DNA of 64,000 nucleotides from Bacteroidia bacterium (GCA_033391075.1 JAWPMV010000001.1:2418001-2482000); one strand, 5' to 3'; counted from the stretch's first letter, positions 1 through 64,000 are shown. The notes: generated from the sequence alone by a model not told the origin. Numbers and translations are program-made.

Positions 1-2691
1 GATAATGAAAGAGAAAAGAGTGATCCCGAAGAGGAAAATTACATAGAAAAGACCCTGGACCTGGCGAATAAAATTCGTGCGATAAGAAAAAGGTTTGAAG
101 GGGGAATGGAAGAATTGGGCAGACAGGGACAAGAGCTTATGCAGTCCCATGGGCTAAGTGTGGAAGATTTTTCCTATGGGAAATCTGGAGTAGCCAACCA
201 TTTTTTTAAAGTTCAGGATAATAAGCTCTCCGTCAGTAAAAAATATGAACCCACGAAACGAGCTCTCTCAGCCAGAGAGGATATAGAAGCCTGGATCCCC
301 AAAAAATCAGATAAGCAGGAGCAATTACGAGCTTGTGTCCAGGGAGGTTTACTTGATGTACTGGATAATATGATCATGCTCTTTGAAAATGAGTATGCTA
401 CCTATAATACAGCCTTACAGGCCTCTATGAGTATCTATTCTTTTGGACTCCTCACAGAGTTGAAAGAAAGACTCACAGCTTACAGAAAAGAAAATGGCCA
501 ATTGATCATTTCAGATACAGGCCTGCTTTTGCAAAAAGTTATCAAAGATCCCTACCATGCTCCCTTTATTTATGAAAAAGTAGGGACTCGATTTCAGCAT
601 TTTCTCCTGGACGAATTTCAGGATACCTCCAATATGCAATGGCGGAATATGATGCCTCTTCTGGCAGAAGCTCTGGCATATGACAACTTTAGTATGCTGG
701 TGGGAGATGCAAAACAATCGATATATAGATGGAGAAATGGCAATATGGACTTGCTCCTGAACAAAGTGGAGAAAGATATTAAATCCATTGTCAATCAGGA
801 CGTAACTACAGAGAATCTGGATAATAACTGGCGGACAGCTCGGGAGATCGTGGAGTTTAATAACTGGTTATTTCTTTCTGCGGCAGATTATCTGGCCAAA
901 GACCGGGAAGATCCGGCTTTTGGGCAAATGATGCTGGCAGCTTATGGAGGAGTGACTCAGCATCCCAAAAAAGAAAAATATCCAGGCTATGTCTCCGTGG
1001 AATTTCTGGAAGACTTATCCAAAAGAAGAGATGATCCTGGTCCAAAGTGGGAAGAACAGGCCGAAAGGCGATGCATGGAACTGATTTGGTCTCTGGGGAA
1101 TGAAGGCTTTGAGCCTCATGAGATCACCCTTTTGGTGCGCAATAATATCCACGGCACCCGACTGGCAACTTATCTGCAAAGAGAAAGTGCCAGAGAAGCT
1201 AAACCCATCAAGGTGGTTTCAGCAGACTCCCTCCTGATTGCCAGTGATCCCAAAGTTCAGTTTCTCTATGCCCTGCTTCAATACCTCAATTATGAATCTA
1301 ATGAGGTGAATTCTGCAGCGCTTTCCTATTACTACAACCTGGTAGTAGAAGGAGAAGCTTCTCATCATGCCGTATTCCTCAAATCAGATGAGGAAATCCT
1401 GCCTGAATTTGAGAAGTACAAAAAGGAACTGAGAAGAAAATCCATATACGAATGCATAGAAAGGCTTTGTAACCTTTTCTCTCCCTTATTGGATGCCAAT
1501 GCTTATATCCAGGGTTTCAAGGATGCAGCTTTGAGCTATGCAGCCGAAAATGATCCGGGGATAAGTTCCTTCCTCGAATGGTGGGAGACTGAAAAAAATA
1601 GCCGGGCCATCGCGAGTGCAGCTAGTAGAGATGCGGTCCAGATTATGACCATTCATAAATCTAAAGGCCTGGAATTTCCCATTGTTATCCTTCCTTATGC
1701 AGAATGGGAAATGCCTCCCAAAGCTCGGGGATATTTATGGGTAAACCCCCAAAAAGCTCCTTATCAAAGTTTTGAATTCTTTCCCATGAAGCTTTCGGGT
1801 CAATTGGAAAGCAGTTGGTTCAAGGAAGAGTATCAACAAGAGGAACAAAGTTCTTATTTGGATAATCTGAATTTGCTTTATGTTTCCTTGACTCGTCCCA
1901 AATACAGACTCTATCTTCTGAGTAAGGCTCCTTCCATTGACAAAAGAAGTGGACAGCCCAAAATGCCGACAGACTTCAAGAGTATTTCAAAACTATTATA
2001 TCGAATTTTAAAAGAAGATCCCCTGGATGGATTAAAAGAAGATGAAGATTTCCATTTTAGTTACGGTCAACTAATGGGACGAGAGGAAATTCGCAGCATT
2101 GAAGGAAGCAAGGAATCTTCCTTAGGGAAATCCCTGGAGATGAAGCGAAATGAGGAAAGCATTCCCAATTGGAATGATATGCTTAGGATTCGCTTTAGCA
2201 GCAATCAATTTCTCAATACAGAAATCCGAAAACGAGACGAAGTCATCAATCGGGGAGAATTGCTTCACGAAGGTCTGGCATTTATAGAGGAAAAGGGCGA
2301 TTTGGATAAAGCCGTTCGGAAACTGGTACTGAGAGGAATGCTAAAAGAAGAGGAATTTGAGAAAGCAAAAGCCGAATTGCAGCAAATCATCAGCAATGAT
2401 AAAGTCAAACACTGGTTTGAGGGAGCCTATGAAGTGAAAAATGAAGCCGAGATTATTCTTTCCAATGGGAAAGTTTTTCGACCAGATCGCGTAATGATCA
2501 AACAAAAGAAAGCCATATTGGTTGACTACAAAAGCGGAAAGCCCAATCGGAAATACCAATCACAAATGCAGGAATATATGCAAGCCGTGCTTGATCTCGG
2601 ATATACAGAAATAGAAGGTTATATCTATTACATCCTTCGGGGGGATTTGGAAAAAATTCCATTTAATCCTCAATTAGGTTTGCAATTGTAA
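1..2691 (+). CDS. UvrD/AddA-like DNA helicase-nuclease, 3' part
   Basis: The reading frame is open from the first base of the window, so the true start and the Walker A region lie upstream. About 896 residues are visible. Superfamily 1 helicase motifs are present in order: DEFQDT (Walker B, nt 610-627), GDAKQSIYRWR (motif III, from nt 703), TIHKSKGLEF (motif V, about nt 1648-1677) and LLYVSLTRPK (motif VI, about nt 1876-1905). The C-terminus carries a PD-(D/E)xK nuclease-like segment: a glutamate-bearing strand, then PDRV (about nt 2482) and ILVDYKSGK (about nt 2515-2541), as in RecB/AddA C-terminal domains. The likely role is processing of double-strand DNA ends for recombination. A RecB- or AddB-type partner would be expected upstream but is not in view. 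The hisG promoter overlaps its last codons. Confidence 0.85.
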   Translation, partial: DNEREKSDPEEENYIEKTLDLANKIRAIRKRFEGGMEELGRQGQELMQSHGLSVEDFSYGKSGVANHFFKVQDNKLSVSKKYEPTKRALSAREDIEAWIPKKSDKQEQLRACVQGGLLDVLDNMIMLFENEYATYNTALQASMSIYSFGLLTELKERLTAYRKENGQLIISDTGLLLQKVIKDPYHAPFIYEKVGTRFQHFLLDEFQDTSNMQWRNMMPLLAEALAYDNFSMLVGDAKQSIYRWRNGNMDLLLNKVEKDIKSIVNQDVTTENLDNNWRTAREIVEFNNWLFLSAADYLAKDREDPAFGQMMLAAYGGVTQHPKKEKYPGYVSVEFLEDLSKRRDDPGPKWEEQAERRCMELIWSLGNEGFEPHEITLLVRNNIHGTRLATYLQRESAREAKPIKVVSADSLLIASDPKVQFLYALLQYLNYESNEVNSAALSYYYNLVVEGEASHHAVFLKSDEEILPEFEKYKKELRRKSIYECIERLCNLFSPLLDANAYIQGFKDAALSYAAENDPGISSFLEWWETEKNSRAIASAASRDAVQIMTIHKSKGLEFPIVILPYAEWEMPPKARGYLWVNPQKAPYQSFEFFPMKLSGQLESSWFKEEYQQEEQSSYLDNLNLLYVSLTRPKYRLYLLSKAPSIDKRSGQPKMPTDFKSISKLLYRILKEDPLDGLKEDEDFHFSYGQLMGREEIRSIEGSKESSLGKSLEMKRNEESIPNWNDMLRIRFSSNQFLNTEIRKRDEVINRGELLHEGLAFIEEKGDLDKAVRKLVLRGMLKEEEFEKAKAELQQIISNDKVKHWFEGAYEVKNEAEIILSNGKVFRPDRVMIKQKKAILVDYKSGKPNRKYQSQMQEYMQAVLDLGYTEIEGYIYYILRGDLEKIPFNPQLGLQL

Positions 2692-2711
2692 AATGCACTC
2701 TGCTATATTTG
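2679..2711 (+). promoter_or_regulatory. Promoter of the histidine operon
   Basis: TTTG at 2679-2682 and TATATTTG at 2704-2711, separated by 21 bases, match the Bacteroidota -33 TTTG and -7 TAnnTTTG elements. The start of transcription would fall near 2716, only a few bases before the leader-peptide ATG at 2720, so the leader message would be almost leaderless. The -33 element lies inside the last codons of the helicase gene. Confidence 0.65.
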
Positions 2712-2719
2712 CGAGCATA

Positions 2720-2818
2720 ATGAATAGCCGATACACATATAGTCTCACCCCGATAGCTGAAGCTTCTTTTCAGCCAGCGGCTTTTCATGTTCATCATATC
2801 CACCATTCCTCCCTATAG
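2720..2818 (+). CDS. Histidine operon leader peptide (attenuator peptide)
   Basis: A 32-codon frame starts with ATG at 2720 and ends with TAG at 2816-2818. It contains five histidine codons within seven positions (HVHHIHH, nt 2786-2806), immediately before the left arm of an intrinsic terminator. It is far too short to be noticed as a gene, but its His density and place between the his promoter and hisG are the classic signs of a his leader peptide. Ribosome stalling at the His codons would cover the terminator's left arm (2805-2812) and let transcription continue into hisG. The codon pattern is seen directly; the mechanism is inferred. Confidence 0.7.
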   Translation: MNSRYTYSLTPIAEASFQPAAFHVHHIHHSSL

Positions 2819-2833
2819 GAGGAATTATTTTTT
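2805..2833 (+). terminator. Intrinsic terminator/attenuator before hisG
   Basis: A perfect 8-bp stem, ATTCCTCC (2805-2812) with GGAGGAAT (2818-2825), has a 5-base loop and is followed by six T residues (2828-2833). The leader peptide's last codons and stop lie within the hairpin. A second hairpin, ATTCCT-GAA-AGGAAT at 2871-2885, uses the same arm sequences and could in principle compete with it. A smaller upstream hairpin (GCTGAA 2756-2761 with TTCAGC 2769-2774) could act as a pause or alternative structure. Confidence 0.7.
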
Positions 2834-2911
2834 ATATCACCCTTTGCGGTTCTATCCGATATTTTTCAGCATTCCTGAAAGGAATCATTCATTAATCCAA
2901 TCAAAAAATAA

Positions 2912-3769
2912 ATGGAAACCTTAAAACTGGCGGTACAAAAATCAGGGAGATTGAGCGAAAAAAGTTTGAAGTTTATCAAAGAGTGCGGGATTTCCTATGC
3001 ATGGAACAAAGCCAAACTAAAAACTCAATCCTACAATTTTCCCCTGGAACTGCTTTTCCTGCGGGATGATGATATCCCGAAATATGTGGCGGATGGTGTG
3101 GCAGATATAGGCATCATCGGAGAAAACGTGATGTTGGAGAAAGCAAAAAAAGTGGATCTGGTAGAGAGAATGGGATTTTCTCGTTGTAGACTTTCTGTAG
3201 CAGTTCCTCAATCAGCCAACTATAACGGAATCACTGATCTTAATGGTAAAAAGATCGCAACTTCCTATCCTAATATCCTGCAAAAGCATCTGGAAGAACA
3301 GGGAGTTTCTGCGGATATTCACGAAATCAGTGGCTCAGTTGAGATTGCTCCCAGCATCGGTTTGGCAGATGCCGTTTGTGATCTGGTATCTACCGGAAGT
3401 ACCCTGCTGAGTAATGGACTGAAGGAAGTAGAAGTCATCTTGCGCTCAGAGGCAGTGATGATTGCCACTCCTGAGCTTTCACCCGCGAAGCAGGAGATTC
3501 TGGATAAACTCCTTTTTCGGGTTAAATCAGCGCTTCGAGCACAAAATTATAAATACATTTTGATGAATGCTCCCAATTCTGCCATCGGGAAAATAGCCAA
3601 CATCCTGCCCGGGATGCGCAGCCCAACGGTAACTCCTTTGGAAGAGCAAGGTTGGAGTTCTGTGCACACAGTAGTTAAGGAAGATGATTTTTGGGACGTA
3701 ATTGAGAATTTGAGGAAGGTCGGTGCCGAAGGCATACTGGTTATTCCTATCGAAAAAATGATTCTTTAG
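2912..3769 (+). CDS. hisG: ATP phosphoribosyltransferase (long form)
   Basis: Catalyses the first committed step of histidine synthesis, joining ATP and PRPP in the cytoplasm. At 285 residues it is the long HisG type: a catalytic periplasmic-binding-protein-like fold (about residues 1-210, with VADGVADIGIIGEN near 58-72 and the PRPP-binding stretch DLVSTGSTL near 155-165) followed by a C-terminal regulatory domain (about 215-285) that usually binds histidine for feedback inhibition. It is the first structural gene of the operon, 93 bases after the leader-peptide stop. Its stop is two bases from the hisD start. Confidence 0.96.
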   Translation: METLKLAVQKSGRLSEKSLKFIKECGISYAWNKAKLKTQSYNFPLELLFLRDDDIPKYVADGVADIGIIGENVMLEKAKKVDLVERMGFSRCRLSVAVPQSANYNGITDLNGKKIATSYPNILQKHLEEQGVSADIHEISGSVEIAPSIGLADAVCDLVSTGSTLLSNGLKEVEVILRSEAVMIATPELSPAKQEILDKLLFRVKSALRAQNYKYILMNAPNSAIGKIANILPGMRSPTVTPLEEQGWSSVHTVVKEDDFWDVIENLRKVGAEGILVIPIEKMIL

Positions 3770-3771
3770 CC

Positions 3772-5058
3772 ATGCAATATATAGTCAATCCCGCTAGAGA
3801 AGATTGGGCAGAATTATTGAAGAGACCCGTCTTCGAACAAAAAGACTTAGAATCACGAGTCCAACCTATTTTGGATGCAGTGAAGCATAAAGGAGATGAA
3901 GCCTTAAAAGAGTTTTCTTCCAAATTCGATCAGGTGGATTTGAAAGACTTGAAGCTGAGTCCTGCAGAAATAGAAGAAGCTATTGCAAAGGTGCCGGAAA
4001 GTCTCAAGGCAGCAATTGCTTTAGCCCGAAAAAATATCGAACGCTTTCACGCCAGTCAGAAAGAGGAAATACAGGTGGTTGAAACCCAGCCAGGAATCAG
4101 GTGCTGGAGAAAATCAGTGCCTATTACGAAAGTAGGACTTTACATTCCCGGAGGAACAGCTCCGCTCTTTTCGACCATCCTTATGCTGGGAGTACCTGCT
4201 GCAATAGCCGGCTGCAAAGAAATTGTCCTTTGTACCCCTCCCGGAAAAAAAGGAGAAGTCAATCCCGCTATTTTGTATACCGCCAATTTGCTGGGTATTT
4301 CTTCTATTTTCAAAGTGGGTGGTGCGCAGGCAGTAGCGGCCATGGCCTATGGGACAGAAAGTATTCCTCAGGTATATAAAATCTTTGGACCGGGGAACCA
4401 ATACGTAACCATGGCCAAGCAATTGATTGGAAAGGAAGGAGTAGCAATAGATATGCCTGCAGGACCTTCTGAAGTTGCAGTAGTAATTGATGAAAGTGCT
4501 CATGCAGGATTTGTGGCTGCTGATCTGCTATCTCAAGCAGAACATGGAGTTGACAGTCAGGTACTTTTGGTCGGCAATTCTCAGGAAAAGATTGAGGAGA
4601 TAGAAAAGGAAGTCGAAAGACAGCTTTCTGAACTTCCCAGAGAAGAAATTGCACGTGCCGCCATAGCCAATAGTAAAAGTATCTTTCTGGAAGAGGAGGA
4701 AGCCATCATTGATCTGATCAATGAATATGCGCCAGAACACCTCATCCTTTCAGTCAGGAATGATGAAGAAATGGCGGAGAAAATTTTTAATGCCGGATCC
4801 GTATTTCTCGGGCATCTGACCCCTGAAAGTGTAGGCGATTATGCTTCTGGAACCAATCACACCTTGCCGACCAATGGTTTTGCCAAAGCCTACAGTGGTG
4901 TTTCTCTGGATTCTTTCGTCAAAAAAATCACCTTTCAAAAACTCACAGAAGAAGGAATCAAAAACCTGGGACCAGCTGTGGAGGAAATGGCAGAAGCAGA
5001 AGAATTAATAGCTCACAAAAGAGCGGTATCTATCAGATTAGCAAGCCTGAAGTCATGA
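3772..5058 (+). CDS. hisD: Histidinol dehydrogenase
   Basis: Catalyses the last two steps of the pathway, NAD-dependent oxidation of L-histidinol to histidine. The 428-residue length is normal. Zinc-site and catalytic residues are visible: Q255 and H258 in SQAEHG, the catalytic pair E322-H323 in APEHL, and H363 in SGTNHT. It starts two bases after hisG and overlaps the hisC start by four bases (ATGA type), so translation is probably coupled. Confidence 0.97.
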   Translation: MQYIVNPAREDWAELLKRPVFEQKDLESRVQPILDAVKHKGDEALKEFSSKFDQVDLKDLKLSPAEIEEAIAKVPESLKAAIALARKNIERFHASQKEEIQVVETQPGIRCWRKSVPITKVGLYIPGGTAPLFSTILMLGVPAAIAGCKEIVLCTPPGKKGEVNPAILYTANLLGISSIFKVGGAQAVAAMAYGTESIPQVYKIFGPGNQYVTMAKQLIGKEGVAIDMPAGPSEVAVVIDESAHAGFVAADLLSQAEHGVDSQVLLVGNSQEKIEEIEKEVERQLSELPREEIARAAIANSKSIFLEEEEAIIDLINEYAPEHLILSVRNDEEMAEKIFNAGSVFLGHLTPESVGDYASGTNHTLPTNGFAKAYSGVSLDSFVKKITFQKLTEEGIKNLGPAVEEMAEAEELIAHKRAVSIRLASLKS

Positions 5059-6104
5059 ATCCGGAAATAGAAAAATTAGTTCGCAAACATGTTTTGACAC
5101 TCAAGCCATATTCTTCGGCAAGAGATGAATATGAAGGAAGTGATGGGGTCTTTTTAGATGCCAATGAAAATCCCTTTGGTTCGGTTTCAGGAGGAAGCTA
5201 CAATCGCTACCCTGATCCCTACCAGCGAGAATTGAAAACCAAAATTGCCCAATTAAAAGGACTCCGGGAGGAGCAAATTTTTTTGGGTAATGGAAGTGAT
5301 GAGATTATAGACGTCCTGTTCAGAACCTTTTGTGAGCCCGCAGAGGATAGCGTAATGACTTTTCCTCCTACCTTTGGTATGTATGAGGCTTCTGCCGGGA
5401 TCAATCAGGTAGAAGTGCTCAGTGTGCCTCTTACTTCTCATTATCAATTGGATTTAGAGGGGATAAAAGCTCGGATAGATGAGGAAGTAAAGATTGTCTT
5501 TGTCTGTTCCCCCAATAATCCAACGGGCAATTTGATCGACAGATCCCTGATTGAGGAATTGCTGGAACTGTCAAGCGGTCTGGTAGTGGTAGACGAAGCC
5601 TATGGAGATTTTGCACCAGAAGCAAGCAGTCTGAATCTTTTGAATAAGCATGTGAACTTAGTGGTTCTCCAGACTTTTTCAAAAGCCTGGGGCATGGCCA
5701 ACCTTCGTTTGGGCATGGGATTTTGCCATCCGGATATTATATCGATGATGAATAAAGTCAAAATGCCCTACAATGTGAATGGTTTAAGTCAGAGAATGGC
5801 CCTGGAGGCTCTGGATAAAGTGGAACTTAGGGATGAAATGGTCGCAAAACTTCTGGAGGAAAGAGACTATTTGAAAGAGGAATTGGAAAAGCAAGCTTTG
5901 GTAGAGCATATTTATCCAAGTGATGCTAACTTTCTGTTGGTAAAGTTTGATCAGGCAGATAAGCGCTACAAAGAACTCATAGAAGAACAAGTGGTAGTGA
6001 GAAATAGATCGAGGGTTTTGTTGTGCGAGGATTGCCTCAGGATCACGGTTGGAACGCGAGCAGAAAATGAAGAATTATTGAAAAGCCTCAGAAAATTGGC
6101 TTAA
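5055..6104 (+). CDS. hisC: Histidinol-phosphate aminotransferase
   Basis: PLP-dependent fold-type I aminotransferase that converts imidazole acetol phosphate to histidinol phosphate. It has 349 residues. Visible features are LDANENPFG near 34-42, SPNNPTGN near 152-159, VVDEAYGDF near 178-186 and the PLP lysine K210 in QTFSKAWGMA. It overlaps hisD by four bases. The 93-base gap to hisB holds a 15-base palindrome (TAGAAATAATTTCTA, 6127-6141) but no clear terminator. Confidence 0.96.
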   Translation: MNPEIEKLVRKHVLTLKPYSSARDEYEGSDGVFLDANENPFGSVSGGSYNRYPDPYQRELKTKIAQLKGLREEQIFLGNGSDEIIDVLFRTFCEPAEDSVMTFPPTFGMYEASAGINQVEVLSVPLTSHYQLDLEGIKARIDEEVKIVFVCSPNNPTGNLIDRSLIEELLELSSGLVVVDEAYGDFAPEASSLNLLNKHVNLVVLQTFSKAWGMANLRLGMGFCHPDIISMMNKVKMPYNVNGLSQRMALEALDKVELRDEMVAKLLEERDYLKEELEKQALVEHIYPSDANFLLVKFDQADKRYKELIEEQVVVRNRSRVLLCEDCLRITVGTRAENEELLKSLRKLA

Positions 6105-6197
6105 AAAAATATTGGATTATTTATTATAGAAATAATTTCTAACAGTGTTATGGGGATTTTGCCTCGATAATACATCGGATTTTCAAAAAACGCAGCA

Positions 6198-7337
6198 GTG
6201 AAAAAACGAATCTTATTTTTGGATCGGGATGGAACCCTGATCAAGGAACCGCCCGAAGATTATCAGGTCGATAGTCTTGAAAAACTGGCCTACATCCCAG
6301 GCGTAATTCGCGAGATGGTGCGGATCACTGAGGGATCAGATTTTGTCTGGGTCATGATCACCAATCAGGATGGATTGGGAACAGAAGGTTTTCCGGAGGA
6401 AGGATTCTGGGCCGCTCATAATCAGATGATGGCCCTTTTCGAAGGAGAGGGAATACACTTTGATGAAGTGATCATTGATCGCACCTATAAGGCCGAAGGA
6501 AAACCCACTCGCAAACCAGGCACAGCTTTGCTGACTCACTATATGGATGGAAGCTATGACTTGGAAAATTCCTTTGTCGTGGGCGATAGACCCAGTGATA
6601 TCCAGTTGGCGAAAAATCTGGGGGCCAAAGGAATCCTGATTGGAAGAAGCATAGACGATCAGGATGATGAGTGGGATTTGTCTGAATTGAAAAAAGATAC
6701 ACTGGTCCTGGAAACGGAAAACTGGCGGGAGATTGCCGACTTTTTACTTTCAGCTGGGCGCCGGGCCAGCATTCACCGAAAAACCAAAGAGACCGATATC
6801 AAAATAGAACTGGATCTGGATGGAAATGGTAAAACGGATAACCAGACAGGCATAGGCTTTTTTGATCATATGCTGGATCAATTGGGGAAACATAGTGGAA
6901 TCAATCTCAAAGTATCAGCCAAAGGTGATTTACATATCGATCCTCATCATACCATAGAAGATACAGGAATTGCGCTGGGAGAAGCCTTTTTTCAGGCTTT
7001 AGGAGATAAGAGAGGAATCAATCGCTATGGTTGTTTTAATCTTCCTATGGATGAAGCTTTGACAGAAGTTGCAATAGACTTTTCCGGTAGACCCTGGCTG
7101 GTCTGGGCAGGTGAAATCAAACGAGAGAAAGTAGGAGATTTTCCGGTTGAAATGCTGGAGCACTTCTTCAAATCATTTTGTGATGGAGCTAAATGTAATT
7201 TGAATGTTCGCATGCAGGGCAGCAATGCTCATCACATGATTGAAGCGACATTTAAAGGAGTAGCCAAGGCTATCAAGCTCGCAATACGGAAAGAGGATGG
7301 AAATAATGATTTGCCGACAACCAAAGGAATGTTGTAA
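6198..7337 (+). CDS. hisB: Bifunctional histidinol-phosphatase / imidazoleglycerol-phosphate dehydratase
   Basis: Fusion enzyme of 379 residues using a GTG start at 6198. The N-terminal HAD phosphatase domain has the DxD nucleophile pair D9/D11 in FLDRDGT. The C-terminal dehydratase domain begins near residue 188 and carries the metal-binding His motifs FFDHMLDQLGKHSG, DPHHTIEDTG, MLEHFF and NAHHMIEA. The fused form is the same arrangement as in enteric bacteria. Downstream, seven bases separate its stop from the stop of a gene on the opposite strand, which breaks the otherwise compact operon before hisH. Confidence 0.96.
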   Translation: MKKRILFLDRDGTLIKEPPEDYQVDSLEKLAYIPGVIREMVRITEGSDFVWVMITNQDGLGTEGFPEEGFWAAHNQMMALFEGEGIHFDEVIIDRTYKAEGKPTRKPGTALLTHYMDGSYDLENSFVVGDRPSDIQLAKNLGAKGILIGRSIDDQDDEWDLSELKKDTLVLETENWREIADFLLSAGRRASIHRKTKETDIKIELDLDGNGKTDNQTGIGFFDHMLDQLGKHSGINLKVSAKGDLHIDPHHTIEDTGIALGEAFFQALGDKRGINRYGCFNLPMDEALTEVAIDFSGRPWLVWAGEIKREKVGDFPVEMLEHFFKSFCDGAKCNLNVRMQGSNAHHMIEATFKGVAKAIKLAIRKEDGNNDLPTTKGML

Positions 7338-7344
7338 GGAGAAA

Positions 7345-7929
7345 TCAGGCGGTCTTTACCAATTCTTTAACTTCCTGAAGATGTTTGTTCTTTTTAGCCT
7401 GACGCATATTGATGGCCGTAGGAGTAAAGTAATTATGATTAGAAAGAAACTTTACCTGAAGTTTATTCCAATCCACTTCATTCTTTACAATGCCTTGATG
7501 AAGAAATTCTCGATAAAGGGTATCTCCGATATGGTAGAAATCTTTTCTGCCCAAATAAAAGAGATCCGCATCACACAGGATTTGTTCGAGAAGGGTAGTG
7601 GGAGTTTGCGGAATTCTGGTTGCCATGATCATTCCACAAATCTTTCTGATTTGAAATTTGCTGTAGCCAAATTTCCGAAGACTTTCTTTGGCAATATCGC
7701 AACCCGCAGCTTCATGATTTTGATAGGTTTTTGTGAATCCGGAATCATGATAAAGGGCAGCAGTTTCAAGCAAAATCAGGTCCTCTTCTCCGACATTTTC
7801 AGAACGGGCAATCTCTATCGCGGACTGGCAAACATCCAGGGTATGATGCAATCCATGATAAGTAAGGTTGCGGGGCAACTCTTCACGAAGCTTTTGGAGA
7901 ATAAAGACTTTTGCTGCTTGAAAATCCAT
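7345..7929 (-). CDS. HD-domain phosphohydrolase, antisense within the his operon
   Basis: A 194-residue cytoplasmic protein with the HD-superfamily metal motif: H29 (in GLHHT), the pair H61-D62 (in ALYHDSGF) and a late aspartate (D120 or D122 in CDADLF). Such proteins hydrolyse phosphomonoesters or phosphodiesters of nucleotides; the substrate cannot be told from the sequence. The gene lies between hisB and hisH on the opposite strand, seven bases from the hisB stop and 32 bases from the hisH start. Any transcript running from hisB to hisH therefore crosses it in antisense. Its codon use does not look foreign. Confidence 0.85.
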   Translation of the reverse strand: MDFQAAKVFILQKLREELPRNLTYHGLHHTLDVCQSAIEIARSENVGEEDLILLETAALYHDSGFTKTYQNHEAAGCDIAKESLRKFGYSKFQIRKICGMIMATRIPQTPTTLLEQILCDADLFYLGRKDFYHIGDTLYREFLHQGIVKNEVDWNKLQVKFLSNHNYFTPTAINMRQAKKNKHLQEVKELVKTA

Positions 7930-7961
7930 TAAACGCTAATTTACACTTTTGCAAAGATAAT

Positions 7962-8549
7962 ATGCACCTAGTTATCATAAAATACAATGCAGGTAATGTC
8001 CAATCTGTAATGTACGCATTAGACCGCCTAAATGTTCCCTATACTTTGTCCGATGACGAATCTGAGATCAGAAATGCGGATAAAGTCATATTTCCGGGGG
8101 TAGGTGAGGCCTCAAGTACCATGTCCTATCTTAAGAATAAGGGCTTAGACCAAATTATCCCTACTTTAGAACAGCCAGTATTGGGCATTTGTTTGGGCAT
8201 GCAACTTATGTGCCGCTATAGTGAAGAACGGGATACGGACTGTCTTGGTATATTCGACCATGAGGTAAAGAAGTTCCCGGATTCAGACTTGAAAGTGCCG
8301 CATATAGGCTGGAATGAGTTGAAAAATACGGATTCTCCTCTCTTGACTGACTTGGGGGAAGCTCCTCATGTTTATTTCGTTCATAGCTATTATGTCGAAA
8401 AAGGGCCCTTTACAATTTCTTCATGTGAGTATGGGTTGGCTTTTAGCGCAGCCATGCATAAGGACAATTTTTATGCTACCCAATTCCATCCCGAAAAGAG
8501 TGGGAAAATCGGTGCGCAAATCCTTAAAAATTTTATAGAAAAAATCTGA
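7962..8549 (+). CDS. hisH: Imidazole glycerol phosphate synthase, glutamine amidotransferase subunit
   Basis: Releases ammonia from glutamine for the HisF cyclase. I place the start at ATG 7962 (MHLVIIKYNAGN), which gives 195 residues, the family's usual length; a longer in-frame extension upstream has no homology-like features. The class I amidotransferase nucleophile is C77 in GICLGMQ, and the His/Glu of the triad are in QFHPEKSG near the C-terminus. It overlaps the hisA start by one base. Because an antisense gene separates it from hisB, it may need read-through or its own promoter. Confidence 0.95.
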   Translation: MHLVIIKYNAGNVQSVMYALDRLNVPYTLSDDESEIRNADKVIFPGVGEASSTMSYLKNKGLDQIIPTLEQPVLGICLGMQLMCRYSEERDTDCLGIFDHEVKKFPDSDLKVPHIGWNELKNTDSPLLTDLGEAPHVYFVHSYYVEKGPFTISSCEYGLAFSAAMHKDNFYATQFHPEKSGKIGAQILKNFIEKI

Positions 8550-9271
8550 TGAGTCAAACGAGAATCATTCCTGCCATAGACTTGATAGGGGGAAAATGTG
8601 TACGATTGGAGAAGGGAGATTATGGAAAGAAAAAGATCTATAATGAAGATCCCCTGGAAGTTGCGAAGGAATTTGAAGCAGCCGGAGTCAAATACTTACA
8701 TCTGGTTGATCTGGATGGAGCAAAGGCAGGCAAACCGGTAAACCTGAGTATACTCGAAAAGATCAGTTCGCAGACTTCCCTTGAGGTAGATTTTGGAGGA
8801 GGAATCAAAGTGAAAGAAGATTTGAAGAATGCCTTCAATGCAGGGGCAAAGCAAGTTAATGTGGGGAGTACAGCAGCGAAGGAACCCCAGATGTTTCAGT
8901 CCTGGTTGAGCGACTATAAAAATGACAGCATCATTTTGAGCGCTGATGTCAGAGAGGAAAAAATTGCGATTCATGGATGGCAAACCCAAACAGCTATAGA
9001 TCTCTATGATTTTGTAGGGGAAAATATGGAAGCGGGTATCCAAACCGCAGTAGTAACTGATATTGCCAAAGATGGGATGTTGGAAGGTCCTGCTATTTCT
9101 CTCTATCAAAAGCTCATGGAGCGTTTCCCAAAGCTGAAACTGGTTGCAAGTGGAGGGGTAAGTGGAATAAAAGATGTGGAAGAACTTCGCCAAATGAATA
9201 TCTATGGGATTATCATTGGTAAAGCCATCTATGAAGGAAAAATCAAATTGGAAGAATTGACAGAAAGATAA
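8549..9271 (+). CDS. hisA: ProFAR isomerase (HisA)
   Basis: (Beta/alpha)8-barrel isomerase of 240 residues converting ProFAR to PRFAR. Catalytic aspartates are visible as D11 in IPAIDLIGG and in VVTDIAKDG at mid-protein. The phosphate-binding glycine motifs DFGGGIK and ASGGV are present. It starts at the last base of the hisH stop region and is separated from hisF by a single base, so the three genes are tightly coupled. Confidence 0.97.
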
Positions 9272-9272
9272 T

Positions 9273-10028
9273 ATGTTAACGAAAAGAATCATCCCTTGTC
9301 TGGATATCAAAGACGGACGTACCGTTAAGGGAGTAAATTTTGTCGATATACGAGATGCCGGCGATCCGGTAGAGCTGGGAGCAGCATATGCAAAACAGGG
9401 AGCAGATGAACTATGCTTTCTGGATATAACGGCTACTGTGGAAAAAAGAGATACCCTGGCGGAACTGGTAAAGCGAATAGGCAAGGAAATTGATATTCCT
9501 TTTACAGTAGGTGGAGGAATCAGAAGTGTCGAAGATGTAAATAGATTGCTCTTGGCAGGAGCAGATAAAATCTCGGTAAATTCCGCAGCCGTCCGAAGGC
9601 CAGAATTGGTTGAAGAGTTGGCCAATGAGTTTGGCAGTCAGTGTGTGGTCGTAGCCATAGACACAAATATGTTGGGAGAGGATTGGCATGTTTATACCCA
9701 TGGAGGAAGAAGGGAGACGGAACTGGAAACTGTGGCATGGGCAAAAGAATTAGAGAATCGTGGAGCCGGAGAAATCTTGCTTACTTCTATGCAGGGAGAT
9801 GGAACAAAGGCCGGATTTTCTCTGGATATTACCCGAGCGGTATCAGAATCGGTAAAAATTCCCGTAATTGCATCCGGTGGAGCAGGAACGGAGGCTCATT
9901 TTGTGGAGGCTTTTGAAGAAGGAAAAGCTGATGCAGCATTAGCCGCTAGCATTTTCCATTTCGGCACCATTCCCATTCCCAAACTCAAGAATTACCTTCA
10001 TCAACAAGGAATCAACATTAGACCTTAG
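9273..10028 (+). CDS. hisF: Imidazole glycerol phosphate synthase, cyclase subunit
   Basis: Barrel enzyme of 251 residues that, with HisH, forms imidazole glycerol phosphate and AICAR. The catalytic aspartates are D11 in [10 protein letters not shown] and the one in TSMQGDGTK. Phosphate-binding motifs TVGGGIR and ASGGAG are intact. It is followed after 41 bases by hisIE. Confidence 0.97.
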
Positions 10029-10069
10029 ATTTCAATAGAGAATACCCTTTCCCAATACGGATAAAGAAA

Positions 10070-10672
10070 ATGAAACTGGACTTTAAAAAAGGCGATGGAC
10101 TCATTCCCGCCATTGTACAAGATGCGCATACGAAAAAGGTATTGATGCTGGGCTATATGAATGAGAAGGCCCTGGATAAAACCAAAAAAGAAGGAAAAGT
10201 TACCTTTTACTCTCGTAGCAAAAAGCGGTTATGGACCAAAGGAGAAAGCTCCGGCAATTTCCTGATGGTAGAAGAAATCAAGATAGATTGTGATAAGGAT
10301 ACCTTGCTCATTCAGGCAAGACCTTTGGGACCGGTTTGTCATACCGGTAGCGATACCTGTTTTAAAGAAAAAAATTCAGCTCCTTTCGCCTTTCTTAAAC
10401 GTTTGGAGAAAACCATTCATAAAAGAAAGATATCTCCGGTAGAAGGCTCACATACTTCTAAGCTTTTTAAAAGAGGTATCAATAAAATTGCCCAGAAGGT
10501 GGGAGAAGAAGCCGTAGAATTAGTGATTGAAGCCAAAGATGATGATGATCATCTCTTTGTCAATGAGGCGGCAGATCTCCTCTATCACATGATGATCCTG
10601 CTCGAAGCCAAGGATATGAGCCTTAAGGATGTCGTCAAAGTTCTGGAAGGGAGAGATAAAGTGACAAAGTAA
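10070..10672 (+). CDS. hisIE: Bifunctional phosphoribosyl-AMP cyclohydrolase / phosphoribosyl-ATP pyrophosphatase
   Basis: Fusion of HisI (about residues 1-105) and HisE (about 110-200) catalysing steps two and three of the pathway. HisI motifs: the Mg-site stretch DCDKD (73-77) and zinc cysteines C90 and C97 in GPVCHTGSDTC. HisE shows KVGEEAVELVIEAK and the acidic helix NEAADLLYH typical of MazG-like pyrophosphatases. It is the last gene of the operon, so the window encodes every enzyme of the pathway. Confidence 0.96.
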   Translation: MKLDFKKGDGLIPAIVQDAHTKKVLMLGYMNEKALDKTKKEGKVTFYSRSKKRLWTKGESSGNFLMVEEIKIDCDKDTLLIQARPLGPVCHTGSDTCFKEKNSAPFAFLKRLEKTIHKRKISPVEGSHTSKLFKRGINKIAQKVGEEAVELVIEAKDDDDHLFVNEAADLLYHMMILLEAKDMSLKDVVKVLEGRDKVTK

Positions 10673-10694
10673 AAAGATTTGCACTTCAGCATTC

Positions 10695-10840
10695 ATGTCA
10701 TCCGAGCGAAGTCGCGTGTACTGAATTTATTCATCACAACTTCAGTTATCAGGTAAATCTGAGGGGAATTAGATCACTCGACTGGGCTCGTGTTGACACA
10801 TATAAAATGGGAGAAAAACACAGTCCAAGTCATTCCGAGC
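10695..10840. repeat. Imperfect inverted repeat of a CATTCCGAGCGAAGTCG-like family
   Basis: ATGTCATCCGAGCGAAGTCG (10695-10714) is mirrored by an imperfect reverse copy at about 10772-10798 (CACTCGACTGGGCTCG core), and a third partial arm, GTCATTCCGAGC, sits at 10829-10840. Sequences of this kind are dispersed intergenic repeats in many Bacteroidota genomes. The surrounding stretch 10673-10896 holds no convincing gene. Confidence 0.5.
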
Positions 10841-10896
10841 ATGGAAAGTGTGAAAGTTTATTAATTGGGCTGAGGAAGCCTGGATTAATTTCGCTT

Positions 10897-11115
10897 CTAA
10901 TCCTTCTTCCATTTCGCAGACCAAAACCAGGCAATAATGGCACTTATAATTCCCATCAAGGGACTGAAAAAGGCTATAGAGAAAGCGATTCCAAAATTGG
11001 TGGCTCCATCGTAATCATAGTTCTCAGGAATCAGAAGCCAGCAAAAGAAATAGGTCCATAAGAAAGGCGACCCCAGCAAGACAATAAGTGTAAAAAGAAT
11101 TCTATCTAGAAACAT
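10897..11115 (-). CDS. Small membrane protein of unknown function
   Basis: A 72-residue protein with two probable membrane segments (about residues 5-30 and 42-65), ending in a charged KWKKD tail. It lies 53 bases downstream of the LptD-like gene on the same strand, so the two could be co-transcribed. I do not recognise the family. Its hydrophobic pattern and lack of any better frame on the other strand favour a real gene, though its short length keeps this moderate. Confidence 0.5.
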   Translation of the reverse strand: MFLDRILFTLIVLLGSPFLWTYFFCWLLIPENYDYDGATNFGIAFSIAFFSPLMGIISAIIAWFWSAKWKKD

Positions 11116-11168
11116 AGGCAGTAAATGCCCGAACCCAGCTTTGATTACGCTAATTTGAAAAGGAGGTT

Positions 11169-13997
11169 CTAGAATCTGTCCTGCCAGAAATTGTTCCGCG
11201 TAAGCTTCAAGTCTCTAAGCGTAGCACTTCTTACTGCTATGGTCAGGTTATAGCTCCTAAGCGGTCCGAAAGGAACCCAGGAGAAAGACATATCCCAGCA
11301 ATGGAGATTCCTGAATACACTCAATCTGGTTTGATTGGCTTTACGATTTACGAGATCATATCCCGTCTGAAACTGAAACTGCCAGTTTGGGGTAAAGGAG
11401 AAACTCCCATTGATGTTGGCTGTAGAGGTCAAACGGCCCGGATCCAATCCCGGTCGAGAATAGGAAAGGTTATAGTTCAATCGCAAACTCCAGGGTATAT
11501 CAAAATCTACATACTGGTAGAGAGTGTTGGCGATTTGCTGAAATTCCTGATCGTCAAAATCCTTGGATTTGGATTTGGTTCCATTTCTCTTTTTGGAAGA
11601 GAGAGAGGTTGACAAACTTACCTGTGCAGCTGTCAGACGCGCCAATTGGCCTGTGCGATTGATCATAAACTCATTGATCCTTCTTGCATTTGGCAGTTCA
11701 AAGGGTGTGTCCGTATTATCAAATCCATAATAATAGGGGTCGAGACGTGCACTGGTAGTTATATTTAGCTTCTTTTCGAAAAGGCTGGTTCTGACTCGGG
11801 CATTTATAGTGGAAAGCTGGAAGCTGTCCGCTGCGAAATTATAGCTACCGCTTAAGCCAATATTGTCAATGAGGTTGCTGCGTATGTACTTGTCTTCCTT
11901 TTCGTCAAAATCATCTTCAAAACTCTCCTTCTTCCTGTACTTCATTTCGATCACACTGGAAAGACTAAAGCTCATGGATTGACTTTCCCCTTTACCCGGA
12001 CCTCTGTAAATCCCATCTTCAAAAATACTATAGGTCTGAAAGGTTGTGGCTGCACTATCTGCTTGAACCGTCCGATAATAGCCAAAGCGATCCTCAGAAA
12101 AGTCTGGTCGATAATTATAGCCTACACTTGGAGAAAAGCGTTGACGAAAAGCTATTTCCCGTTTACTTTTGGTCAACTGATAGATACCATAGAAATTGGT
12201 ACTGGCAGATACAGAGGTCGAATATTCATATCCCTGGGCAAATCCACGCACCTGTCTATCCTCAATTCTATTTTCTGCTTCATTCCAGAATTTCTCCGTT
12301 GTGCTTGTGTACCAGTATCCTATAGAACTAAAGGAAGGAGTAATATTGATGTTTTTGAATAGCTTGATTGTTGTTCCAGAACTCAATCTGTGCTGCATCC
12401 CATTTCGGTAGAAGGAAGAACCGACCCGTCGAGTTGGGATGGTATCTCCGGCAAATACTTCAAAGTAATCGATGCTGTCCTGCCAATTGAACAATAATGT
12501 TCCCAAAAGAGTATCTGGAACGGTCTCCAGAGAGTTTCGGGCATTCATATTATAGGTGATTCCCAAAGTCTTCAACCAGCGGAGATTCTTATTCTTTACA
12601 AATTTAAATGGCGTTTGTCTTTGAACATTGAAAGCCAGCTCGGGTAACTGCATACTCACGGTCTCCTTATTCAAATCCTGCTGATGTCTTAGGCCTACAT
12701 TCAGCGAAAAAGGAAGGTTATTGAAGTTCTTCGAGATGTTGACCGAGGAGTTAAGGTTATTGGTGAAGAAGTCACTTTGATTTTGACTGATCCTTCTTTG
12801 GAAACTGTTGGAACTCGACATATTGACCGAGGAAGAAATCCGGAAGGTCGGGTCAATGGGCTGGTTGTGTGACCAGGTCAATGACCAGGCGGTTGTTCTC
12901 CTGAAATCAGGATCAGTAGGTTCATTGAATCTCTGGACTCCGTATTGAAACCTCAGGTTTCCACTAAACTTGTATTTGATATTGTATTTGGTCGCTACTC
13001 CCAGACGCCATCCGCCTCGTGTATAAATATCTCCATCTACCTGTAAATCAAAATAATCATTCAGGCCGACATAATAGCCGAGATTCCTCAGAAAGAAGCC
13101 TCGATCCTGCGCTTCTCCGTAGGTAGGAAAGATAATTCCATTCTTTCGCCCTTCTGATTCCATGTTAGGAAGGAAGCCAAAAGGAATAACTATCGGGATG
13201 GGGAAATCGCCGACTACCAGATTCAACGGCCCACTGATCAGCTGTTTTTTATCCGGAATCATCTTCAATTTACGAGACTCTATATAATAGTGCGGATGAT
13301 CCAGGTTACAGGTGGTATATTTCCCCTGCGCTCCATGAAAAGTCCCATCCTCATGGTATTTGGCTACCTCAGCCAATACAAATCCTTCCCCTTCGACCAA
13401 TTTGCCATTTTTGATTCGGCCTTTACGGGTGGCAAAATTATAGACAATATCTTTGGCCTGATAGGTTTCTCCTGCTTGCGTGAATTCGGGACGCCCCTCA
13501 TGGGTGCCTCGTATACTATCCTCCTTCCCAAATGCATGCAAAGTCTGATTATCCATGGATATATCCAGGCGTTTAGACTTCAGGTTTATATCCGTATAAT
13601 CCAGGGTTGAATTCTGGTAGAGAAAGAGTTTTTTGCTCTTTACATCAAAAACGATTGAGTCAGAGGCTGTATACTTTACCTGCGCATCGAGGTCGGAAGT
13701 GGCTTTAAGGCTGTCAACAAATTGTTGTTTTTTTGCGTCAGCGGGACTTAAGGTATCTTTTTTGCTAGTATCCTGTACCAGACTGTCTAATCCGGGCAAT
13801 CCTCCGCCATTAATAAAAGAGGGAATAGTAGAATTTGGGGCCGTTGAACTGTTGGTGGTATCTTTTTTTGCAGCAGGATTTACCTGTGCAGATAGTCCTG
13901 AAAGGAAGATGAAGGAAATTGCGAAAAGTGTTATTACTTTTTTTCGAAATTTTTCCTTTCTTGGTATAACAGTCAATATGTAGTAGAAATGCTGCAC
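11169..13997 (-). CDS. LptD/OstA-like outer membrane LPS-assembly protein
   Basis: A 942-residue protein with a signal peptide (hydrophobic segment about residues 21-36 ending LSGLSAQ). It has a low-complexity linker, an OstA-like beta-jellyroll region (about residues 105-260, including the repeated pattern of acidic turns that marks LptA/OstA folds), and a long C-terminal region of alternating strands that ends in a phenylalanine, as beta-barrel outer membrane proteins do. It probably forms the outer membrane translocon for lipopolysaccharide. A -7 promoter element on the same strand 31-38 bases upstream supports the chosen start. Divergent from the amidase gene. Confidence 0.8.
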   Translation of the reverse strand: MQHFYYILTVIPRKEKFRKKVITLFAISFIFLSGLSAQVNPAAKKDTTNSSTAPNSTIPSFINGGGLPGLDSLVQDTSKKDTLSPADAKKQQFVDSLKATSDLDAQVKYTASDSIVFDVKSKKLFLYQNSTLDYTDINLKSKRLDISMDNQTLHAFGKEDSIRGTHEGRPEFTQAGETYQAKDIVYNFATRKGRIKNGKLVEGEGFVLAEVAKYHEDGTFHGAQGKYTTCNLDHPHYYIESRKLKMIPDKKQLISGPLNLVVGDFPIPIVIPFGFLPNMESEGRKNGIIFPTYGEAQDRGFFLRNLGYYVGLNDYFDLQVDGDIYTRGGWRLGVATKYNIKYKFSGNLRFQYGVQRFNEPTDPDFRRTTAWSLTWSHNQPIDPTFRISSSVNMSSSNSFQRRISQNQSDFFTNNLNSSVNISKNFNNLPFSLNVGLRHQQDLNKETVSMQLPELAFNVQRQTPFKFVKNKNLRWLKTLGITYNMNARNSLETVPDTLLGTLLFNWQDSIDYFEVFAGDTIPTRRVGSSFYRNGMQHRLSSGTTIKLFKNINITPSFSSIGYWYTSTTEKFWNEAENRIEDRQVRGFAQGYEYSTSVSASTNFYGIYQLTKSKREIAFRQRFSPSVGYNYRPDFSEDRFGYYRTVQADSAATTFQTYSIFEDGIYRGPGKGESQSMSFSLSSVIEMKYRKKESFEDDFDEKEDKYIRSNLIDNIGLSGSYNFAADSFQLSTINARVRTSLFEKKLNITTSARLDPYYYGFDNTDTPFELPNARRINEFMINRTGQLARLTAAQVSLSTSLSSKKRNGTKSKSKDFDDQEFQQIANTLYQYVDFDIPWSLRLNYNLSYSRPGLDPGRLTSTANINGSFSFTPNWQFQFQTGYDLVNRKANQTRLSVFRNLHCWDMSFSWVPFGPLRSYNLTIAVRSATLRDLKLTRNNFWQDRF

Positions 13998-14027
13998 TAA
14001 TTATTGGCTCTCTTGCTCTTTCGGGTG

Positions 14028-14035
14028 CAAATATA
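14028..14035 (-). promoter_or_regulatory. -7 promoter element of the LptD-like gene
   Basis: Read on the minus strand, TATATTTG at 14035-14028 is a full match to the Bacteroidota -7 element TAnnTTTG, 30 bases before the start codon. No good -33 TTTG is seen at the expected distance. Confidence 0.45.
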
Positions 14036-14120
14036 CAGGAATATCCCTAAGAATTTGTGTCCATTTACATAGTGCTTGACCTGAGTAAAAAGGTTGGTTT
14101 CTAGTTAAAGGTTTTTAGAA

Positions 14121-14948
14121 TTGCGAAGATTACTATTTTTAATTTGCCTGGTTTCCTGTTTGGCTTTGGTTTCTTACTTTCCATTGCCATTCTCATCGGC
14201 TGAGCTTCATCCCGATCTCATAAAGCCTGTGGGGGGAAATATCAAAACCCTTGTCATCGATCCCGGCCACGGTGGGAAAGATCCTGGCGCCGTGGGCAAA
14301 AATCACTATGAAAAAGATTTAGCACTAAAGGTAGCTTTAGAGCTACGTCGTATTGTTCAGGAAAACATGCCTGGAATAAAGGTCGTCATGACTCGTGAGG
14401 ACGATACTTTCATAGAATTACATAGAAGAGGAGAAATTGCAAAAGAAGCCGGAGGCGATTTTTTTGTCAGTATTCATTGTAATGCGCTCGACAATCGCTC
14501 TAAATATGGGACAGAAACCTATGTGCTGGGGGTAAATAACGGCCAGGAAAATTACGAAACCATTATAGCAGAAAATGAATCCATTCTCTTTGAAGAGAAT
14601 TATGGAGATATGTATGGGGGATTTGATCCAACTTCTCCCGAAGGCTTTATCTATTTCAAATTGCTGAAAAACGTATTCCGTTCGGAGTCCGTTCGCATGG
14701 CAGAGAAAATAGAAAAGCAATTCAAGACCCGATTGGGACGGCATAGTCGCGGAGTAAAGCAAGCTCCTTTTGTTGTCCTCTATCAATGCGGTATGCCAGC
14801 GATTCTTTCTGAAATTGGATTTATCTCCAATAGAGAAGAAGAAAAGTACCTGGCATCGGAGGAGGGACAAATTTATATTGCAAGTAGCATCTATCGTGCA
14901 ATCAAAGAGTATAATATGGAATTGGATATTCCAGGGCCAAGGCCTTAG
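14121..14948 (+). CDS. N-acetylmuramoyl-L-alanine amidase (Amidase_3)
   Basis: Zinc amidase that cleaves the bond between muramic acid and the stem peptide, needed for cell separation or wall turnover. It has 275 residues with a TTG start at 14121 that yields a good signal peptide (about residues 2-27). Zinc ligands are H50 in VIDPGHGG, E64 in NHYEKD and the His in SIHCNA; the catalytic Glu is in LSEIGFISN near the C-terminus. No SPOR or LysM domain is present. It stands divergent from the LptD-like gene. Confidence 0.9.
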   Translation: MRRLLFLICLVSCLALVSYFPLPFSSAELHPDLIKPVGGNIKTLVIDPGHGGKDPGAVGKNHYEKDLALKVALELRRIVQENMPGIKVVMTREDDTFIELHRRGEIAKEAGGDFFVSIHCNALDNRSKYGTETYVLGVNNGQENYETIIAENESILFEENYGDMYGGFDPTSPEGFIYFKLLKNVFRSESVRMAEKIEKQFKTRLGRHSRGVKQAPFVVLYQCGMPAILSEIGFISNREEEKYLASEEGQIYIASSIYRAIKEYNMELDIPGPRP

Positions 14949-14963
14949 GGGTAATGAGTTTTA

Positions 14964-15031
14964 GGGTGTTAGAGTATATGTGTGTTAGCGAATCTTGGAA
15001 AATCCCCTAATACTTTAACACACTTACACCC
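14964..15031. repeat. Intergenic inverted repeat with GTGTTAG motifs
   Basis: GGGTGTTAGAG...GTGTGTTAG (14964-14988) faces an imperfect reverse copy, CTAATACTTTAACACACTT...ACACCC (15007-15031), and could form a stem-loop. The same GTGTTAG vocabulary appears at 54483-54589. It lies between the amidase gene and the promoter of the DUF1573 gene and may serve as a terminator for the amidase. Confidence 0.45.
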
Positions 15032-15060
15032 AAACACGTCGAAATTCCCTTCTTATTCCC

Positions 15061-15068
15061 TATATTTG
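15061..15068 (+). promoter_or_regulatory. -7 promoter element of the DUF1573 gene
   Basis: TATATTTG is a full match to the Bacteroidota -7 consensus, 30 bases before the chosen ATG at 15099. This favours the short form of the protein over an upstream in-frame ATG at 14982, which would precede the promoter. No clear -33 TTTG is visible. Confidence 0.45.
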
Positions 15069-15098
15069 TCTTCTGGAATATTCAAGCATAACACAGAT

Positions 15099-16202
15099 AT
15101 GAAAAAAATAATTCTGGCAAGCCTACTGCTTTTTTCTTTAATCGCCTTACAAGCGCAAGAAGGAACAAGTATCAAATTTGAAGAGACAACCCATCAGTTT
15201 GGCAAGATCAAGAAAAACGGTCCGGCTGAACATACCTTTGTCTTTACCAATGTTTCTGAAGAAGCGGTAAAACTTTCTCAGGTTAAAGCATCCTGTGGTT
15301 GTACAACTCCTGCCTGGACCAAGGAAGCAGTAGCTCCGGGTGAAACGGGTGAGATTGCTGTGAAATACAATACAGCCAGAGTTGGACCTTTTACTAAAAC
15401 TGTGACGGTTAGATATGGAGATGGGGCAAAGCCCATCATTTTGTATATAAAAGGAGAAGTCGAAAATACGGAAACTGTACCGGATCGCTATCCTTATAAG
15501 CAGGGATCACTGGCTTTTACCAAATTGGTAGATAATATTGGGACCCTGGATTCTGACAAAAAACATTCTCTGGTTTTTGAGGCAAAAAATATCGGACCTC
15601 AGCCGATCACCTTCAAAGAAAAGGTAGATCAGGAAATGATGATTCAAACCAATATTGCCAAGACTACTTTGAATCCTGGCGAAAGTACTCCTATCAGTGT
15701 AGTGATTGATGGAGGAAAGTTCATAACCTATGGATCTTTCAGTAAAAACATCTACCTCTATACCAATGAGGATCAGGGAGAGAAAAAATTGACGGTCAAT
15801 GGAGTTGTAAATAAAGTGTTCTCAGCAGAAGAACTGGCCCAAATGCCCAATATAGAATTTGAGCGTGTGGCTTATGATGGGGGAGTAGTGATAGAAGGAG
15901 AAAAAGTAGATGTTACCTATCAGTTCACCAATACCGGAAAAAGCGATCTCAAGATACTTTCAGTAAAAGCTTCTTGCGGATGTACGGCTTCTGCGCCTAA
16001 GGATGATATCATCAAACCGGGCATGAGCTCTGAGATCATTGCCAGTTTTAATTCCAAAGGTCGTAAGGGTCCACAGAGTAAAACCATCACGGTTAAAACA
16101 AATGATCCGGATCAACCGACTTTGGTACTCCGTTTGAAGGTAGAAGTTGAGCAGAATCCTTTTCACATGAATGAAGTAGGACCTGCTAACGGAAATAATT
16201 AA
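15099..16202 (+). CDS. Exported DUF1573 double-domain protein
   Basis: A 367-residue protein with a signal peptide (MKKIILASLLLFSLIALQAQ). Two DUF1573 immunoglobulin-like domains, about residues 22-120 and 265-355, each carry the family signature VKASCGCT; the middle segment looks like a degenerate third copy. Such proteins are abundant in Bacteroidota envelopes, with no settled function. I chose ATG 15099 because the signal peptide begins there and a promoter element sits between it and the upstream ATG. Confidence 0.88.
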   Translation: MKKIILASLLLFSLIALQAQEGTSIKFEETTHQFGKIKKNGPAEHTFVFTNVSEEAVKLSQVKASCGCTTPAWTKEAVAPGETGEIAVKYNTARVGPFTKTVTVRYGDGAKPIILYIKGEVENTETVPDRYPYKQGSLAFTKLVDNIGTLDSDKKHSLVFEAKNIGPQPITFKEKVDQEMMIQTNIAKTTLNPGESTPISVVIDGGKFITYGSFSKNIYLYTNEDQGEKKLTVNGVVNKVFSAEELAQMPNIEFERVAYDGGVVIEGEKVDVTYQFTNTGKSDLKILSVKASCGCTASAPKDDIIKPGMSSEIIASFNSKGRKGPQSKTITVKTNDPDQPTLVLRLKVEVEQNPFHMNEVGPANGNN

Positions 16203-16284
16203 GAAATTAAGAATTCGTCCAGAACCTTTGTGTAATTTGGACGTAAATAAAGGGCTTGCAACGGCAAGTTCAGTTTTTTGAAAT

Positions 16285-16654
16285 GGGGACGACACGGCAT
16301 CGACGGGATTGACTCGTTAAGATGTAAGCATGCAGTGGTTCGTAGAGGTACCACTTAAATCCACGTCTGCAATATTTTAATTGGCGAAAGAAATTTTGCG
16401 CTAGCTGCATAGTTAGACTATTCAACTAGATGTTCTGCAGAATATGTTGACTGTACATGTTTTGTAAAGGACACATCATCCTTACAGTTTGCTGCCGGCA
16501 CTCGCCATGATGCCTGCAAAAGATAAAGGTGGCAACCTCCTATCAGAGCGCCCTGTTGCTCGGGTTTCTGACGGGAAAACAATAGAGCAAATAAGCATGT
16601 AGAAAGTCTTATACCAGCTCTCTCCGGACGAGGGTTCGACTCCCTCCGTCTCCA
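16285..16654 (+). ncRNA. ssrA: Transfer-messenger RNA
   Basis: The 5' end GGGGACGACACGGCATCGAC and the 3' end GGTTCGACTCCCTCCGTCTCC are the hallmark tmRNA tRNA-like termini; GGGGACG pairs with CGTCTCC to form the acceptor stem. The tag-coding frame at 16383-16412 reads GERNFALAA followed by TAG (preceded by the alanine supplied by the charged tmRNA), closely matching Bacteroidota tags. The gene ends at the discriminator A (16654), followed by CAT, so the CCA tail is not encoded and must be added by the CCA-adding enzyme. tmRNA rescues stalled ribosomes together with SmpB. Confidence 0.96.
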
Positions 16655-16736
16655 CATAAATATTGATTATTAATGCTTTATGATCATTATTCTGAAGTAA
16701 AACATTAAATAATATTAGTCAAGTATTTAAAGAATA

Positions 16737-16768
16737 ACAGCCCATTTGATTTAATTCGAATGGGCTGT
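16737..16768 (+). terminator. Intrinsic terminator downstream of ssrA
   Basis: ACAGCCCATT (16737-16746) pairs perfectly with AATGGGCTGT (16759-16768), and the stem can extend inwards by about three pairs with one G-T. A T-rich stretch follows (ATTTTT near 16781). It lies 82 bases past the mature tmRNA end and could work in both directions. Confidence 0.6.
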
Positions 16769-16934
16769 ATCTGATTATAGATTTTTATCGATGTTCAAAA
16801 TTTAATTTCCTCTGTCTTAACAATTTTTTAAAAACATACACTAATTGCAATTAATTATTATCCGTATATAGAGTAATAATAAACGCAATATCCATCGCTT
16901 TGGAAAAGGTTATGTTAAGCAGTAACTTTAAATA

Positions 16935-17162
16935 ATGAGACAAATAACCTTAAATATCCCTGATTTTGTAAACTTAGATGATAAGGATATAACCATGATC
17001 CTGGCTTCTAAGCTTTACGAAGGGGGCAAACTTTCACTTGGTCTAGCAGCCGAGTTGGTTGGGATATCGAAAAGAGCATTTGCGGAATTGTTAGGGAAGT
17101 ATGAAGTATCTTTATTCAATTATCCTGCATCTGATTTAAGTAGAGACGTGAAGAATGCTTAA
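16935..17162 (+). CDS. UPF0175-like antitoxin
   Basis: A 75-residue protein with an N-terminal strand (RQITLNIPD) and a helix-turn-helix-like segment (KLSLGLAAELVGISKRAFAELLGKY, about residues 31-56, quoted in outline: LGLAAELVGISKRAF). This matches the UPF0175 family, which is commonly paired with DUF3368 PIN-domain toxins. Its stop overlaps the toxin start by eight bases, as expected for a toxin-antitoxin operon. The antitoxin is intact although the toxin next door is broken. Confidence 0.75.
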   Translation: MRQITLNIPDFVNLDDKDITMILASKLYEGGKLSLGLAAELVGISKRAFAELLGKYEVSLFNYPASDLSRDVKNA

Positions 17163-17609
17163 GATCGTAGTCTCTGATACAAGCTGTTTTATTGCCCTCA
17201 CAAATATTGGAGAACTTTCTATTCTCAAAAAACTTTATACTCGTTTATAGACTACCCAGGATGTCGCTGACGAATTTGGTGAAAAGCTTCCTGATTGGGT
17301 GGAGATTTTATCACCGATTGATAAGCAGAAACAACAACTTTTGGAGTTCCAAATTGACAAAGATAAGCAAGTGCTATTACCTTAGCGTTAGAAATTTCTA
17401 CGGATGCTATAATATTAGATGATTATAAGACTAGAATTGCTGCTGATAAATTAGGCCTTGAAGTAACAGGTGCTTTGGGTATAATCATTAAGTCAAAGAA
17501 TCAGGGAATCATAGATTCAATTAAACCTATACCTGAAAAACTCCAACAGACTGACTTTAGGCTTTCTAATCAGTTAATAGCAGAGGCAATAAGATTAGCT
17601 GGAAAATAA
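17155..17609 (+). pseudogene. Broken DUF3368/PIN-domain toxin
   Basis: Starting at ATG 17155, the frame reads MLKIVVSDTSCFIALTNIGE, the PIN-domain N-terminus with its first acidic residue (D8). It is interrupted by TAG at 17248-17250. The same frame then continues with TTQDVADEFGEKLPDWVEIL to about 17360. There a single-base loss shifts the reading frame to one that continues ITLALEISTDAIILDDYKTR and runs to TAA at 17607-17609. Joined, the pieces give a full-length DUF3368 toxin of about 150 residues including the DD pair. One nonsense change plus one frameshift indicate inactivation. Confidence 0.8.
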
Positions 17610-17893
17610 AGTATTTTTGTCTACCCCTATCGACCCCTCAGTCTCTTCAATAAGTATTTGATTATCAAATTTTTGATTACGGTCTAGAATTGACAATAAA
17701 TTTTTTTAGTCAAATTTTAAAAGATATCAATTTATGCCATTAGTAAATGCAAGATGCTTCACGGTATATTTATTAACTTGACAAAGCTGTATTTTTATCG
17801 GAATACTTCAAATGGGAAGAAATTTGATTTCACCGAGTTTACGCAGTTAAAAAACACCCATTTATACAAACGAAAACCCTTTAGCGAAATAGT
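17610..17893. other. AT-rich intergenic region
   Basis: No coding frame is supported here. It contains a 13-base palindrome, TTTGATTATCAAA (17657-17669), and should hold the promoter of the downstream secreted protein, although no clean TTTG/TAnnTTTG pair is seen. Confidence 0.4.
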
Positions 17894-19351
17894 ATGAAAG
17901 CCACATTATTTTCCTGTCTATTCATTGTCTCTCATTTTGCATCTGCCCAAACTTTCACGGAAATCCTATCTGCGCTACCCAATGGGGGAGTTGAAGATGG
18001 GTCTGTGGCTATGGCTGATGTAAACGGAGATACTCATAAGGATGTGCTGATTACAGGACTAAATGGTTCTTCAATTGCTATCGCAAAATTATATATCAAT
18101 GATGGGTCCGGCAATTTTACTGAAAGTGTGGGTACTCCTTTTGAAGGAGTTCATGAAAGTTCGATTGCCTTTGCAGATGTAAATGGAGATACCTATCAGG
18201 ATGTGCTTATTACGGGAGATAAGAATGTAGATGAGTTGATTGCCCAATTATATACCAATGATGGGGCCGGCAATTTTAGCCTGAGTATCAGTACTCCTTT
18301 TGAAGGAGTAGAAGATGGATCAGTAGCCTTTGCTGACGTTAATGGAGATACATATCAGGATGTCCTCATTACTGGCAATAAAGGATTAGAAACTCCTATT
18401 GCAAAATTATACATCAATAATGGAAGTGGAAACTTTACAGAAAGCGTCGGTGCATCTTTTGATGGAGTAGAGGATGCAGCTATTGCCTTTGCGGATGTAA
18501 ATGGCGATATGCATCAGGATGTCCTTATAACTGGAGAAAGCAGTTCAGGCATTCGTATTGCTAAATTGTACACAAATGGAGGAAGCGGAAATTTTATCCT
18601 TAGTGCAACTGCTCCTTTTGAAGGAGTAGAAGATGGTTCAGTAGCTTTTGCTGATGTTAATGGAGATACATATCAGGATGTTCTTATAACCGGAAAAAAT
18701 AATGCAGGAAATCAAATTGCGGAATTATACACGAATAATGGAAGTGGAATTTTTTCTTTAATTACCGGCTCTTCATTAGCAGCAGTAGAGGATGGATCAA
18801 TTGCATTCGGAGATGTGAATGCTGACACTTATCAAGATGTGATTATAAGCGGTGAAAACAATACGGGAGTTAGCATTGCGAAATTATATACAAATGATGG
18901 CTCTGGTAATTTCACAGAAGTTGTAGGCACTTCTTTTGAAGGGGTTCAGGCTAGTGCCATTGCAATGGCAGATGTTGACGGTGATACGCATTTGGATGTT
19001 TTGTTAACAGGAAGCAATATTTCAGGAATACCTATTGCCAAATTATACAGCAATGATGAGAACATTTCCTCTATAAACAAATTGGGCTTTGGGAATTTTT
19101 CCAATTTCCGCCTGTTTCCTAATCCTGCAGTACAAGGCCAGATAAATATTCAAATTTCATCTGCCATAAATGCTGAGGTGGGAATAAGTTTGTTGGATGT
19201 AAATGGGAAGATATTAAAACAGGAACAAACACGATTAACGCCAGGTATGAACCTTATCCTGTTGGATTATGCCTCTTTAGCAAGCGGTTTGTACATGATA
19301 AGGATGGAATACAAGAAGAATATTTCCTCATTTAAAATTATGCTGGACTGA
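17894..19351 (+). CDS. Secreted FG-GAP/VCBS repeat protein with T9SS sorting domain
   Basis: A 485-residue protein with a signal peptide (about residues 1-19, ending FASA). Seven tandem repeats of about 53 residues (roughly residues 30-395) have the pattern VEDGSVAFADVNGDTYQDVL then IAKLYTNDGSGNF; the DxNxDxxxD stretch is a calcium-binding loop, as in FG-GAP/VCBS propellers. The C-terminus (from about residue 403, RLFPNPAVQGQINI) is a type A T9SS sorting domain ending SFKIMLD. It is therefore exported by type IX secretion and anchored or released at the cell surface. Its last 24 bases overlap the convergent gene. Confidence 0.88.
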   Translation: MKATLFSCLFIVSHFASAQTFTEILSALPNGGVEDGSVAMADVNGDTHKDVLITGLNGSSIAIAKLYINDGSGNFTESVGTPFEGVHESSIAFADVNGDTYQDVLITGDKNVDELIAQLYTNDGAGNFSLSISTPFEGVEDGSVAFADVNGDTYQDVLITGNKGLETPIAKLYINNGSGNFTESVGASFDGVEDAAIAFADVNGDMHQDVLITGESSSGIRIAKLYTNGGSGNFILSATAPFEGVEDGSVAFADVNGDTYQDVLITGKNNAGNQIAELYTNNGSGIFSLITGSSLAAVEDGSIAFGDVNADTYQDVIISGENNTGVSIAKLYTNDGSGNFTEVVGTSFEGVQASAIAMADVDGDTHLDVLLTGSNISGIPIAKLYSNDENISSINKLGFGNFSNFRLFPNPAVQGQINIQISSAINAEVGISLLDVNGKILKQEQTRLTPGMNLILLDYASLASGLYMIRMEYKKNISSFKIMLD

Positions 19352-20158
19352 TTTAGGCTTAATACTTTTATTGCCATTCTCTTCCGCATACAATTCTGGC
19401 AATATCTCCGCCAAATTGTGATACTCTTGCGAACAATGATGGAACATACTACTTCCCAATTCTTTGGGCAGTAATTTCCGTTTGACAAAGCCGGAGTTTA
19501 AAATGGAATTGAGAAAATTTTGTGCAAATCCGCTCATACGATACACTTTGTGGCCAATCCAAAACCTGCTCCTCATTTCCACTCCTTCGGCTGTCTTTCT
19601 CACATAATGGCACATTTCCGTTCCCCAGACACCTCTTTGGGGTGAACCTACCCGGGCACAAATAATGGTTTCGCTTTTAGGATCCAGTCTATTCATATCA
19701 AATCCAAATTTAGCCGGAGACATAAAATCGATTAGGATTTTGTCTTTCCCAACACCTACATCTTCTGTCACCAGGTGCGAACTCAGGTGTAAACGCTCCC
19801 GATAGGATTTGGTATCGTCATCATAATGACCCCCAAAATCCGAGTCAATGTCAAAATGCATATCAGGATACCAGATTTGATAGCGCACTCCTTCAGCCGC
19901 ATGCCACCAAAACCACCAGTCAATCATCTCTATGCTCACCAAGGGCATTTGGGTACAAACCGCTACGTAGGTGCTTCCGTCTTCCAGTCGCCTATATCCA
20001 TTTTCCCCTGCCAAATATCCTTCATCCAGCAAGGCATTGACCTTATTTCTGTCAAGCATATGAGCAGCTTGCATTTCCTCTCCCTTTCGCAGGATATCCT
20101 GATGGTCTTTTGACATCGGAGAGTTTTTTCTTCTGAGATATTTGTTAAATCTTTCCAT
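19328..20158 (-). CDS. PhlG-like (DAPG hydrolase family) C-C hydrolase
   Basis: A 276-residue cytoplasmic protein of the 2,4-diacetylphloroglucinol hydrolase family. The signature WWFWWHAAEGVRYQIWYP (residues 81-98) matches the family's WWFGWH...RYKLWHP block. As I recall the PhlG structure, zinc is held by H129, E160, H270 and E274; the same spacing here gives H101, E132, H241 and E245, and Y93 matches its catalytic Tyr121. The metal site therefore appears complete. The substrate is unknown; it is probably an acylated phenol or related 1,3-diketone. An Old Yellow Enzyme gene lies upstream on the same strand. Confidence 0.72.
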   Translation of the reverse strand: MERFNKYLRRKNSPMSKDHQDILRKGEEMQAAHMLDRNKVNALLDEGYLAGENGYRRLEDGSTYVAVCTQMPLVSIEMIDWWFWWHAAEGVRYQIWYPDMHFDIDSDFGGHYDDDTKSYRERLHLSSHLVTEDVGVGKDKILIDFMSPAKFGFDMNRLDPKSETIICARVGSPQRGVWGTEMCHYVRKTAEGVEMRSRFWIGHKVYRMSGFAQNFLNSILNSGFVKRKLLPKELGSSMFHHCSQEYHNLAEILPELYAEENGNKSIKPKSVQHNFK

Positions 20159-20357
20159 GAAGCTTGTGGAAGCAGCTTTAAATTGGACTTTTTCTCTTAA
20201 GCTAATATGTAGCTATTTGGTCAGTTGTTTCTCTTTTCCAGCTATAAGCCCTACGAGTCATTAGGACGATTGGCCGCTGTATGCTTAACAGCTTTTTAAC
20301 TTTGCAATATCCCGCTTGCCTGCTACTTTTAGCAAGGCCCTTTCCTTTATATTTCTA

Positions 20358-21578
20358 TCAGGCAAATCTCCTTTGTAAGGATTTCTTTAACTCATGGGTT
20401 AGAAAGAACATTGAACTTTGCATCGGCTTAATTTTCTTATCCAAAGCTTTGCCCTTTGCCAGCCGAATCAATTGTCGAGCATAGTATCCTCCCTCAGCCG
20501 AATCATCAATCGACTTTATTCCGGTTCTTACAAGCAGATTCTCTAACATCTCTATTTTTCCTGCCAGGAAATCGGATATCTCATTTGTATTGGTAATGAA
20601 AGGACGCGCCATACCTACAAGGTCCAATTCCTTGCTTTCGAGTACCTGATTACAGAAACTAAAGGATCTGAAACCACCAGTAATCAAGAGCGGGATATTG
20701 CTGATCTCACGGACTTTTTTTGAAAACTCCAGAAAATAGGCTTCCCGTTTTCGGGTACTTTCTTTTACTTCCTCTCCCAATCCAAAGAATACCAATTTCT
20801 CATAGGTTCCTCCTGAGATTTCGAGCAAATCAATTTTGCTATCCAGCATTTTAATTACCTGTAGAGATTCTTCTTCAGTAAACCCTCCCCTTTGGAAATC
20901 GGAGGAATTTAGTTTAACCGAAATGGGATAGTCTGCTCCTAATTCCTTTCGACATTCTTCTATGATAGTCATGAGCAATCTACTACGATTCTCTATGCTA
21001 CCGCCCCATGCATCTGTACGTTGATTGGTTTTGGGCGAAAGGAATTGACTCAATAAATACCCATGAGCCGAATGAAGCTGAATTCCTGTAAAACCGGCTT
21101 CTTTACAAATCCTGGCTGTTTTTACAAACTTTTGAATGAGTGCCTGAATATAGCTTTCCGTCATGGCTCTCGGTTTCCCAAATAGCCCCATCTTATGTAG
21201 CTGTACGGCGGAGGGAGCTTGTGGATGAGAACTTAGAAATCTGCTTGTTTGTCTTCCTGCATGGGAAATTTGAACCCAGGCCTCCGTATCATTTGCTTTG
21301 GCTGCTTCTGCCCAGGATTTCATTTTAGGAAGGATACTTTCCTCTCCTGCATACACATTTCCAGCAGATTCTCTGTGAATATCATCTACCATCACATTGC
21401 CCGTGATGAGCAAAGATGCTCCTGTTTCAGCCCATATTTTATATAAGTGATTATGTTCCTGCGTGGGGGCTAAATCTGTATCACTGAGCCTTTCAGTCAT
21501 TGCAGATTTCACCAGGCGATTTTTCAGGACCACTCCACAGGGGAGCTCGAAACTCGTAGTAAGGTAGTTTTTATTCAT
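20358..21578 (-). CDS. Old Yellow Enzyme family NADH:flavin oxidoreductase
   Basis: FMN-dependent ene-reductase of about 406 residues. Conserved blocks are QISHAGRQT, the active-site and FMN stretch LHSAHGYLLSQFLSP followed by NQRTDAWGGSIENR, SVKLN, and the C-terminal phosphate-binding blocks LLITGGF and LVGMARPFI. I chose ATG 21578 (MNKNYLTTSF) rather than an upstream in-frame TTG. No FeS or second flavin domain is present, so it is the short, single-domain type. It is on the same strand as the PhlG-like gene, 199 bases upstream of it, and both may act on phenolic or enone compounds. Confidence 0.85.
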   Translation of the reverse strand: MNKNYLTTSFELPCGVVLKNRLVKSAMTERLSDTDLAPTQEHNHLYKIWAETGASLLITGNVMVDDIHRESAGNVYAGEESILPKMKSWAEAAKANDTEAWVQISHAGRQTSRFLSSHPQAPSAVQLHKMGLFGKPRAMTESYIQALIQKFVKTARICKEAGFTGIQLHSAHGYLLSQFLSPKTNQRTDAWGGSIENRSRLLMTIIEECRKELGADYPISVKLNSSDFQRGGFTEEESLQVIKMLDSKIDLLEISGGTYEKLVFFGLGEEVKESTRKREAYFLEFSKKVREISNIPLLITGGFRSFSFCNQVLESKELDLVGMARPFITNTNEISDFLAGKIEMLENLLVRTGIKSIDDSAEGGYYARQLIRLAKGKALDKKIKPMQSSMFFLTHELKKSLQRRFA

Positions 21579-21673
21579 AGTGCCGTATTCCAATAGAATA
21601 TGAAGAAACAGAAAAATCAGGAATAGCTATGCATTTCTGATTTTTTTCTTCGAAAAAATGGAATAGATGCTTC

Positions 21674-22636
21674 CTATTTGCCTTTTCCCAGGGCAAAGCG
21701 AAGCGTAGCACTGAGAGATAAACCGCCAAAATCCAGGGAGGCAGCTTCTTGTTTTTCACTATCCCATAAAATGCCTTCTTCCCCTTCTGTAAAGCTGGGA
21801 TAAGCTAAGGGAGATCCAGGATTCTCAACAGAAAAACCGGGATATCGTTCGTCCTGGGTCGTGACCCTTGTTCTGATTTCTGAAAGGACCGATTGCTGCC
21901 AGTTAAGTTCCAGGCCTATGAAAGAATTGGGCATACCCTTGAGCTGATGAAAATAGGAGAGACGTGCCCCATAATATTCCCCACTTCCGGATAGATTGAT
22001 TTGGGTAGTTCTTAGTGGAGCCATAAATCGCATGATAACCCTCACTTCTTTAAATATTTCTGTGTCTTCGTTAATTCGATTGAATTTGTATTTGGAATTG
22101 ACCAGTAGAAACCTTCCTGCCCTTGCCTGAAGACTGATAAAATGATTGTGCCGAGGATGAGTAGGTAGCAGGAGCCTTGCCTGTAATCCATAGACAAGAG
22201 GTACGAATTTCAACAGATATTTTGACTCAAAAATAACGTCATAATAAGTTGAGGGAACATAGGTTCCTGTTGGTGCTTGTGCCTGGTCCCATTCGTTTTT
22301 CTTCTTATCCTTCATCTTGTAAACTTCTCTTGATAAAAAAGGACCTATCGAAAAGTACTTGCTGGGTGAATAATTTAGCTCAAGCGAGAGGGGGCTGCTG
22401 AACCTGTCTTCTTTATACTCAATGGCATCTTCTGGAGTAAATGCTTCCCAATTTTCTTTTAAAGCCGGATGATCAATGGTATTTCTGACGTTTAGAGAAT
22501 AGGTGAATTCCAGCTTCCAGGCTTTTCTTTTCTCTTCTTTTTCGGTGGAAAGGATGGCGGACTCTGTATCCTGAGATAAGAGAGGATTAACGCTCAGAAT
22601 TCCTACACCTATCAATAGGCAAGTAAAAATTTTCAT
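21674..22636 (-). CDS. Probable outer membrane beta-barrel protein
   Basis: A 320-residue protein with a signal peptide (about residues 1-21, ending NPLLSQ). It is rich in aromatic, alternating strands (for example YFSIGPFLSREVYKM and GARLSYFHQL) and ends LSATLRFALGKGK. This pattern suits a small outer membrane barrel. I do not recognise a specific family. It is transcribed in the same direction as the Old Yellow Enzyme gene, 95 bases before it. Confidence 0.6.
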   Translation of the reverse strand: MKIFTCLLIGVGILSVNPLLSQDTESAILSTEKEEKRKAWKLEFTYSLNVRNTIDHPALKENWEAFTPEDAIEYKEDRFSSPLSLELNYSPSKYFSIGPFLSREVYKMKDKKKNEWDQAQAPTGTYVPSTYYDVIFESKYLLKFVPLVYGLQARLLLPTHPRHNHFISLQARAGRFLLVNSKYKFNRINEDTEIFKEVRVIMRFMAPLRTTQINLSGSGEYYGARLSYFHQLKGMPNSFIGLELNWQQSVLSEIRTRVTTQDERYPGFSVENPGSPLAYPSFTEGEEGILWDSEKQEAASLDFGGLSLSATLRFALGKGK

Positions 22637-22736
22637 GGTAAGATGATAGTTTGACCCGGAACTCTGGGCTAGGTTAATTGTTTAATCACCAATAAGATAC
22701 ATTTTGATAAAGTAAATTCAAAAGCTCTGGATGGGA

Positions 22737-22765
22737 AGGTAAATTGATCAGGCATTTACCTGATC
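22737..22765. promoter_or_regulatory. Two overlapping inverted repeats upstream of a small secreted protein gene
   Basis: AGGTAAA (22737-22743) pairs with TTTACCT (22755-22761), and GATCAGG (22746-22752) pairs with CCTGATC (22759-22765). The two perfect 7-bp stems are mutually exclusive because their right arms overlap. They lie 40 bases before the downstream ATG and could be an operator or an RNA switch; nothing more can be shown. Confidence 0.3.
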
Positions 22766-22804
22766 TTTCTTATGTTAAGGTTCAACACACAACAATAAAT
22801 AAGA

Positions 22805-23284
22805 ATGATGAAAAAGTTAAGTGTATTAATTGCCATTTTATTCAGCTTTCATTTTGGTTCAGCACAAAGCGGAACGGAATTCAAAGTCATAACCGTAGTC
22901 GAATCCATAGTTCCCGGAGGATTGGGACGATCTCGATTGATTGAGAATAATACCGAATTGAATATCGACGATTTTACCACGGAAAGAACCGATGGAAAAA
23001 ATAGTTCTATGGGAAAGGTGAAGCGTAAGGATGCGAAGATTGATGCTTTCAATGAATCCAAGCTCCTAAACTTCTACAGCCTGGTCGGAATCAATTTCCA
23101 GAACATTGCCTCCAACGATGCCTTGATTACTTCCAAATTGAATCAAATGGCCGAAGAAGGCTGGGAATTGGCTTTTGTGGTAAGTGGTGTGGAAAGTGAT
23201 GCCGGGACTCGAGAAGGAGATAAAGGACAGAGTGATGGTAAAGGTATTTTTATTACCCGATTTATTTTCAAAAGAAGCAGATAA
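22805..23284 (+). CDS. Small secreted protein of unknown function
   Basis: A 159-residue protein with a signal peptide (about residues 1-20, ending HFGSAQ). A C-terminal part has the LNQMAEEGWELAFVV pattern seen in DUF4177-like proteins, and there is a charged middle section. Two adjacent ATG codons open the gene (22805 and 22808). No catalytic motif is visible. It converges on the TetR gene across a shared terminator. Confidence 0.6.
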   Translation: MMKKLSVLIAILFSFHFGSAQSGTEFKVITVVESIVPGGLGRSRLIENNTELNIDDFTTERTDGKNSSMGKVKRKDAKIDAFNESKLLNFYSLVGINFQNIASNDALITSKLNQMAEEGWELAFVVSGVESDAGTREGDKGQSDGKGIFITRFIFKRSR

Positions 23285-23303
23285 GACAGTTCGGAAATTC
23301 TTA

Positions 23304-23341
23304 AAAAGGGGAGAGGGAGTATGCGCTTTATCTCCCCTTTT
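23304..23341. terminator. Bidirectional intrinsic terminator
   Basis: AAAAGGGGAGA (23304-23314) pairs perfectly with TCTCCCCTTTT (23331-23341). The flanking A and T tracts give a terminator in both directions between the small secreted protein gene and the convergent TetR gene, whose stop codon lies in the right arm. Confidence 0.75.
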
Positions 23342-23984
23342 ATATTTCCAACATTGCTCGAATGAAGCTCTCTGTTTTTTTCTCCATATTCAGCTTTTGA
23401 GGAGAAAATACATAGCCTAAATTAGGAGAGATATCCGAAATCCCTTTCAGGTATGCCCAGATGTTGATCATGTGCTCTTCAGCAGAATATTTCCTATTGA
23501 TATTACCCTCATCCAGGCCTCTTTGGATTTCTTTTGTTAGGAGCTTAAATGGCAATAAAGACAGCTCTTTGACTCCTTCAAAATTTGGACTGTCTTTGAT
23601 ATGAGTTTGTACTTCCGTCTGTAAAGGACTCTCATGAGCATTTCTGATAATTCCATAGAAATCATGAATGGTCTCATAATGTTTGGGAAACTCTTTAGAA
23701 AATCGAATGTAACCCCGGCTATGAATTAGGACCTGTTCAAATCCACTTGCTCCTTCTTTCTTAAGTTTCCCAAAATAGCCCAGAAATTTTTTAAAGGCCT
23801 TTTCAATAACTGCGAGATACAGATTCTCCTTGGATTCAAAATATGAATACAAAGTGGTCCGGCTGCATTCCGCCTTTTTGCAAATATCAGAAATGGTGGT
23901 ATGAGCATATCCCTTATTGAAGAATACTTCCTGTGCATGTTGGATGAATTGATCTGCCCTTCCTTCCTTTATCACGGCTTTCAT
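23340..23984 (-). CDS. TetR/AcrR family transcriptional regulator
   Basis: A 214-residue protein with an N-terminal helix-turn-helix (about residues 10-55: FFNKGYAHTTISDICKKAEC then RTTLYSYFESKENL), typical of TetR repressors, and a helical ligand-binding C-terminal domain without a recognisable specificity signature. It is divergent from the thiolase gene; a perfect 15-base palindrome at 24047-24061 in the 95-base spacer is the obvious operator. It probably represses the thiolase-carotenoid oxygenase cluster until an acyl-CoA or lipid-like ligand binds. Confidence 0.88.
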   Translation of the reverse strand: MKAVIKEGRADQFIQHAQEVFFNKGYAHTTISDICKKAECSRTTLYSYFESKENLYLAVIEKAFKKFLGYFGKLKKEGASGFEQVLIHSRGYIRFSKEFPKHYETIHDFYGIIRNAHESPLQTEVQTHIKDSPNFEGVKELSLLPFKLLTKEIQRGLDEGNINRKYSAEEHMINIWAYLKGISDISPNLGYVFSPQKLNMEKKTESFIRAMLEI

Positions 23985-24019
23985 AGACTCAAATTAGGAA
24001 TAAAATTGACCTTGGCTCT

Positions 24020-24027
24020 CAAATTTA
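24020..24027 (-). promoter_or_regulatory. -7 promoter element of the TetR gene
   Basis: Read on the minus strand, TAAATTTG (24027-24020) matches TAnnTTTG. The TetR palindrome begins 20 bases further upstream, over the -33 region, which suits autoregulation. Confidence 0.4.
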
Positions 24028-24046
24028 TGTATATTGTTTTAAAATA

Positions 24047-24061
24047 TGAACACTGTGTTCA
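24047..24061. promoter_or_regulatory. Probable TetR operator palindrome
   Basis: TGAACACTGTGTTCA is a perfect 15-base palindrome with a central T. It lies in the spacer between the divergent tetR and thiolase genes, 18 bases before the thiolase ATG and over the -33 region of the tetR promoter. It is the only strong dyad in the spacer. Confidence 0.65.
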
Positions 24062-24079
24062 ATTTTTAATTTCTGTTAG

Positions 24080-25312
24080 ATGAAACATACCCGCGTTTAC
24101 ATCCTCGGAGGTGCACAAACCAATTTCGCCCAAAACTACGGTCGAGCGGAAAAAAGCATCGGAGAATTGATGGCTGATAGTTTTGAAAAAGCTTTGGTCG
24201 AAAGTCAAATTGAAATTGCCGATATAGATAGCCTTCATGTAGGAAATTTTGTAGGTGAACTCTTTTGTGGGCAAGGTCAATTGGGAGGAGTCATGATTCA
24301 GCATTTTCCACAGCTTGCAGGCATTCCCTCTGCCAGACATGAAGCGGCTTGTGCTTCGGGAAGTATGGCAGCCTTTGCCGGAATGCGAGAAATCGAAGCC
24401 GGTCATTATGATTTGGTAGCAGTTTCTGGCGTTGAAATGATGCGCAATGTAAATGGAAAATTAGCTGCACAACATTTGGGTGCTGCAGCATGGATAGGAC
24501 ATGAAGCAGAGGAAGCTGTCTATCCCTGGGTGTATCTATTCTCAGAAATCAAGGAATTTTACCAGGAGAGATTTGGAGTGGATGATAAACATTTGGCAGA
24601 GATCGCTCGAATCAATTATGCCAATGCTCGTCGAAATCCTAATGCGCAGACCCGAAATTGGGAAATGACGGATGAGGATTTCGGGACAAATGAAGAACGG
24701 AATCCCATAATCGAAGGAAGTCTGAGAAAGTCGGACTGTGGCCGGGTAACAGATGGAAGTGCTACCATTTTTTTAGCCTCAGAATCCTATGCCAGAGAGT
24801 ATGCAAAGAAGAGGAAACTGGACCTGGATCAAATCCCTTATATCAAAGGTTGGGGCCATCGGACAGCTCCTATCCAATTGGCCTATAAACTGGAACAGGC
24901 AAAGGAAGGTGCATATCCATTTCCTCATCTTCAAGGAGCGATTTCAGACGCTATGGGTCGGGCTCAAATAGAAGACCTTAGTGCCCTGGATGGAATAGAA
25001 ACCCACGATTGCTTTACCATTTCTGAGTATGCAGCCCTTGAGCATTTTGGATTGGCCAAAGCGGGAGAAGGATGGAAGCTAATTGAAGAAGGTGAGATTG
25101 CCTTTGACGGGAAATTACCGGTAAATGCCAGTGGTGGCTTGATAGGCATGGGACATCCGGTAGGAGCCACAGGTGTTCGTATGTTATTGGATGGGTACAA
25201 ACAAGTCGCCGGCAAAGCTGGAGATTATCAAATACAAAACGCAAAAAATATAGGCCTACTCAATATTGGAGGCAGTTTCACTACAGTCGCCAGTTTCGTA
25301 GTGGGTAAATAA
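24080..25312 (+). CDS. Thiolase (SCP2/lipid-transfer-type acyl-CoA thiolase)
   Basis: A 410-residue thiolase-fold enzyme. The nucleophile is C91 in EAACASGSM, and the two histidine blocks are ETHDCFTISEY and GLIGMGHPVGATG. The usual second cysteine (CxG near the C-terminus) is missing; the segment reads GLLNIGGSFTT, as in SCP-x-like thiolases rather than classical acetyl-CoA acetyltransferases. It probably cleaves or forms a beta-ketoacyl-CoA of a branched or cyclic substrate. First gene of the TetR-controlled cluster, 14 bases before the carotenoid oxygenase gene. Confidence 0.82.
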   Translation: MKHTRVYILGGAQTNFAQNYGRAEKSIGELMADSFEKALVESQIEIADIDSLHVGNFVGELFCGQGQLGGVMIQHFPQLAGIPSARHEAACASGSMAAFAGMREIEAGHYDLVAVSGVEMMRNVNGKLAAQHLGAAAWIGHEAEEAVYPWVYLFSEIKEFYQERFGVDDKHLAEIARINYANARRNPNAQTRNWEMTDEDFGTNEERNPIIEGSLRKSDCGRVTDGSATIFLASESYAREYAKKRKLDLDQIPYIKGWGHRTAPIQLAYKLEQAKEGAYPFPHLQGAISDAMGRAQIEDLSALDGIETHDCFTISEYAALEHFGLAKAGEGWKLIEEGEIAFDGKLPVNASGGLIGMGHPVGATGVRMLLDGYKQVAGKAGDYQIQNAKNIGLLNIGGSFTTVASFVVGK

Positions 25313-25326
25313 TAATATATATCAGG

Positions 25327-26781
25327 ATGAAAAACGATATCATGAACTATGCCCTCGAGGCAGCAAATCCATATCTCTTGGGGCCCTATGCTCCGGTTTT
25401 CGATGAAATTGTTGCTTCGGATTTGAAGGTGATTGGAGAAATTCCCAAAGATATCAATGGGGTATATGTTCGAAATGGTCCTAATCCGAAATTTGAACCT
25501 AAAGGTCATTATCACTGGTTTGATGGAGATGCCATGCTACACGCCCTTCAATTGGAAAATGGGAAGGCCACTTATCGAAACCGATGGATCCGTACGAATA
25601 ATTTTATGGAAGAAGAAGCTGCCGGTCAATCACTCTGGCAGGGCTTGATGGGAAAGCTGGCAGCAAATATGAATCGACCCTGGAATAGGGGAGTACCCTT
25701 AAAAGACACGGCCAATACAGCGGTAGCATTTCATGACGGCAAGCTACTGGCAGGTTGGTATATGTGTGGAGACCTTTATGAAATAGATCCCATTAGCCTG
25801 GAAACAAAGGGAGTACAGACTTACAACAATACCCTTTCTTCCAAAGCCATGGCACATGTCAAAGTAGATGAGCAAAAGAATGAAATGATGTTCTTTGATT
25901 ATGAACTCACAGGTTCTTATTTGGCCTATGGCGTAATCAATGGAACAGGAGAAGTCAAGCACTTTGCCAAGGTCCCAACTCCGGGCCCTCGCATTCCCCA
26001 TGATATGGGAATTACCGAGAATTATTCCATCCTCATGGACCTTCCCCTGATTTACGATTTGAATGTGATGGCGAGGTCGGGGAAAGCAGTTCCAGTGTTC
26101 AGAAAAGACATGCCGAGCCGTTTTGGAATCATTCCTCGCTTTGGCACTGCGGATGAAGTGAAATGGTTTGAAGCCAAGCCTTGTTACATTTACCATACCA
26201 TCAATTGCTGGGAAGAAGGAGATGAGATTGTGATGGATTGCTGTGTAAATGATAATCCCACTCCTCAACAGGAATTGCCCAAAGGAGCTTCGCCTGCAGA
26301 AAAACTAAATTCCTATTTGAGGTTGCGAGCTTATTTGCATCGTTACCGCTTTAATCTAAAAACGGGAGAGACCAAAGAATACCGACTCGACGATCAGACG
26401 ACGGAGTTTCCCCTGATGAATAGCCAATACCTGGGACGCAAATCAAAATTTGCTTATAACCAGCGATTCGAACTTTCAAAGACCCTTCGTTTCGATGGAA
26501 TTGTGAAGTACAATACAGAAGATAATAGTTCTCAAACCTATGAATATGGGGAGTACACATATGGAAGTGAATCCCCTTTCATTCCAAAAGAACATGCCCA
26601 ATCCGAAGATGATGGATATGTGATCAGCTTTATTACAGATGCCCGTGAGGAAAAGTCTGAGGTGATCATTCTGGACGCTCAAAATATCGAACAAGAGCCA
26701 TTAGCCAGGATTTTACTTCCTCAGAGAGTGCCTTTAGGCTTCCATGCTTGCTGGGTAAATGGAGATCGGATGTTTCGCTAA
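25327..26781 (+). CDS. Carotenoid oxygenase (RPE65/CCD family)
   Basis: Non-haem iron dioxygenase of 484 residues that cleaves conjugated double bonds in carotenoids, apocarotenoids or stilbenes. The four iron-ligand histidines are in place: H177 (MAHVKVD), H225 (IPHDMGIT), H290 (IYHTINCWEE) and H473 (LGFHACW). The N-terminal GVYVRNGPNPKF and HYHWFDGDAMLH blocks are typical. The substrate is not determined by the sequence. Between two thiolase genes and under the TetR promoter, it may open an isoprenoid whose fragments then enter beta-oxidation-like steps. Confidence 0.9.
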   Translation: MKNDIMNYALEAANPYLLGPYAPVFDEIVASDLKVIGEIPKDINGVYVRNGPNPKFEPKGHYHWFDGDAMLHALQLENGKATYRNRWIRTNNFMEEEAAGQSLWQGLMGKLAANMNRPWNRGVPLKDTANTAVAFHDGKLLAGWYMCGDLYEIDPISLETKGVQTYNNTLSSKAMAHVKVDEQKNEMMFFDYELTGSYLAYGVINGTGEVKHFAKVPTPGPRIPHDMGITENYSILMDLPLIYDLNVMARSGKAVPVFRKDMPSRFGIIPRFGTADEVKWFEAKPCYIYHTINCWEEGDEIVMDCCVNDNPTPQQELPKGASPAEKLNSYLRLRAYLHRYRFNLKTGETKEYRLDDQTTEFPLMNSQYLGRKSKFAYNQRFELSKTLRFDGIVKYNTEDNSSQTYEYGEYTYGSESPFIPKEHAQSEDDGYVISFITDAREEKSEVIILDAQNIEQEPLARILLPQRVPLGFHACWVNGDRMFR

Positions 26782-26792
26782 ACTGCTATTCG

Positions 26793-27998
26793 ATGGACGC
26801 TTATATTTTTGATGCAATCCGAAGTCCCAGAGGGAAAGGCAGTGCTAAAAAAGGGGCTCTGCGAAACATCAAGCCCGTTCAATTGCTTTCACAGCTTTAT
26901 GGAGCCTTGGAGGAAAGGAATTCCCTCGACGCTAAAGAAATAGAATCCGTAATACTGGGTTGTGTCGGGCAATTGGGAGGACAAGGTGCGGATATCGCCA
27001 AAGTATCAACTTTGTACCATGGATGGGGAGATCATATTGAGGGGATGACCGTAAATACCTTTTGTTCCTCTGGAATGACAGCTATAAGCCTGGCCGCTGC
27101 CAAAGTAGCAGCCGGTATGTCGGATATGGTTTTGGCAGGAGGAATCGAAATGCTTTCTCAAGTGCCTATGTTTTCGGACAAAGGGTCCTGGTTTGCAGAT
27201 GAGGAAGTGGCGGAAAAAACAGCCTATACCATGATGGGAGTATCCGCGGATCTCATAGCTACTATAGAAGGCTTTGAGCAAGACGAACTCAATGCCTATG
27301 CGCTACAGTCTCACCAAAGAGCAGCAAGCGCAACAAGAAATGGTTTTTTTAAGAAGTCTTTGATTCCGATTAAAAATGCTGAAGGAAAAATCGTTCTGGA
27401 TGTAGATGAATGCATTCGGCCTCAAACAACACTGGAAGACCTAAACCAATTAGAACCAATATTTGAATCCTATACTTCTCCATCGATCCGGCAAAAAATC
27501 CAGCAAAAATATCCGATTGTACAAGAATTGAAACATCGACATACCATAGGTAATTCTCCTTCCATGGCAGATGGGGCAAGCGTATTATTGATCGGAAGTT
27601 TGGAAAAAGGCAAAGCCCTTGCTTTGACCCCGAGAGCAAAGATCAGGGCTTTTGATAGTACAGCATGTGAACCTATCATTATGCTCTTAGGTGGGCAATA
27701 CTCAGCTCAAAAGGCAATACAAAAGGCTGGTTTAAGCATTTCTGATATTGGCCTTCACAACTTCGCCGAGGCCTTTTCTGCAAGCTGTCTGAAGTATCAA
27801 AGAGACCTGGCAATTGATCCGGATCGTTTTAATGTAAATGGAGGGACCATGACCATGGGGCATGCACAAGGGGCCAGTGGTGCGATGATAAGTACCACTT
27901 TGCTTGAAGAAATGGAAAGGAGGGATGAGCAATTCGGACTGGCAAGTATAAGTGGAGGAGCGGGTTTGGGGGCTGCCCTTTTGCTGGAAAGAATTTAA
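26793..27998 (+). CDS. Acetyl-CoA acetyltransferase-like thiolase
   Basis: A 401-residue thiolase with its start at ATG 26793 (MDAYIFDAIRSPRGKG), 11 bases after the carotenoid oxygenase stop. The nucleophile is C91 in TVNTFCSSGMT, and the histidines are in HNFAEAFSAS and GGTMTMGHAQGASG. In the C-terminal block the second catalytic cysteine is replaced by serine (ASISGGAGLG instead of CxGGG). Loss of that residue in both thiolases of the cluster suggests unusual chemistry, perhaps condensation or cleavage with altered acid-base residues. Confidence 0.85.
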   Translation: MDAYIFDAIRSPRGKGSAKKGALRNIKPVQLLSQLYGALEERNSLDAKEIESVILGCVGQLGGQGADIAKVSTLYHGWGDHIEGMTVNTFCSSGMTAISLAAAKVAAGMSDMVLAGGIEMLSQVPMFSDKGSWFADEEVAEKTAYTMMGVSADLIATIEGFEQDELNAYALQSHQRAASATRNGFFKKSLIPIKNAEGKIVLDVDECIRPQTTLEDLNQLEPIFESYTSPSIRQKIQQKYPIVQELKHRHTIGNSPSMADGASVLLIGSLEKGKALALTPRAKIRAFDSTACEPIIMLLGGQYSAQKAIQKAGLSISDIGLHNFAEAFSASCLKYQRDLAIDPDRFNVNGGTMTMGHAQGASGAMISTTLLEEMERRDEQFGLASISGGAGLGAALLLERI

Positions 27999-28022
27999 TT
28001 TAAAAAGAACTACTACATAGCT

Positions 28023-28883
28023 ATGAATAAGAAACAAGTACAAAGGAGTCTGGTGATCTCCACCCTTCTGGCGACTTTTGTTGCCTGGGCAGGTTCACAA
28101 AACGGTCAGGAATTCAATGAGATCCCCCTCTATGCACTTTGTGTGATCCTGGGATTTGCCATCAATTGGTTGGCTTTTATTCCTGCATTCCGCCTGCAGA
28201 CAGAAAAGTTTTTCGACCTGACAGGAAGTTTAACCTATATAAGCTTGACACTTTTTGCCCTTTCCATGAGTACCAGGCTTGACCAACGTTCCATATTGTT
28301 AGGATCACTCGTCATTCTCTGGGCTCTTAGATTGGGGAGTTTTCTCTTTCAAAGAATACATAAAGCGGGCAAGGATGATCGTTTTGATGCGATAAAACCC
28401 AATTTCCTAAGATTCCTGAATACCTGGACCCTGCAAGCCCTTTGGGCGGTCCTTACAGCCGCACCAGCTCTAATAGCGATAACAGCTGTAGAACGAAAAG
28501 AAATGGGAGTCCTGGGGATGCTAGGCCTGGGACTTTGGCTAGCGGGTTTTTTCATAGAAGTATTAGCAGATCAACAAAAGACTCGTTTTAGAAAGAATCC
28601 TGAAAATAAGGATCGATTCATTCAAAATGGCTTGTGGTCAAAGTCACGTCATCCCAATTATTTCGGAGAAATAGTCTTGTGGATTGGGATAACCTTAATC
28701 GCTATTCCGGTTTTACAAGGCTGGCAGTGGATCGCTCTAATTTCGCCGATTTTCGTAACCTTATTGCTTACCAGAGTTAGTGGAATTCCGATGCTTGAAG
28801 CCAAGGCAGATAAAAAATGGGGGGAGGAGGAGGATTATAAATCATACAAAAAGAATACTCCGATCTTGATACCAAAATTATAA
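28023..28883 (+). CDS. DUF1295 (steroid 5-alpha-reductase-like) membrane protein
   Basis: A 286-residue integral membrane protein with about seven hydrophobic segments. The C-terminal NADPH-binding signature of the DUF1295/5-alpha-reductase fold is present: GLWSKSRHPNYFGEI (about residues 206-220), with a preceding DQQKTRFRKNPEN stretch. It probably reduces a double bond in a lipid, sterol or isoprenoid. As the last gene of the TetR-controlled cluster, 24 bases after the second thiolase, it fits isoprenoid or steroid metabolism. The 114 bases after it hold no gene. Confidence 0.82.
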   Translation: MNKKQVQRSLVISTLLATFVAWAGSQNGQEFNEIPLYALCVILGFAINWLAFIPAFRLQTEKFFDLTGSLTYISLTLFALSMSTRLDQRSILLGSLVILWALRLGSFLFQRIHKAGKDDRFDAIKPNFLRFLNTWTLQALWAVLTAAPALIAITAVERKEMGVLGMLGLGLWLAGFFIEVLADQQKTRFRKNPENKDRFIQNGLWSKSRHPNYFGEIVLWIGITLIAIPVLQGWQWIALISPIFVTLLLTRVSGIPMLEAKADKKWGEEEDYKSYKKNTPILIPKL

Positions 28884-28997
28884 TTCTGCCGATATGGTCC
28901 TTTGCTTAGCAATTTCTGGAGAAAGATAAAAATCTCGGATGGCAGTTCTCCCGTCCTGAAATATCGGACTGGAAAGCTCTCTTTCTATTGAATAATT

Positions 28998-31070
28998 TTA
29001 TGCTCCTTTTAATTGCAAAGTAACGAGCTGGGTAGTCCATTCATCCATTTCCGGACTGTCTTTCTGGTTCCAATCGTATCTAAGGTCCGCCTCATTTGGA
29101 GCAGGCAAAGGATCTCTTACAAGTGTTTGTAAGTTAAAGCTCAAGGCTTTGCTGGCTATGAAAAGCTTTAAATAAGCGGGATGGTACTCTCCTTCCCATG
29201 CAATCAGGTGTTTGGGTTGGTTGAAAAGAATTCCAAGTGGGAGAGACTTGCTTTGTTTGGGACCGATTTCATATAAAGCAGTGGCACCAGATCTGAATGA
29301 ACTAATGGAAAAATCCAAATTAAGGAAGAGAGGGGAAACATAAATGGATTCGTCGCTTACATTCTTCAACTCTATATCGTATTCTCCATAAATATCATTA
29401 GTACTTCCACTATATGGTTTAAATGCTTCCAGAAGAAAATCCCCCTTATTAATGCCAACTATTAGCCCATTGTTATGGGCTTTGATTAGGTCGCGGTCAT
29501 TCTTCGAATTGTATCTGTAAACCTTTATCTCTATAGGGAAGCTGCTGAATTTAGAACTCACATTGCTCATTTCCCGGACCAGCTCCCAATGTGCGATTTG
29601 TTCTATGTATTTATGAAAATCTGCCTTATTGTCCTCAGCTTTTATAATGGGATGTTGGTTTCCTGCTCCTGACCTGAAAACGGCATAATTATCATCTATC
29701 ATCTTAATAGTATAGGTACTTTTGGCTTTATTTTTAGCCCAGATGATATTGTTTAAGATAGGTGGCTTATCCTCATTTGAATCCAGATTTAAGTTAATAC
29801 CTGGCTCTACAAAGAATTGGGTCGGCTTATTAGAGAGGGCCTTGATGTATCCCAAATAGGTCTCTCTGGTGTCCAGCTTATTGGTTTTTGTCCTACTTCC
29901 GGTTTTCAACTTTACCTTATTGTCAGCTTTTATGGAAAGTATGCTTGAAGTGGCAGATACTTTTTTTAGGCCTGCTATGCCTAAACTCTTGTTATCCTGA
30001 TCCTTGATTAGAACCTGGGCATTTTTCGGATCTATAGGTAAACCGTGTACAGCGCCCAGGTCCAGAACCCATTTCTGCTGACCTTCTTGTGTTAATTTGA
30101 GATTTATTTGTCCATAAATACCCTTAGTATCTACTTTAGTTCCCAAAAAACCCTCAAAGAGGTAATTTTGAGCTTTGCCGGAAGCATATAGAACAGGAAT
30201 CTGTTGTTCCCGCCCCTGAAAATCCATGTTTATGATCCTGGCTAAATCATAATAGGTGATTTTATTTTTTACGCTTGCCAGCCAGTATAAAAGTGAATTA
30301 ATAAAAACTCCTCCATATTCCTTGGGTCTTGATTTCTTCCAATTGCCCTTGTTTGCTTCAAACATCCTTCCGGCCCCATAAAATTCTTTTGCGACTTGCT
30401 CACTCCTTGCGGCGGCAAATTGTATCATATCTACTTCCGGAAGGAAATCAGCCAAGTCCCGGGCGTTTGCTGGAGGTGTTCTTTGATCAGGGCCAAAATA
30501 AAATTGTTCCCATTTCCGTCCTGCCCAGCTTCCTGTTTCTGCAGTCTTTACATTAAACCTCTCTTCTTCATCATCGGAATCGCTTCTGACATTATCGCCA
30601 GAATGACAACACTCGAAAATAGCCAGCAACCTGGGACCTTTTTTACTCACTTGATGAAAGAGATATCTCATCTCTTTATCACATAAATGAGTCCCGCTCA
30701 GGTTTGTACTATTCTCAGTATAAGGAAAGCTGTCCTGGCATAAGATCGTTTCTAATAGTCCATCTCCCTCATCATAATCAAAGTATTGGGTGGCGGGTTC
30801 CTGGCCTCCATGGCCCGAATAGAAGAATAAAGCTATATCATCCGGGCCAGCCTGACCCAAATGATTTTGAATTCCCTCAACTACAGCCTGCTTACTCGCC
30901 TGCTCATCTAGCAATTTCAGAATATGCAGTTCCTTCCCTACCTGATTATTTCCAAAGAAATGATTCAAGTGGGTTTCAACTCTTTCAGCATCCCTTACAC
31001 ATCCAATCAGGCTATTTAAGCCTTCTGGATATTTATTTATACCGATTAATAAAGCGTATATATTACTCAT
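28998..31070 (-). CDS. Caspase-family (C14) cysteine protease with long C-terminal region
   Basis: A 690-residue protein without a signal peptide or membrane segment, so cytosolic. The N-terminal caspase-like domain (about residues 1-325) starts with YALLIGINKYPEG and has the catalytic histidine H87 in FFYSGHGGQ and cysteine C155 in ECCHSGD, plus acidic insertions typical of metacaspases. The C-terminal half (about 330-690) is strand-rich and unfamiliar, possibly two Ig-like or peptide-binding domains. It follows a 250-residue gene by 51 bases on the same strand. Bacterial caspases act as executioners in conflict and cell-death pathways, or as specific processing enzymes. Confidence 0.88.
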   Translation of the reverse strand: MSNIYALLIGINKYPEGLNSLIGCVRDAERVETHLNHFFGNNQVGKELHILKLLDEQASKQAVVEGIQNHLGQAGPDDIALFFYSGHGGQEPATQYFDYDEGDGLLETILCQDSFPYTENSTNLSGTHLCDKEMRYLFHQVSKKGPRLLAIFECCHSGDNVRSDSDDEEERFNVKTAETGSWAGRKWEQFYFGPDQRTPPANARDLADFLPEVDMIQFAAARSEQVAKEFYGAGRMFEANKGNWKKSRPKEYGGVFINSLLYWLASVKNKITYYDLARIINMDFQGREQQIPVLYASGKAQNYLFEGFLGTKVDTKGIYGQINLKLTQEGQQKWVLDLGAVHGLPIDPKNAQVLIKDQDNKSLGIAGLKKVSATSSILSIKADNKVKLKTGSRTKTNKLDTRETYLGYIKALSNKPTQFFVEPGINLNLDSNEDKPPILNNIIWAKNKAKSTYTIKMIDDNYAVFRSGAGNQHPIIKAEDNKADFHKYIEQIAHWELVREMSNVSSKFSSFPIEIKVYRYNSKNDRDLIKAHNNGLIVGINKGDFLLEAFKPYSGSTNDIYGEYDIELKNVSDESIYVSPLFLNLDFSISSFRSGATALYEIGPKQSKSLPLGILFNQPKHLIAWEGEYHPAYLKLFIASKALSFNLQTLVRDPLPAPNEADLRYDWNQKDSPEMDEWTTQLVTLQLKGA

Positions 31071-31121
31071 TATAAATTAGCTGAGCTTGTAGCAGGAAAA
31101 AATGTCTATTGCATAGTAGTC

Positions 31122-31874
31122 TTAAGTTGTTCCGCCCATTACCGGTGCGCCAGAACCTTCCTTATCCGGATCTGTAAGTTTGATTTTACCGTCTTCCAGA
31201 TTTAGTTGCCTTAGGTTAAAACCAATGGTTGGGCGTTTGCGGGAACTAAATTGAATTCGCTTATTATTTCTAATACTGACTCTTACGTCTCCACTTCCAT
31301 CTTCAATTTCATCTTCCCCGGTATCTTTCAAATCGAGCCTGATGCTTGAAAACTTACCTACTTCAAAAGCCATATAAACCAGCTCCCCGGCTTGCAGTTT
31401 CTTCACAATTTTATGTGAATTGTTGGGGTTTTGCTGGAGAACCCAGGCAAAGAGATCATTCTCTGATATAGCAGGTGCTTCTCTTCGGACATTATTAAAT
31501 CTGAATTTGATTTCCTCATATATCCTGAAAGCCTTAGTCATGGAGCTAGGACTATCTGCTCCCATTTCTTTAAGGTATTTCTGCAAAAAAGGAACAGCTT
31601 CACTTCTCTCTGCCGCAGGACTTTCCGGAAGATTGCCAAGCAAAGTGGAATTTATCTTGGTGTCCAGATCGGAAGGCGAATCAAATACATCTTTCAATTT
31701 GAAATCTGATAATTCGTATTCAGAGCTGCCATTTTCCTGACTGATTATAGAAAAAGGTCTAATACTTAGCAGGGGCGGACTGATAAGTGTTTTGAATCTG
31801 TAATTTTCAAGCTGGATATTGATTAGGTCTCTCTCATCAAAAAGATCGAAAAGACTACTATCTGAGAATTTCAT
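31122..31874 (-). CDS. Cysteine-free protein of unknown function, partner of the caspase
   Basis: A 250-residue soluble protein with no signal peptide. The N-terminal part is acidic and strand-like (LFDLFDERDLINIQ), the middle helical (residues about 90-160) and the end strand-rich. The tail reads GSGAPVMGGTT. It contains no cysteine. I do not recognise a family. It is the first gene of a two-gene operon with the caspase, which suggests an activator, inhibitor or substrate. A gasdermin-like pore protein would be expected in this position in some caspase operons, but the acylated N-terminal cysteine of those proteins is missing. Confidence 0.7.
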   Translation of the reverse strand: MKFSDSSLFDLFDERDLINIQLENYRFKTLISPPLLSIRPFSIISQENGSSEYELSDFKLKDVFDSPSDLDTKINSTLLGNLPESPAAERSEAVPFLQKYLKEMGADSPSSMTKAFRIYEEIKFRFNNVRREAPAISENDLFAWVLQQNPNNSHKIVKKLQAGELVYMAFEVGKFSSIRLDLKDTGEDEIEDGSGDVRVSIRNNKRIQFSSRKRPTIGFNLRQLNLEDGKIKLTDPDKEGSGAPVMGGTT

Positions 31875-32114
31875 AGAAGATTGAATTTAGGTTGTTCTTG
31901 ATTGTAGAATGAAAGAATTCCAGTAAATATTAATAATTTACTACGAGCAGTTTGAAGATTTGGCTTCTTGAAACAGTACTTAAATTTGAATAATTAAATA
32001 ATTCAAACAAAGGATTTTATAAATAAGATGTTAATTTTAAATAAAGGATTATGAAAAGTCATTAGGCTAATAATCCGTACCTTAGAATACTGAATATCTT
32101 TTGCTGTCTAGTGT
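31875..32114. other. AT-rich divergent promoter region
   Basis: A 240-base AT-rich stretch between the divergent caspase-partner gene and the hybrid kinase gene. It must hold both promoters. I see no full TTTG/TAnnTTTG pair; a near match (TATCTTTTG, 32096-32104) lies just upstream of the kinase ATG. No small gene is supported. Confidence 0.4.
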
Positions 32115-35100
32115 ATGAGTAAGGCTTTTATTGTTTGTATAAAGATAATCGCACTTCTTCTGGGCTGTGTAAAGGGAGTTTCTCAACCATTTTATCCCTA
32201 TTTAGATCATTATCCTTATAGCTTATACAGTAAGGATTTAAGTGAAAGTATTTCCAAACAAAATTACCGGAGCATTCAGGATGATGCAGGAGTTCTGTTT
32301 ACATCTGCCTTTGAATATGTCATGCAATTTGATGGGAGGAGATGGATATTGTTGAAAGAAAGTAAGACTTTACGAAAAGCATCATTTGCCAAAAACTCAG
32401 CAGGAAAGATCTTTGTGCTGGGAGAAAGTAATTTTGGCTACATAGGGAAATCGGATATCGGACAGGAATATTCCTTTGTTTCCTTAAAAGGAAGCATCCA
32501 AAACACCTCGCATGCAGCGACTCCCTACCAGAACTTACTTTACCTGGAGGATTTTATTGCATTTCATGATGCAAACTCTATATACATTTGGGATGAAGGC
32601 AAGGGAGAGATGAAAATCATCCCAACTCCCTTTACAACTATTTCTAGTCTTATTGTCCATAAGAATTCTCTAGTATTATTGTCCTCTGAAGGAGAACTTT
32701 TCAAATACGATTTCAATTCTTTTGAAAAGCTTGCTCCTAAGGCTCCGCAGCTTTCCCAGCTTAAAGCTGTTCATTTGTTAAGCTCCGGGAACGATATATG
32801 GGCATTTGTTGAGGGAAAAGGGATCTATACTTTTCAGAAGGAAGAATGGGAGCAGGAAAATGTGGGCCTTTCCGAACTCGTTGAGCGAGCCACTATCACC
32901 CAATTGGGCTTGATTCAAGATGGAAGTATTGCAATTTCTACCCTTACCGATGGCTTCATTCTCGCGGATAAAGAATTGAATATCCTTGAGAAAATAGACA
33001 GTAAACGGGGAAATTTATCTACGAATGCCGTAAATGGCTTTTATCAGGACAAAGAGGACGGGATTTGGCTAGACCTTAATGATGGCTTGAGTAGATTGTC
33101 ATATCCACCCAAATTAGAAAAATACTCCAGGGAATTTGGATTGGGTACCCAGGTTTTAAGTGTTGTGAAATGGAAAACCCATTTATTTGTGGGGATGCAT
33201 GGAGCTGAACTTAGGTACACCAAAATCGGCGAGAATCTAATTGATGTTCCTGATTTTGTAGCCCTTGAATTCCCGGAGAAAGTTCATGATATATGGGACC
33301 TCAAAGTATTTAAAGGAAAACTGTTCATCGCTTCGAGTCGAGGAGTTTTTGTGCTTGAAGAAATAGGGCAAAGTCCCAAAAAGATTTCTCCTTCGGGCCT
33401 GGTATTTACTTTATTTAAGGGTAGCTGTGATGAAGATGCTTTATATATGGGCTGGAAACCTCTGGATAAAAATCCTGCCGAATATTATGTAGGGAAAATT
33501 TCTTTTGAGAATGCCCAACTCCAGATAGATCCGTATTGGCAAGAAACTGAACATGAAGTCAGAGACATAGAAGAGCTAATTTGTGGAGAGATGTGGGCTG
33601 GATTTATGGACCTAAGCCTGATCAATATTAACAAAGAGAAAAGGGACATAGCAGCGATTCGGCATTTTGAACTAGAAGAAGCGGAGAAAAAAAGTCATGG
33701 ATTCATACAATTCTTTGTCCATGATAAACAATTGTATTTCGGAAGTCGTCGGGGCATTATGTCCTATGATGAAAAGGCGGATACTTTGGCCCAGGTACAA
33801 AAATTCGGAGAAGATTTCTTCAAAAGAAATGCCTCGGCCTATGCTGCAATTGAAGATAAACAAGGAGGCTTATGGTTAAGCATTGTTGACCGTATTCAAT
33901 ACCTGCCTACAGGAGATATAAATACTTCAGATTGGGAGATTGGAAAATTCAGTTCTTTGCCTTATGTCTATTATATCTATCCGGAGGATGAAGAAAATGT
34001 ATGGTTTGCAGCAGCTGATGGTCTTTACCATTACCGGCCTCAAATTTCAAAAGATTATAGCACTCCTTTTAAAGCTTTACTCAGGGAAGTAAAAGTAACC
34101 TATGATGCGGTAAAAGAAAGAGAACTTGAAGACCAAGAACGCCCGGATAAAAAGCCCCCGGAAATTATAAAGAAGGATTCAATTATATTTTCTGGCCTCT
34201 TTGCTTTAGATGAAAATGGCTACCAAACTATTCCTTCTCCCAACTTTGAATTAAACCTGCCTTTCAAGTATAAAAATATCAGTTTTAGATTTGGGGCAGG
34301 GACTTATGAATTTCCAGAGCGAACCCTCTTCTCCTATCAATTAGAAGGCTATTATCCCTATTGGTCTGATTGGGATAAAGAACATGAGTTTAGCTTTCCT
34401 TACCTTGAGGAAGGTGCTTATACCATGAAGGTTAAAGCTCGAAATATTTATGGGATAGAATCGGAAGTCATTAGCTATCCCTTTTATATCCAACCTCCCT
34501 GGTACCGTAGTTGGTGGGCCTATCTGCTCTATTTCCTGGCTGCTGCAGGCATTATTTTTTCTGTTTATAACTTCTATAAAAATAAGGACCAACTTAAGCA
34601 ACAAGCCAAAGAATTGGAACGGGAAAGGGAAACCCAGCGACGCCTGCTCGCCATAGATAAGCTCAAAGACCAATTTCTGGCTAATACCTCCCATGAACTA
34701 AAAACCCCTTTACATGGGATTATCGGAATTGCTGAATCCCTGCAGGATGGAGCAGGAGGAGAATTGAATTCGGTTTTACAAAAAAACCTGGATATGATTG
34801 TTTCTTCAGGAAAACGACTTTCCAGTCTTGTCAACGACCTCCTGGATTTTTCCCGAATAAAAAATAGAGACCTCAATCTCCACAAAAAAGCTGTTGGGCT
34901 TTTCCCTGTGGTGCAAATTGTCATGGAGGCTTGTCAGACACTCATCCAGGGCAAAGATTTGAAACTGATCAATGAATCAGATCCTGATCTTCCCTTATTA
35001 TTTGTTGATGAAAATCGGCTTCAGCAAGTATTATACAACCTGGTTGGGAATGCAATCAAATTCACGGAGGTCGGGGAAATACAGGTGGGCTCAAGACAGG

Positions 35101-36731
35101 AAGTAGATAAAATAATTGTTTCTGTCAGGGATACGGGTACGGGAGTACCTAAGGAGAAACAAGAAAGTATATTCCAGGAATTTGAGCAGCTAGATGGAGG
35201 GAGTGAGCGCCAATTTGCCGGTACAGGTCTGGGGCTTTCGATTTCTAAACGCCTGGTTGAGATGCATGGAGGTGAAATGTGGTTGGAGTCCGAAATAGGG
35301 GAAGGTTCGACTTTCTTTTTCAGTATTCCAATGGCTGATTCTGAACATACTCCTATTGCCCAACAAGAAAAATCTTCTCTAGCTGAAAAAACCCATTTTA
35401 GTCCCCCAGAATTAACAGAAGTTCTAAGTGAAGATGATGCCTTGGTAAGAGAAGGGAAGGAAACCATTACTACAAAAACAGATTCTCCTTCTGTTCGCAT
35501 CCTGGTAGTCGATGATGAGCCCATCAATCAACAGGTACTTAGAAATATGCTCACAGTCCGAAACTTTGAGATTGTCTCGGCGATGAACGGTGAAGAAGCC
35601 CTGAAAATTCTGGATGAGAATCCTGATTTTGATATGGTTTTGCTGGATGTCATGATGCCACGAATGTCGGGATATGAAGTTTGTAGGCGAATCCGGGAGA
35701 AATACCTTCCTTCAGAATTGCCCGTTTTGATGGTTACGGCCAAGGATCAGATTTCAGATAAGGTAAATGGATTGAACTCCGGAGCAAATGATTACCTTTC
35801 GAAACCCTTTGATAAAGAAGAATTTTTAGCTCGATTAGAGACCCATCTCAATTTACATAGGATCAATACAGCAACCGGTAGATTTGTCCCTTCTGCCTTC
35901 CTTCGTGCGCTGGGCCATGAAAGGATAACAGATGTCTATTTAGGTGACCACAAAGAAAAGGAAGTGACCGTCTTCTTCTCGGATATCCGAGGATATACCA
36001 GTCTTGCTGAAACCATGACTCCACAGGAAAACTTCCTCTTCGTAAATAAGTACTCTCAAATCATGGGGCCCATAATCGAGGCCAACAATGGTTTTGTCAA
36101 CCAGTATCTTGGAGATGGAATCATGGCTATATTTTTGGATAGCCCAGAAGATGGTTTGAAGGCATCCATCGAAATGCAAAAAGCAATCCAGGCATTTAAT
36201 CTACAACAGACCAAAAATAAAAAACCAAAGATTCGGGTCGGAATGGGCTTGCATACAGGCTCCCTGATTATGGGGATCATTGGAGATCATAAAAGGAATG
36301 ATGCTGCTACCATTTCTGATACGGTGAATTCTGCTGCACGTGTAGAAGGACTTACCAAGTACTATGGAGCAAAAATCCTGATAAGTGGTCAAAGCCTGGA
36401 TCAGTTAAGCAATCTCGATCAGTACAATTATCGATTCATGGGGAAAGTACAGGTGAAAGGGAAACAAGAGTCCATATCTATCTATGAGTTTTTTGATGGA
36501 GACAAAAAGGAAGTGCTAGAGGGTAAAATAGCAAGCAAAGAACAATTCTCGAAAGCATTAAAACTGTATTTTAGTCGGGAGTTTGAATCTGCAATCAAAG
36601 AACTAGAGGAAATCATTTCTGTCAATCCCGAAGATATGGGAGCTAAACATTTGTTGGATAAAGCCATGATGAACCTGAAGGAAGGAATTCCTGAAAATTG
36701 GGATGGCATAGATTTGATGGAGACCAAATAG
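32115..36731 (+). CDS. Hybrid sensor kinase - receiver - class III nucleotide cyclase
   Basis: A 1538-residue inner membrane protein. In order: signal peptide (1-25); periplasmic beta-propeller-like region (about 30-680); Y_Y_Y-like domain (about 710-790); one membrane segment (about 797-818); coiled coil; histidine kinase with H860 in NTSHELKTPL and the N, G1, F and G2 boxes (NLVGNAIKF, RDTGTGVP, FEQL, GTGLGLSIS); receiver domain with phospho-acceptor D1178 in LLDVMMPR; class III cyclase with metal aspartates D1290 (FSDIRGYT) and D1334 (GDGIMAIF); C-terminal TPR-like helices. The cyclase's substrate-choosing residues are unusual: Q in NQYLGD where lysine is normal, and A in DAATISDTVN where D or T is normal. 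The output is thus a cyclic nucleotide, identity uncertain, and not DNA binding. Confidence 0.9.
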   Translation: MSKAFIVCIKIIALLLGCVKGVSQPFYPYLDHYPYSLYSKDLSESISKQNYRSIQDDAGVLFTSAFEYVMQFDGRRWILLKESKTLRKASFAKNSAGKIFVLGESNFGYIGKSDIGQEYSFVSLKGSIQNTSHAATPYQNLLYLEDFIAFHDANSIYIWDEGKGEMKIIPTPFTTISSLIVHKNSLVLLSSEGELFKYDFNSFEKLAPKAPQLSQLKAVHLLSSGNDIWAFVEGKGIYTFQKEEWEQENVGLSELVERATITQLGLIQDGSIAISTLTDGFILADKELNILEKIDSKRGNLSTNAVNGFYQDKEDGIWLDLNDGLSRLSYPPKLEKYSREFGLGTQVLSVVKWKTHLFVGMHGAELRYTKIGENLIDVPDFVALEFPEKVHDIWDLKVFKGKLFIASSRGVFVLEEIGQSPKKISPSGLVFTLFKGSCDEDALYMGWKPLDKNPAEYYVGKISFENAQLQIDPYWQETEHEVRDIEELICGEMWAGFMDLSLININKEKRDIAAIRHFELEEAEKKSHGFIQFFVHDKQLYFGSRRGIMSYDEKADTLAQVQKFGEDFFKRNASAYAAIEDKQGGLWLSIVDRIQYLPTGDINTSDWEIGKFSSLPYVYYIYPEDEENVWFAAADGLYHYRPQISKDYSTPFKALLREVKVTYDAVKERELEDQERPDKKPPEIIKKDSIIFSGLFALDENGYQTIPSPNFELNLPFKYKNISFRFGAGTYEFPERTLFSYQLEGYYPYWSDWDKEHEFSFPYLEEGAYTMKVKARNIYGIESEVISYPFYIQPPWYRSWWAYLLYFLAAAGIIFSVYNFYKNKDQLKQQAKELERERETQRRLLAIDKLKDQFLANTSHELKTPLHGIIGIAESLQDGAGGELNSVLQKNLDMIVSSGKRLSSLVNDLLDFSRIKNRDLNLHKKAVGLFPVVQIVMEACQTLIQGKDLKLINESDPDLPLLFVDENRLQQVLYNLVGNAIKFTEVGEIQVGSRQEVDKIIVSVRDTGTGVPKEKQESIFQEFEQLDGGSERQFAGTGLGLSISKRLVEMHGGEMWLESEIGEGSTFFFSIPMADSEHTPIAQQEKSSLAEKTHFSPPELTEVLSEDDALVREGKETITTKTDSPSVRILVVDDEPINQQVLRNMLTVRNFEIVSAMNGEEALKILDENPDFDMVLLDVMMPRMSGYEVCRRIREKYLPSELPVLMVTAKDQISDKVNGLNSGANDYLSKPFDKEEFLARLETHLNLHRINTATGRFVPSAFLRALGHERITDVYLGDHKEKEVTVFFSDIRGYTSLAETMTPQENFLFVNKYSQIMGPIIEANNGFVNQYLGDGIMAIFLDSPEDGLKASIEMQKAIQAFNLQQTKNKKPKIRVGMGLHTGSLIMGIIGDHKRNDAATISDTVNSAARVEGLTKYYGAKILISGQSLDQLSNLDQYNYRFMGKVQVKGKQESISIYEFFDGDKKEVLEGKIASKEQFSKALKLYFSREFESAIKELEEIISVNPEDMGAKHLLDKAMMNLKEGIPENWDGIDLMETK

Positions 36732-36828
36732 CTTTTCTCTTTATAAATAGATCAAGGAATTTTCCCTTTTCATTCCACTAGCTTTTGGGATAAATTTTAG
36801 TAATTTCTAATACGTAAAACAAAACATT

Positions 36829-36850
36829 ATACCATTGTGAATTATGGTAT
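36829..36850. promoter_or_regulatory. Inverted repeat upstream of the CHAT-STAND gene
   Basis: ATACCAT (36829-36835) and ATGGTAT (36844-36850) form a perfect 7-bp dyad with an 8-base spacer, 17 bases before the ATG. It could be an operator or a 5' UTR hairpin limiting translation. There is no direct evidence for either. Confidence 0.35.
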
Positions 36851-36867
36851 GGTAAACCCTCATTTCT

Positions 36868-39800
36868 ATGAGTTCCCAAACCCCGGCAATGAATGCACCC
36901 TCTGGAAAGCCAATACTTTTGTTGGCCTTTGCAAATGCGGCCCAAAACCCTTTGAAGATCCATCAGGAAAAAATAGCGCTTGTTAAGGCTCTTGTAACTA
37001 AACTCCGTGAAGAAGACTTGAAGGAAGAAGATATAAAGAATGAATATACAACGGATTTATGTGAAATAGTGATCCTGCCAGAAGCAAGTATCGATTCAAT
37101 CATCGATTCCTTTGAGGATAAAAAATACAAGGATAAACATGGCAAGAGCCGGATAGCTGTTTTTCATTATGCAGGTCATGCGGGCGATGATGCATTATTG
37201 CTGGAATCTAAACAAGGAGGTGGAGATAACAGACGTGCTTATTCGCAAGGATTGATTTCTCTTTTCAAAGAACAAAGCAAACAAGGCATGCTTAAGTTTG
37301 TATTCCTCAATGGATGTTCTTCCCAGAGAATCACGGAAGGTTTTTTAGAGGTAGGAGTTCCTGCGGTTCTCGGTACAACCAAATCCATACAGGATTCCAT
37401 GGCCAAGGATTTATCCGAGCGATTTTATAAGGGCCTGGGACAAGGGAATTCGATACTTCGATCCTGGAATATAGCGGAGGCACAGATTCGATCATATTTC
37501 AAGGATGATATCAATTCCAGTTATCGCCCAGTAATTTTTAATCGGGAAAGCGAATTGCCTGATCAATTCCCCTGGCAAATTAGATTTGGAAAAGGGGCTG
37601 ATCATCAGGGACTCAAAGGCTGGAATTTACCAGAAGCTTCCCAAAACCCTTTACACAATTTACCCCTTCCCAATAAATACTATGCGAACCTGCCTTCCAG
37701 CCCTTATACAGGCTTGAATTATTTCCGGGAGAAGGATGCAGCTATATTTTTCGGAAGAGGAGCAGAGATCAGAAACCTGCATAATACCATCATGGAAGAC
37801 AATCGGGTTATTCTGATGCACGGAAAATCCGGGGTAGGTAAGTCCTCACTCCTTTTCGCTGGATTGATCCCTCGCATGAAACATTATTATCCGATTTATT
37901 TCAGACGAAACCAGGAAAAAGGCTTGCTTCAAAGTCTCATGGATGCCATCCTCGAGCAACTTCCGGATGCGGATGAAAAAGTTGCAAAAGGGTCTGAGCA
38001 GAGTAATGAGATGAAATCTGTATTGGAAAATATTGAAGCTTTAGATCAGAGATTTAATCTATCTGGAGAAGAGGAAAGTGCCGGACCCCTGGATGGAATG
38101 TTTCAGGGATTTGGAAAATCGTTGGATATGGAAAAAGAGGGCATAAGGGAGATGCTGGAATGGGAAGAAGCTTTAGAGCTTGGAAAAAAGATTTTAGAAA
38201 ACTGGAGTCAGCTCGAAAAATTAACCCAAAAACCTGTCTTACTTATTATAGATCAGGTCGAAGAAATTTTCACTCGTCCCACCGCAGGCAGCTCTAACTT
38301 TATTGAGGAAGCAGAACTGGATTTATTTCTTGAAGCTACTAAGCAATTCATTTCTCTTGAGGAGCAGGGGATAGACGGAAAAGTAATCTTTTCATTTCGA
38401 AAAGAATATTTCAGTGATATCCGCGAAATCTTTAATGAAAAACATATCCCCTTTGTGGATTTTCATTTAAATACCCTGGAAAAGAAAGGTATCGTCGGAG
38501 CAATTAAAGGAGTTCAAACTAACCCGAGCCTAAAGAAACATTACAAAATTGAATATGAAGAAGAACTTCCCGACAAAATAGCCCTTGATATCCTGGCGGA
38601 TTCGGATGCCAGTGTGGCTCCAATGCTACAAATAATCATGCGGAAACTTTGGGATCAATATGCCGCAAATCCAAAACCTGACCTTAGAGAATTACTTCTC
38701 ATTAAGGATGAGTTCTACCAAAGCGGGATAAGCACTACGATGGAAGATTTTTTCCATTCACAGGTAGAAATATTTAAAAGAAAAGGCTTTGTTGATTTGG
38801 TGGAAAATGGATGGCTTTACGAGGTTCTTAACTTACATACAACCCGACTGGGAACAGCGACCAGTTATCAAAGTTATCTCTTAGAAGACCTCTTTTGCCA
38901 GGACCATGATGAAATCGTTAAAGCCCTTCTTGAGTTACAAAGATGCTTCCTCCTTGTCGGCCTGGAAGTTCAGTCCGGCAACAATCATGTAACCCTTTTG
39001 GCTCATGATACCTTGGCACCTATTGTTAGGAGAGTAAATGAGGAATCTGACTATCCTGGCCAAAGAGCAAGAAGAATCCTCTACGGAAAAATGAGGAATA
39101 TTCAATATTGGTTCCCAGCTGAAAGGAGAGAAGAATTAGAGGGATTGAAAATGCTAAAAGATGTCTTTTTTGAGAAAAACAGGAATTATGACCTCTTAAG
39201 AGAAAGTATTCGGAAAACTATAATTAAGAACGAACGAGAATTCAATGACTTCTGGCATAGTCTTTTACCTTTTCTCAAATCTGATTTCGAAGAGAAACTT
39301 CCCCAAATTTACCTGAGTGAATATGAGATCCAAACCATCAAGGCTGGGGAGCATGGGATGAGGAAAAGGACCTTTTGGGAAAATCGATTGCTGGAGGAAA
39401 GCGAAAGAAAAATCAAAGAACACAAGCAAGAAGTTCAACGTGCTATAGGCCAAAGCAAATACAACCTTGCCCTGGCATTTGAGGTTCAGGCTACTCGGAT
39501 GGTAGAGGAAATAGAATTGCTTAATAATCATAATTCTGCTTTTTATGAAAAAGCCTGGCTATATGGATTACATGCTTTAAATCAGGAATTTCCTTCTCAT
39601 AAATCCCTTCCTACTACACTTTCGAGAATTGCTTCCTCAAATTTAAGCGCTGGTCCGTTTCGAAGACTTTGGAAATCGCCAGCTTTTCTCAAAGAGAATA
39701 GATTTTGGTTGAGAGAATTCTCTGCGGACTGTTCTTCTATTGCCTTTAAAGAGAATAGTGGAGAGGGATTTAATTATGGAAAAATTGATGTAAAGAGTGG

Positions 39801-41916
39801 AGAAATCCGAACCTTTTTGAGGCCAGAGGATATGGGTAACTGGAAATGGAGTGCTCAGAAAGCCTCCTGTTCATTGGACCTGGCGAAGATGGCATTTATC
39901 AGAATTGAAAATGATCATAGAATCCAACTGGTTTTTATGGACACATATTCTGCAGAGTATCTGGAAAGCTTCTCGATCGACATCAACAATCCAAATGATC
40001 GATTTTGGCTGGAAAAGAGTCTGATCATTCTTCATCACCCGGAACTGGATCTGGTCATTTTTGGGACTACTCAAGAAATATTTATCAAGGAACTTAATGG
40101 ACCTGTAATACCGATTCAAAGTTTTGATGAAAATGGTATAGGCCTGGAAGTTAAACAACTTAAGTTCTCTCGGGATGGAAAAATACTACTCTTGCTGGAT
40201 TCAGAAGGACAATTGTATTTGTACCACTTATGGAATGAAGATAGCAGACAAATAGAATATGAACGGATTCTCTATCCTCCGTATAAACTTGATCTGGACT
40301 TTCAGGAAGATATTATCATTGACGGAGTAGAGGGAACTACCAAATCTACGTATAAAATAAAAGAGGCAGTTATCAGCAGTAGGGGGAAGTACATAGCTCT
40401 CCAAATTGGAGATCCAAATGATATTCAGGTAAATTTCTTGAAGTTATTTTCTATGGAAAGGGCAAGTTCTAGTCAACAAAAATGGGAGGACCATGGGAGC
40501 ATTTTAGAACTTGTGTTTTCACCTGATGATCGATATTTCGCTTATCGGGCAGAAAAAGAAGGAGATTTGGACTGGGTAAATGTATATGAATTGCAGGATG
40601 GCATTTCTAAATTTCTGGTAGAAATCGAGTGCAAATCAGAAGGTGGCTACATTGATAAACTTGGATTTCATGAAGATAGCCAGCGTTTGTTTACCTTTTC
40701 CACTTTAGGAGAATTGAATATTTGGAGGATGGGTGATGGGGAGGAATTTAACAAATTTGAACTGGGAGAAAGTCCGAATCGCATGGCATTGTCCAGGGAT
40801 AGTTCGACTTTCATTACAGCTGGTAACGAAGGAATCATCATCTGGGACTTCTTTCAGCAAGAAAAAATAGGGAAACTTAGCCTTCCCGATGAGAAATATA
40901 AAGGGAGTTTTATTCCTGCATTTGCATTGTCGGATAATGGGATAGCTGCAGCAATATTTAGTGCTCCTTCAATATTTCCTTCCTTATCTAATAATGGAAG
41001 TGAGCATTCAGCAATTTTACAGATTTGGGATACAAAAAAGAAGGAGGAAGATATCCTGTTAACATGTGACTTGCCAGAGGACTCCCTCCATATAGGCCTG
41101 CATGAAAATGGTGAATTGCTGGCTGCAGATTGGAAAGGAAGCAACATTCGGCTATGGCATATCCCAACAAAAAAATGGATGAACCTGGATGGGCCTCGAG
41201 GGAAAAAATTACTGGGAGTAAGTTTCGACCCTCAAAGCCAAAAACTTGCTGCCGCCTGGGATAATGGCCAGATTTTTATCTGGGATATACCCGCTATTCC
41301 CCAGACTGGGCGATGGAAAAAAGTACGGAAAAGGCGAAAGATCCAAATTGCCCATAAACAAATTTTAGATCTCTTTTTTGACGGAAATATTTTAATTGTT
41401 CTTACACCTGAGCAGCTGATACACATGGATTTAGTCTCAGGAGCAAAAGAAAAATTTCCCTATAAAGTCAGGCAATCATCGGGCATGCACCTTTGCAAGA
41501 ATAAAAGATTTCTGATTTTTTCCACTTGTTTTGATAACACACCCGAAATCATTTTTTATGATTTGAAAGCTCAACGAATTCTTACAAGAATTGAATTGGA
41601 AGGGACAAAAAATCGTCCCCTCAATTTTTGCATAGATTCAGAGGAAAAGTATTTGCTGACTTCAGATGTCGAACAACCTTATGCCACCATTTTTAATCTT
41701 GAATTCCTGATCGAATATTTGACGCATGCCAGAGAGAGCGATTTATTCCAGAGAATCTACAAGAATTCCTTCCATCACCTTCCCTATGAATTTGAAAACA
41801 TTGAATTGCATGAAATAGAGATTGAAGGAGATGAAAATAGACAGATTGCTGAAAAAAATGTCCTTCCAGTAGAAATGAATCCCTGGGCGTATTTGAATAG
41901 GTCCCTGGAAGAATAA
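36868..41916 (+). CDS. CHAT protease - STAND NTPase - WD40 sensor protein
   Basis: A 1682-residue soluble protein. An N-terminal CHAT caspase-like domain (about 13-235) has catalytic H104 in HYAGHAG and C150 in FLNGCSS. A STAND/NACHT-like NTPase follows (about 285-760), opened by NYFREKDAAIFFGRGAEI, with Walker A GKSGVGKSS (319-327) and Walker B LLIIDQVEE (458-466). A helical arm (about 800-915) leads into degenerate WD40 blades up to about residue 1640. This is the layout of NLR-like switches: the propeller senses, NTP binding drives assembly, and the CHAT protease is the effector. All active-site residues are present. The hybrid kinase-cyclase gene ends 136 bases upstream on the same strand. 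Confidence 0.9.
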   Translation: MSSQTPAMNAPSGKPILLLAFANAAQNPLKIHQEKIALVKALVTKLREEDLKEEDIKNEYTTDLCEIVILPEASIDSIIDSFEDKKYKDKHGKSRIAVFHYAGHAGDDALLLESKQGGGDNRRAYSQGLISLFKEQSKQGMLKFVFLNGCSSQRITEGFLEVGVPAVLGTTKSIQDSMAKDLSERFYKGLGQGNSILRSWNIAEAQIRSYFKDDINSSYRPVIFNRESELPDQFPWQIRFGKGADHQGLKGWNLPEASQNPLHNLPLPNKYYANLPSSPYTGLNYFREKDAAIFFGRGAEIRNLHNTIMEDNRVILMHGKSGVGKSSLLFAGLIPRMKHYYPIYFRRNQEKGLLQSLMDAILEQLPDADEKVAKGSEQSNEMKSVLENIEALDQRFNLSGEEESAGPLDGMFQGFGKSLDMEKEGIREMLEWEEALELGKKILENWSQLEKLTQKPVLLIIDQVEEIFTRPTAGSSNFIEEAELDLFLEATKQFISLEEQGIDGKVIFSFRKEYFSDIREIFNEKHIPFVDFHLNTLEKKGIVGAIKGVQTNPSLKKHYKIEYEEELPDKIALDILADSDASVAPMLQIIMRKLWDQYAANPKPDLRELLLIKDEFYQSGISTTMEDFFHSQVEIFKRKGFVDLVENGWLYEVLNLHTTRLGTATSYQSYLLEDLFCQDHDEIVKALLELQRCFLLVGLEVQSGNNHVTLLAHDTLAPIVRRVNEESDYPGQRARRILYGKMRNIQYWFPAERREELEGLKMLKDVFFEKNRNYDLLRESIRKTIIKNEREFNDFWHSLLPFLKSDFEEKLPQIYLSEYEIQTIKAGEHGMRKRTFWENRLLEESERKIKEHKQEVQRAIGQSKYNLALAFEVQATRMVEEIELLNNHNSAFYEKAWLYGLHALNQEFPSHKSLPTTLSRIASSNLSAGPFRRLWKSPAFLKENRFWLREFSADCSSIAFKENSGEGFNYGKIDVKSGEIRTFLRPEDMGNWKWSAQKASCSLDLAKMAFIRIENDHRIQLVFMDTYSAEYLESFSIDINNPNDRFWLEKSLIILHHPELDLVIFGTTQEIFIKELNGPVIPIQSFDENGIGLEVKQLKFSRDGKILLLLDSEGQLYLYHLWNEDSRQIEYERILYPPYKLDLDFQEDIIIDGVEGTTKSTYKIKEAVISSRGKYIALQIGDPNDIQVNFLKLFSMERASSSQQKWEDHGSILELVFSPDDRYFAYRAEKEGDLDWVNVYELQDGISKFLVEIECKSEGGYIDKLGFHEDSQRLFTFSTLGELNIWRMGDGEEFNKFELGESPNRMALSRDSSTFITAGNEGIIIWDFFQQEKIGKLSLPDEKYKGSFIPAFALSDNGIAAAIFSAPSIFPSLSNNGSEHSAILQIWDTKKKEEDILLTCDLPEDSLHIGLHENGELLAADWKGSNIRLWHIPTKKWMNLDGPRGKKLLGVSFDPQSQKLAAAWDNGQIFIWDIPAIPQTGRWKKVRKRRKIQIAHKQILDLFFDGNILIVLTPEQLIHMDLVSGAKEKFPYKVRQSSGMHLCKNKRFLIFSTCFDNTPEIIFYDLKAQRILTRIELEGTKNRPLNFCIDSEEKYLLTSDVEQPYATIFNLEFLIEYLTHARESDLFQRIYKNSFHHLPYEFENIELHEIEIEGDENRQIAEKNVLPVEMNPWAYLNRSLEE

Positions 41917-41922
41917 GTCTTC

Positions 41923-41938
41923 TCACCCTATGGGGTGA
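41923..41938. terminator. Weak hairpin after the CHAT-STAND gene
   Basis: TCACCC (41923-41928) pairs with GGGTGA (41933-41938) around a four-base loop, seven bases past the stop codon, followed by a modest T-rich stretch (TGTCTTTATTC). It may be a partial terminator separating this gene from the secreted-protein genes downstream. Confidence 0.35.
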
Positions 41939-41992
41939 TGTCTTTATTCGAAAAGAGCCTTTCATTTACGAAGAATACCAAATGCTTCGTTT

Positions 41993-44512
41993 ATGAAATG
42001 CCTGATGACTATAGGGCTGCTGGCTGTATTTTTGATAAATAACAGCTTCGCCCAAAACTCCAATGACCTTTGCAGCAATGCCATTCTCATCGATTCTATT
42101 CAAAATCGACAAAGTGTTTCCATTGCTTTTAACAGTACCACCCAAAGTCTTATAGCTTCTTGTGAAGACTCAAGCAATGTCAATTGGGACCTTTGGTACA
42201 GCTTTGTTATGCCCTTTGACGGCCAGATCAGGCTCACGGGTTTATCAACAGTCAATAAAACTTCTTTATATGAAAGTTGCGGTGGCCAGGAATTGAGCTG
42301 TATGGCTGCTAATGGATTTATAAAAGGCCTAATTGGAGGAAATACCTATTTGCTGAGGTATGGAACTGCATCTCAGTTTAGTGGAAATAATACCCTTTTT
42401 ATTCAGGCTTTTCGCCCTCCTTCCAATGACGAGTGTTCAGCTGCAATCGCCATAGCCGATATCTCTCAAAAACAGAATATTCAGGTTGATAATCGGGGCG
42501 CATCTGAAAGCCTGGAAATTGGCTGCGATCCTGCTAATCAGGACAATTTTGATATTTGGTATCGCTTTGACATGCCTTACGATGGGAATGTGAAAGTATC
42601 GGGTTCATCAGGTAGCCATAAACTAGCCCTCTTTGATGCTTGTGGGGGGAATGAAATCAGCTGTTTTTCCAGTACAGGTTTCTTTCTGGATCTCAACGCA
42701 AATCAGACCTATTTCCTGAGATTCGCTTCAAATAGTAGCAGCGCCGGAACGAGCAATTTAAGTTTACAGGCCTTTGCCCCTCCGCCCAATGATTCTTGTT
42801 CGGGAGCGATTTCTTTGGGCGATCTTAGTTCTCCCATCAATCTGGATTTGGACAACCGGGGTGCCAGTGAAAGCTTAAATGCCTCTTGTGAATCTTCCCG
42901 ATTTGAATACCTTGATCTTTGGTATGAATTTGAAATGCCTTTTGATGGAAATGTTAAAATTACTGGAGTCTTTGGAGTAAACCGACTTACGCTTTATGAT
43001 GGATGCGGCGGGAATGAACTGGCTTGCAATACGGGACTCTCCTTTTGGCAAGGCCTTGATTCAGGACAAGTATATCTCATTCGTTATTCTTCCCTTAGAA
43101 GCCAGGCAATCAATGACCAGATAAATATTCTAGCCGCACCTACAGCAAGCAACGATGAATGCACAAACGCCACTTTTATAGACAGCCTGGAACTGGGAAT
43201 AACGATCTCACTAGATACACGCTCTGCAAGCGAAAGCCTAGATGCATCTTGTGAAACTGCTTCTGAAGAGAACCTCGATCTTTGGTATGAATTTGTGATG
43301 CCTTTCTTTGGAAACATAAAAATCACTGGAGTTTTTGGGGTAAACAGGCTTGCTCTATTCGATGCTTGCGGAGGAAATGAACTGGAGTGCTCTCAATCAG
43401 GAGCTTTCTTTGAAAACCTGACTTCGGGCCAGCGCTATCTCTTGCGTTATTCAGCCATTTCTCAGCAATCCAATTTCGACCAAATTACCCTTCAAGCCGT
43501 ACCAACTGGTCTCAATGATGAATGCATAGATGCTTTTTTGATTCCGGATATTGATCAGGAACAAATCATTTCTCTGGATACCCGAGCGGCTAGTGAAAGC
43601 CTGGACAGTTCTTGTGAAACGGATACAGATGAAAACCTGGACCTTTGGTATCGCTTTACTATGCCTTTTGATGGCTTGCTTAAAGTGAGTGGAGTTTTTG
43701 GCGTAAATAAGCTGGCTCTTTTTGATAGCTGTGGGGGAAATGAAGTCGCGTGTTTTGCCGGCAATGGAGTCTTTTACAATCTCAGTTCTGGCCAGGTTTA
43801 CTTCTTGCGATATGCTACTACTCGACAAATGGCCAATGTAGATGATTTTTTCGTACAGGCCTTTATCAATCTGCCTCATGATCTTTGTGAAAATGCAATA
43901 GAAATTGAGCGTCCTGATTCTGCCCAATACATCCTGACTGATACAAGAGAGGCTTCACAAAGTCTAATTTCCTCTTGCGAAGATTCAAGCTTCAGTCAGC
44001 AAGATTTATGGTATCGATTTAGTATGCCTTTCGATGGCAAAGTCTTTATTCGAGACGGAAATAATGCACATAACTTCTCGCTTTGGGATAGCTGTGGAGG
44101 AAATGAAATCAGCTGCTTTTCTGGCTTTGGAGAATTTAGTGGGTTAGCGGATAGTACCGAATATTGGCTGCGTTATGCTTCCCCTTTTGGCAATGCGACT
44201 TTGGATTCTTTTGAAGTGGAAGCAGTGATGAGTGTGGGACTAGGGGAAGGACAAGAGGATTTCTTTAAGCTTTATCCGAATCCTGCAGATGACATGATTA
44301 TTATTAGCTGGGCTTCCCAGGGTTTTTCGGAAGGCCTTCTTACAATTTATGATTCACAAGGCAGAAAAGTATGGATGTCCAAGAAAATTTCTCTGAATCC
44401 GGCTAGGATTCAAAAAGAGATTCAACTTAATGGGTGGAAATCTGGGATCTATTATCTACATCTCTATACTCCCGACTACATCAAAACTTCGATCTTTATT
44501 AAAAAGGATTGA
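41993..44512 (+). CDS. Secreted six-repeat PPC-like protein with T9SS sorting domain
   Basis: An 839-residue protein with a signal peptide (about 1-20, ending NNSFAQ). Six tandem domains of about 120 residues, each with NDxC at the start, an LDxRxASESLxxSCE block, DLWYxFxMPFDG, and DxCGGNExxC, make up almost the whole mature protein. They resemble PPC (pre-peptidase C-terminal) domains, with two or three conserved cysteines suggesting disulfides. The end (from about residue 760, FFKLYPNPADDMIIISW, closing TSIFIKKD) is a type A T9SS sorting domain. It is probably a surface or secreted binding protein. No catalytic domain is present. Confidence 0.85.
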   Translation: MKCLMTIGLLAVFLINNSFAQNSNDLCSNAILIDSIQNRQSVSIAFNSTTQSLIASCEDSSNVNWDLWYSFVMPFDGQIRLTGLSTVNKTSLYESCGGQELSCMAANGFIKGLIGGNTYLLRYGTASQFSGNNTLFIQAFRPPSNDECSAAIAIADISQKQNIQVDNRGASESLEIGCDPANQDNFDIWYRFDMPYDGNVKVSGSSGSHKLALFDACGGNEISCFSSTGFFLDLNANQTYFLRFASNSSSAGTSNLSLQAFAPPPNDSCSGAISLGDLSSPINLDLDNRGASESLNASCESSRFEYLDLWYEFEMPFDGNVKITGVFGVNRLTLYDGCGGNELACNTGLSFWQGLDSGQVYLIRYSSLRSQAINDQINILAAPTASNDECTNATFIDSLELGITISLDTRSASESLDASCETASEENLDLWYEFVMPFFGNIKITGVFGVNRLALFDACGGNELECSQSGAFFENLTSGQRYLLRYSAISQQSNFDQITLQAVPTGLNDECIDAFLIPDIDQEQIISLDTRAASESLDSSCETDTDENLDLWYRFTMPFDGLLKVSGVFGVNKLALFDSCGGNEVACFAGNGVFYNLSSGQVYFLRYATTRQMANVDDFFVQAFINLPHDLCENAIEIERPDSAQYILTDTREASQSLISSCEDSSFSQQDLWYRFSMPFDGKVFIRDGNNAHNFSLWDSCGGNEISCFSGFGEFSGLADSTEYWLRYASPFGNATLDSFEVEAVMSVGLGEGQEDFFKLYPNPADDMIIISWASQGFSEGLLTIYDSQGRKVWMSKKISLNPARIQKEIQLNGWKSGIYYLHLYTPDYIKTSIFIKKD

Positions 44513-44669
44513 TCCCTTTTCTTACTTAAAAGAAGAGCAAGGAATTTTGTCAATTTCTTGTACTTGAGGCAAAATTGATATTTCCATAATTTAAATTATC
44601 CTATTTTAAAACAATTTGGACAGATAAGAACTTATTGCTAGTTTGTATCATCTATCTTAAGAAAATTTG

Positions 44670-45881
44670 ATGAGCCCTAAAGCAATATTTTCATATCTGA
44701 AGACATTCGTTTTCATTGCATTGTTGCTTTCCTATATAACAGATTCTTATTCTCAGAATTCTTTGGATGATAAAATCGTACGTATCAGCTCAGAAGGAAT
44801 GCTGGGCCAGGAGATCGGGACTGGATTGTTGATAGGAATCAATCAGGATACCTTATTTGTTCTGACAGCTCTGCACGTGGTTCATGATCGGGATAACTCT
44901 TATACCCATGAAGCTATTCAGATAGGTTTTTTTAATCCTGATTTACCCCTTAAAAAAGCTGATCTTATACATCTTGATGATGTGTATGATATGGCAATTC
45001 TGGCGATTCTTCTGTCCGAAGAAGAATTGGAGGTATTTAGCCATGAATCCGATGGAAAATATACTGTTGCACTGGCTTATGTTACTAAAGAATACAAGGA
45101 TCATAATTTAACCATTATTGGTCATCCGGGAGTTAGGAGTTGGTATTTGAATCAACGGAACTCAATCATCCTGCCGAAATTGGGGGAAGATGATGGAATC
45201 ATGACTCTTAGTAGCGAGGGAATAGGGCCAGGATTTTCTGGTTCTCCAATTTGGAATGAATGTGGGCAATGGATTGGATTACTCTATGAAGATGGGAGCA
45301 TTGAAGCGCGAGCGATTTCTTCCCAAACGGTAGTAAGAAAATTTCCCTCTTCCTGCTTTTCATATTTCTCTGCAGCATCCGAAAAATCATGTGTGGCCAA
45401 TGATTCCCTGCAGCTAAAGTCTTTGGAACTTATCAGTAGTCATGTGAATGATTATGTGAGCAAACTGAGGGATGTAGGAGACTTCTTCTCAAATAACCAG
45501 GATCGAATTTTTTATGGAAAAAAAGCAACTGCACAAGCAGATTATGTCATCAAAGAATATGGCGAAGCTTATGCACGCCTAAATGCCAATAGAGAAACTA
45601 TTTTGTTGAATGTGAGAAATGCATGGCCTGACGAACGAGCTGAGTCAGATGTGAAATTGCTCTTAATAAATCTACTGGATAATTTTCATAAGCTGGAGAT
45701 GGTGAATGCAAACAAATTGCTTATTGAAATAAGCGATTATCTGGATGCGCCTTTTGGAAATAGATCTAAGAAAAAAATGCTTAAAACACGCTTGGATGAA
45801 TTGACTGGAAAGATTGAAAACCATCTGGATTCTGTTGAGAAAGAACAAGTGCGAATTTTGGCAAGCCTAGATAAAAAATAA
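44670..45881 (+). CDS. Secreted trypsin-like serine protease
   Basis: A 403-residue protein using ATG 44670 (a TTG one codon earlier is possible), with a signal peptide (about 1-29, ending DSYSQ). The chymotrypsin-fold triad is intact: H69 in LTALHVVHD, D107 in DDVYDMAIL and S190 in GPGFSGSPIWN. The C-terminal 170 residues are helical and probably coiled-coil, with no PDZ domain, so it is not a DegP-type protease. It likely acts in the periplasm or outside the cell. It is the second protease of the island and the only serine type. Confidence 0.85.
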   Translation: MSPKAIFSYLKTFVFIALLLSYITDSYSQNSLDDKIVRISSEGMLGQEIGTGLLIGINQDTLFVLTALHVVHDRDNSYTHEAIQIGFFNPDLPLKKADLIHLDDVYDMAILAILLSEEELEVFSHESDGKYTVALAYVTKEYKDHNLTIIGHPGVRSWYLNQRNSIILPKLGEDDGIMTLSSEGIGPGFSGSPIWNECGQWIGLLYEDGSIEARAISSQTVVRKFPSSCFSYFSAASEKSCVANDSLQLKSLELISSHVNDYVSKLRDVGDFFSNNQDRIFYGKKATAQADYVIKEYGEAYARLNANRETILLNVRNAWPDERAESDVKLLLINLLDNFHKLEMVNANKLLIEISDYLDAPFGNRSKKKMLKTRLDELTGKIENHLDSVEKEQVRILASLDKK

Positions 45882-46030
45882 GGGAATACCCAAGATGATT
45901 TATACGGAAAACCCTTAAAAGACCTAAGAAATAATTCCTGCAATTTGAGCGGGAAGAGCTAAATAATCTTTGAATACTGAATGGACGTAAGAGCATAGTC
46001 TCGAAATCTCCTTTCTCAACATAACGCGCT

Positions 46031-46930
46031 ATGAATAAAAATTCCAAAACAGGAATTTGTCTCCTTTTGACACTCTTGTCAATAGGAATAGGACAAATGC
46101 ATGCTCAAAAAGATAAGGGATTCCCCAAAATTGCAAGCCCTGGCTTGAATCCTGTCATCTTAGGCGCAAGCGAATTTGAATTAAACTTCTTTTATAATGT
46201 CCAGCGTTTTCCAGAAGTATACAGGCAAGACGCTCCCTATAATTTAACCAACTTCGAACAGCGGACTCAACAAGGCCAAATGCAATTGACCTTTGGCTTG
46301 TCAGATGAAAGCAATGTAAATCTTGGCATTGATCTGGGCTATTCCTATATAGAAACTTCTCTTAAGAATACCCGCCAAAATCCATTTGAAATTGGACCAC
46401 ATGCTAACCTTGGCCCGAGAGTCAGGTGGGAACCTTTTCCCAAACTTTTTTCTAAAAGTAGCAGTCTGTTTCTCCAGCATAAACTTTTGATCCCTTTGGT
46501 AGAATCAAAAGTGAAGTTTGTGGATACCCTAAGTATTGTAAACCAAATGGTTTTCAGCCAACGTCTGGGCTATAGTTTTTTACTGCAAGCTGAGGTAGGT
46601 GCGATTTTTTCACCTGCAGTAAGCATAGCCGGGAGGACTAGTTCAAAAAGACCCATTACCACCCCAGCCAGTCTTTATCTAGGATTTATTGCCACCTCCC
46701 GTTGGGTTCTATACGGAAGCCTGAATTATATCCCCGAGTTTTCGGAAGTTCCCTGGTTTGAAGATGGAAACCGATATCGACGAAGGGCAGGAACACATGC
46801 AGGCGGAGGCATTCAATTTATATTCTCGCAAAGGCTTAGCTTCTTTGCCAGTTATCAGGGAATATTAGATGCCGAATTTGGAGGAGCAGCAAACTCACTG
46901 ACCTTTAGTGTGAGATTTTCTAATCAATAG
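46031..46930 (+). CDS. Probable outer membrane beta-barrel protein
   Basis: A 299-residue protein with a signal peptide (about 1-26, ending QMHAQ). The mature part has alternating aromatic strands (LNFFYNVQRFPEVY, QLTFGLSDESNVNLGIDLGYS, RWVLYGSLNYIP) and ends in LTFSVRFSNQ, which fits an outer membrane barrel of about 12 strands. No family is recognised. It is 149 bases after the trypsin gene and 21 bases before the TIG lipoprotein gene. Confidence 0.6.
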   Translation: MNKNSKTGICLLLTLLSIGIGQMHAQKDKGFPKIASPGLNPVILGASEFELNFFYNVQRFPEVYRQDAPYNLTNFEQRTQQGQMQLTFGLSDESNVNLGIDLGYSYIETSLKNTRQNPFEIGPHANLGPRVRWEPFPKLFSKSSSLFLQHKLLIPLVESKVKFVDTLSIVNQMVFSQRLGYSFLLQAEVGAIFSPAVSIAGRTSSKRPITTPASLYLGFIATSRWVLYGSLNYIPEFSEVPWFEDGNRYRRRAGTHAGGGIQFIFSQRLSFFASYQGILDAEFGGAANSLTFSVRFSNQ

Positions 46931-46951
46931 TCAACCTCAAAATCGAAAAAC

Positions 46952-49558
46952 ATGCTTTCTAAATTTAATATATCTATTGTTCTGGGTTTACTTGGATTAC
47001 TCCTCTTAATCACCCAATGTGCGCCTCCAGAAATCTCAGCACCAAGACTTGATCGACTTGATCCAACAGAAGGTTCAGTAGGAGAAGTTGTTATTATTTG
47101 GGGGGAATTCATGCATCACACTACTTCTGTGATTTTGGATGGGGAAGAGCTTAATTTTTCTCCGGGCCAGACTCCGGAAGAGGAGATTTTTTTCATTATC
47201 CCTGAATCTTTGGAACTGGGAGATCACCTTGTGTATGTAGAATCCGTTTCAGGCAAGTCCAATACCTTGAATCTGAAAGTAATCAATCCCAGACCAATTA
47301 TTAACTCCGTAAATCTTGAGATAGGAATGCCTGGAGATAGTGTGAAGGTTTGTGGAGAGCATCTGCAAAATTCAGGCTTACTCATCGAACTCCTGGGACA
47401 ACGTATTAACAATTTCACCTATGATGCTCAAGGTTGTCTATTATTTACTGTTCCTGAAGGATTGACAACAAGCTCTGGAGAATTGATCATTACGGTCGAT
47501 GGCCGATCAGATTCAAGACCCTTTTCTGTAAGATCAAGTCCTACAGCTCCTATTATCCAATCAATTATTCCTTCGGTTACTGCGCCTCTGGATACCATTA
47601 AGATTTTTGGAGAAAGCCTTTTGGGTAATGAACTAAAAGTGATTTTTACTCCTTCAATTGAAACGGATGTCCTGGAAAAATCAGATACTCTTGTTAAGGT
47701 GATTGTACCTGTAGATGCCGAAAATGGAAGTGTCAAATTGATTGTAGATGGAGTAGAGACAAATGAATTTTCTATTGTAGTAGTACGTCCGGAAAACCCA
47801 TTGATCGGAAGTATAGCACCTTCTACAGCCTCAATCGGGGATACCGTCGAAATCAATGGGCAGAATTTTGGAGCAGCAGCAGATGTAGTGGAGATCATAT
47901 TTTCGGATAATAAACAAGCGGAAATAGTGTCTCGTACTCCTCAAAAGATTTCTACGATTGTTCCCGCAGATGCGATTACGGGAGAAGTGAAAGTAAAAGT
48001 TAATGAACTGATTTCTTCGGGTTTCTCTTTTACCATTATTCCATTGGGTTTGCCTAGTATAAGTTCAATAAGTCCTGATTCTGCAGCTCAAAACACACTC
48101 TTAAGTATAAATGGGGTAAATCTTGATGGTGCAAACCAAAATATTGTTTTTCAACAAGGAGGAGTAAGGGCAAATGGTAATATAGTGACAGCTAGTCCGG
48201 ATTTGATTTCTGCTAATCTTCCGCAAGCTAATTTTCAGCTAGGAAAGGTAGAAGTCTGGGCCGAAATTGATGGGGATAATTCTGATACCTTGAGTTTTGA
48301 TTTTGTTCCTCCTCCTTCTATTGCTTTAATAAATGGCGGAAATTCTGTCAACAATGGAGCTATAATTGAAATTCAGGGCGAAAATTTCATCCCTTCTATC
48401 AATAATCCTGTTAAAGTATTCTTTTCCTCTACCGGTGCAACAGAAGGAGTTATAACAGGAAGAACAAATACCAAGATTGATGTGAGAGTTCCGATTGATG
48501 CCATTACGGGCGTTGTAAGGATTCTTACACCCTACGGAGAAGTAAGCGATTCCATTTTCTTGCAATCATTGAGCAAGATTAGTGCTGTCCAGCCTTCCAA
48601 CAATGCGCCCAACTATCCTATTTTGATTTATGGAGAGAATCTGGATCAGGTTAATGAATTGAAATTTGGAAACCTTACGGTAAACACAGGCTTTCAATAT
48701 TCAGCCGCTTGTAATTGTTTGGGAGGAAATATACCGGATGGAGTAGGCCTTGGAAATCTTGATATTAGGACAGGCGTAAATGGAAGCTTTAGTAGTCCTT
48801 TCGCATACAATATCAATGCTAATTTACCAGCTGTAAGTGCACCTGGTTCACCCGTAATTCTCCCGACACCGCCTCCTGGAGTATCCATGGGATCCTTTCA
48901 AAATGGTTGGATAGTCGCATATGGCCCTGGACCGAATGGACCGGATAGTGTGAGGGAAGGCCGATTCGCTCTGGCAGGCGATATTGTTTTCAATAGTCCA
49001 AATGCTGATGGATTTTATGTAATAGTAGATGAGGACAATAATAATGATACAGTAGGGTTTTTCTCTGAATTTGGTGATACAAGCCGTTTGGTCATCAATA
49101 ACCAGATTTATATTGGAAAGCAAAATAGCGTGTATATGGGAGATTCCGTTTATTATAATGATTACCAGGGATTTATCCCCAATATGGTTTACACGCCTCT
49201 CAATAGTGGCAAGCAAGTAGAATTGGTCTTCCCTGGAATTCTGACCAATGTAGCTGTTGCTTCAAATAGTACTCAATATATTCTTACCATAAGGGGTAAG
49301 TATTTTCTAAGACGTGAATTTGATCCCCTTTTTCCCATATATTCGGAATCTGGTTTTTATGAGTTCACAAGTGGAGGAAATACGATAAGTATTCCAAGTT
49401 TTGGAAGCAATCCTGCTGAAATTGATGAATTAATTTGGAATTCATATAATGAAATCGTCCTTAAAATAAAAAAATCTGATATACCTCCAGGAACCTATGA
49501 TTTTTCTATTGATGTTTTTGGTGGATTTACTAATGATATATCAATAATGCTACCTTAG
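46952..49558 (+). CDS. IPT/TIG-repeat lipoprotein
   Basis: An 868-residue protein with a lipoprotein signal peptide (hydrophobic stretch then LLITQCAPP, lipidated cysteine at residue 24). Six or seven IPT/TIG immunoglobulin-like domains (about residues 33-590) carry the family pattern PxIxxIxPxxxxxGDTVxIxGxxF. The last 280 residues are strand-rich and unassigned. IPT/TIG lipoproteins in this phylum usually bind glycans at the cell surface, often beside TonB-dependent transporters, but no SusC/SusD pair is present. It is 21 bases after the barrel protein gene, implying co-transcription. Confidence 0.82.
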   Translation: MLSKFNISIVLGLLGLLLLITQCAPPEISAPRLDRLDPTEGSVGEVVIIWGEFMHHTTSVILDGEELNFSPGQTPEEEIFFIIPESLELGDHLVYVESVSGKSNTLNLKVINPRPIINSVNLEIGMPGDSVKVCGEHLQNSGLLIELLGQRINNFTYDAQGCLLFTVPEGLTTSSGELIITVDGRSDSRPFSVRSSPTAPIIQSIIPSVTAPLDTIKIFGESLLGNELKVIFTPSIETDVLEKSDTLVKVIVPVDAENGSVKLIVDGVETNEFSIVVVRPENPLIGSIAPSTASIGDTVEINGQNFGAAADVVEIIFSDNKQAEIVSRTPQKISTIVPADAITGEVKVKVNELISSGFSFTIIPLGLPSISSISPDSAAQNTLLSINGVNLDGANQNIVFQQGGVRANGNIVTASPDLISANLPQANFQLGKVEVWAEIDGDNSDTLSFDFVPPPSIALINGGNSVNNGAIIEIQGENFIPSINNPVKVFFSSTGATEGVITGRTNTKIDVRVPIDAITGVVRILTPYGEVSDSIFLQSLSKISAVQPSNNAPNYPILIYGENLDQVNELKFGNLTVNTGFQYSAACNCLGGNIPDGVGLGNLDIRTGVNGSFSSPFAYNINANLPAVSAPGSPVILPTPPPGVSMGSFQNGWIVAYGPGPNGPDSVREGRFALAGDIVFNSPNADGFYVIVDEDNNNDTVGFFSEFGDTSRLVINNQIYIGKQNSVYMGDSVYYNDYQGFIPNMVYTPLNSGKQVELVFPGILTNVAVASNSTQYILTIRGKYFLRREFDPLFPIYSESGFYEFTSGGNTISIPSFGSNPAEIDELIWNSYNEIVLKIKKSDIPPGTYDFSIDVFGGFTNDISIMLP

Positions 49559-49611
49559 GGATTTACGATCTGGAATCTTTATTCTCTTAGCCCGAAATAT
49601 TATCTATACCG

Positions 49612-50391
49612 ATGTTAAAAAAGCTTTATGTAATTTCTCTTTTTCTTTGCCTTTTGTTTTTTAGTGGAATAGCCCAGCGATCTAAAGAATGGCAGGATAA
49701 AAATGATCGAGGAAATCGATTTGAAGGAGAATATTTTGATAGAGACATAGGTAATCTTGCCATAGATCTCTTGTCTTTTTTTTCACCGGGAGATCATTAT
49801 GTATTTGGGGAAGATCAAAGACTGGAAGTACATTTCTATAATCCCGATAGTGGTCAATATAAGTTAGTTGCCAAGGAAATAGATGTACGTCAGTTTTATT
49901 GGATGGAAGATAAGAATAGTTCCTCCAGAAATGGATGGAATACTTTTTCAGGATGGCCAGTGGATTATTTACTAAAAAGCCTGGAGATCAATAGAAAGAA
50001 TCTGGGACTCTTGGTTAATCTGGGAAAGCCTAACGAGAAAATAATAAGTCCTGCCTATTTAGGCATAGCAGAAAAATCAGATAAAGATTCCTTTAAACCA
50101 TTTTATGTGGCTCATTTTGTATTGGGCACCTCTGCAGAAAAAGGAAGTTGGAAACTTTATCAAGGCAAAGGGAGGAGAGCAGGCACCCTAATTCAGGAGC
50201 GAAAACTTTCATCAAAAGATGGTTCAAGTCCATTTGCTATTTATATTATGAAAAAATTACTTCCCCAAAGTGGTTGGTATACTATGGAATTAAATTTCAC
50301 CAGCCTGGAAAGAAATAATTCAGAAAAAAGTGAGTCAAAAGAAGAAGTTATGACCTATGCTTTTAGCTTCTATCATCATATAATTGAATAA
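49612..50391 (+). CDS. Secreted protein of unknown function
   Basis: A 259-residue protein with a signal peptide (about 1-22, ending FFSGIAQ). The mature part is mixed and strand-rich, with charged termini and no catalytic motif or cysteine pairs that I can identify. It lies 53 bases after the TIG lipoprotein gene and 45 bases before the second caspase gene on the same strand, so it may belong to that envelope/protease cluster. A terminator-like hairpin (50404-50431) follows its stop. Confidence 0.65.
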   Translation: MLKKLYVISLFLCLLFFSGIAQRSKEWQDKNDRGNRFEGEYFDRDIGNLAIDLLSFFSPGDHYVFGEDQRLEVHFYNPDSGQYKLVAKEIDVRQFYWMEDKNSSSRNGWNTFSGWPVDYLLKSLEINRKNLGLLVNLGKPNEKIISPAYLGIAEKSDKDSFKPFYVAHFVLGTSAEKGSWKLYQGKGRRAGTLIQERKLSSKDGSSPFAIYIMKKLLPQSGWYTMELNFTSLERNNSEKSESKEEVMTYAFSFYHHIIE

Positions 50392-50403
50392 ATAAAATTT
50401 AGT

Positions 50404-50431
50404 GTTCAGTAAATCTGCTTGCTGAACTTTT
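50404..50431 (+). terminator. Hairpin with short T tract before the second caspase gene
   Basis: GTTCAGTAA (50404-50412) pairs with TTGCTGAAC (50419-50427) as a 9-bp stem with one G-T, a 6-base loop and TTTT (50428-50431), ending six bases before the caspase ATG. It may reduce read-through or hide the start site. Its place suggests that caspase output is kept low. Confidence 0.4.
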
Positions 50432-50436
50432 GCCAG

Positions 50437-52368
50437 ATGCCGGAATCAGAATCAAGAGCTTTTGAAATCAAGTATAAGGACGGAGGACTAAAAATCCCCC
50501 GTGGCAATAATTATTTGCTAATCATTGGGATTGATGACTATATGCATGTTGGCAAGCTCCAGAATGCCGTTCGGGATGCAAAAGCATTTAAGAAACTCTT
50601 AATCGATAAGTATCATTTTTCTGAGGAATACGCTCTTTGTCTTTTTGACAATGAGGCTACTTATTCTCGTATTGATCAGGGATTAAGGAGTTTACACAAA
50701 AAAATAAAAAAAGGGGACAATCTATTGATCTATTTTAGTGGCCATGGCCACTATGATGAATTTTATGGAGATGGATATTGGATTCCGGTAGATGCTCAAT
50801 ATGAAGACAATAGAGGCTATTTTTCGTATAAAGATATAATCAGTGCGCTGGCTAAAATCGAAAGCCAGCATACCTTCATGATTGTTGACTCCTGCTATTC
50901 TGGGGCGGTTCTGGTTGAAAACACCCGTGATTCAAATGGCCATGATCCCCGTGAAAAAGATCCCAGTCGCTGGATATTGGCTTCTGGAAGGAATGAAGTT
51001 GTGCCTGATGGAAAAGTAGGAGGACATAGTCCTTTTGCGGTTCAACTCCTGGACACCCTCGACCGTTATGCAGATGAAGGCATCTCTGTCCTTTCCCTGG
51101 TAGATAAAGTTACCCGTTCTACTATACATAATGGGAAACAGAAACCCATAGGAAGGCCCATTCAGAATACGGGTGATAAAGGAGGCCAATTCATTTTTTA
51201 CCCCAAATCCATGGATCTTGGGAAAGTGAGTATGAAATCGCTTCCAGAGACTCAGAATCCCTCCATTAACTCTCGTGAAATACATGCTGTAAAAACTAAA
51301 AAGAAAGCATCCTTTGGACCTTTACTCTTAAGCCTATCACTATTATTCGCGGCAATACTTGGACTAGCATTCTCTGCTTTCGTTCCCAAGAAAAATCTCA
51401 GGATAAAAGCTGAAATTGAAGCGGAACAATTTTCCTTTCAGCAGAAAGAGGGAACTTATAATTTTCGGGGAATACCATTAACCTATTGCCGGTTTACAGA
51501 TTTTGAAAAAATCAGCCTGGAGGCAGATAAATTTACTTTTAATAGATCTGGAAACGTGATAAATAGAAAGCTGGAAAATGAGTTGAGTTTTGAATCCATG
51601 GGGGAGAAAGGTATTTCTACCCCAATTAGATCTTCATTACTATTTGAAAGCTTGCAGATTTCTGAAGGGAGTAAACTTAACTTCAGCAGAATTGATCCAG
51701 ATAAATTTTCATCCAGAATTAAGGTGGGGATTGAACAGGATAATCCTGAAAAGATCGTAATGAGTTATCTGGATTCAGCCAATTTAGAATTGGAGTACAT
51801 AGATTTTTCTAGCCAGGAAGATATCGGTTTCATTGATGAGCTGAGTAGCCTGACCATATTTGGTCCGGCAGTTTCTGCCAGAAGACAAATTAGCGTATGG
51901 CCATCAAACTCTTTTAGTTTGAGTTTTGATATAAATGATTCAGAGGATTCTGTGCAATTGAATACAGGAGAAATAGGGTTAAGTAAGCCTCACTTTTTTA
52001 AACGAGAAAATTCCAATGAAAATGTTCCTGTTTCTTCTATAATTTCGGGCAAAATCTTCTTTCTTAATCAGGATCAGGAAATCTATAAAAGTCATACGCT
52101 TAGTTCAGGAGAAAAACTTGCGCTCATCGGAGATAAAGAATTTAACTTGTCAAAAATGCTTCTTAGCGAGAAGGGATACTCTCTAGAGCTGGACGCTGTA
52201 CCTGAAAGGGTGGAAATAGATGGGGCGAATATTTTGAATCCACCCTATATAAATTGGCTATGGCAAAACCATAGACTTCTATTCCTGATTTCTGTATTTA
52301 TCTATTTCTTTTTGTTTTTATTATCACTGCCACCTTTGCGCAAGAAAATGATAGGAATTTTCAAATAG
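50437..52368 (+). CDS. Membrane-anchored caspase-family protease
   Basis: A 643-residue protein with start at ATG 50437 (an in-frame TTG at 50419 is less likely). The N-terminal caspase domain (about 20-255) begins NNYLLIIGIDDYMHVG and has catalytic H103 in YFSGHGHYDEF and C153 in IVDSCYSGA. With no signal peptide this domain stays in the cytoplasm. A membrane segment (about 292-316), a strand-rich region of about 290 residues that should be periplasmic, and a second membrane segment (about 610-631) with a basic tail follow. This two-span layout could let an envelope signal control the protease inside. It shares little with the cytosolic caspase outside the core. Confidence 0.85.
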   Translation: MPESESRAFEIKYKDGGLKIPRGNNYLLIIGIDDYMHVGKLQNAVRDAKAFKKLLIDKYHFSEEYALCLFDNEATYSRIDQGLRSLHKKIKKGDNLLIYFSGHGHYDEFYGDGYWIPVDAQYEDNRGYFSYKDIISALAKIESQHTFMIVDSCYSGAVLVENTRDSNGHDPREKDPSRWILASGRNEVVPDGKVGGHSPFAVQLLDTLDRYADEGISVLSLVDKVTRSTIHNGKQKPIGRPIQNTGDKGGQFIFYPKSMDLGKVSMKSLPETQNPSINSREIHAVKTKKKASFGPLLLSLSLLFAAILGLAFSAFVPKKNLRIKAEIEAEQFSFQQKEGTYNFRGIPLTYCRFTDFEKISLEADKFTFNRSGNVINRKLENELSFESMGEKGISTPIRSSLLFESLQISEGSKLNFSRIDPDKFSSRIKVGIEQDNPEKIVMSYLDSANLELEYIDFSSQEDIGFIDELSSLTIFGPAVSARRQISVWPSNSFSLSFDINDSEDSVQLNTGEIGLSKPHFFKRENSNENVPVSSIISGKIFFLNQDQEIYKSHTLSSGEKLALIGDKEFNLSKMLLSEKGYSLELDAVPERVEIDGANILNPPYINWLWQNHRLLFLISVFIYFFLFLLSLPPLRKKMIGIFK

Positions 52369-52383
52369 GTATATCTCAAATCC

Positions 52384-53607
52384 TTATTCCTTCTCAATCA
52401 ACTCAATCAGCAAGTCAACGGCCTCTCTCACAAATGCCGGATCTTCTGCATGAGTTTCTCTTTCCACCACCTGAATATTGCTAGGTAAATTGTCTCTGAG
52501 ATAATCGAAAAAGGCCTTGTCAGAGGCGGGATCTTCCAATATACCTCCTGGTATGGAGTATCGCCCTACGCCCTTTTTGGGGAACATGAAGTAGGCTTTG
52601 TCTTTGGTATGTTGAAGGCGTTCTACGATGCTTTTCGCTACACGAACGATTTCTTCCTCATTGAGTCGAGGAACAAAGACTACGGGGCTATGAAATACGA
52701 TTTGATGGTCTTTGAATTCATCCGGTACGACATTGGGTTCTACCAGGATTCCTAAGTGCTCAGCTCCTCCCGGACAGAGTACCTGTGGCAATCCTAGTTT
52801 GCCCGCGACTGTCAGACGCTCCGGACCACCAGCCCTAAGAACGCTCCAGACATCGTCCGCAATTTCCCCCATAGCATAATCGAAAACGGCTCCAATAATG
52901 CCTTCTTTCATCATCTGTTCCATGGCCTGTCCACCACTTCCCACTGCATGGAAAACGATGACCTCATAACCTTTGGATTCAATGTATTTGATAGCCTCTA
53001 TCGCACCATTGGTAAGGACTCCCAAATTGGACATGCCGATCAGGGGCTTATCCGCTTTCTCCATTTTAAATTTGGTCTCAACGGATGCCATTCCACAAGC
53101 AGCTGCAGCGGCATTGGCGAGTATCTTTCGGGTAAACGGATTGAGTTTCAAGATGTCGCTCACCGATGGCATCATGGTAATGTCCTTGATGCCTACGAAG
53201 CCACTGGTATCTCCGGATGCAATGGTCGAAACCATGATCTTGGGAAAACCATAGGGGAGGGCCTGCATGATGTTACAACAGGTAGAAGTTCCCTGAGTTC
53301 CTCCGAGTCCCAATACGGCATGCACTTCATCCTTTACAATGCGGGAATTCAGAATATTGATACAACCCTGAACTACAAAGGGATTGGATTTCTCACGAGT
53401 CGGGTCTTTCAAAAGTTCGGATAAATCTCCTCCTCCGGTTTTAACAACTTCCTCTCTGCTGATAGTGGCTTCAATGCCTGGCGTACCCACAACCCCGATG
53501 TCTATCAATAAAGCTTTGTCGCCTCTGGCTTCAATTTCATCCACCAAAAATCCAGCCTCCTGGTCTTTGGTATCCAGGGTTACGAGTAGTGCAATAGTCT
53601 TGGACAT
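52384..53607 (-). CDS. UPF0261 / Tm-1-like ATP-binding protein
   Basis: A 407-residue cytoplasmic protein of the UPF0261 family, named after the N-terminal half of the tomato antiviral protein Tm-1. Visible family features are the opening IALLVTLDTKDQEAGFL, the glycine-rich nucleotide-binding block GLGGTQGTSTCC (about residues 101-112), VSTIASGDTSGFVG and FDYAMGEIADD. The biochemical activity of this family is not settled. It follows the PEP-hydrolase-like gene by three bases, and together the two genes correspond to the two halves of plant Tm-1. Confidence 0.85.
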   Translation of the reverse strand: MSKTIALLVTLDTKDQEAGFLVDEIEARGDKALLIDIGVVGTPGIEATISREEVVKTGGGDLSELLKDPTREKSNPFVVQGCINILNSRIVKDEVHAVLGLGGTQGTSTCCNIMQALPYGFPKIMVSTIASGDTSGFVGIKDITMMPSVSDILKLNPFTRKILANAAAAACGMASVETKFKMEKADKPLIGMSNLGVLTNGAIEAIKYIESKGYEVIVFHAVGSGGQAMEQMMKEGIIGAVFDYAMGEIADDVWSVLRAGGPERLTVAGKLGLPQVLCPGGAEHLGILVEPNVVPDEFKDHQIVFHSPVVFVPRLNEEEIVRVAKSIVERLQHTKDKAYFMFPKKGVGRYSIPGGILEDPASDKAFFDYLRDNLPSNIQVVERETHAEDPAFVREAVDLLIELIEKE

Positions 53608-53610
53608 AAT

Positions 53611-54474
53611 CTATTTTTTATCAGGGAATCTAAGATCAGCAAATTCCTTTGCAGTAGAATATACAGCTTTTTCAATCGGAATCCTTTCGGTAGAAGAACC
53701 CGTCCAAATGCCATCACAGCTGGTATGATTCAGGATATATTGGGCGTCTACCGGATTTTCTAAAGCTGCTCCATGAGCAATCAACATGATATCCGGTTTT
53801 ATCTTCCTCAATACTTTATTTGCTTCTTCTGTACGGGCTGCCGTTTCTTCAATTGTTTCTCCAGAATCATATCCTTTCAAGCCTCCTTTGGTTGTACCTG
53901 CATGAAAACAAAAGATGTCGGGCATCGATTCTTCAACCATACGAATGCTGTCCTCCATATTGAAGGCCAGACCTACGGAAACCATTTCCATTTCTTTGGC
54001 CAATTTCAGCATCTCGATCTCATTATCGAGTGTAATCCCACTTTTGGTCAGTACCTTAAATATTTCGCTATCCTTATCTACATAGCTAATAGAGGGACCG
54101 ATATTAGAAACTGAAAAAACTCCGATTTTTTTCAAATCTTCCAAAAACCAACGCATGTCCTTCAAGGGATCATTGGCATTTATACAGGCGCAGATAAAAG
54201 CATCACCCTTGATTGCAGGCATGATATCTTCGCGCGTGTAGTCAAAGGTTTGCTTATTTGAATCCAGGATGGGCCAAAGCATAGACATGGTTCCCATTCC
54301 ATTGGCTCGCAATCTTGCACCTGAAAATGTATTGATACAATCAGCACCGGCCTTTTCCAGTAGACTCGCAACCAATCCACTGCCCGCACTGGCAATGAAT
54401 ATGGGAATATTATTGTCGACCTTCTTTTTCAACTTGGCCATTATTTCTTCACGGGAGGTACGTGGGACTATCAT
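53611..54474 (-). CDS. PEP-hydrolase-like TIM-barrel protein (Tm-1 C-terminal half)
   Basis: A 287-residue TIM-barrel protein of the phosphoenolpyruvate mutase/hydrolase-like family. Features are the opening SREEIMAKLKKKVDNN, IASAGSGLVA, and the C-terminal IAHGAALENPVDAQY and GIWTGSSTERIPIE blocks. The substrate is unknown. It is located immediately upstream of the UPF0261 gene and separated from the aldolase-dehydrogenase gene by a strong hairpin repeat (54483-54589), so it probably starts a new transcript or is an end-processed part of the operon. Confidence 0.8.
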   Translation of the reverse strand: MIVPRTSREEIMAKLKKKVDNNIPIFIASAGSGLVASLLEKAGADCINTFSGARLRANGMGTMSMLWPILDSNKQTFDYTREDIMPAIKGDAFICACINANDPLKDMRWFLEDLKKIGVFSVSNIGPSISYVDKDSEIFKVLTKSGITLDNEIEMLKLAKEMEMVSVGLAFNMEDSIRMVEESMPDIFCFHAGTTKGGLKGYDSGETIEETAARTEEANKVLRKIKPDIMLIAHGAALENPVDAQYILNHTSCDGIWTGSSTERIPIEKAVYSTAKEFADLRFPDKK

Positions 54475-54482
54475 AGGGAGAG

Positions 54483-54589
54483 TGTGTTAAAGTGTTAGAG
54501 TGTTAGAGTGTTATGGTGTTAAAGAAATTATGGTGTTGGTGTGTTGGAGTATTGGCGTTATTTATAATTTGACTCCAACACACCAGCAC
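54483..54589. repeat. GTGTTAGA tandem repeat with long hairpin
   Basis: An 8-base unit, GTGTTAGA, is repeated about four times with variation (54492-54521). It is followed by an 18-bp stem, GTGTTGGTGTGTTGGAGT (54533-54550) with ACTCCAACACACCAGCAC (54572-54589), containing one G-T pair and a 21-base loop. It lies directly after the stop of the aldolase-dehydrogenase gene (minus strand) and may end or stabilise that transcript. A relative is found at 14964-15031. Confidence 0.65.
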
Positions 54590-54591
54590 GT

Positions 54592-56559
54592 TTATATAAC
54601 TCTGTCATTCCCACCATCGATAGGAACTTGAGAACCGGTAATTTTGGAGAAAGCTTTACCTAGCATGAGTACAGCGAGGTCGGCTACGTCCCGGGAGGTA
54701 ACTTCTACTTGTAGTACATTATTGGTTTTGTATTCTTGCACGCTGAGGCCATAATTGGCAGCGCGAGTTTTGAGTACTTCTTCGGTCCAAATGCCTGTAT
54801 CGAATACGGCATTGGGATGAATGGTGTTTACACGAATTCCTTTGGAACCAAGTTCTAATGCTGCGACTCTTCCCAATTGAGTAAGGCCAGCTTTGGCTAC
54901 AGAATAGGCAGAGGCACCAGGCCCGGGAGCAGGAACATTTTTAGAGCCAACAATTACGATAGCTGGATCGATTCCCAATTCCAGATAAGGAATGCAGAGA
55001 GTCATCAGGCGTCTATGACTACTCACATTGAGGTCCATACTCCTATCCCAATTGCTATCTTCCATATCGGCTATTTTTGCACTCTTTGGAAATATACCTG
55101 CATTGGTGATTAGATAGTCAAGGCCCCCAAAGTTTTCGACGGTTTGGTGAATAGCAGCTTTGACTGCGGCTTTATCAGTTACATCACAGGGGATACCAAT
55201 GACATTGGGTGTATTGAATGCACTTGTAACATCCGGATTTATATCCAGGGCAGCAACAACAGCACCTTGATCCAATAGGCTTTCCACACATGCTTTCCCA
55301 ATTCCACTTGCGGCACCGGTTACCATCGCAATTTTTCCTTGCATGGCTTTGGGCTGACCCATTTTCTTCAATTTCGCCTGCTCAAGCTCCCAATATTCAA
55401 CTTCGAATAAATCTTTCTGAGGCAATGCCACCCATCCCCCAAGATTCTCACCCTGATAAATTGCCTTTTTTGTATGGCGGGTAATGTCATCTATGATTTT
55501 GTAGTGCTTGGTACTGGGACCAAAAGATAGCGTACCTATTCCCGGGAGAACTCCCCATCTAGGCGCTTTATCAAGGATGGTTTCCCCTTGTTGGAATTCA
55601 CCATAATAGCTTTCATAAGCAGAAGCATAGGAAGCAAAGTCTTTCTCATGGTCATCATGAATCACAATGGGGATTCGCTTGGTACGAATGATATGATCCG
55701 GAGTCAATGGACCCCTGCTACAAACATCATCGATATTCTTGAGATTGCTAAAAGCTGTGGAAGCGGGGCTCGAATTCAAATGAGAGAGAAATGCTTTTCC
55801 CGCCATATCAGAAACCCTTTTTCTGACCTGGGCCAATTTCAGGTGATTTATATTTGTAGCTGCATTATCTTCAATCTGATCGATCCCTTGATCTTTGATA
55901 TAGTCTTCCGCTTTGGAGACGATTTCGATCATTTTTTCATAGGCCTTCTTTGGGTCATGGTTGAAAGTAAAAACCCCATGATTTAAGAGGATCATACCTT
56001 CCAGTTTTTCCCAATCGATCCCTCTTGTCATTTCGTAGATGGTTTTCGCAAGGATAAAGCCAGGCATGACATAGGGCACAATCAATACACTATCACCATA
56101 AATCTCTTTGATGCGTTCTTCTCCATTATCAGTATTGGTTACGATTACAACCGCATCGGCATGGGTGTGATCAACAAAGGTATAAGGGATGATTCCATGC
56201 AGGATGGTTTCTACCGAAGGATTAGGTGCTGAGGGATTGGTCATGGCCATTCGCTGGTATTTTACCATTTGGGTATCCGTCAACGTATCCAATTCAGCCA
56301 ATTTATATAGCGCATCCAGTTTTACCGGTGCAAAGCCTGCTTCTTCAATAGTTGCCAAATCCCAACCACTTCCTTTCACATAAAGGATCTCTTCTTCCTC
56401 CCCGAATATGTTAGTCTCTTTGATTTTTACAGAGGTATTCCCTCCGCCATGCAGGACCAGATCTTCATCTGAACCCAGAAGTCTTGAGGTATAGACCCTC
56501 AGTTTTAAGAGATCATTGTTGAGGGCTTGAGCTTCACTATCCTTCCAGGAACTTTTCAT
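54592..56559 (-). CDS. Bifunctional class II aldolase / short-chain dehydrogenase (RhaEW-like)
   Basis: A 655-residue fusion. The N-terminal class II aldolase domain (about 1-395) has LHGGGNTSVK, the zinc histidines in DHTHADAV and LNHGVFTF. The C-terminal SDR domain (about 408-655) has the cofactor motif VTGAASGIGKA, the conserved NAG, and the catalytic Tyr/Lys in AYSVAKAG. This is the architecture of L-rhamnulose-1-phosphate aldolase/lactaldehyde dehydrogenase (RhaEW) and of related uncharacterised sugar-catabolic fusions. No rhamnose isomerase or kinase gene is in the window, so the substrate may differ. Confidence 0.85.
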   Translation of the reverse strand: MKSSWKDSEAQALNNDLLKLRVYTSRLLGSDEDLVLHGGGNTSVKIKETNIFGEEEEILYVKGSGWDLATIEEAGFAPVKLDALYKLAELDTLTDTQMVKYQRMAMTNPSAPNPSVETILHGIIPYTFVDHTHADAVVIVTNTDNGEERIKEIYGDSVLIVPYVMPGFILAKTIYEMTRGIDWEKLEGMILLNHGVFTFNHDPKKAYEKMIEIVSKAEDYIKDQGIDQIEDNAATNINHLKLAQVRKRVSDMAGKAFLSHLNSSPASTAFSNLKNIDDVCSRGPLTPDHIIRTKRIPIVIHDDHEKDFASYASAYESYYGEFQQGETILDKAPRWGVLPGIGTLSFGPSTKHYKIIDDITRHTKKAIYQGENLGGWVALPQKDLFEVEYWELEQAKLKKMGQPKAMQGKIAMVTGAASGIGKACVESLLDQGAVVAALDINPDVTSAFNTPNVIGIPCDVTDKAAVKAAIHQTVENFGGLDYLITNAGIFPKSAKIADMEDSNWDRSMDLNVSSHRRLMTLCIPYLELGIDPAIVIVGSKNVPAPGPGASAYSVAKAGLTQLGRVAALELGSKGIRVNTIHPNAVFDTGIWTEEVLKTRAANYGLSVQEYKTNNVLQVEVTSRDVADLAVLMLGKAFSKITGSQVPIDGGNDRVI

Positions 56560-56578
56560 ATGCTAATTTTTTGAGGGT

Positions 56579-57349
56579 TTATAAGGTATCTAAAAAGGCA
56601 GAAATAACTGCCTGTGCTTCTTTTTTGTGTTGGAGGTCATCTATATATCTGGAAACAACTTTTTCCAATTTGCTACCAGGGATTGCCTGATGGATTGCCT
56701 CAGCCATTTCCCAGGGGTGAAGGGGGTCATCATCATTTCCAATGATCAAAGTGGGAATATCTATGCTAGTTAGATCAGCCATGCGATCAAAGGGTTTATC
56801 ATTAACCATATGATCCAGAACTTCAGAAGTATGGCTTCCTTGTGCGCGAGAAAACTGACCCATAATAGAAGTCGCTGCCTTGGGCAATTGATTTTTGATT
56901 GCCAAAAATGCTTCCGAATTTTCAAAACTTCTCTTGCCGCCAGGATGACCAATTAGCTCTGCAATATCCAATAAGATTTCCAGGTTGGCAGGCCTTCCTT
57001 TATCCAACCATGCGGGTCTGACGAGAATTAAGGCATCGACTCTTTCCGGAAATGTTAATGCGATATGTAGAGAGATACCCGATCCCATGCTGATGCCTCC
57101 AAAGATGCAGTTATCAATGCTTTCTTTATCCAGCACCTCTAGCACATCATTTGAATACTGGAGAAAAGAAGGTGGAGAATTTTCGGAATAAAGGGAATGA
57201 CCATGTCCCAAAGCTTCTGGACAAATGAGATCAATGCCTTCAAAGCCTTGAAAAAATCGATGGGCCTGTGATAGGTCCGCACCTAAACCATGGTGAAAGA
57301 GTACTTTCTTTCCTGATCCTGATCTTGTGTAGTTGACAGCGTTTTTCAT
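56579..57349 (-). CDS. Alpha/beta hydrolase
   Basis: A 256-residue cytoplasmic hydrolase. The oxyanion segment HHGLGADLS, nucleophile elbow GGISMGSG (serine at about residue 99) and acid block IGNDDDPLHPWE are present; the catalytic His is probably the one in DLQHKKEA near the C-terminus. Likely an esterase or lactonase in the same catabolic operon, 19 bases before the aldolase-dehydrogenase gene. The substrate is not deducible. Confidence 0.82.
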   Translation of the reverse strand: MKNAVNYTRSGSGKKVLFHHGLGADLSQAHRFFQGFEGIDLICPEALGHGHSLYSENSPPSFLQYSNDVLEVLDKESIDNCIFGGISMGSGISLHIALTFPERVDALILVRPAWLDKGRPANLEILLDIAELIGHPGGKRSFENSEAFLAIKNQLPKAATSIMGQFSRAQGSHTSEVLDHMVNDKPFDRMADLTSIDIPTLIIGNDDDPLHPWEMAEAIHQAIPGSKLEKVVSRYIDDLQHKKEAQAVISAFLDTL

Positions 57350-57378
57350 CCCTTTCGAATATTACAAAATGCGGGGGA

Positions 57379-58851
57379 TCAGGCCAAAATATCTTTAACA
57401 AGTTTTCCATGAACATCGGTCAGGCGAAACCTTCGCCCCTGATGCTTGTAGGTGAGCTTTTCGTGATCCATACCCATCAAATGAAGCAAGGTGGCTTGAA
57501 AATCATGGACGTGAACCGGATCTTTTACAATGTTATAACTAAAGTCATCGGTTTCACCATATGTAACCCCTGGCTTTATTCCTCCACCAGCCATCCAGAT
57601 ACTGAAACATCTGGGATGATGATCCCGACCATAATTGTCGGAGGTTAATTTCCCTTGTGAATAGATCGTTCTACCAAACTCGCCTCCCCAAATAACCAGG
57701 GTATCTTCCAGCAAACCTCTCTGTTTGAGATCGCTTACCAATGCCGCACTGGCTTGATCAGTATCCTTACACTGCAGCCGGATGTCTTTGGGAAGATCTA
57801 CATGCTGATCCCATCCCTGATGGTACAATTGGACAAAACGCACATCTCTTTCAATCAATCGTCTGGCCAAAATGCAATTGGCTGCATAAGAACCTGGCCT
57901 TCTGGAATCCGGGCCATACATATCAAAGATGTAATCGGGTTCGGAAGAAATATCCATGGTCTCTGGTACAGAGGTTTGCATGCGATAGGCCATTTCGTAT
58001 TGAGAAATTCGAGATTGAATTTCCATATCTCCGACTTCTTCCATGCGCATCTCATTCAATTGAGCCAGATGATCCAGTGCCTTTCTACGATCTTTATCCT
58101 TTACTCCCGGAGGATTATTGATATACAGTACCGGAGCTTTGCCGGACCTGAATTGAACGCCCTGATGTAAAGAGGCTAAAAAACCATTTCCCCATAGTCT
58201 GGAGTAGATCGGTTGGGGGCGAATGAGTCCCCTCGACAGGAGCACACAAAAAGTAGGCAGGTTATTATTTAAGCTCCCAAGGCCATAGCTTACCCAGGCA
58301 CCAATACTGGGACGTCCGGGTTGTTGAGAGCCGGTTTGGAAAAAGGTAATGGCAGGATCATGATTGATGGCCTCTGTATGCATGGAGCGAATGATGCAAA
58401 GCTCGTCTGCAATCTTGGCTGTATAGGGTAAAAGATCGCTGATCCAGGCTCCACTTTTTCCATGTTGTTTGAATTTGAACATGGAACTGACTAGAGGGAA
58501 AGACTTTTGGTAAGCAGTCATACCGGTTAGTCTTTGCCCCTGCCTCACTGAATCCGGCAATTCCTTCCCATGCATTTCATACATCAAGGGCTTATAATCA
58601 AAAAGCTCTATCTGAGAAGGACTCCCGCTCTGGAAAAGGTAAATCACCCGTTTTGCTTTGGGAGCATAATGAGAAATCAGATAATCTGTCAGGTCTTCCT
58701 GGCTATTGATTCCACTTCCACATCCCGGCAACAAGGAAGCTAATGCTGCTCCTCCTATTCCCATGCCAAGCTTTGAGAGAAAGTGCCTACGATTAACTCG
58801 CATAGCAGCTTCATGTTCTATCTTTGAATAATGTATAGGTTTCTTTGACAT
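57379..58851 (-). CDS. DUF1501 protein (Tat-exported)
   Basis: A 490-residue protein with a twin-arginine signal (NRRHFLSKLGMGIGG) followed by a lipobox-like LLPGC, so it is exported folded and probably lipid-anchored. It belongs to DUF1501, an alkaline-phosphatase/sulfatase-like fold; the blocks [18 protein letters not shown] and [19 protein letters not shown] are typical. It is encoded four bases after the PSD1 lipoprotein gene, the usual partner, and is a close paralogue of the partial gene at the window's right end. Confidence 0.88.
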   Translation of the reverse strand: MSKKPIHYSKIEHEAAMRVNRRHFLSKLGMGIGGAALASLLPGCGSGINSQEDLTDYLISHYAPKAKRVIYLFQSGSPSQIELFDYKPLMYEMHGKELPDSVRQGQRLTGMTAYQKSFPLVSSMFKFKQHGKSGAWISDLLPYTAKIADELCIIRSMHTEAINHDPAITFFQTGSQQPGRPSIGAWVSYGLGSLNNNLPTFCVLLSRGLIRPQPIYSRLWGNGFLASLHQGVQFRSGKAPVLYINNPPGVKDKDRRKALDHLAQLNEMRMEEVGDMEIQSRISQYEMAYRMQTSVPETMDISSEPDYIFDMYGPDSRRPGSYAANCILARRLIERDVRFVQLYHQGWDQHVDLPKDIRLQCKDTDQASAALVSDLKQRGLLEDTLVIWGGEFGRTIYSQGKLTSDNYGRDHHPRCFSIWMAGGGIKPGVTYGETDDFSYNIVKDPVHVHDFQATLLHLMGMDHEKLTYKHQGRRFRLTDVHGKLVKDILA

Positions 58852-58855
58852 GCGC

Positions 58856-61800
58856 TCAGGATTTCATTTTTGCTTCATCCAGGTTGAGAATCGTATTCGC
58901 GACTATACTCATGGCAGCATACTCGGCAGGATCCTTTTCATGAAGAAGCTGGTATTGGCCTACTTCGAGTAATGAGTTAGCTGCTTCTGTCTCTAACTTG
59001 AAACGATCCTTTTCACTCAAATACAAGGATTTAAGAACCTTTAGTTCATCTGGTTCAGGATTTCGGGAAGTCGCCAGGCGAAAGCCTTTGCTTAGCTGTT
59101 CATCCAGTTCGCTTTCTTCCAACATCCTTGCTGCCAGCAAACGAGAAGCCTCAACATATTGAGGATCATTCAAGAGTACCAAAGATTGCAAGGGAGTACT
59201 TGTGCTTTGTCTTTTTACTACACAGACCGTCCTCTCTGCAGCATCGAAGGTCAACATTGAGGGAGGAGGGATGGTTCTTTTCCAATAGGAATACAAACTT
59301 CTCCGATAGAGCCCCGAACCTTTACTCGCTCGATACTTATTTTCTCCGATTTGATTGGCCAATTCTTTCCAAACACCAGAAGGTTGATAGGGTTTAACCC
59401 AGGGACCTCCAAGGCTTTGGTCCATCAATCCACTAATCACAAGGGCATTGTCTCTGATCATTTCAGAACTCAATCTTTTAATTGGCCCCCTTGCCAGGTA
59501 GATGTTTTCTTTATCTCGATCTCTTTTCTCTTTGCTTATGTCTGAGGATTGCTGGTAGGTAGCTGAAAGGACGATCTTTTTGATCAGTGCTTTGACATCC
59601 CAGCCACTCTCCCTAAAATCCACGGCCAACCAATCCAGCAATTCCGGATGACTAGGTAAGGATCCCTGGCTCCCAAAATCCTCTGGAGTATTCACGATTC
59701 CCCGCCCAAAAAGCATTTGCCAAACCCTATTGACTGCAACTCTTGCAGTTAGTGGATGCTCCGGATGGATCATCCATTGGGCCAGTCCCAATCTGTTTTT
59801 GGGATACTCCTCAGAAAATTCAAGCAATTGATGAGGGGTATTTGCATATACCCTTTCCATCCGGGCATCATAAGCGCCCCTATTGAGCACATGGGTAGCT
59901 CTCGCTGTGTCCATTTCCTCCATGACCATGATATAGGGAAGCTCCGCATGCAAGGGCCTAAGGCTATCCAGTTTATGCTGAACATTTTGATAGGCTTTGT
60001 TTTTCTCTTTCAGGTAGTGAGTGAAAAGTTCATCATAGGAAGACTTATCTCTACTTTCTGCAATTATTTTCACATCCAGGGGACTCAGACTTCTGTCGTA
60101 TACGCGAATCTCATCTATAATACCCCCTACAAATCCCTGCAAATTTCCTATGCTTCTTTTCCGATGTGTCCAGTTTCCTGCCAGAAGATCATTTCCATTC
60201 AAAATGCTCTTTTTCCCAAGCTTGTCAGTGAGTACTTTTTTAGACTGAAGCTTTCCATTTATAAAGAGATCAACTGCATTTGCTTTTCCGCTGCCAGCAT
60301 AACTCATGAATACATGGTTCCACCTGCCGCGTTTTACAGAAGCTTGAGTTTCTACATCTATTCTTTGGTCTCTTGCATTGTGAATCAAGGAAAGCTTGAG
60401 CTTTCCTTTGGGGCTGATCAGTAATTGATGGCCTCCTCTTTTTTGTTCTCCGTTTCGCTTTACTAAAATAGCTGCATCCTTCTCAGGATATTGATCCAGC
60501 TTTATCCAGGCTCCATAGGAGAAATGTTCGTAATATTCTTTATCAGCCAGGTCCCCTAGATTCAGGAAATTCTCTCCATCAAACTTCAAAGCTTTCCCTG
60601 ATTTACCTGCTAAAATTTCAGGCTTGGCCACCTCGCCAATAAGGCCTGTATTCATATTAGCAAGCAAATTAGCATGCTCATTTGGACTACTTAGTTCATT
60701 GTATGTATCTAGTTTGAAATGAGCCTTTAATTCTTTATCGATATTACCTATATCGGATTCCTTTTCTATATTCCAGGTTTTGAACCCTTCTTTCCCTGCT
60801 ATTTTGATTTGTTCCTGTTTTTCCTCCCAGGCTACGGTAAGTGAATCGATATATCGAAGTTTCTTTTCATATTCAGCATCCTGCATTTTTATATGAGGTT
60901 TGGGCGAAAGATCAAAGTAATTGACTTGCCCTCTTTCCTCTATGGTGTTGAAAAATGCAAATAGTTGGTAGTAGTCCTTTTGTGATAAGGGATCATATTT
61001 ATGATCATGGCATCGAGCACATTCCATGGTGAGTCCCAAAAATGTCGTAGAAAAAGTCTGGGTTCTATCCGCTACATATTCGGTTACATATTCTTCATTG
61101 ACAACTCCCCCTTCTTGTGTAATGGCATGGTTTCGGTTAAAGGCTGTTGCCAGTTTATCCTCATAGGCAGCATTTGGAAGCAGGTCTCCAGCTACTTGTT
61201 TGATGAGAAAGCTGTCATAAGGAAGATTGCGATTGAAGGCATCTATTACCCAATCTCTCCAGGGCCACATTGTTCGGGGTCTGTCATCCTGATAGCCATG
61301 AGAGTCCGCATAACGAGCTGCGTCCAACCAGATCGAAGCCATCCTTTCTCCATAAGCCGGAGAAGCTAATAATGCATCAATCCTTTTCTCAATCGCATCT
61401 TCTGACTCATCCTCCTCAAATGCCTGTATGTCCTCCCAGGAAGGAGGCAAGCCTGTAAGATCGAAACTCATCCTCCGCAATAGTTTAGCTCGACTGGCAG
61501 CTGTATTGGGAGAAAAGCCTTGTTCTTCCATTTTATTCAAACTGAAATAGTCGATTTCATTTTGAACCCAGGAATCTTTTCGATCAGCTAAATCCGCTTT
61601 CTTAGGAGGAGTGAAGGCCCAATGGGTTTTCCATTTAGCTCCCTGCTCCACCCATTTTCTCAATAATTTGATTTCATATTCGCTGAGGCTAAGATTTGAT
61701 TCTGGTGGAGGCATAATGCTTTCACTACTGCTACTCTCTATCCTTCTGATCAATAAACTTTTGTCTGGATCTCCCGGTACCAGGGCAAAGCGTCCTTCCC

Positions 61801-62047
61801 CTTCCTCTAAAGCTGCAAATGCTCCTTCTTCTGTATCCAGACGTAAATTTGCTTCCCTGACTTTCTCATCCGGACCATGACAGGTATAGCATCTGTCTGA
61901 AAGAATGGGACGGATGTGCCAATTGAAGTCAACGACTTCCGGTAGTGCCTGGATTTGGGTATCAGAATCTTCTGTTCCGCAAGCATTGCTTAGGAATAAA
62001 AAGAAGATCAGGATAATACCTCCTGTGAATAACAAGCCTTTGTACAT
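58856..62047 (-). CDS. PSD1-DUF1549-LamG-DUF1553 cytochrome-like lipoprotein
   Basis: A 1063-residue lipoprotein (signal peptide with lipobox ending SNAC, cysteine near residue 23). The planctomycete cytochrome c domain (PSD1, about 45-125) carries the haem motif CYTCH. DUF1549 (about 165-375) includes RYADSHGYQDDR and a second CxxCH (CARCH). A LamG/concanavalin-like insertion follows (about 430-660), then DUF1553 (about 755-1010, with NRVWQMLFGRGIV). These proteins pair with DUF1501 proteins and are thought to act on polysaccharides or sulfated sugars outside the cytoplasm. The architecture is typical of Planctomycetes and less common in this phylum. Confidence 0.88.
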   Translation of the reverse strand: MYKGLLFTGGIILIFFLFLSNACGTEDSDTQIQALPEVVDFNWHIRPILSDRCYTCHGPDEKVREANLRLDTEEGAFAALEEGEGRFALVPGDPDKSLLIRRIESSSSESIMPPPESNLSLSEYEIKLLRKWVEQGAKWKTHWAFTPPKKADLADRKDSWVQNEIDYFSLNKMEEQGFSPNTAASRAKLLRRMSFDLTGLPPSWEDIQAFEEDESEDAIEKRIDALLASPAYGERMASIWLDAARYADSHGYQDDRPRTMWPWRDWVIDAFNRNLPYDSFLIKQVAGDLLPNAAYEDKLATAFNRNHAITQEGGVVNEEYVTEYVADRTQTFSTTFLGLTMECARCHDHKYDPLSQKDYYQLFAFFNTIEERGQVNYFDLSPKPHIKMQDAEYEKKLRYIDSLTVAWEEKQEQIKIAGKEGFKTWNIEKESDIGNIDKELKAHFKLDTYNELSSPNEHANLLANMNTGLIGEVAKPEILAGKSGKALKFDGENFLNLGDLADKEYYEHFSYGAWIKLDQYPEKDAAILVKRNGEQKRGGHQLLISPKGKLKLSLIHNARDQRIDVETQASVKRGRWNHVFMSYAGSGKANAVDLFINGKLQSKKVLTDKLGKKSILNGNDLLAGNWTHRKRSIGNLQGFVGGIIDEIRVYDRSLSPLDVKIIAESRDKSSYDELFTHYLKEKNKAYQNVQHKLDSLRPLHAELPYIMVMEEMDTARATHVLNRGAYDARMERVYANTPHQLLEFSEEYPKNRLGLAQWMIHPEHPLTARVAVNRVWQMLFGRGIVNTPEDFGSQGSLPSHPELLDWLAVDFRESGWDVKALIKKIVLSATYQQSSDISKEKRDRDKENIYLARGPIKRLSSEMIRDNALVISGLMDQSLGGPWVKPYQPSGVWKELANQIGENKYRASKGSGLYRRSLYSYWKRTIPPPSMLTFDAAERTVCVVKRQSTSTPLQSLVLLNDPQYVEASRLLAARMLEESELDEQLSKGFRLATSRNPEPDELKVLKSLYLSEKDRFKLETEAANSLLEVGQYQLLHEKDPAEYAAMSIVANTILNLDEAKMKS

Positions 62048-62052
62048 TGGCC

Positions 62053-63087
62053 TTATTTGAGGATAGGTTTAAGTACAATATCTTTATACATGACCTCTCC
62101 ATGATCCCCTTGCAAATAAATGGGTCCCGGAGAGAACTCATCTGCAGTAAGGGCTCCACCTGTAACCCCCATGATGGCCTGATTGTCGATAATCTTCGTA
62201 CCATTTAAAATGACTGTCAAATGCCGGTCGCAAAGGGTTATATCAAGTTCTTGCCATTTTCCTGGCTTTCTCTCGGCTGAAGCAGATGGAGTGATCCTAC
62301 TATATAAGGCACCCATATGGTGGCTATCACGTTTTTTGCCATAGCTATCAAACACCTGAATCTCATAAATGCCTCGTAAATAAATCCCGCTATTGTTTCC
62401 TTCCGGAACATTCACTTTTAGGCTGAGATTGAAATCTTCAAAAGTATCATTTGTTCTAAGGTTTCCATAGTTGATATGTTTTTCTCCTTTATGCTGAACG
62501 GGCTTATTCATCAATACGCCTTTCTCCACAGACCAGGCACTCTTACTATTAGGGTCGACCAAGTGCCATCCTTCAGTGCTGTTATTGTCCAGTAAGTTGA
62601 TGGATTTTCCATATTTGAGTTCTGCCAAATTGGGGGCTGCTGGTAGGTCGGGAATTCGAGTTGCGAGGAATACCGTAGTCTTTGCACCCTGACCATTAGG
62701 ATCAGGCTGGACCATTTTACCAATCAACTCATCTCCGCTTCCCTCCAAAACCATTTGATAAACGGGCCTGTGCTTCCTCCCATTCTCTCTTTGAGCACTT
62801 CTCCAGGCCAATTGATTGAGGAAGAGTTTCCCTTCATGTTTATAAACGTGGTTGACTGGTACCACACTTCCTCCGTACCAAAGTATATCCGCATCGAGGT
62901 AGTCTCCTTCATCTCTGACTTCCAACCAACCCGCTCCATCAGGTAGATGAAGTGCCCAGCGCCCTAGATAGGGATTATCTTCGCTCGTCCTTATCTCTTG
63001 AGGAGGACTAAAGGCAAAAAGGGAGGAAATACTTAATAGTGCTGCTCCAATTAGCAGGCTTATTGAATAGGAATAATTAATTCTCAT
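62053..63087 (-). CDS. DUF1080 (3-keto-disaccharide hydrolase-like) secreted protein
   Basis: A 344-residue protein with a signal peptide (about 1-25). The C-terminal DUF1080 domain (about 165-344) is a concanavalin-like jellyroll: SINLLDNNSTEGWHLVD, FEDFNLSLKVNVPEGNNSG, IYLRGIYEIQVFDSYG and GPIYLQGDHGEVMYKDI are family blocks. The N-terminal 160 residues are a less defined beta domain. Such proteins hydrolyse 3-ketoglycosides in some characterised members. It is five bases before the PSD1 gene, in the same operon. Confidence 0.85.
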   Translation of the reverse strand: MRINYSYSISLLIGAALLSISSLFAFSPPQEIRTSEDNPYLGRWALHLPDGAGWLEVRDEGDYLDADILWYGGSVVPVNHVYKHEGKLFLNQLAWRSAQRENGRKHRPVYQMVLEGSGDELIGKMVQPDPNGQGAKTTVFLATRIPDLPAAPNLAELKYGKSINLLDNNSTEGWHLVDPNSKSAWSVEKGVLMNKPVQHKGEKHINYGNLRTNDTFEDFNLSLKVNVPEGNNSGIYLRGIYEIQVFDSYGKKRDSHHMGALYSRITPSASAERKPGKWQELDITLCDRHLTVILNGTKIIDNQAIMGVTGGALTADEFSPGPIYLQGDHGEVMYKDIVLKPILK

Positions 63088-63144
63088 GATTCAGTAGTAG
63101 TTATAATAAATCTTAAGGTACAAAAGACCATTAACTGCTCAAAG

Positions 63145-64000
63145 CTAAGTCAGGATATCTTTGACGACATGGCCATGAACATCGGTAAGTCGATATCTGC
63201 GCCCCTGATGTTTGAAAGTAAGTCGTTCGTGATCTATCCCCAATAAATGTAAAAGGGTAGCTTGAAAATCATGGACATGGACCGGATTTTCGATTACATT
63301 ATATCCAAAGTCATCAGTTTTTCCGTAGCTGATTCCTTTTTTTACTCCGCCACCAGCCATCCAAATTGAAAAACAACGAGGATGATGATCTCTTCCATAA
63401 TTGTCTTTGGTCAGTTTTCCCTGTGAATAATTGGTCCTGCCAAATTCACCGCCCCAAACTACAAGCGTATCATCAAGTAAACCTCTTTGTTTAAGATCGA
63501 TAATGAGAGCTGCAGATGCCTGATCGGTTTCTCTGGATTGGTGGCGGATGCCTGGAGGAAGATTTCCATGATGGTCCCATCCCTGGTGATAAAGCTGCAC
63601 GAATTTTACATCTCTTTCAATGAGCCTGCGCGCCAACAGGCAATTGGCGGCATAGGTGCCGGGATTATTTGAATCTGGTCCATAGAGATCATAAATATGG
63701 TCGGGTTCACCTGAAACATCCATGACTTCAGGAACAGAACTTTGCATCTTGTAAGCCATTTCATATTGCGCTATCCTGGAATTGAGCTCAGGATCACCAG
63801 TGGTTTCCAACTGGATTTGATGCAATTCAATGAGTTTGTCGAGCATTTTCCTTCTGCTCTTTCCACTCACACCAGCCGGATTATTAAGATAAAGTACCGG
63901 ATCTTTTCCTGATCTAAATTGAACTCCCTGATGAAGGGAAGGCAAAAAACCATTTCCCCACAAACGAGAATATAAAGGCTGCCCACCTTTATCTTTACTC
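63145..64000 (-). CDS. DUF1501 protein, partial at window end
   Basis: The C-terminal 285 residues of a second DUF1501 protein; the frame is still open at the last base, so the Tat signal and start lie outside. It aligns closely along its whole length with the paralogue at 57379-58851 (shared [34 protein letters not shown] and KHQGRR). On the minus strand it comes before the DUF1080 gene, so a second PSD1 partner may sit further upstream of it. Confidence 0.88.

Follow-up and report, generated by a model that had tools for sequence, protein, structure and literature searches.

In the standard account of amino acid attenuation, the leader RNA chooses between a terminator and an antiterminator. 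In the enteric his leader (Rfam RF00514, E. coli hisL), a His-rich leader ORF lies directly 5' of an operon that begins with hisG, and the position of the ribosome is the sensor. Two further E. coli leaders bear on what follows. The pyrBI leader has a terminator without an antiterminator; a ribosome that trails the polymerase closely blocks this terminator directly, and UTP is sensed through polymerase pausing; in tnaC, stalling is brought about by the nascent peptide and free tryptophan. For Flavobacterium psychrophilum, leader-peptide attenuation has been inferred upstream of operons for amino acid biosynthesis, and a structured 5' element of hisG that lacks an Rfam family has been noted in Flavobacteriaceae (PMC9723704). 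The main text of a terminator-based survey makes no mention of Bacteroidetes by name (PMC2965389).

Here we describe the hisG leader in a 64-kb stretch of DNA (hereafter the window) from a 9.5 Mb Bacteroidota genome. It shares with the enteric leader a His-rich ORF directly 5' of a hisG-first operon, and would likewise use ribosome position as its sensor. It differs in being near-leaderless, in carrying a single hairpin on the end of the ORF, and in having neither a separate antiterminator nor a 3:4 terminator. A preliminary description of this DNA had set it apart from the enteric leader, with its separate antiterminator, and that distinction holds. RF00514 gives no match; relaxing the cut-off to E up to 5 brings in only unrelated chance matches. 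At the gathering threshold, no known Rfam family falls on the leader, the sole hit in the window being a tmRNA gene at 16285-16657 (+ strand; RF00023, 127.9 bits). We found no description of the arrangement in the literature searched, which consisted largely of papers available without subscription.

Anatomy of the hisG leader

The operon, hisGDCB-HAFIE, begins with hisG (2912-3769, + strand), followed by hisD (start at 3772), hisC (5055), hisB (6198), hisH (about 7911), hisA (8549), hisF (9273) and hisIE (10070). All are named by NCBIfam models scoring above cut-off except hisH, which is named from its ORF and its position in the operon. The only interruption, between hisB and hisH, is an oppositely oriented ORF for an HDIG-domain metal-dependent hydrolase (7345-7929, - strand). 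Transcription of the operon may run through this antisense gene, or the operon may be split there.

A promoter that perfectly matches the Bacteroidota consensus occupies 2679-2711 (+ strand), with a TTTG -33 box at 2679-2682, a 21-nt spacer and a -7 box, TATATTTG, at 2704-2711. It overlaps the 3' end of the upstream RecB-like helicase gene, whose stop codon ends at 2691. The leader ATG at 2720 lies 8 nt past the TTTG of the -7 box, making the transcript near-leaderless, and opens an ORF (2720-2818, + strand) of 32 codons plus a TAG at 2816-2818 that encodes MNSRYTYSLTPIAEASFQPAAFHVHHIHHSSL. Five of seven consecutive codons near its end (HVHHIHH) specify His, with starts at 2786, 2792, 2795, 2801 and 2804. 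Within the ORF, about 11 nt 5' of the first His codon, is a hairpin that we call H0 (GCTGAA/TTCAGC, 2756-2774, + strand; -6.0 kcal/mol by RNA folding). The principal hairpin, H1 (2805-2825, + strand), has an 8-bp stem formed by ATTCCTCC (2805-2812) and GGAGGAAT (2818-2825) around a CTATA loop; the first two bases of the stem belong to the final His codon, and the TAG straddles the loop and the 3' arm. Directly 3' of H1 lies a U-run, TATTTTTT (2826-2833, + strand), which makes it a borderline intrinsic terminator, followed by a conserved motif, ATATCACCC (2834-2842, + strand), and a weak second hairpin, H2 (CGG-TTCTAT-CCG, 2847-2858, + strand). The leader region as a whole folds more stably than expected (z = -3.17), with none of 200 shuffles as stable.

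The preliminary description had proposed the full promoter, the 32-codon HVHHIHH frame and the 8-bp stem with its T-run, with the frame overlapping the left arm of the stem and the stop inside the hairpin, and all of this is borne out by the sequence. The locus has the layout of a leader-peptide attenuator, an ORF rich in cognate codons ahead of the cognate operon. Together with the conservation of the leader across relatives described below, this supports the original reading of a near-leaderless histidine attenuator, and we regard His-responsive leader-peptide attenuation as very likely.

Other leaders in the same genome have a classical appearance. Upstream of trpE (about 1260-1500 of locus L335), a TATATTTG box is followed by a leader, MKVLQNTNFWWW... 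(MKVLQNTNFWWWHGSDTES), and by a GGGCTTGC...GCAAGCCC-AUUUUUU hairpin just 5' of trpE, altogether a classical-looking trp attenuator. The leuA gene is preceded by CCTGCCTGTTTAGGCAGGTTTTTTG, and on the reverse strand of locus L333 a strong hairpin, CCTGCCTGTTTAGGCAGG, followed by TTTTTTG, lies about 100 nt 5' of leuA.

Two leader architectures at hisG in Bacteroidota

For comparison, hisG upstream regions were taken from named genomes, 60 relatives, 326 genomes of the class and 196 genomes of family f21 (Mangrovivirga, Roseivirga and Cyclobacteriaceae among its members), giving 288 distinct regions from Bacteroidota and 254 classified leaders. Most of the 288 contain a His-rich leader ORF. Among leaders with a proximal hairpin, a TAnnTTTG box precedes the in-frame leader ATG in 73 of 84, mostly at a distance of 6-10 nt (chance expectation, 0.6% per 20 nt), and near-leaderless starts are therefore the rule in this group.

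At least 128 of the regions are classical attenuators, which we call type A. They share with the window their promoter type, leader ORF and gene, and a part of them (Chitinophaga is one example of the type) also have a hairpin near the His codons. They have a distal AAGGCTTACC..GGTAAGCCTT-U intrinsic terminator, preceded in many by a short CTTACC/GGTAAG pairing after the His codons; the median terminator score d is +35, and in 62% a segment complementary to the terminator 5' arm, the antiterminator, reaches z < -2. Type B, in contrast, has lost or never had both the distal terminator and the complementary segment 2. Its 56 core members include the window, four leaders of the same family (L082, L083, L003 and L004) and many from Cytophagales; a further leader of the window's family, L002, is type B-like and falls outside the scripted set owing to a weaker His cluster. 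In type B, the final His codon is where H1 begins. The leader ORF stops within or next to the loop of H1, or, in L004, just 3' of the hairpin after the ORF has read through it. The sequence ATATCRCCC (CACCC in Roseivirga-like members) follows 9-11 nt 3' of H1, at a fixed distance, and is itself followed by a weak H2 of variable sequence, stronger in relatives than in the window (CGGG/CCCG, GGCTGT/ACAGCC, GCGGCC/GGCTGC). We can only guess that ATATCRCCC is a pause site or a contact for a protein or Rho. Hairpins resembling H0 (<= -5) occur in 38% of type B leaders versus 10% of shuffles, a modest enrichment, and H0 may be a hairpin at which RNA polymerase pauses.

In the hisG tree, all type B genes fall in one half, where no type A gene is found; support for the split is moderate (84), and the type B half also holds leaders with neither feature. 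Two members of the window's GTDB family differ: L088 has a classical type A leader and a hisG on the type A side of the tree, and L085 has no His leader, which suggests that his operons or leaders have been exchanged within the family.

Some leaders fit neither type. Eight from the Flavobacteriaceae-like family f47 (L155, L200-L203 and L205-L207) show a third arrangement, in which a hairpin over the His codons and stop (ATCGCC..GGCGAT, for example) is followed by a conserved GTTTCTACGYGAAAY hairpin, and a strong terminator is lacking. Several in family f21 (L259, L260, L269, L270, L274, L278, L283, L287 and others) have neither a strong H1 nor a terminator, and short, C/T-rich, G-poor spacers up to hisG. 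Within type B, one subgroup (L218, L221-L225, L229, L230, L232-L237 and L241-L245) conserves GATACTAAACGTATATTGCATNCATG at the start of hisG; in its likeness to the -7 box of Bacteroidota it could mark an additional promoter, downstream of the first, that yields a leaderless hisG mRNA.

The hairpin itself is a conserved element. In a set of 125 leaders that lack a distal terminator, chosen without regard to H1, a hairpin of <= -6 kcal/mol starting at the last His codon occurs in 54%, versus 2.2% of shuffles; in type A the same test gives 12% versus 1.6%. In arm swaps, 49 of 63 distinct 5' arms pair better with their own downstream sequence than foreign arms do, and the arms of the conserved hairpin show compensatory changes. 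The preliminary description had rightly named conserved His codons and covarying stems in relatives as a test, and both the codons and H1 are indeed conserved; base-pair counting on a covariance-model alignment (A3), however, did not rise above its shuffles, probably owing to differences in stem register and loop length, and the support for H1 therefore rests on the hairpin-enrichment and arm-swap tests. A covariance model (R1) identifies the hisG site in the window's genome at E = 5.5e-10, and no other site there is significant (next match, 0.097). Across 295 class genomes, R1 gives five matches below 1e-4 (G003, G000, which is the window's genome, G112, G254 and G141), all of them hisG leaders, and three lie outside its training set: L082 (in G003, E = 2.6e-11) and those in G254 and G141.

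The termination step

If H1 is not simply a conserved structure, what does it do? By a d'Aubenton-Carafa-type score d, counting loops of up to 9 nt, the best register of H1 reaches d = +2.1, higher than any other intrinsic terminator on the window's + strand; sites above d = -8 on that strand number two, versus one or two in each of three shuffles. In the window, then, H1 can be an intrinsic terminator, judged on its score. Over the 56 type B leaders, d exceeds zero only in the window and in L083 (+7.4), followed by L238 (-3.4) and L082 (-18.7), with a class median of -51. The U-run therefore belongs to the window and its nearest relatives, and the hairpin to the class. H1 as a terminator is thus a local embellishment and not a conserved design, and we set aside its candidacy as a universally conserved terminator, nearly all relatives lacking the U-run. 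Nor is there a distal substitute: no terminator above d = -15 was found 3' of H1 among the 56 leaders, H1 itself being the sole candidate in the window, and H2, like an ATATC...GATAT helix, was rejected in this role since most members have no U-tract there. The antiterminator is likewise missing, as had been proposed. Duplex searches in the window give z = -0.29 for the H1 3' arm against downstream sequence and z = +1.23 for the 5' arm against upstream sequence, and only 2% of type B leaders reach z < -2, versus 62% in type A. The hairpin at 2871-2885, once suggested as a competitor of H1, does exist, but we reject that role: the U-run lies 5' of it, and neither of the two closest relatives, L082 and L083, shows such a hairpin. 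A candidate Shine-Dalgarno site, GGAGGAA (S2), was dropped, as Roseivirga-like members have AGAGAGAT or GAGATG in its place.

The simplest mechanism, and the one in the preliminary description, is that H1 and its U-run terminate transcription and that stalling on the His codons places the ribosome over the 5' arm and permits read-through, with nothing else needed. The score of H1 in the window, the lack of an antiterminator, the presence of a U-run also in L083 (and weakly in L082 and L238), and the reach of a ribosome held at the final two His codons, where it would cover the 5' arm, all speak for it, and the window, though not the class, has the anatomy of pyrBI, an intrinsic terminator overlapped by the leader ORF and no antiterminator. 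At the same time, a close ribosome means read-through in pyrBI, which is the wrong sign for control by an amino acid, and d is above zero in just two of the 56 hairpin-bearing leaders. We explored this in toy co-transcriptional models, which are crude, with assumed rates and footprints and one ribosome per transcript, taking as useful a lowering of termination on starvation by more than 0.15. Of 2461 random parameter sets for direct occlusion, none was useful, 1368 had the wrong sign and 1093 showed no clear effect. Crude as the models are, the sign problem follows from geometry: if the ribosome reaches about 12 nt past its A site, it covers the 5' arm (2805-2812) well only from the final two His codons, and stalls at 2786, 2792 and 2795 leave H1 largely free; an unstarved, coupled ribosome covers H1 too, because it is unable to reach the stop and leave before the polymerase passes the U-run. 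A study of a terminator placed close behind a gene reports that termination is almost fully suppressed when the two are several base pairs apart or less (PMC4824070), and this result agrees with the sign problem. Direct blocking of the terminator thus appears unlikely, and the preliminary description is not sustained on this point or on H1 as a conserved terminator.

Three other readings were weighed. H1, with ATATCRCCC downstream, might stabilise a pause of the polymerase, H0 having caused a pause before it, with the ribosome deciding between release and dismissal and a factor or H2 terminating; the fixed spacing from H1 to ATATC, the modest enrichment of H0 and the recurrence of H2 with differing sequence are consistent with this, but most members have no U-tract after H2 and the terminating step is left unspecified; we hold this reading, too, to be improbable. 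Less likely still is a classical attenuator whose antiterminator or terminator, formed by long-range or pseudoknotted pairing, has been missed. Most Bacteroidota relatives are classical and this same genome carries the classical-looking trp leader, yet duplex searches both upstream and downstream uncovered no excess pairing in type B, and the 56 leaders hold no distal terminator above d = -15. That there is no regulator at all, merely a chance His-rich ORF and the ordinary terminator of the helicase gene, whose end at 2691 makes an intergenic terminator expectable, is refuted by the joint conservation of promoter, leader, H1 and motif at hisG across genera, and we give it almost no credence.

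What fits better than direct blocking is a delayed, probably Rho-type termination that follows release of the ribosome. When a factor such as Rho was allowed to load on the His/Ser-codon stretch after ribosome exit, 750 of 969 parameter sets gave a useful response and none the wrong sign. The genome encodes rho, and the RNA 3' of H1 is C-rich and G-poor: the skew (C-G)/(C+G) has a median of +0.25 in type B versus -0.06 in type A (p = 3e-10) and is +0.36 in the window, and type B still differs (p = 8e-4) from 17 related, Cyclobacteriaceae-like type A leaders (+0.06), although this skew is only a correlate, is partly set by codons and lineage, and is weak evidence. Exposed C-rich, G-poor RNA in a genome with rho recalls tnaC, again as weak evidence; as there, Rho would be denied access to the RNA while a ribosome sat at the 3' end of the leader ORF, but stalling in the window would come from scarce charged tRNA-His, and the use of Rho is only predicted. 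Two points weigh on the other side. A Rho step leaves the roles of H1, ATATCRCCC and H2 unexplained, and the window's own U-run, by its score, would suffice for intrinsic termination and counts against Rho. We consider the Rho-type step itself possible, at clearly less than an even chance.

An integrated model and its implications

Overall, we tentatively favour, at a little under even confidence, a model in which the window carries a His-sensing leader-peptide attenuator of a compact, Cytophagales-type class, with a delayed, probably Rho-type termination step and an added intrinsic element. The general course of such a response can be outlined. The mRNA from the conserved promoter is almost leaderless, and its first ORF has a late His cluster; progress of the ribosome on these codons would set whether RNA polymerase reaches hisG, a fate settled after, rather than during, synthesis of the hairpin. 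Consider a cell with ample histidine. The ribosome would complete the leader and depart at the stop codon inside H1, its exit uncovering a run of His/Ser codons poor in G and rich in C, along with the RNA downstream, upon which a delayed terminator, most likely Rho, would halt the polymerase before hisG. When histidine is scarce, a ribosome parked on the His codons would shield this stretch and transcription would continue. The U-run added to H1 in the window may provide intrinsic termination when leader translation is out of step.

Regardless of the terminating step, type B constitutes a phylogenetically coherent set of his leaders with neither terminator nor antiterminator in recognisable form, standing beside classical ones in the same phylum, and almost none of them would be picked up by a search that relies on terminators. 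Its leaders involve near-leaderless translation, the coupling of which to polymerase is little studied, and they offer a natural series built on one hairpin, with no, partial or full U-run, that could test what histidine sensing needs in a leader. A broader and more doubtful extension is that the Cytophagales and the window's family use, lineage-wide, his attenuators without antiterminator or intrinsic terminator in which the G-free His/Ser codons are the Rho-loading site. If that is true, a single short stretch of RNA would be both the amino acid sensor and the termination signal, and the U-run of the window a secondary addition.
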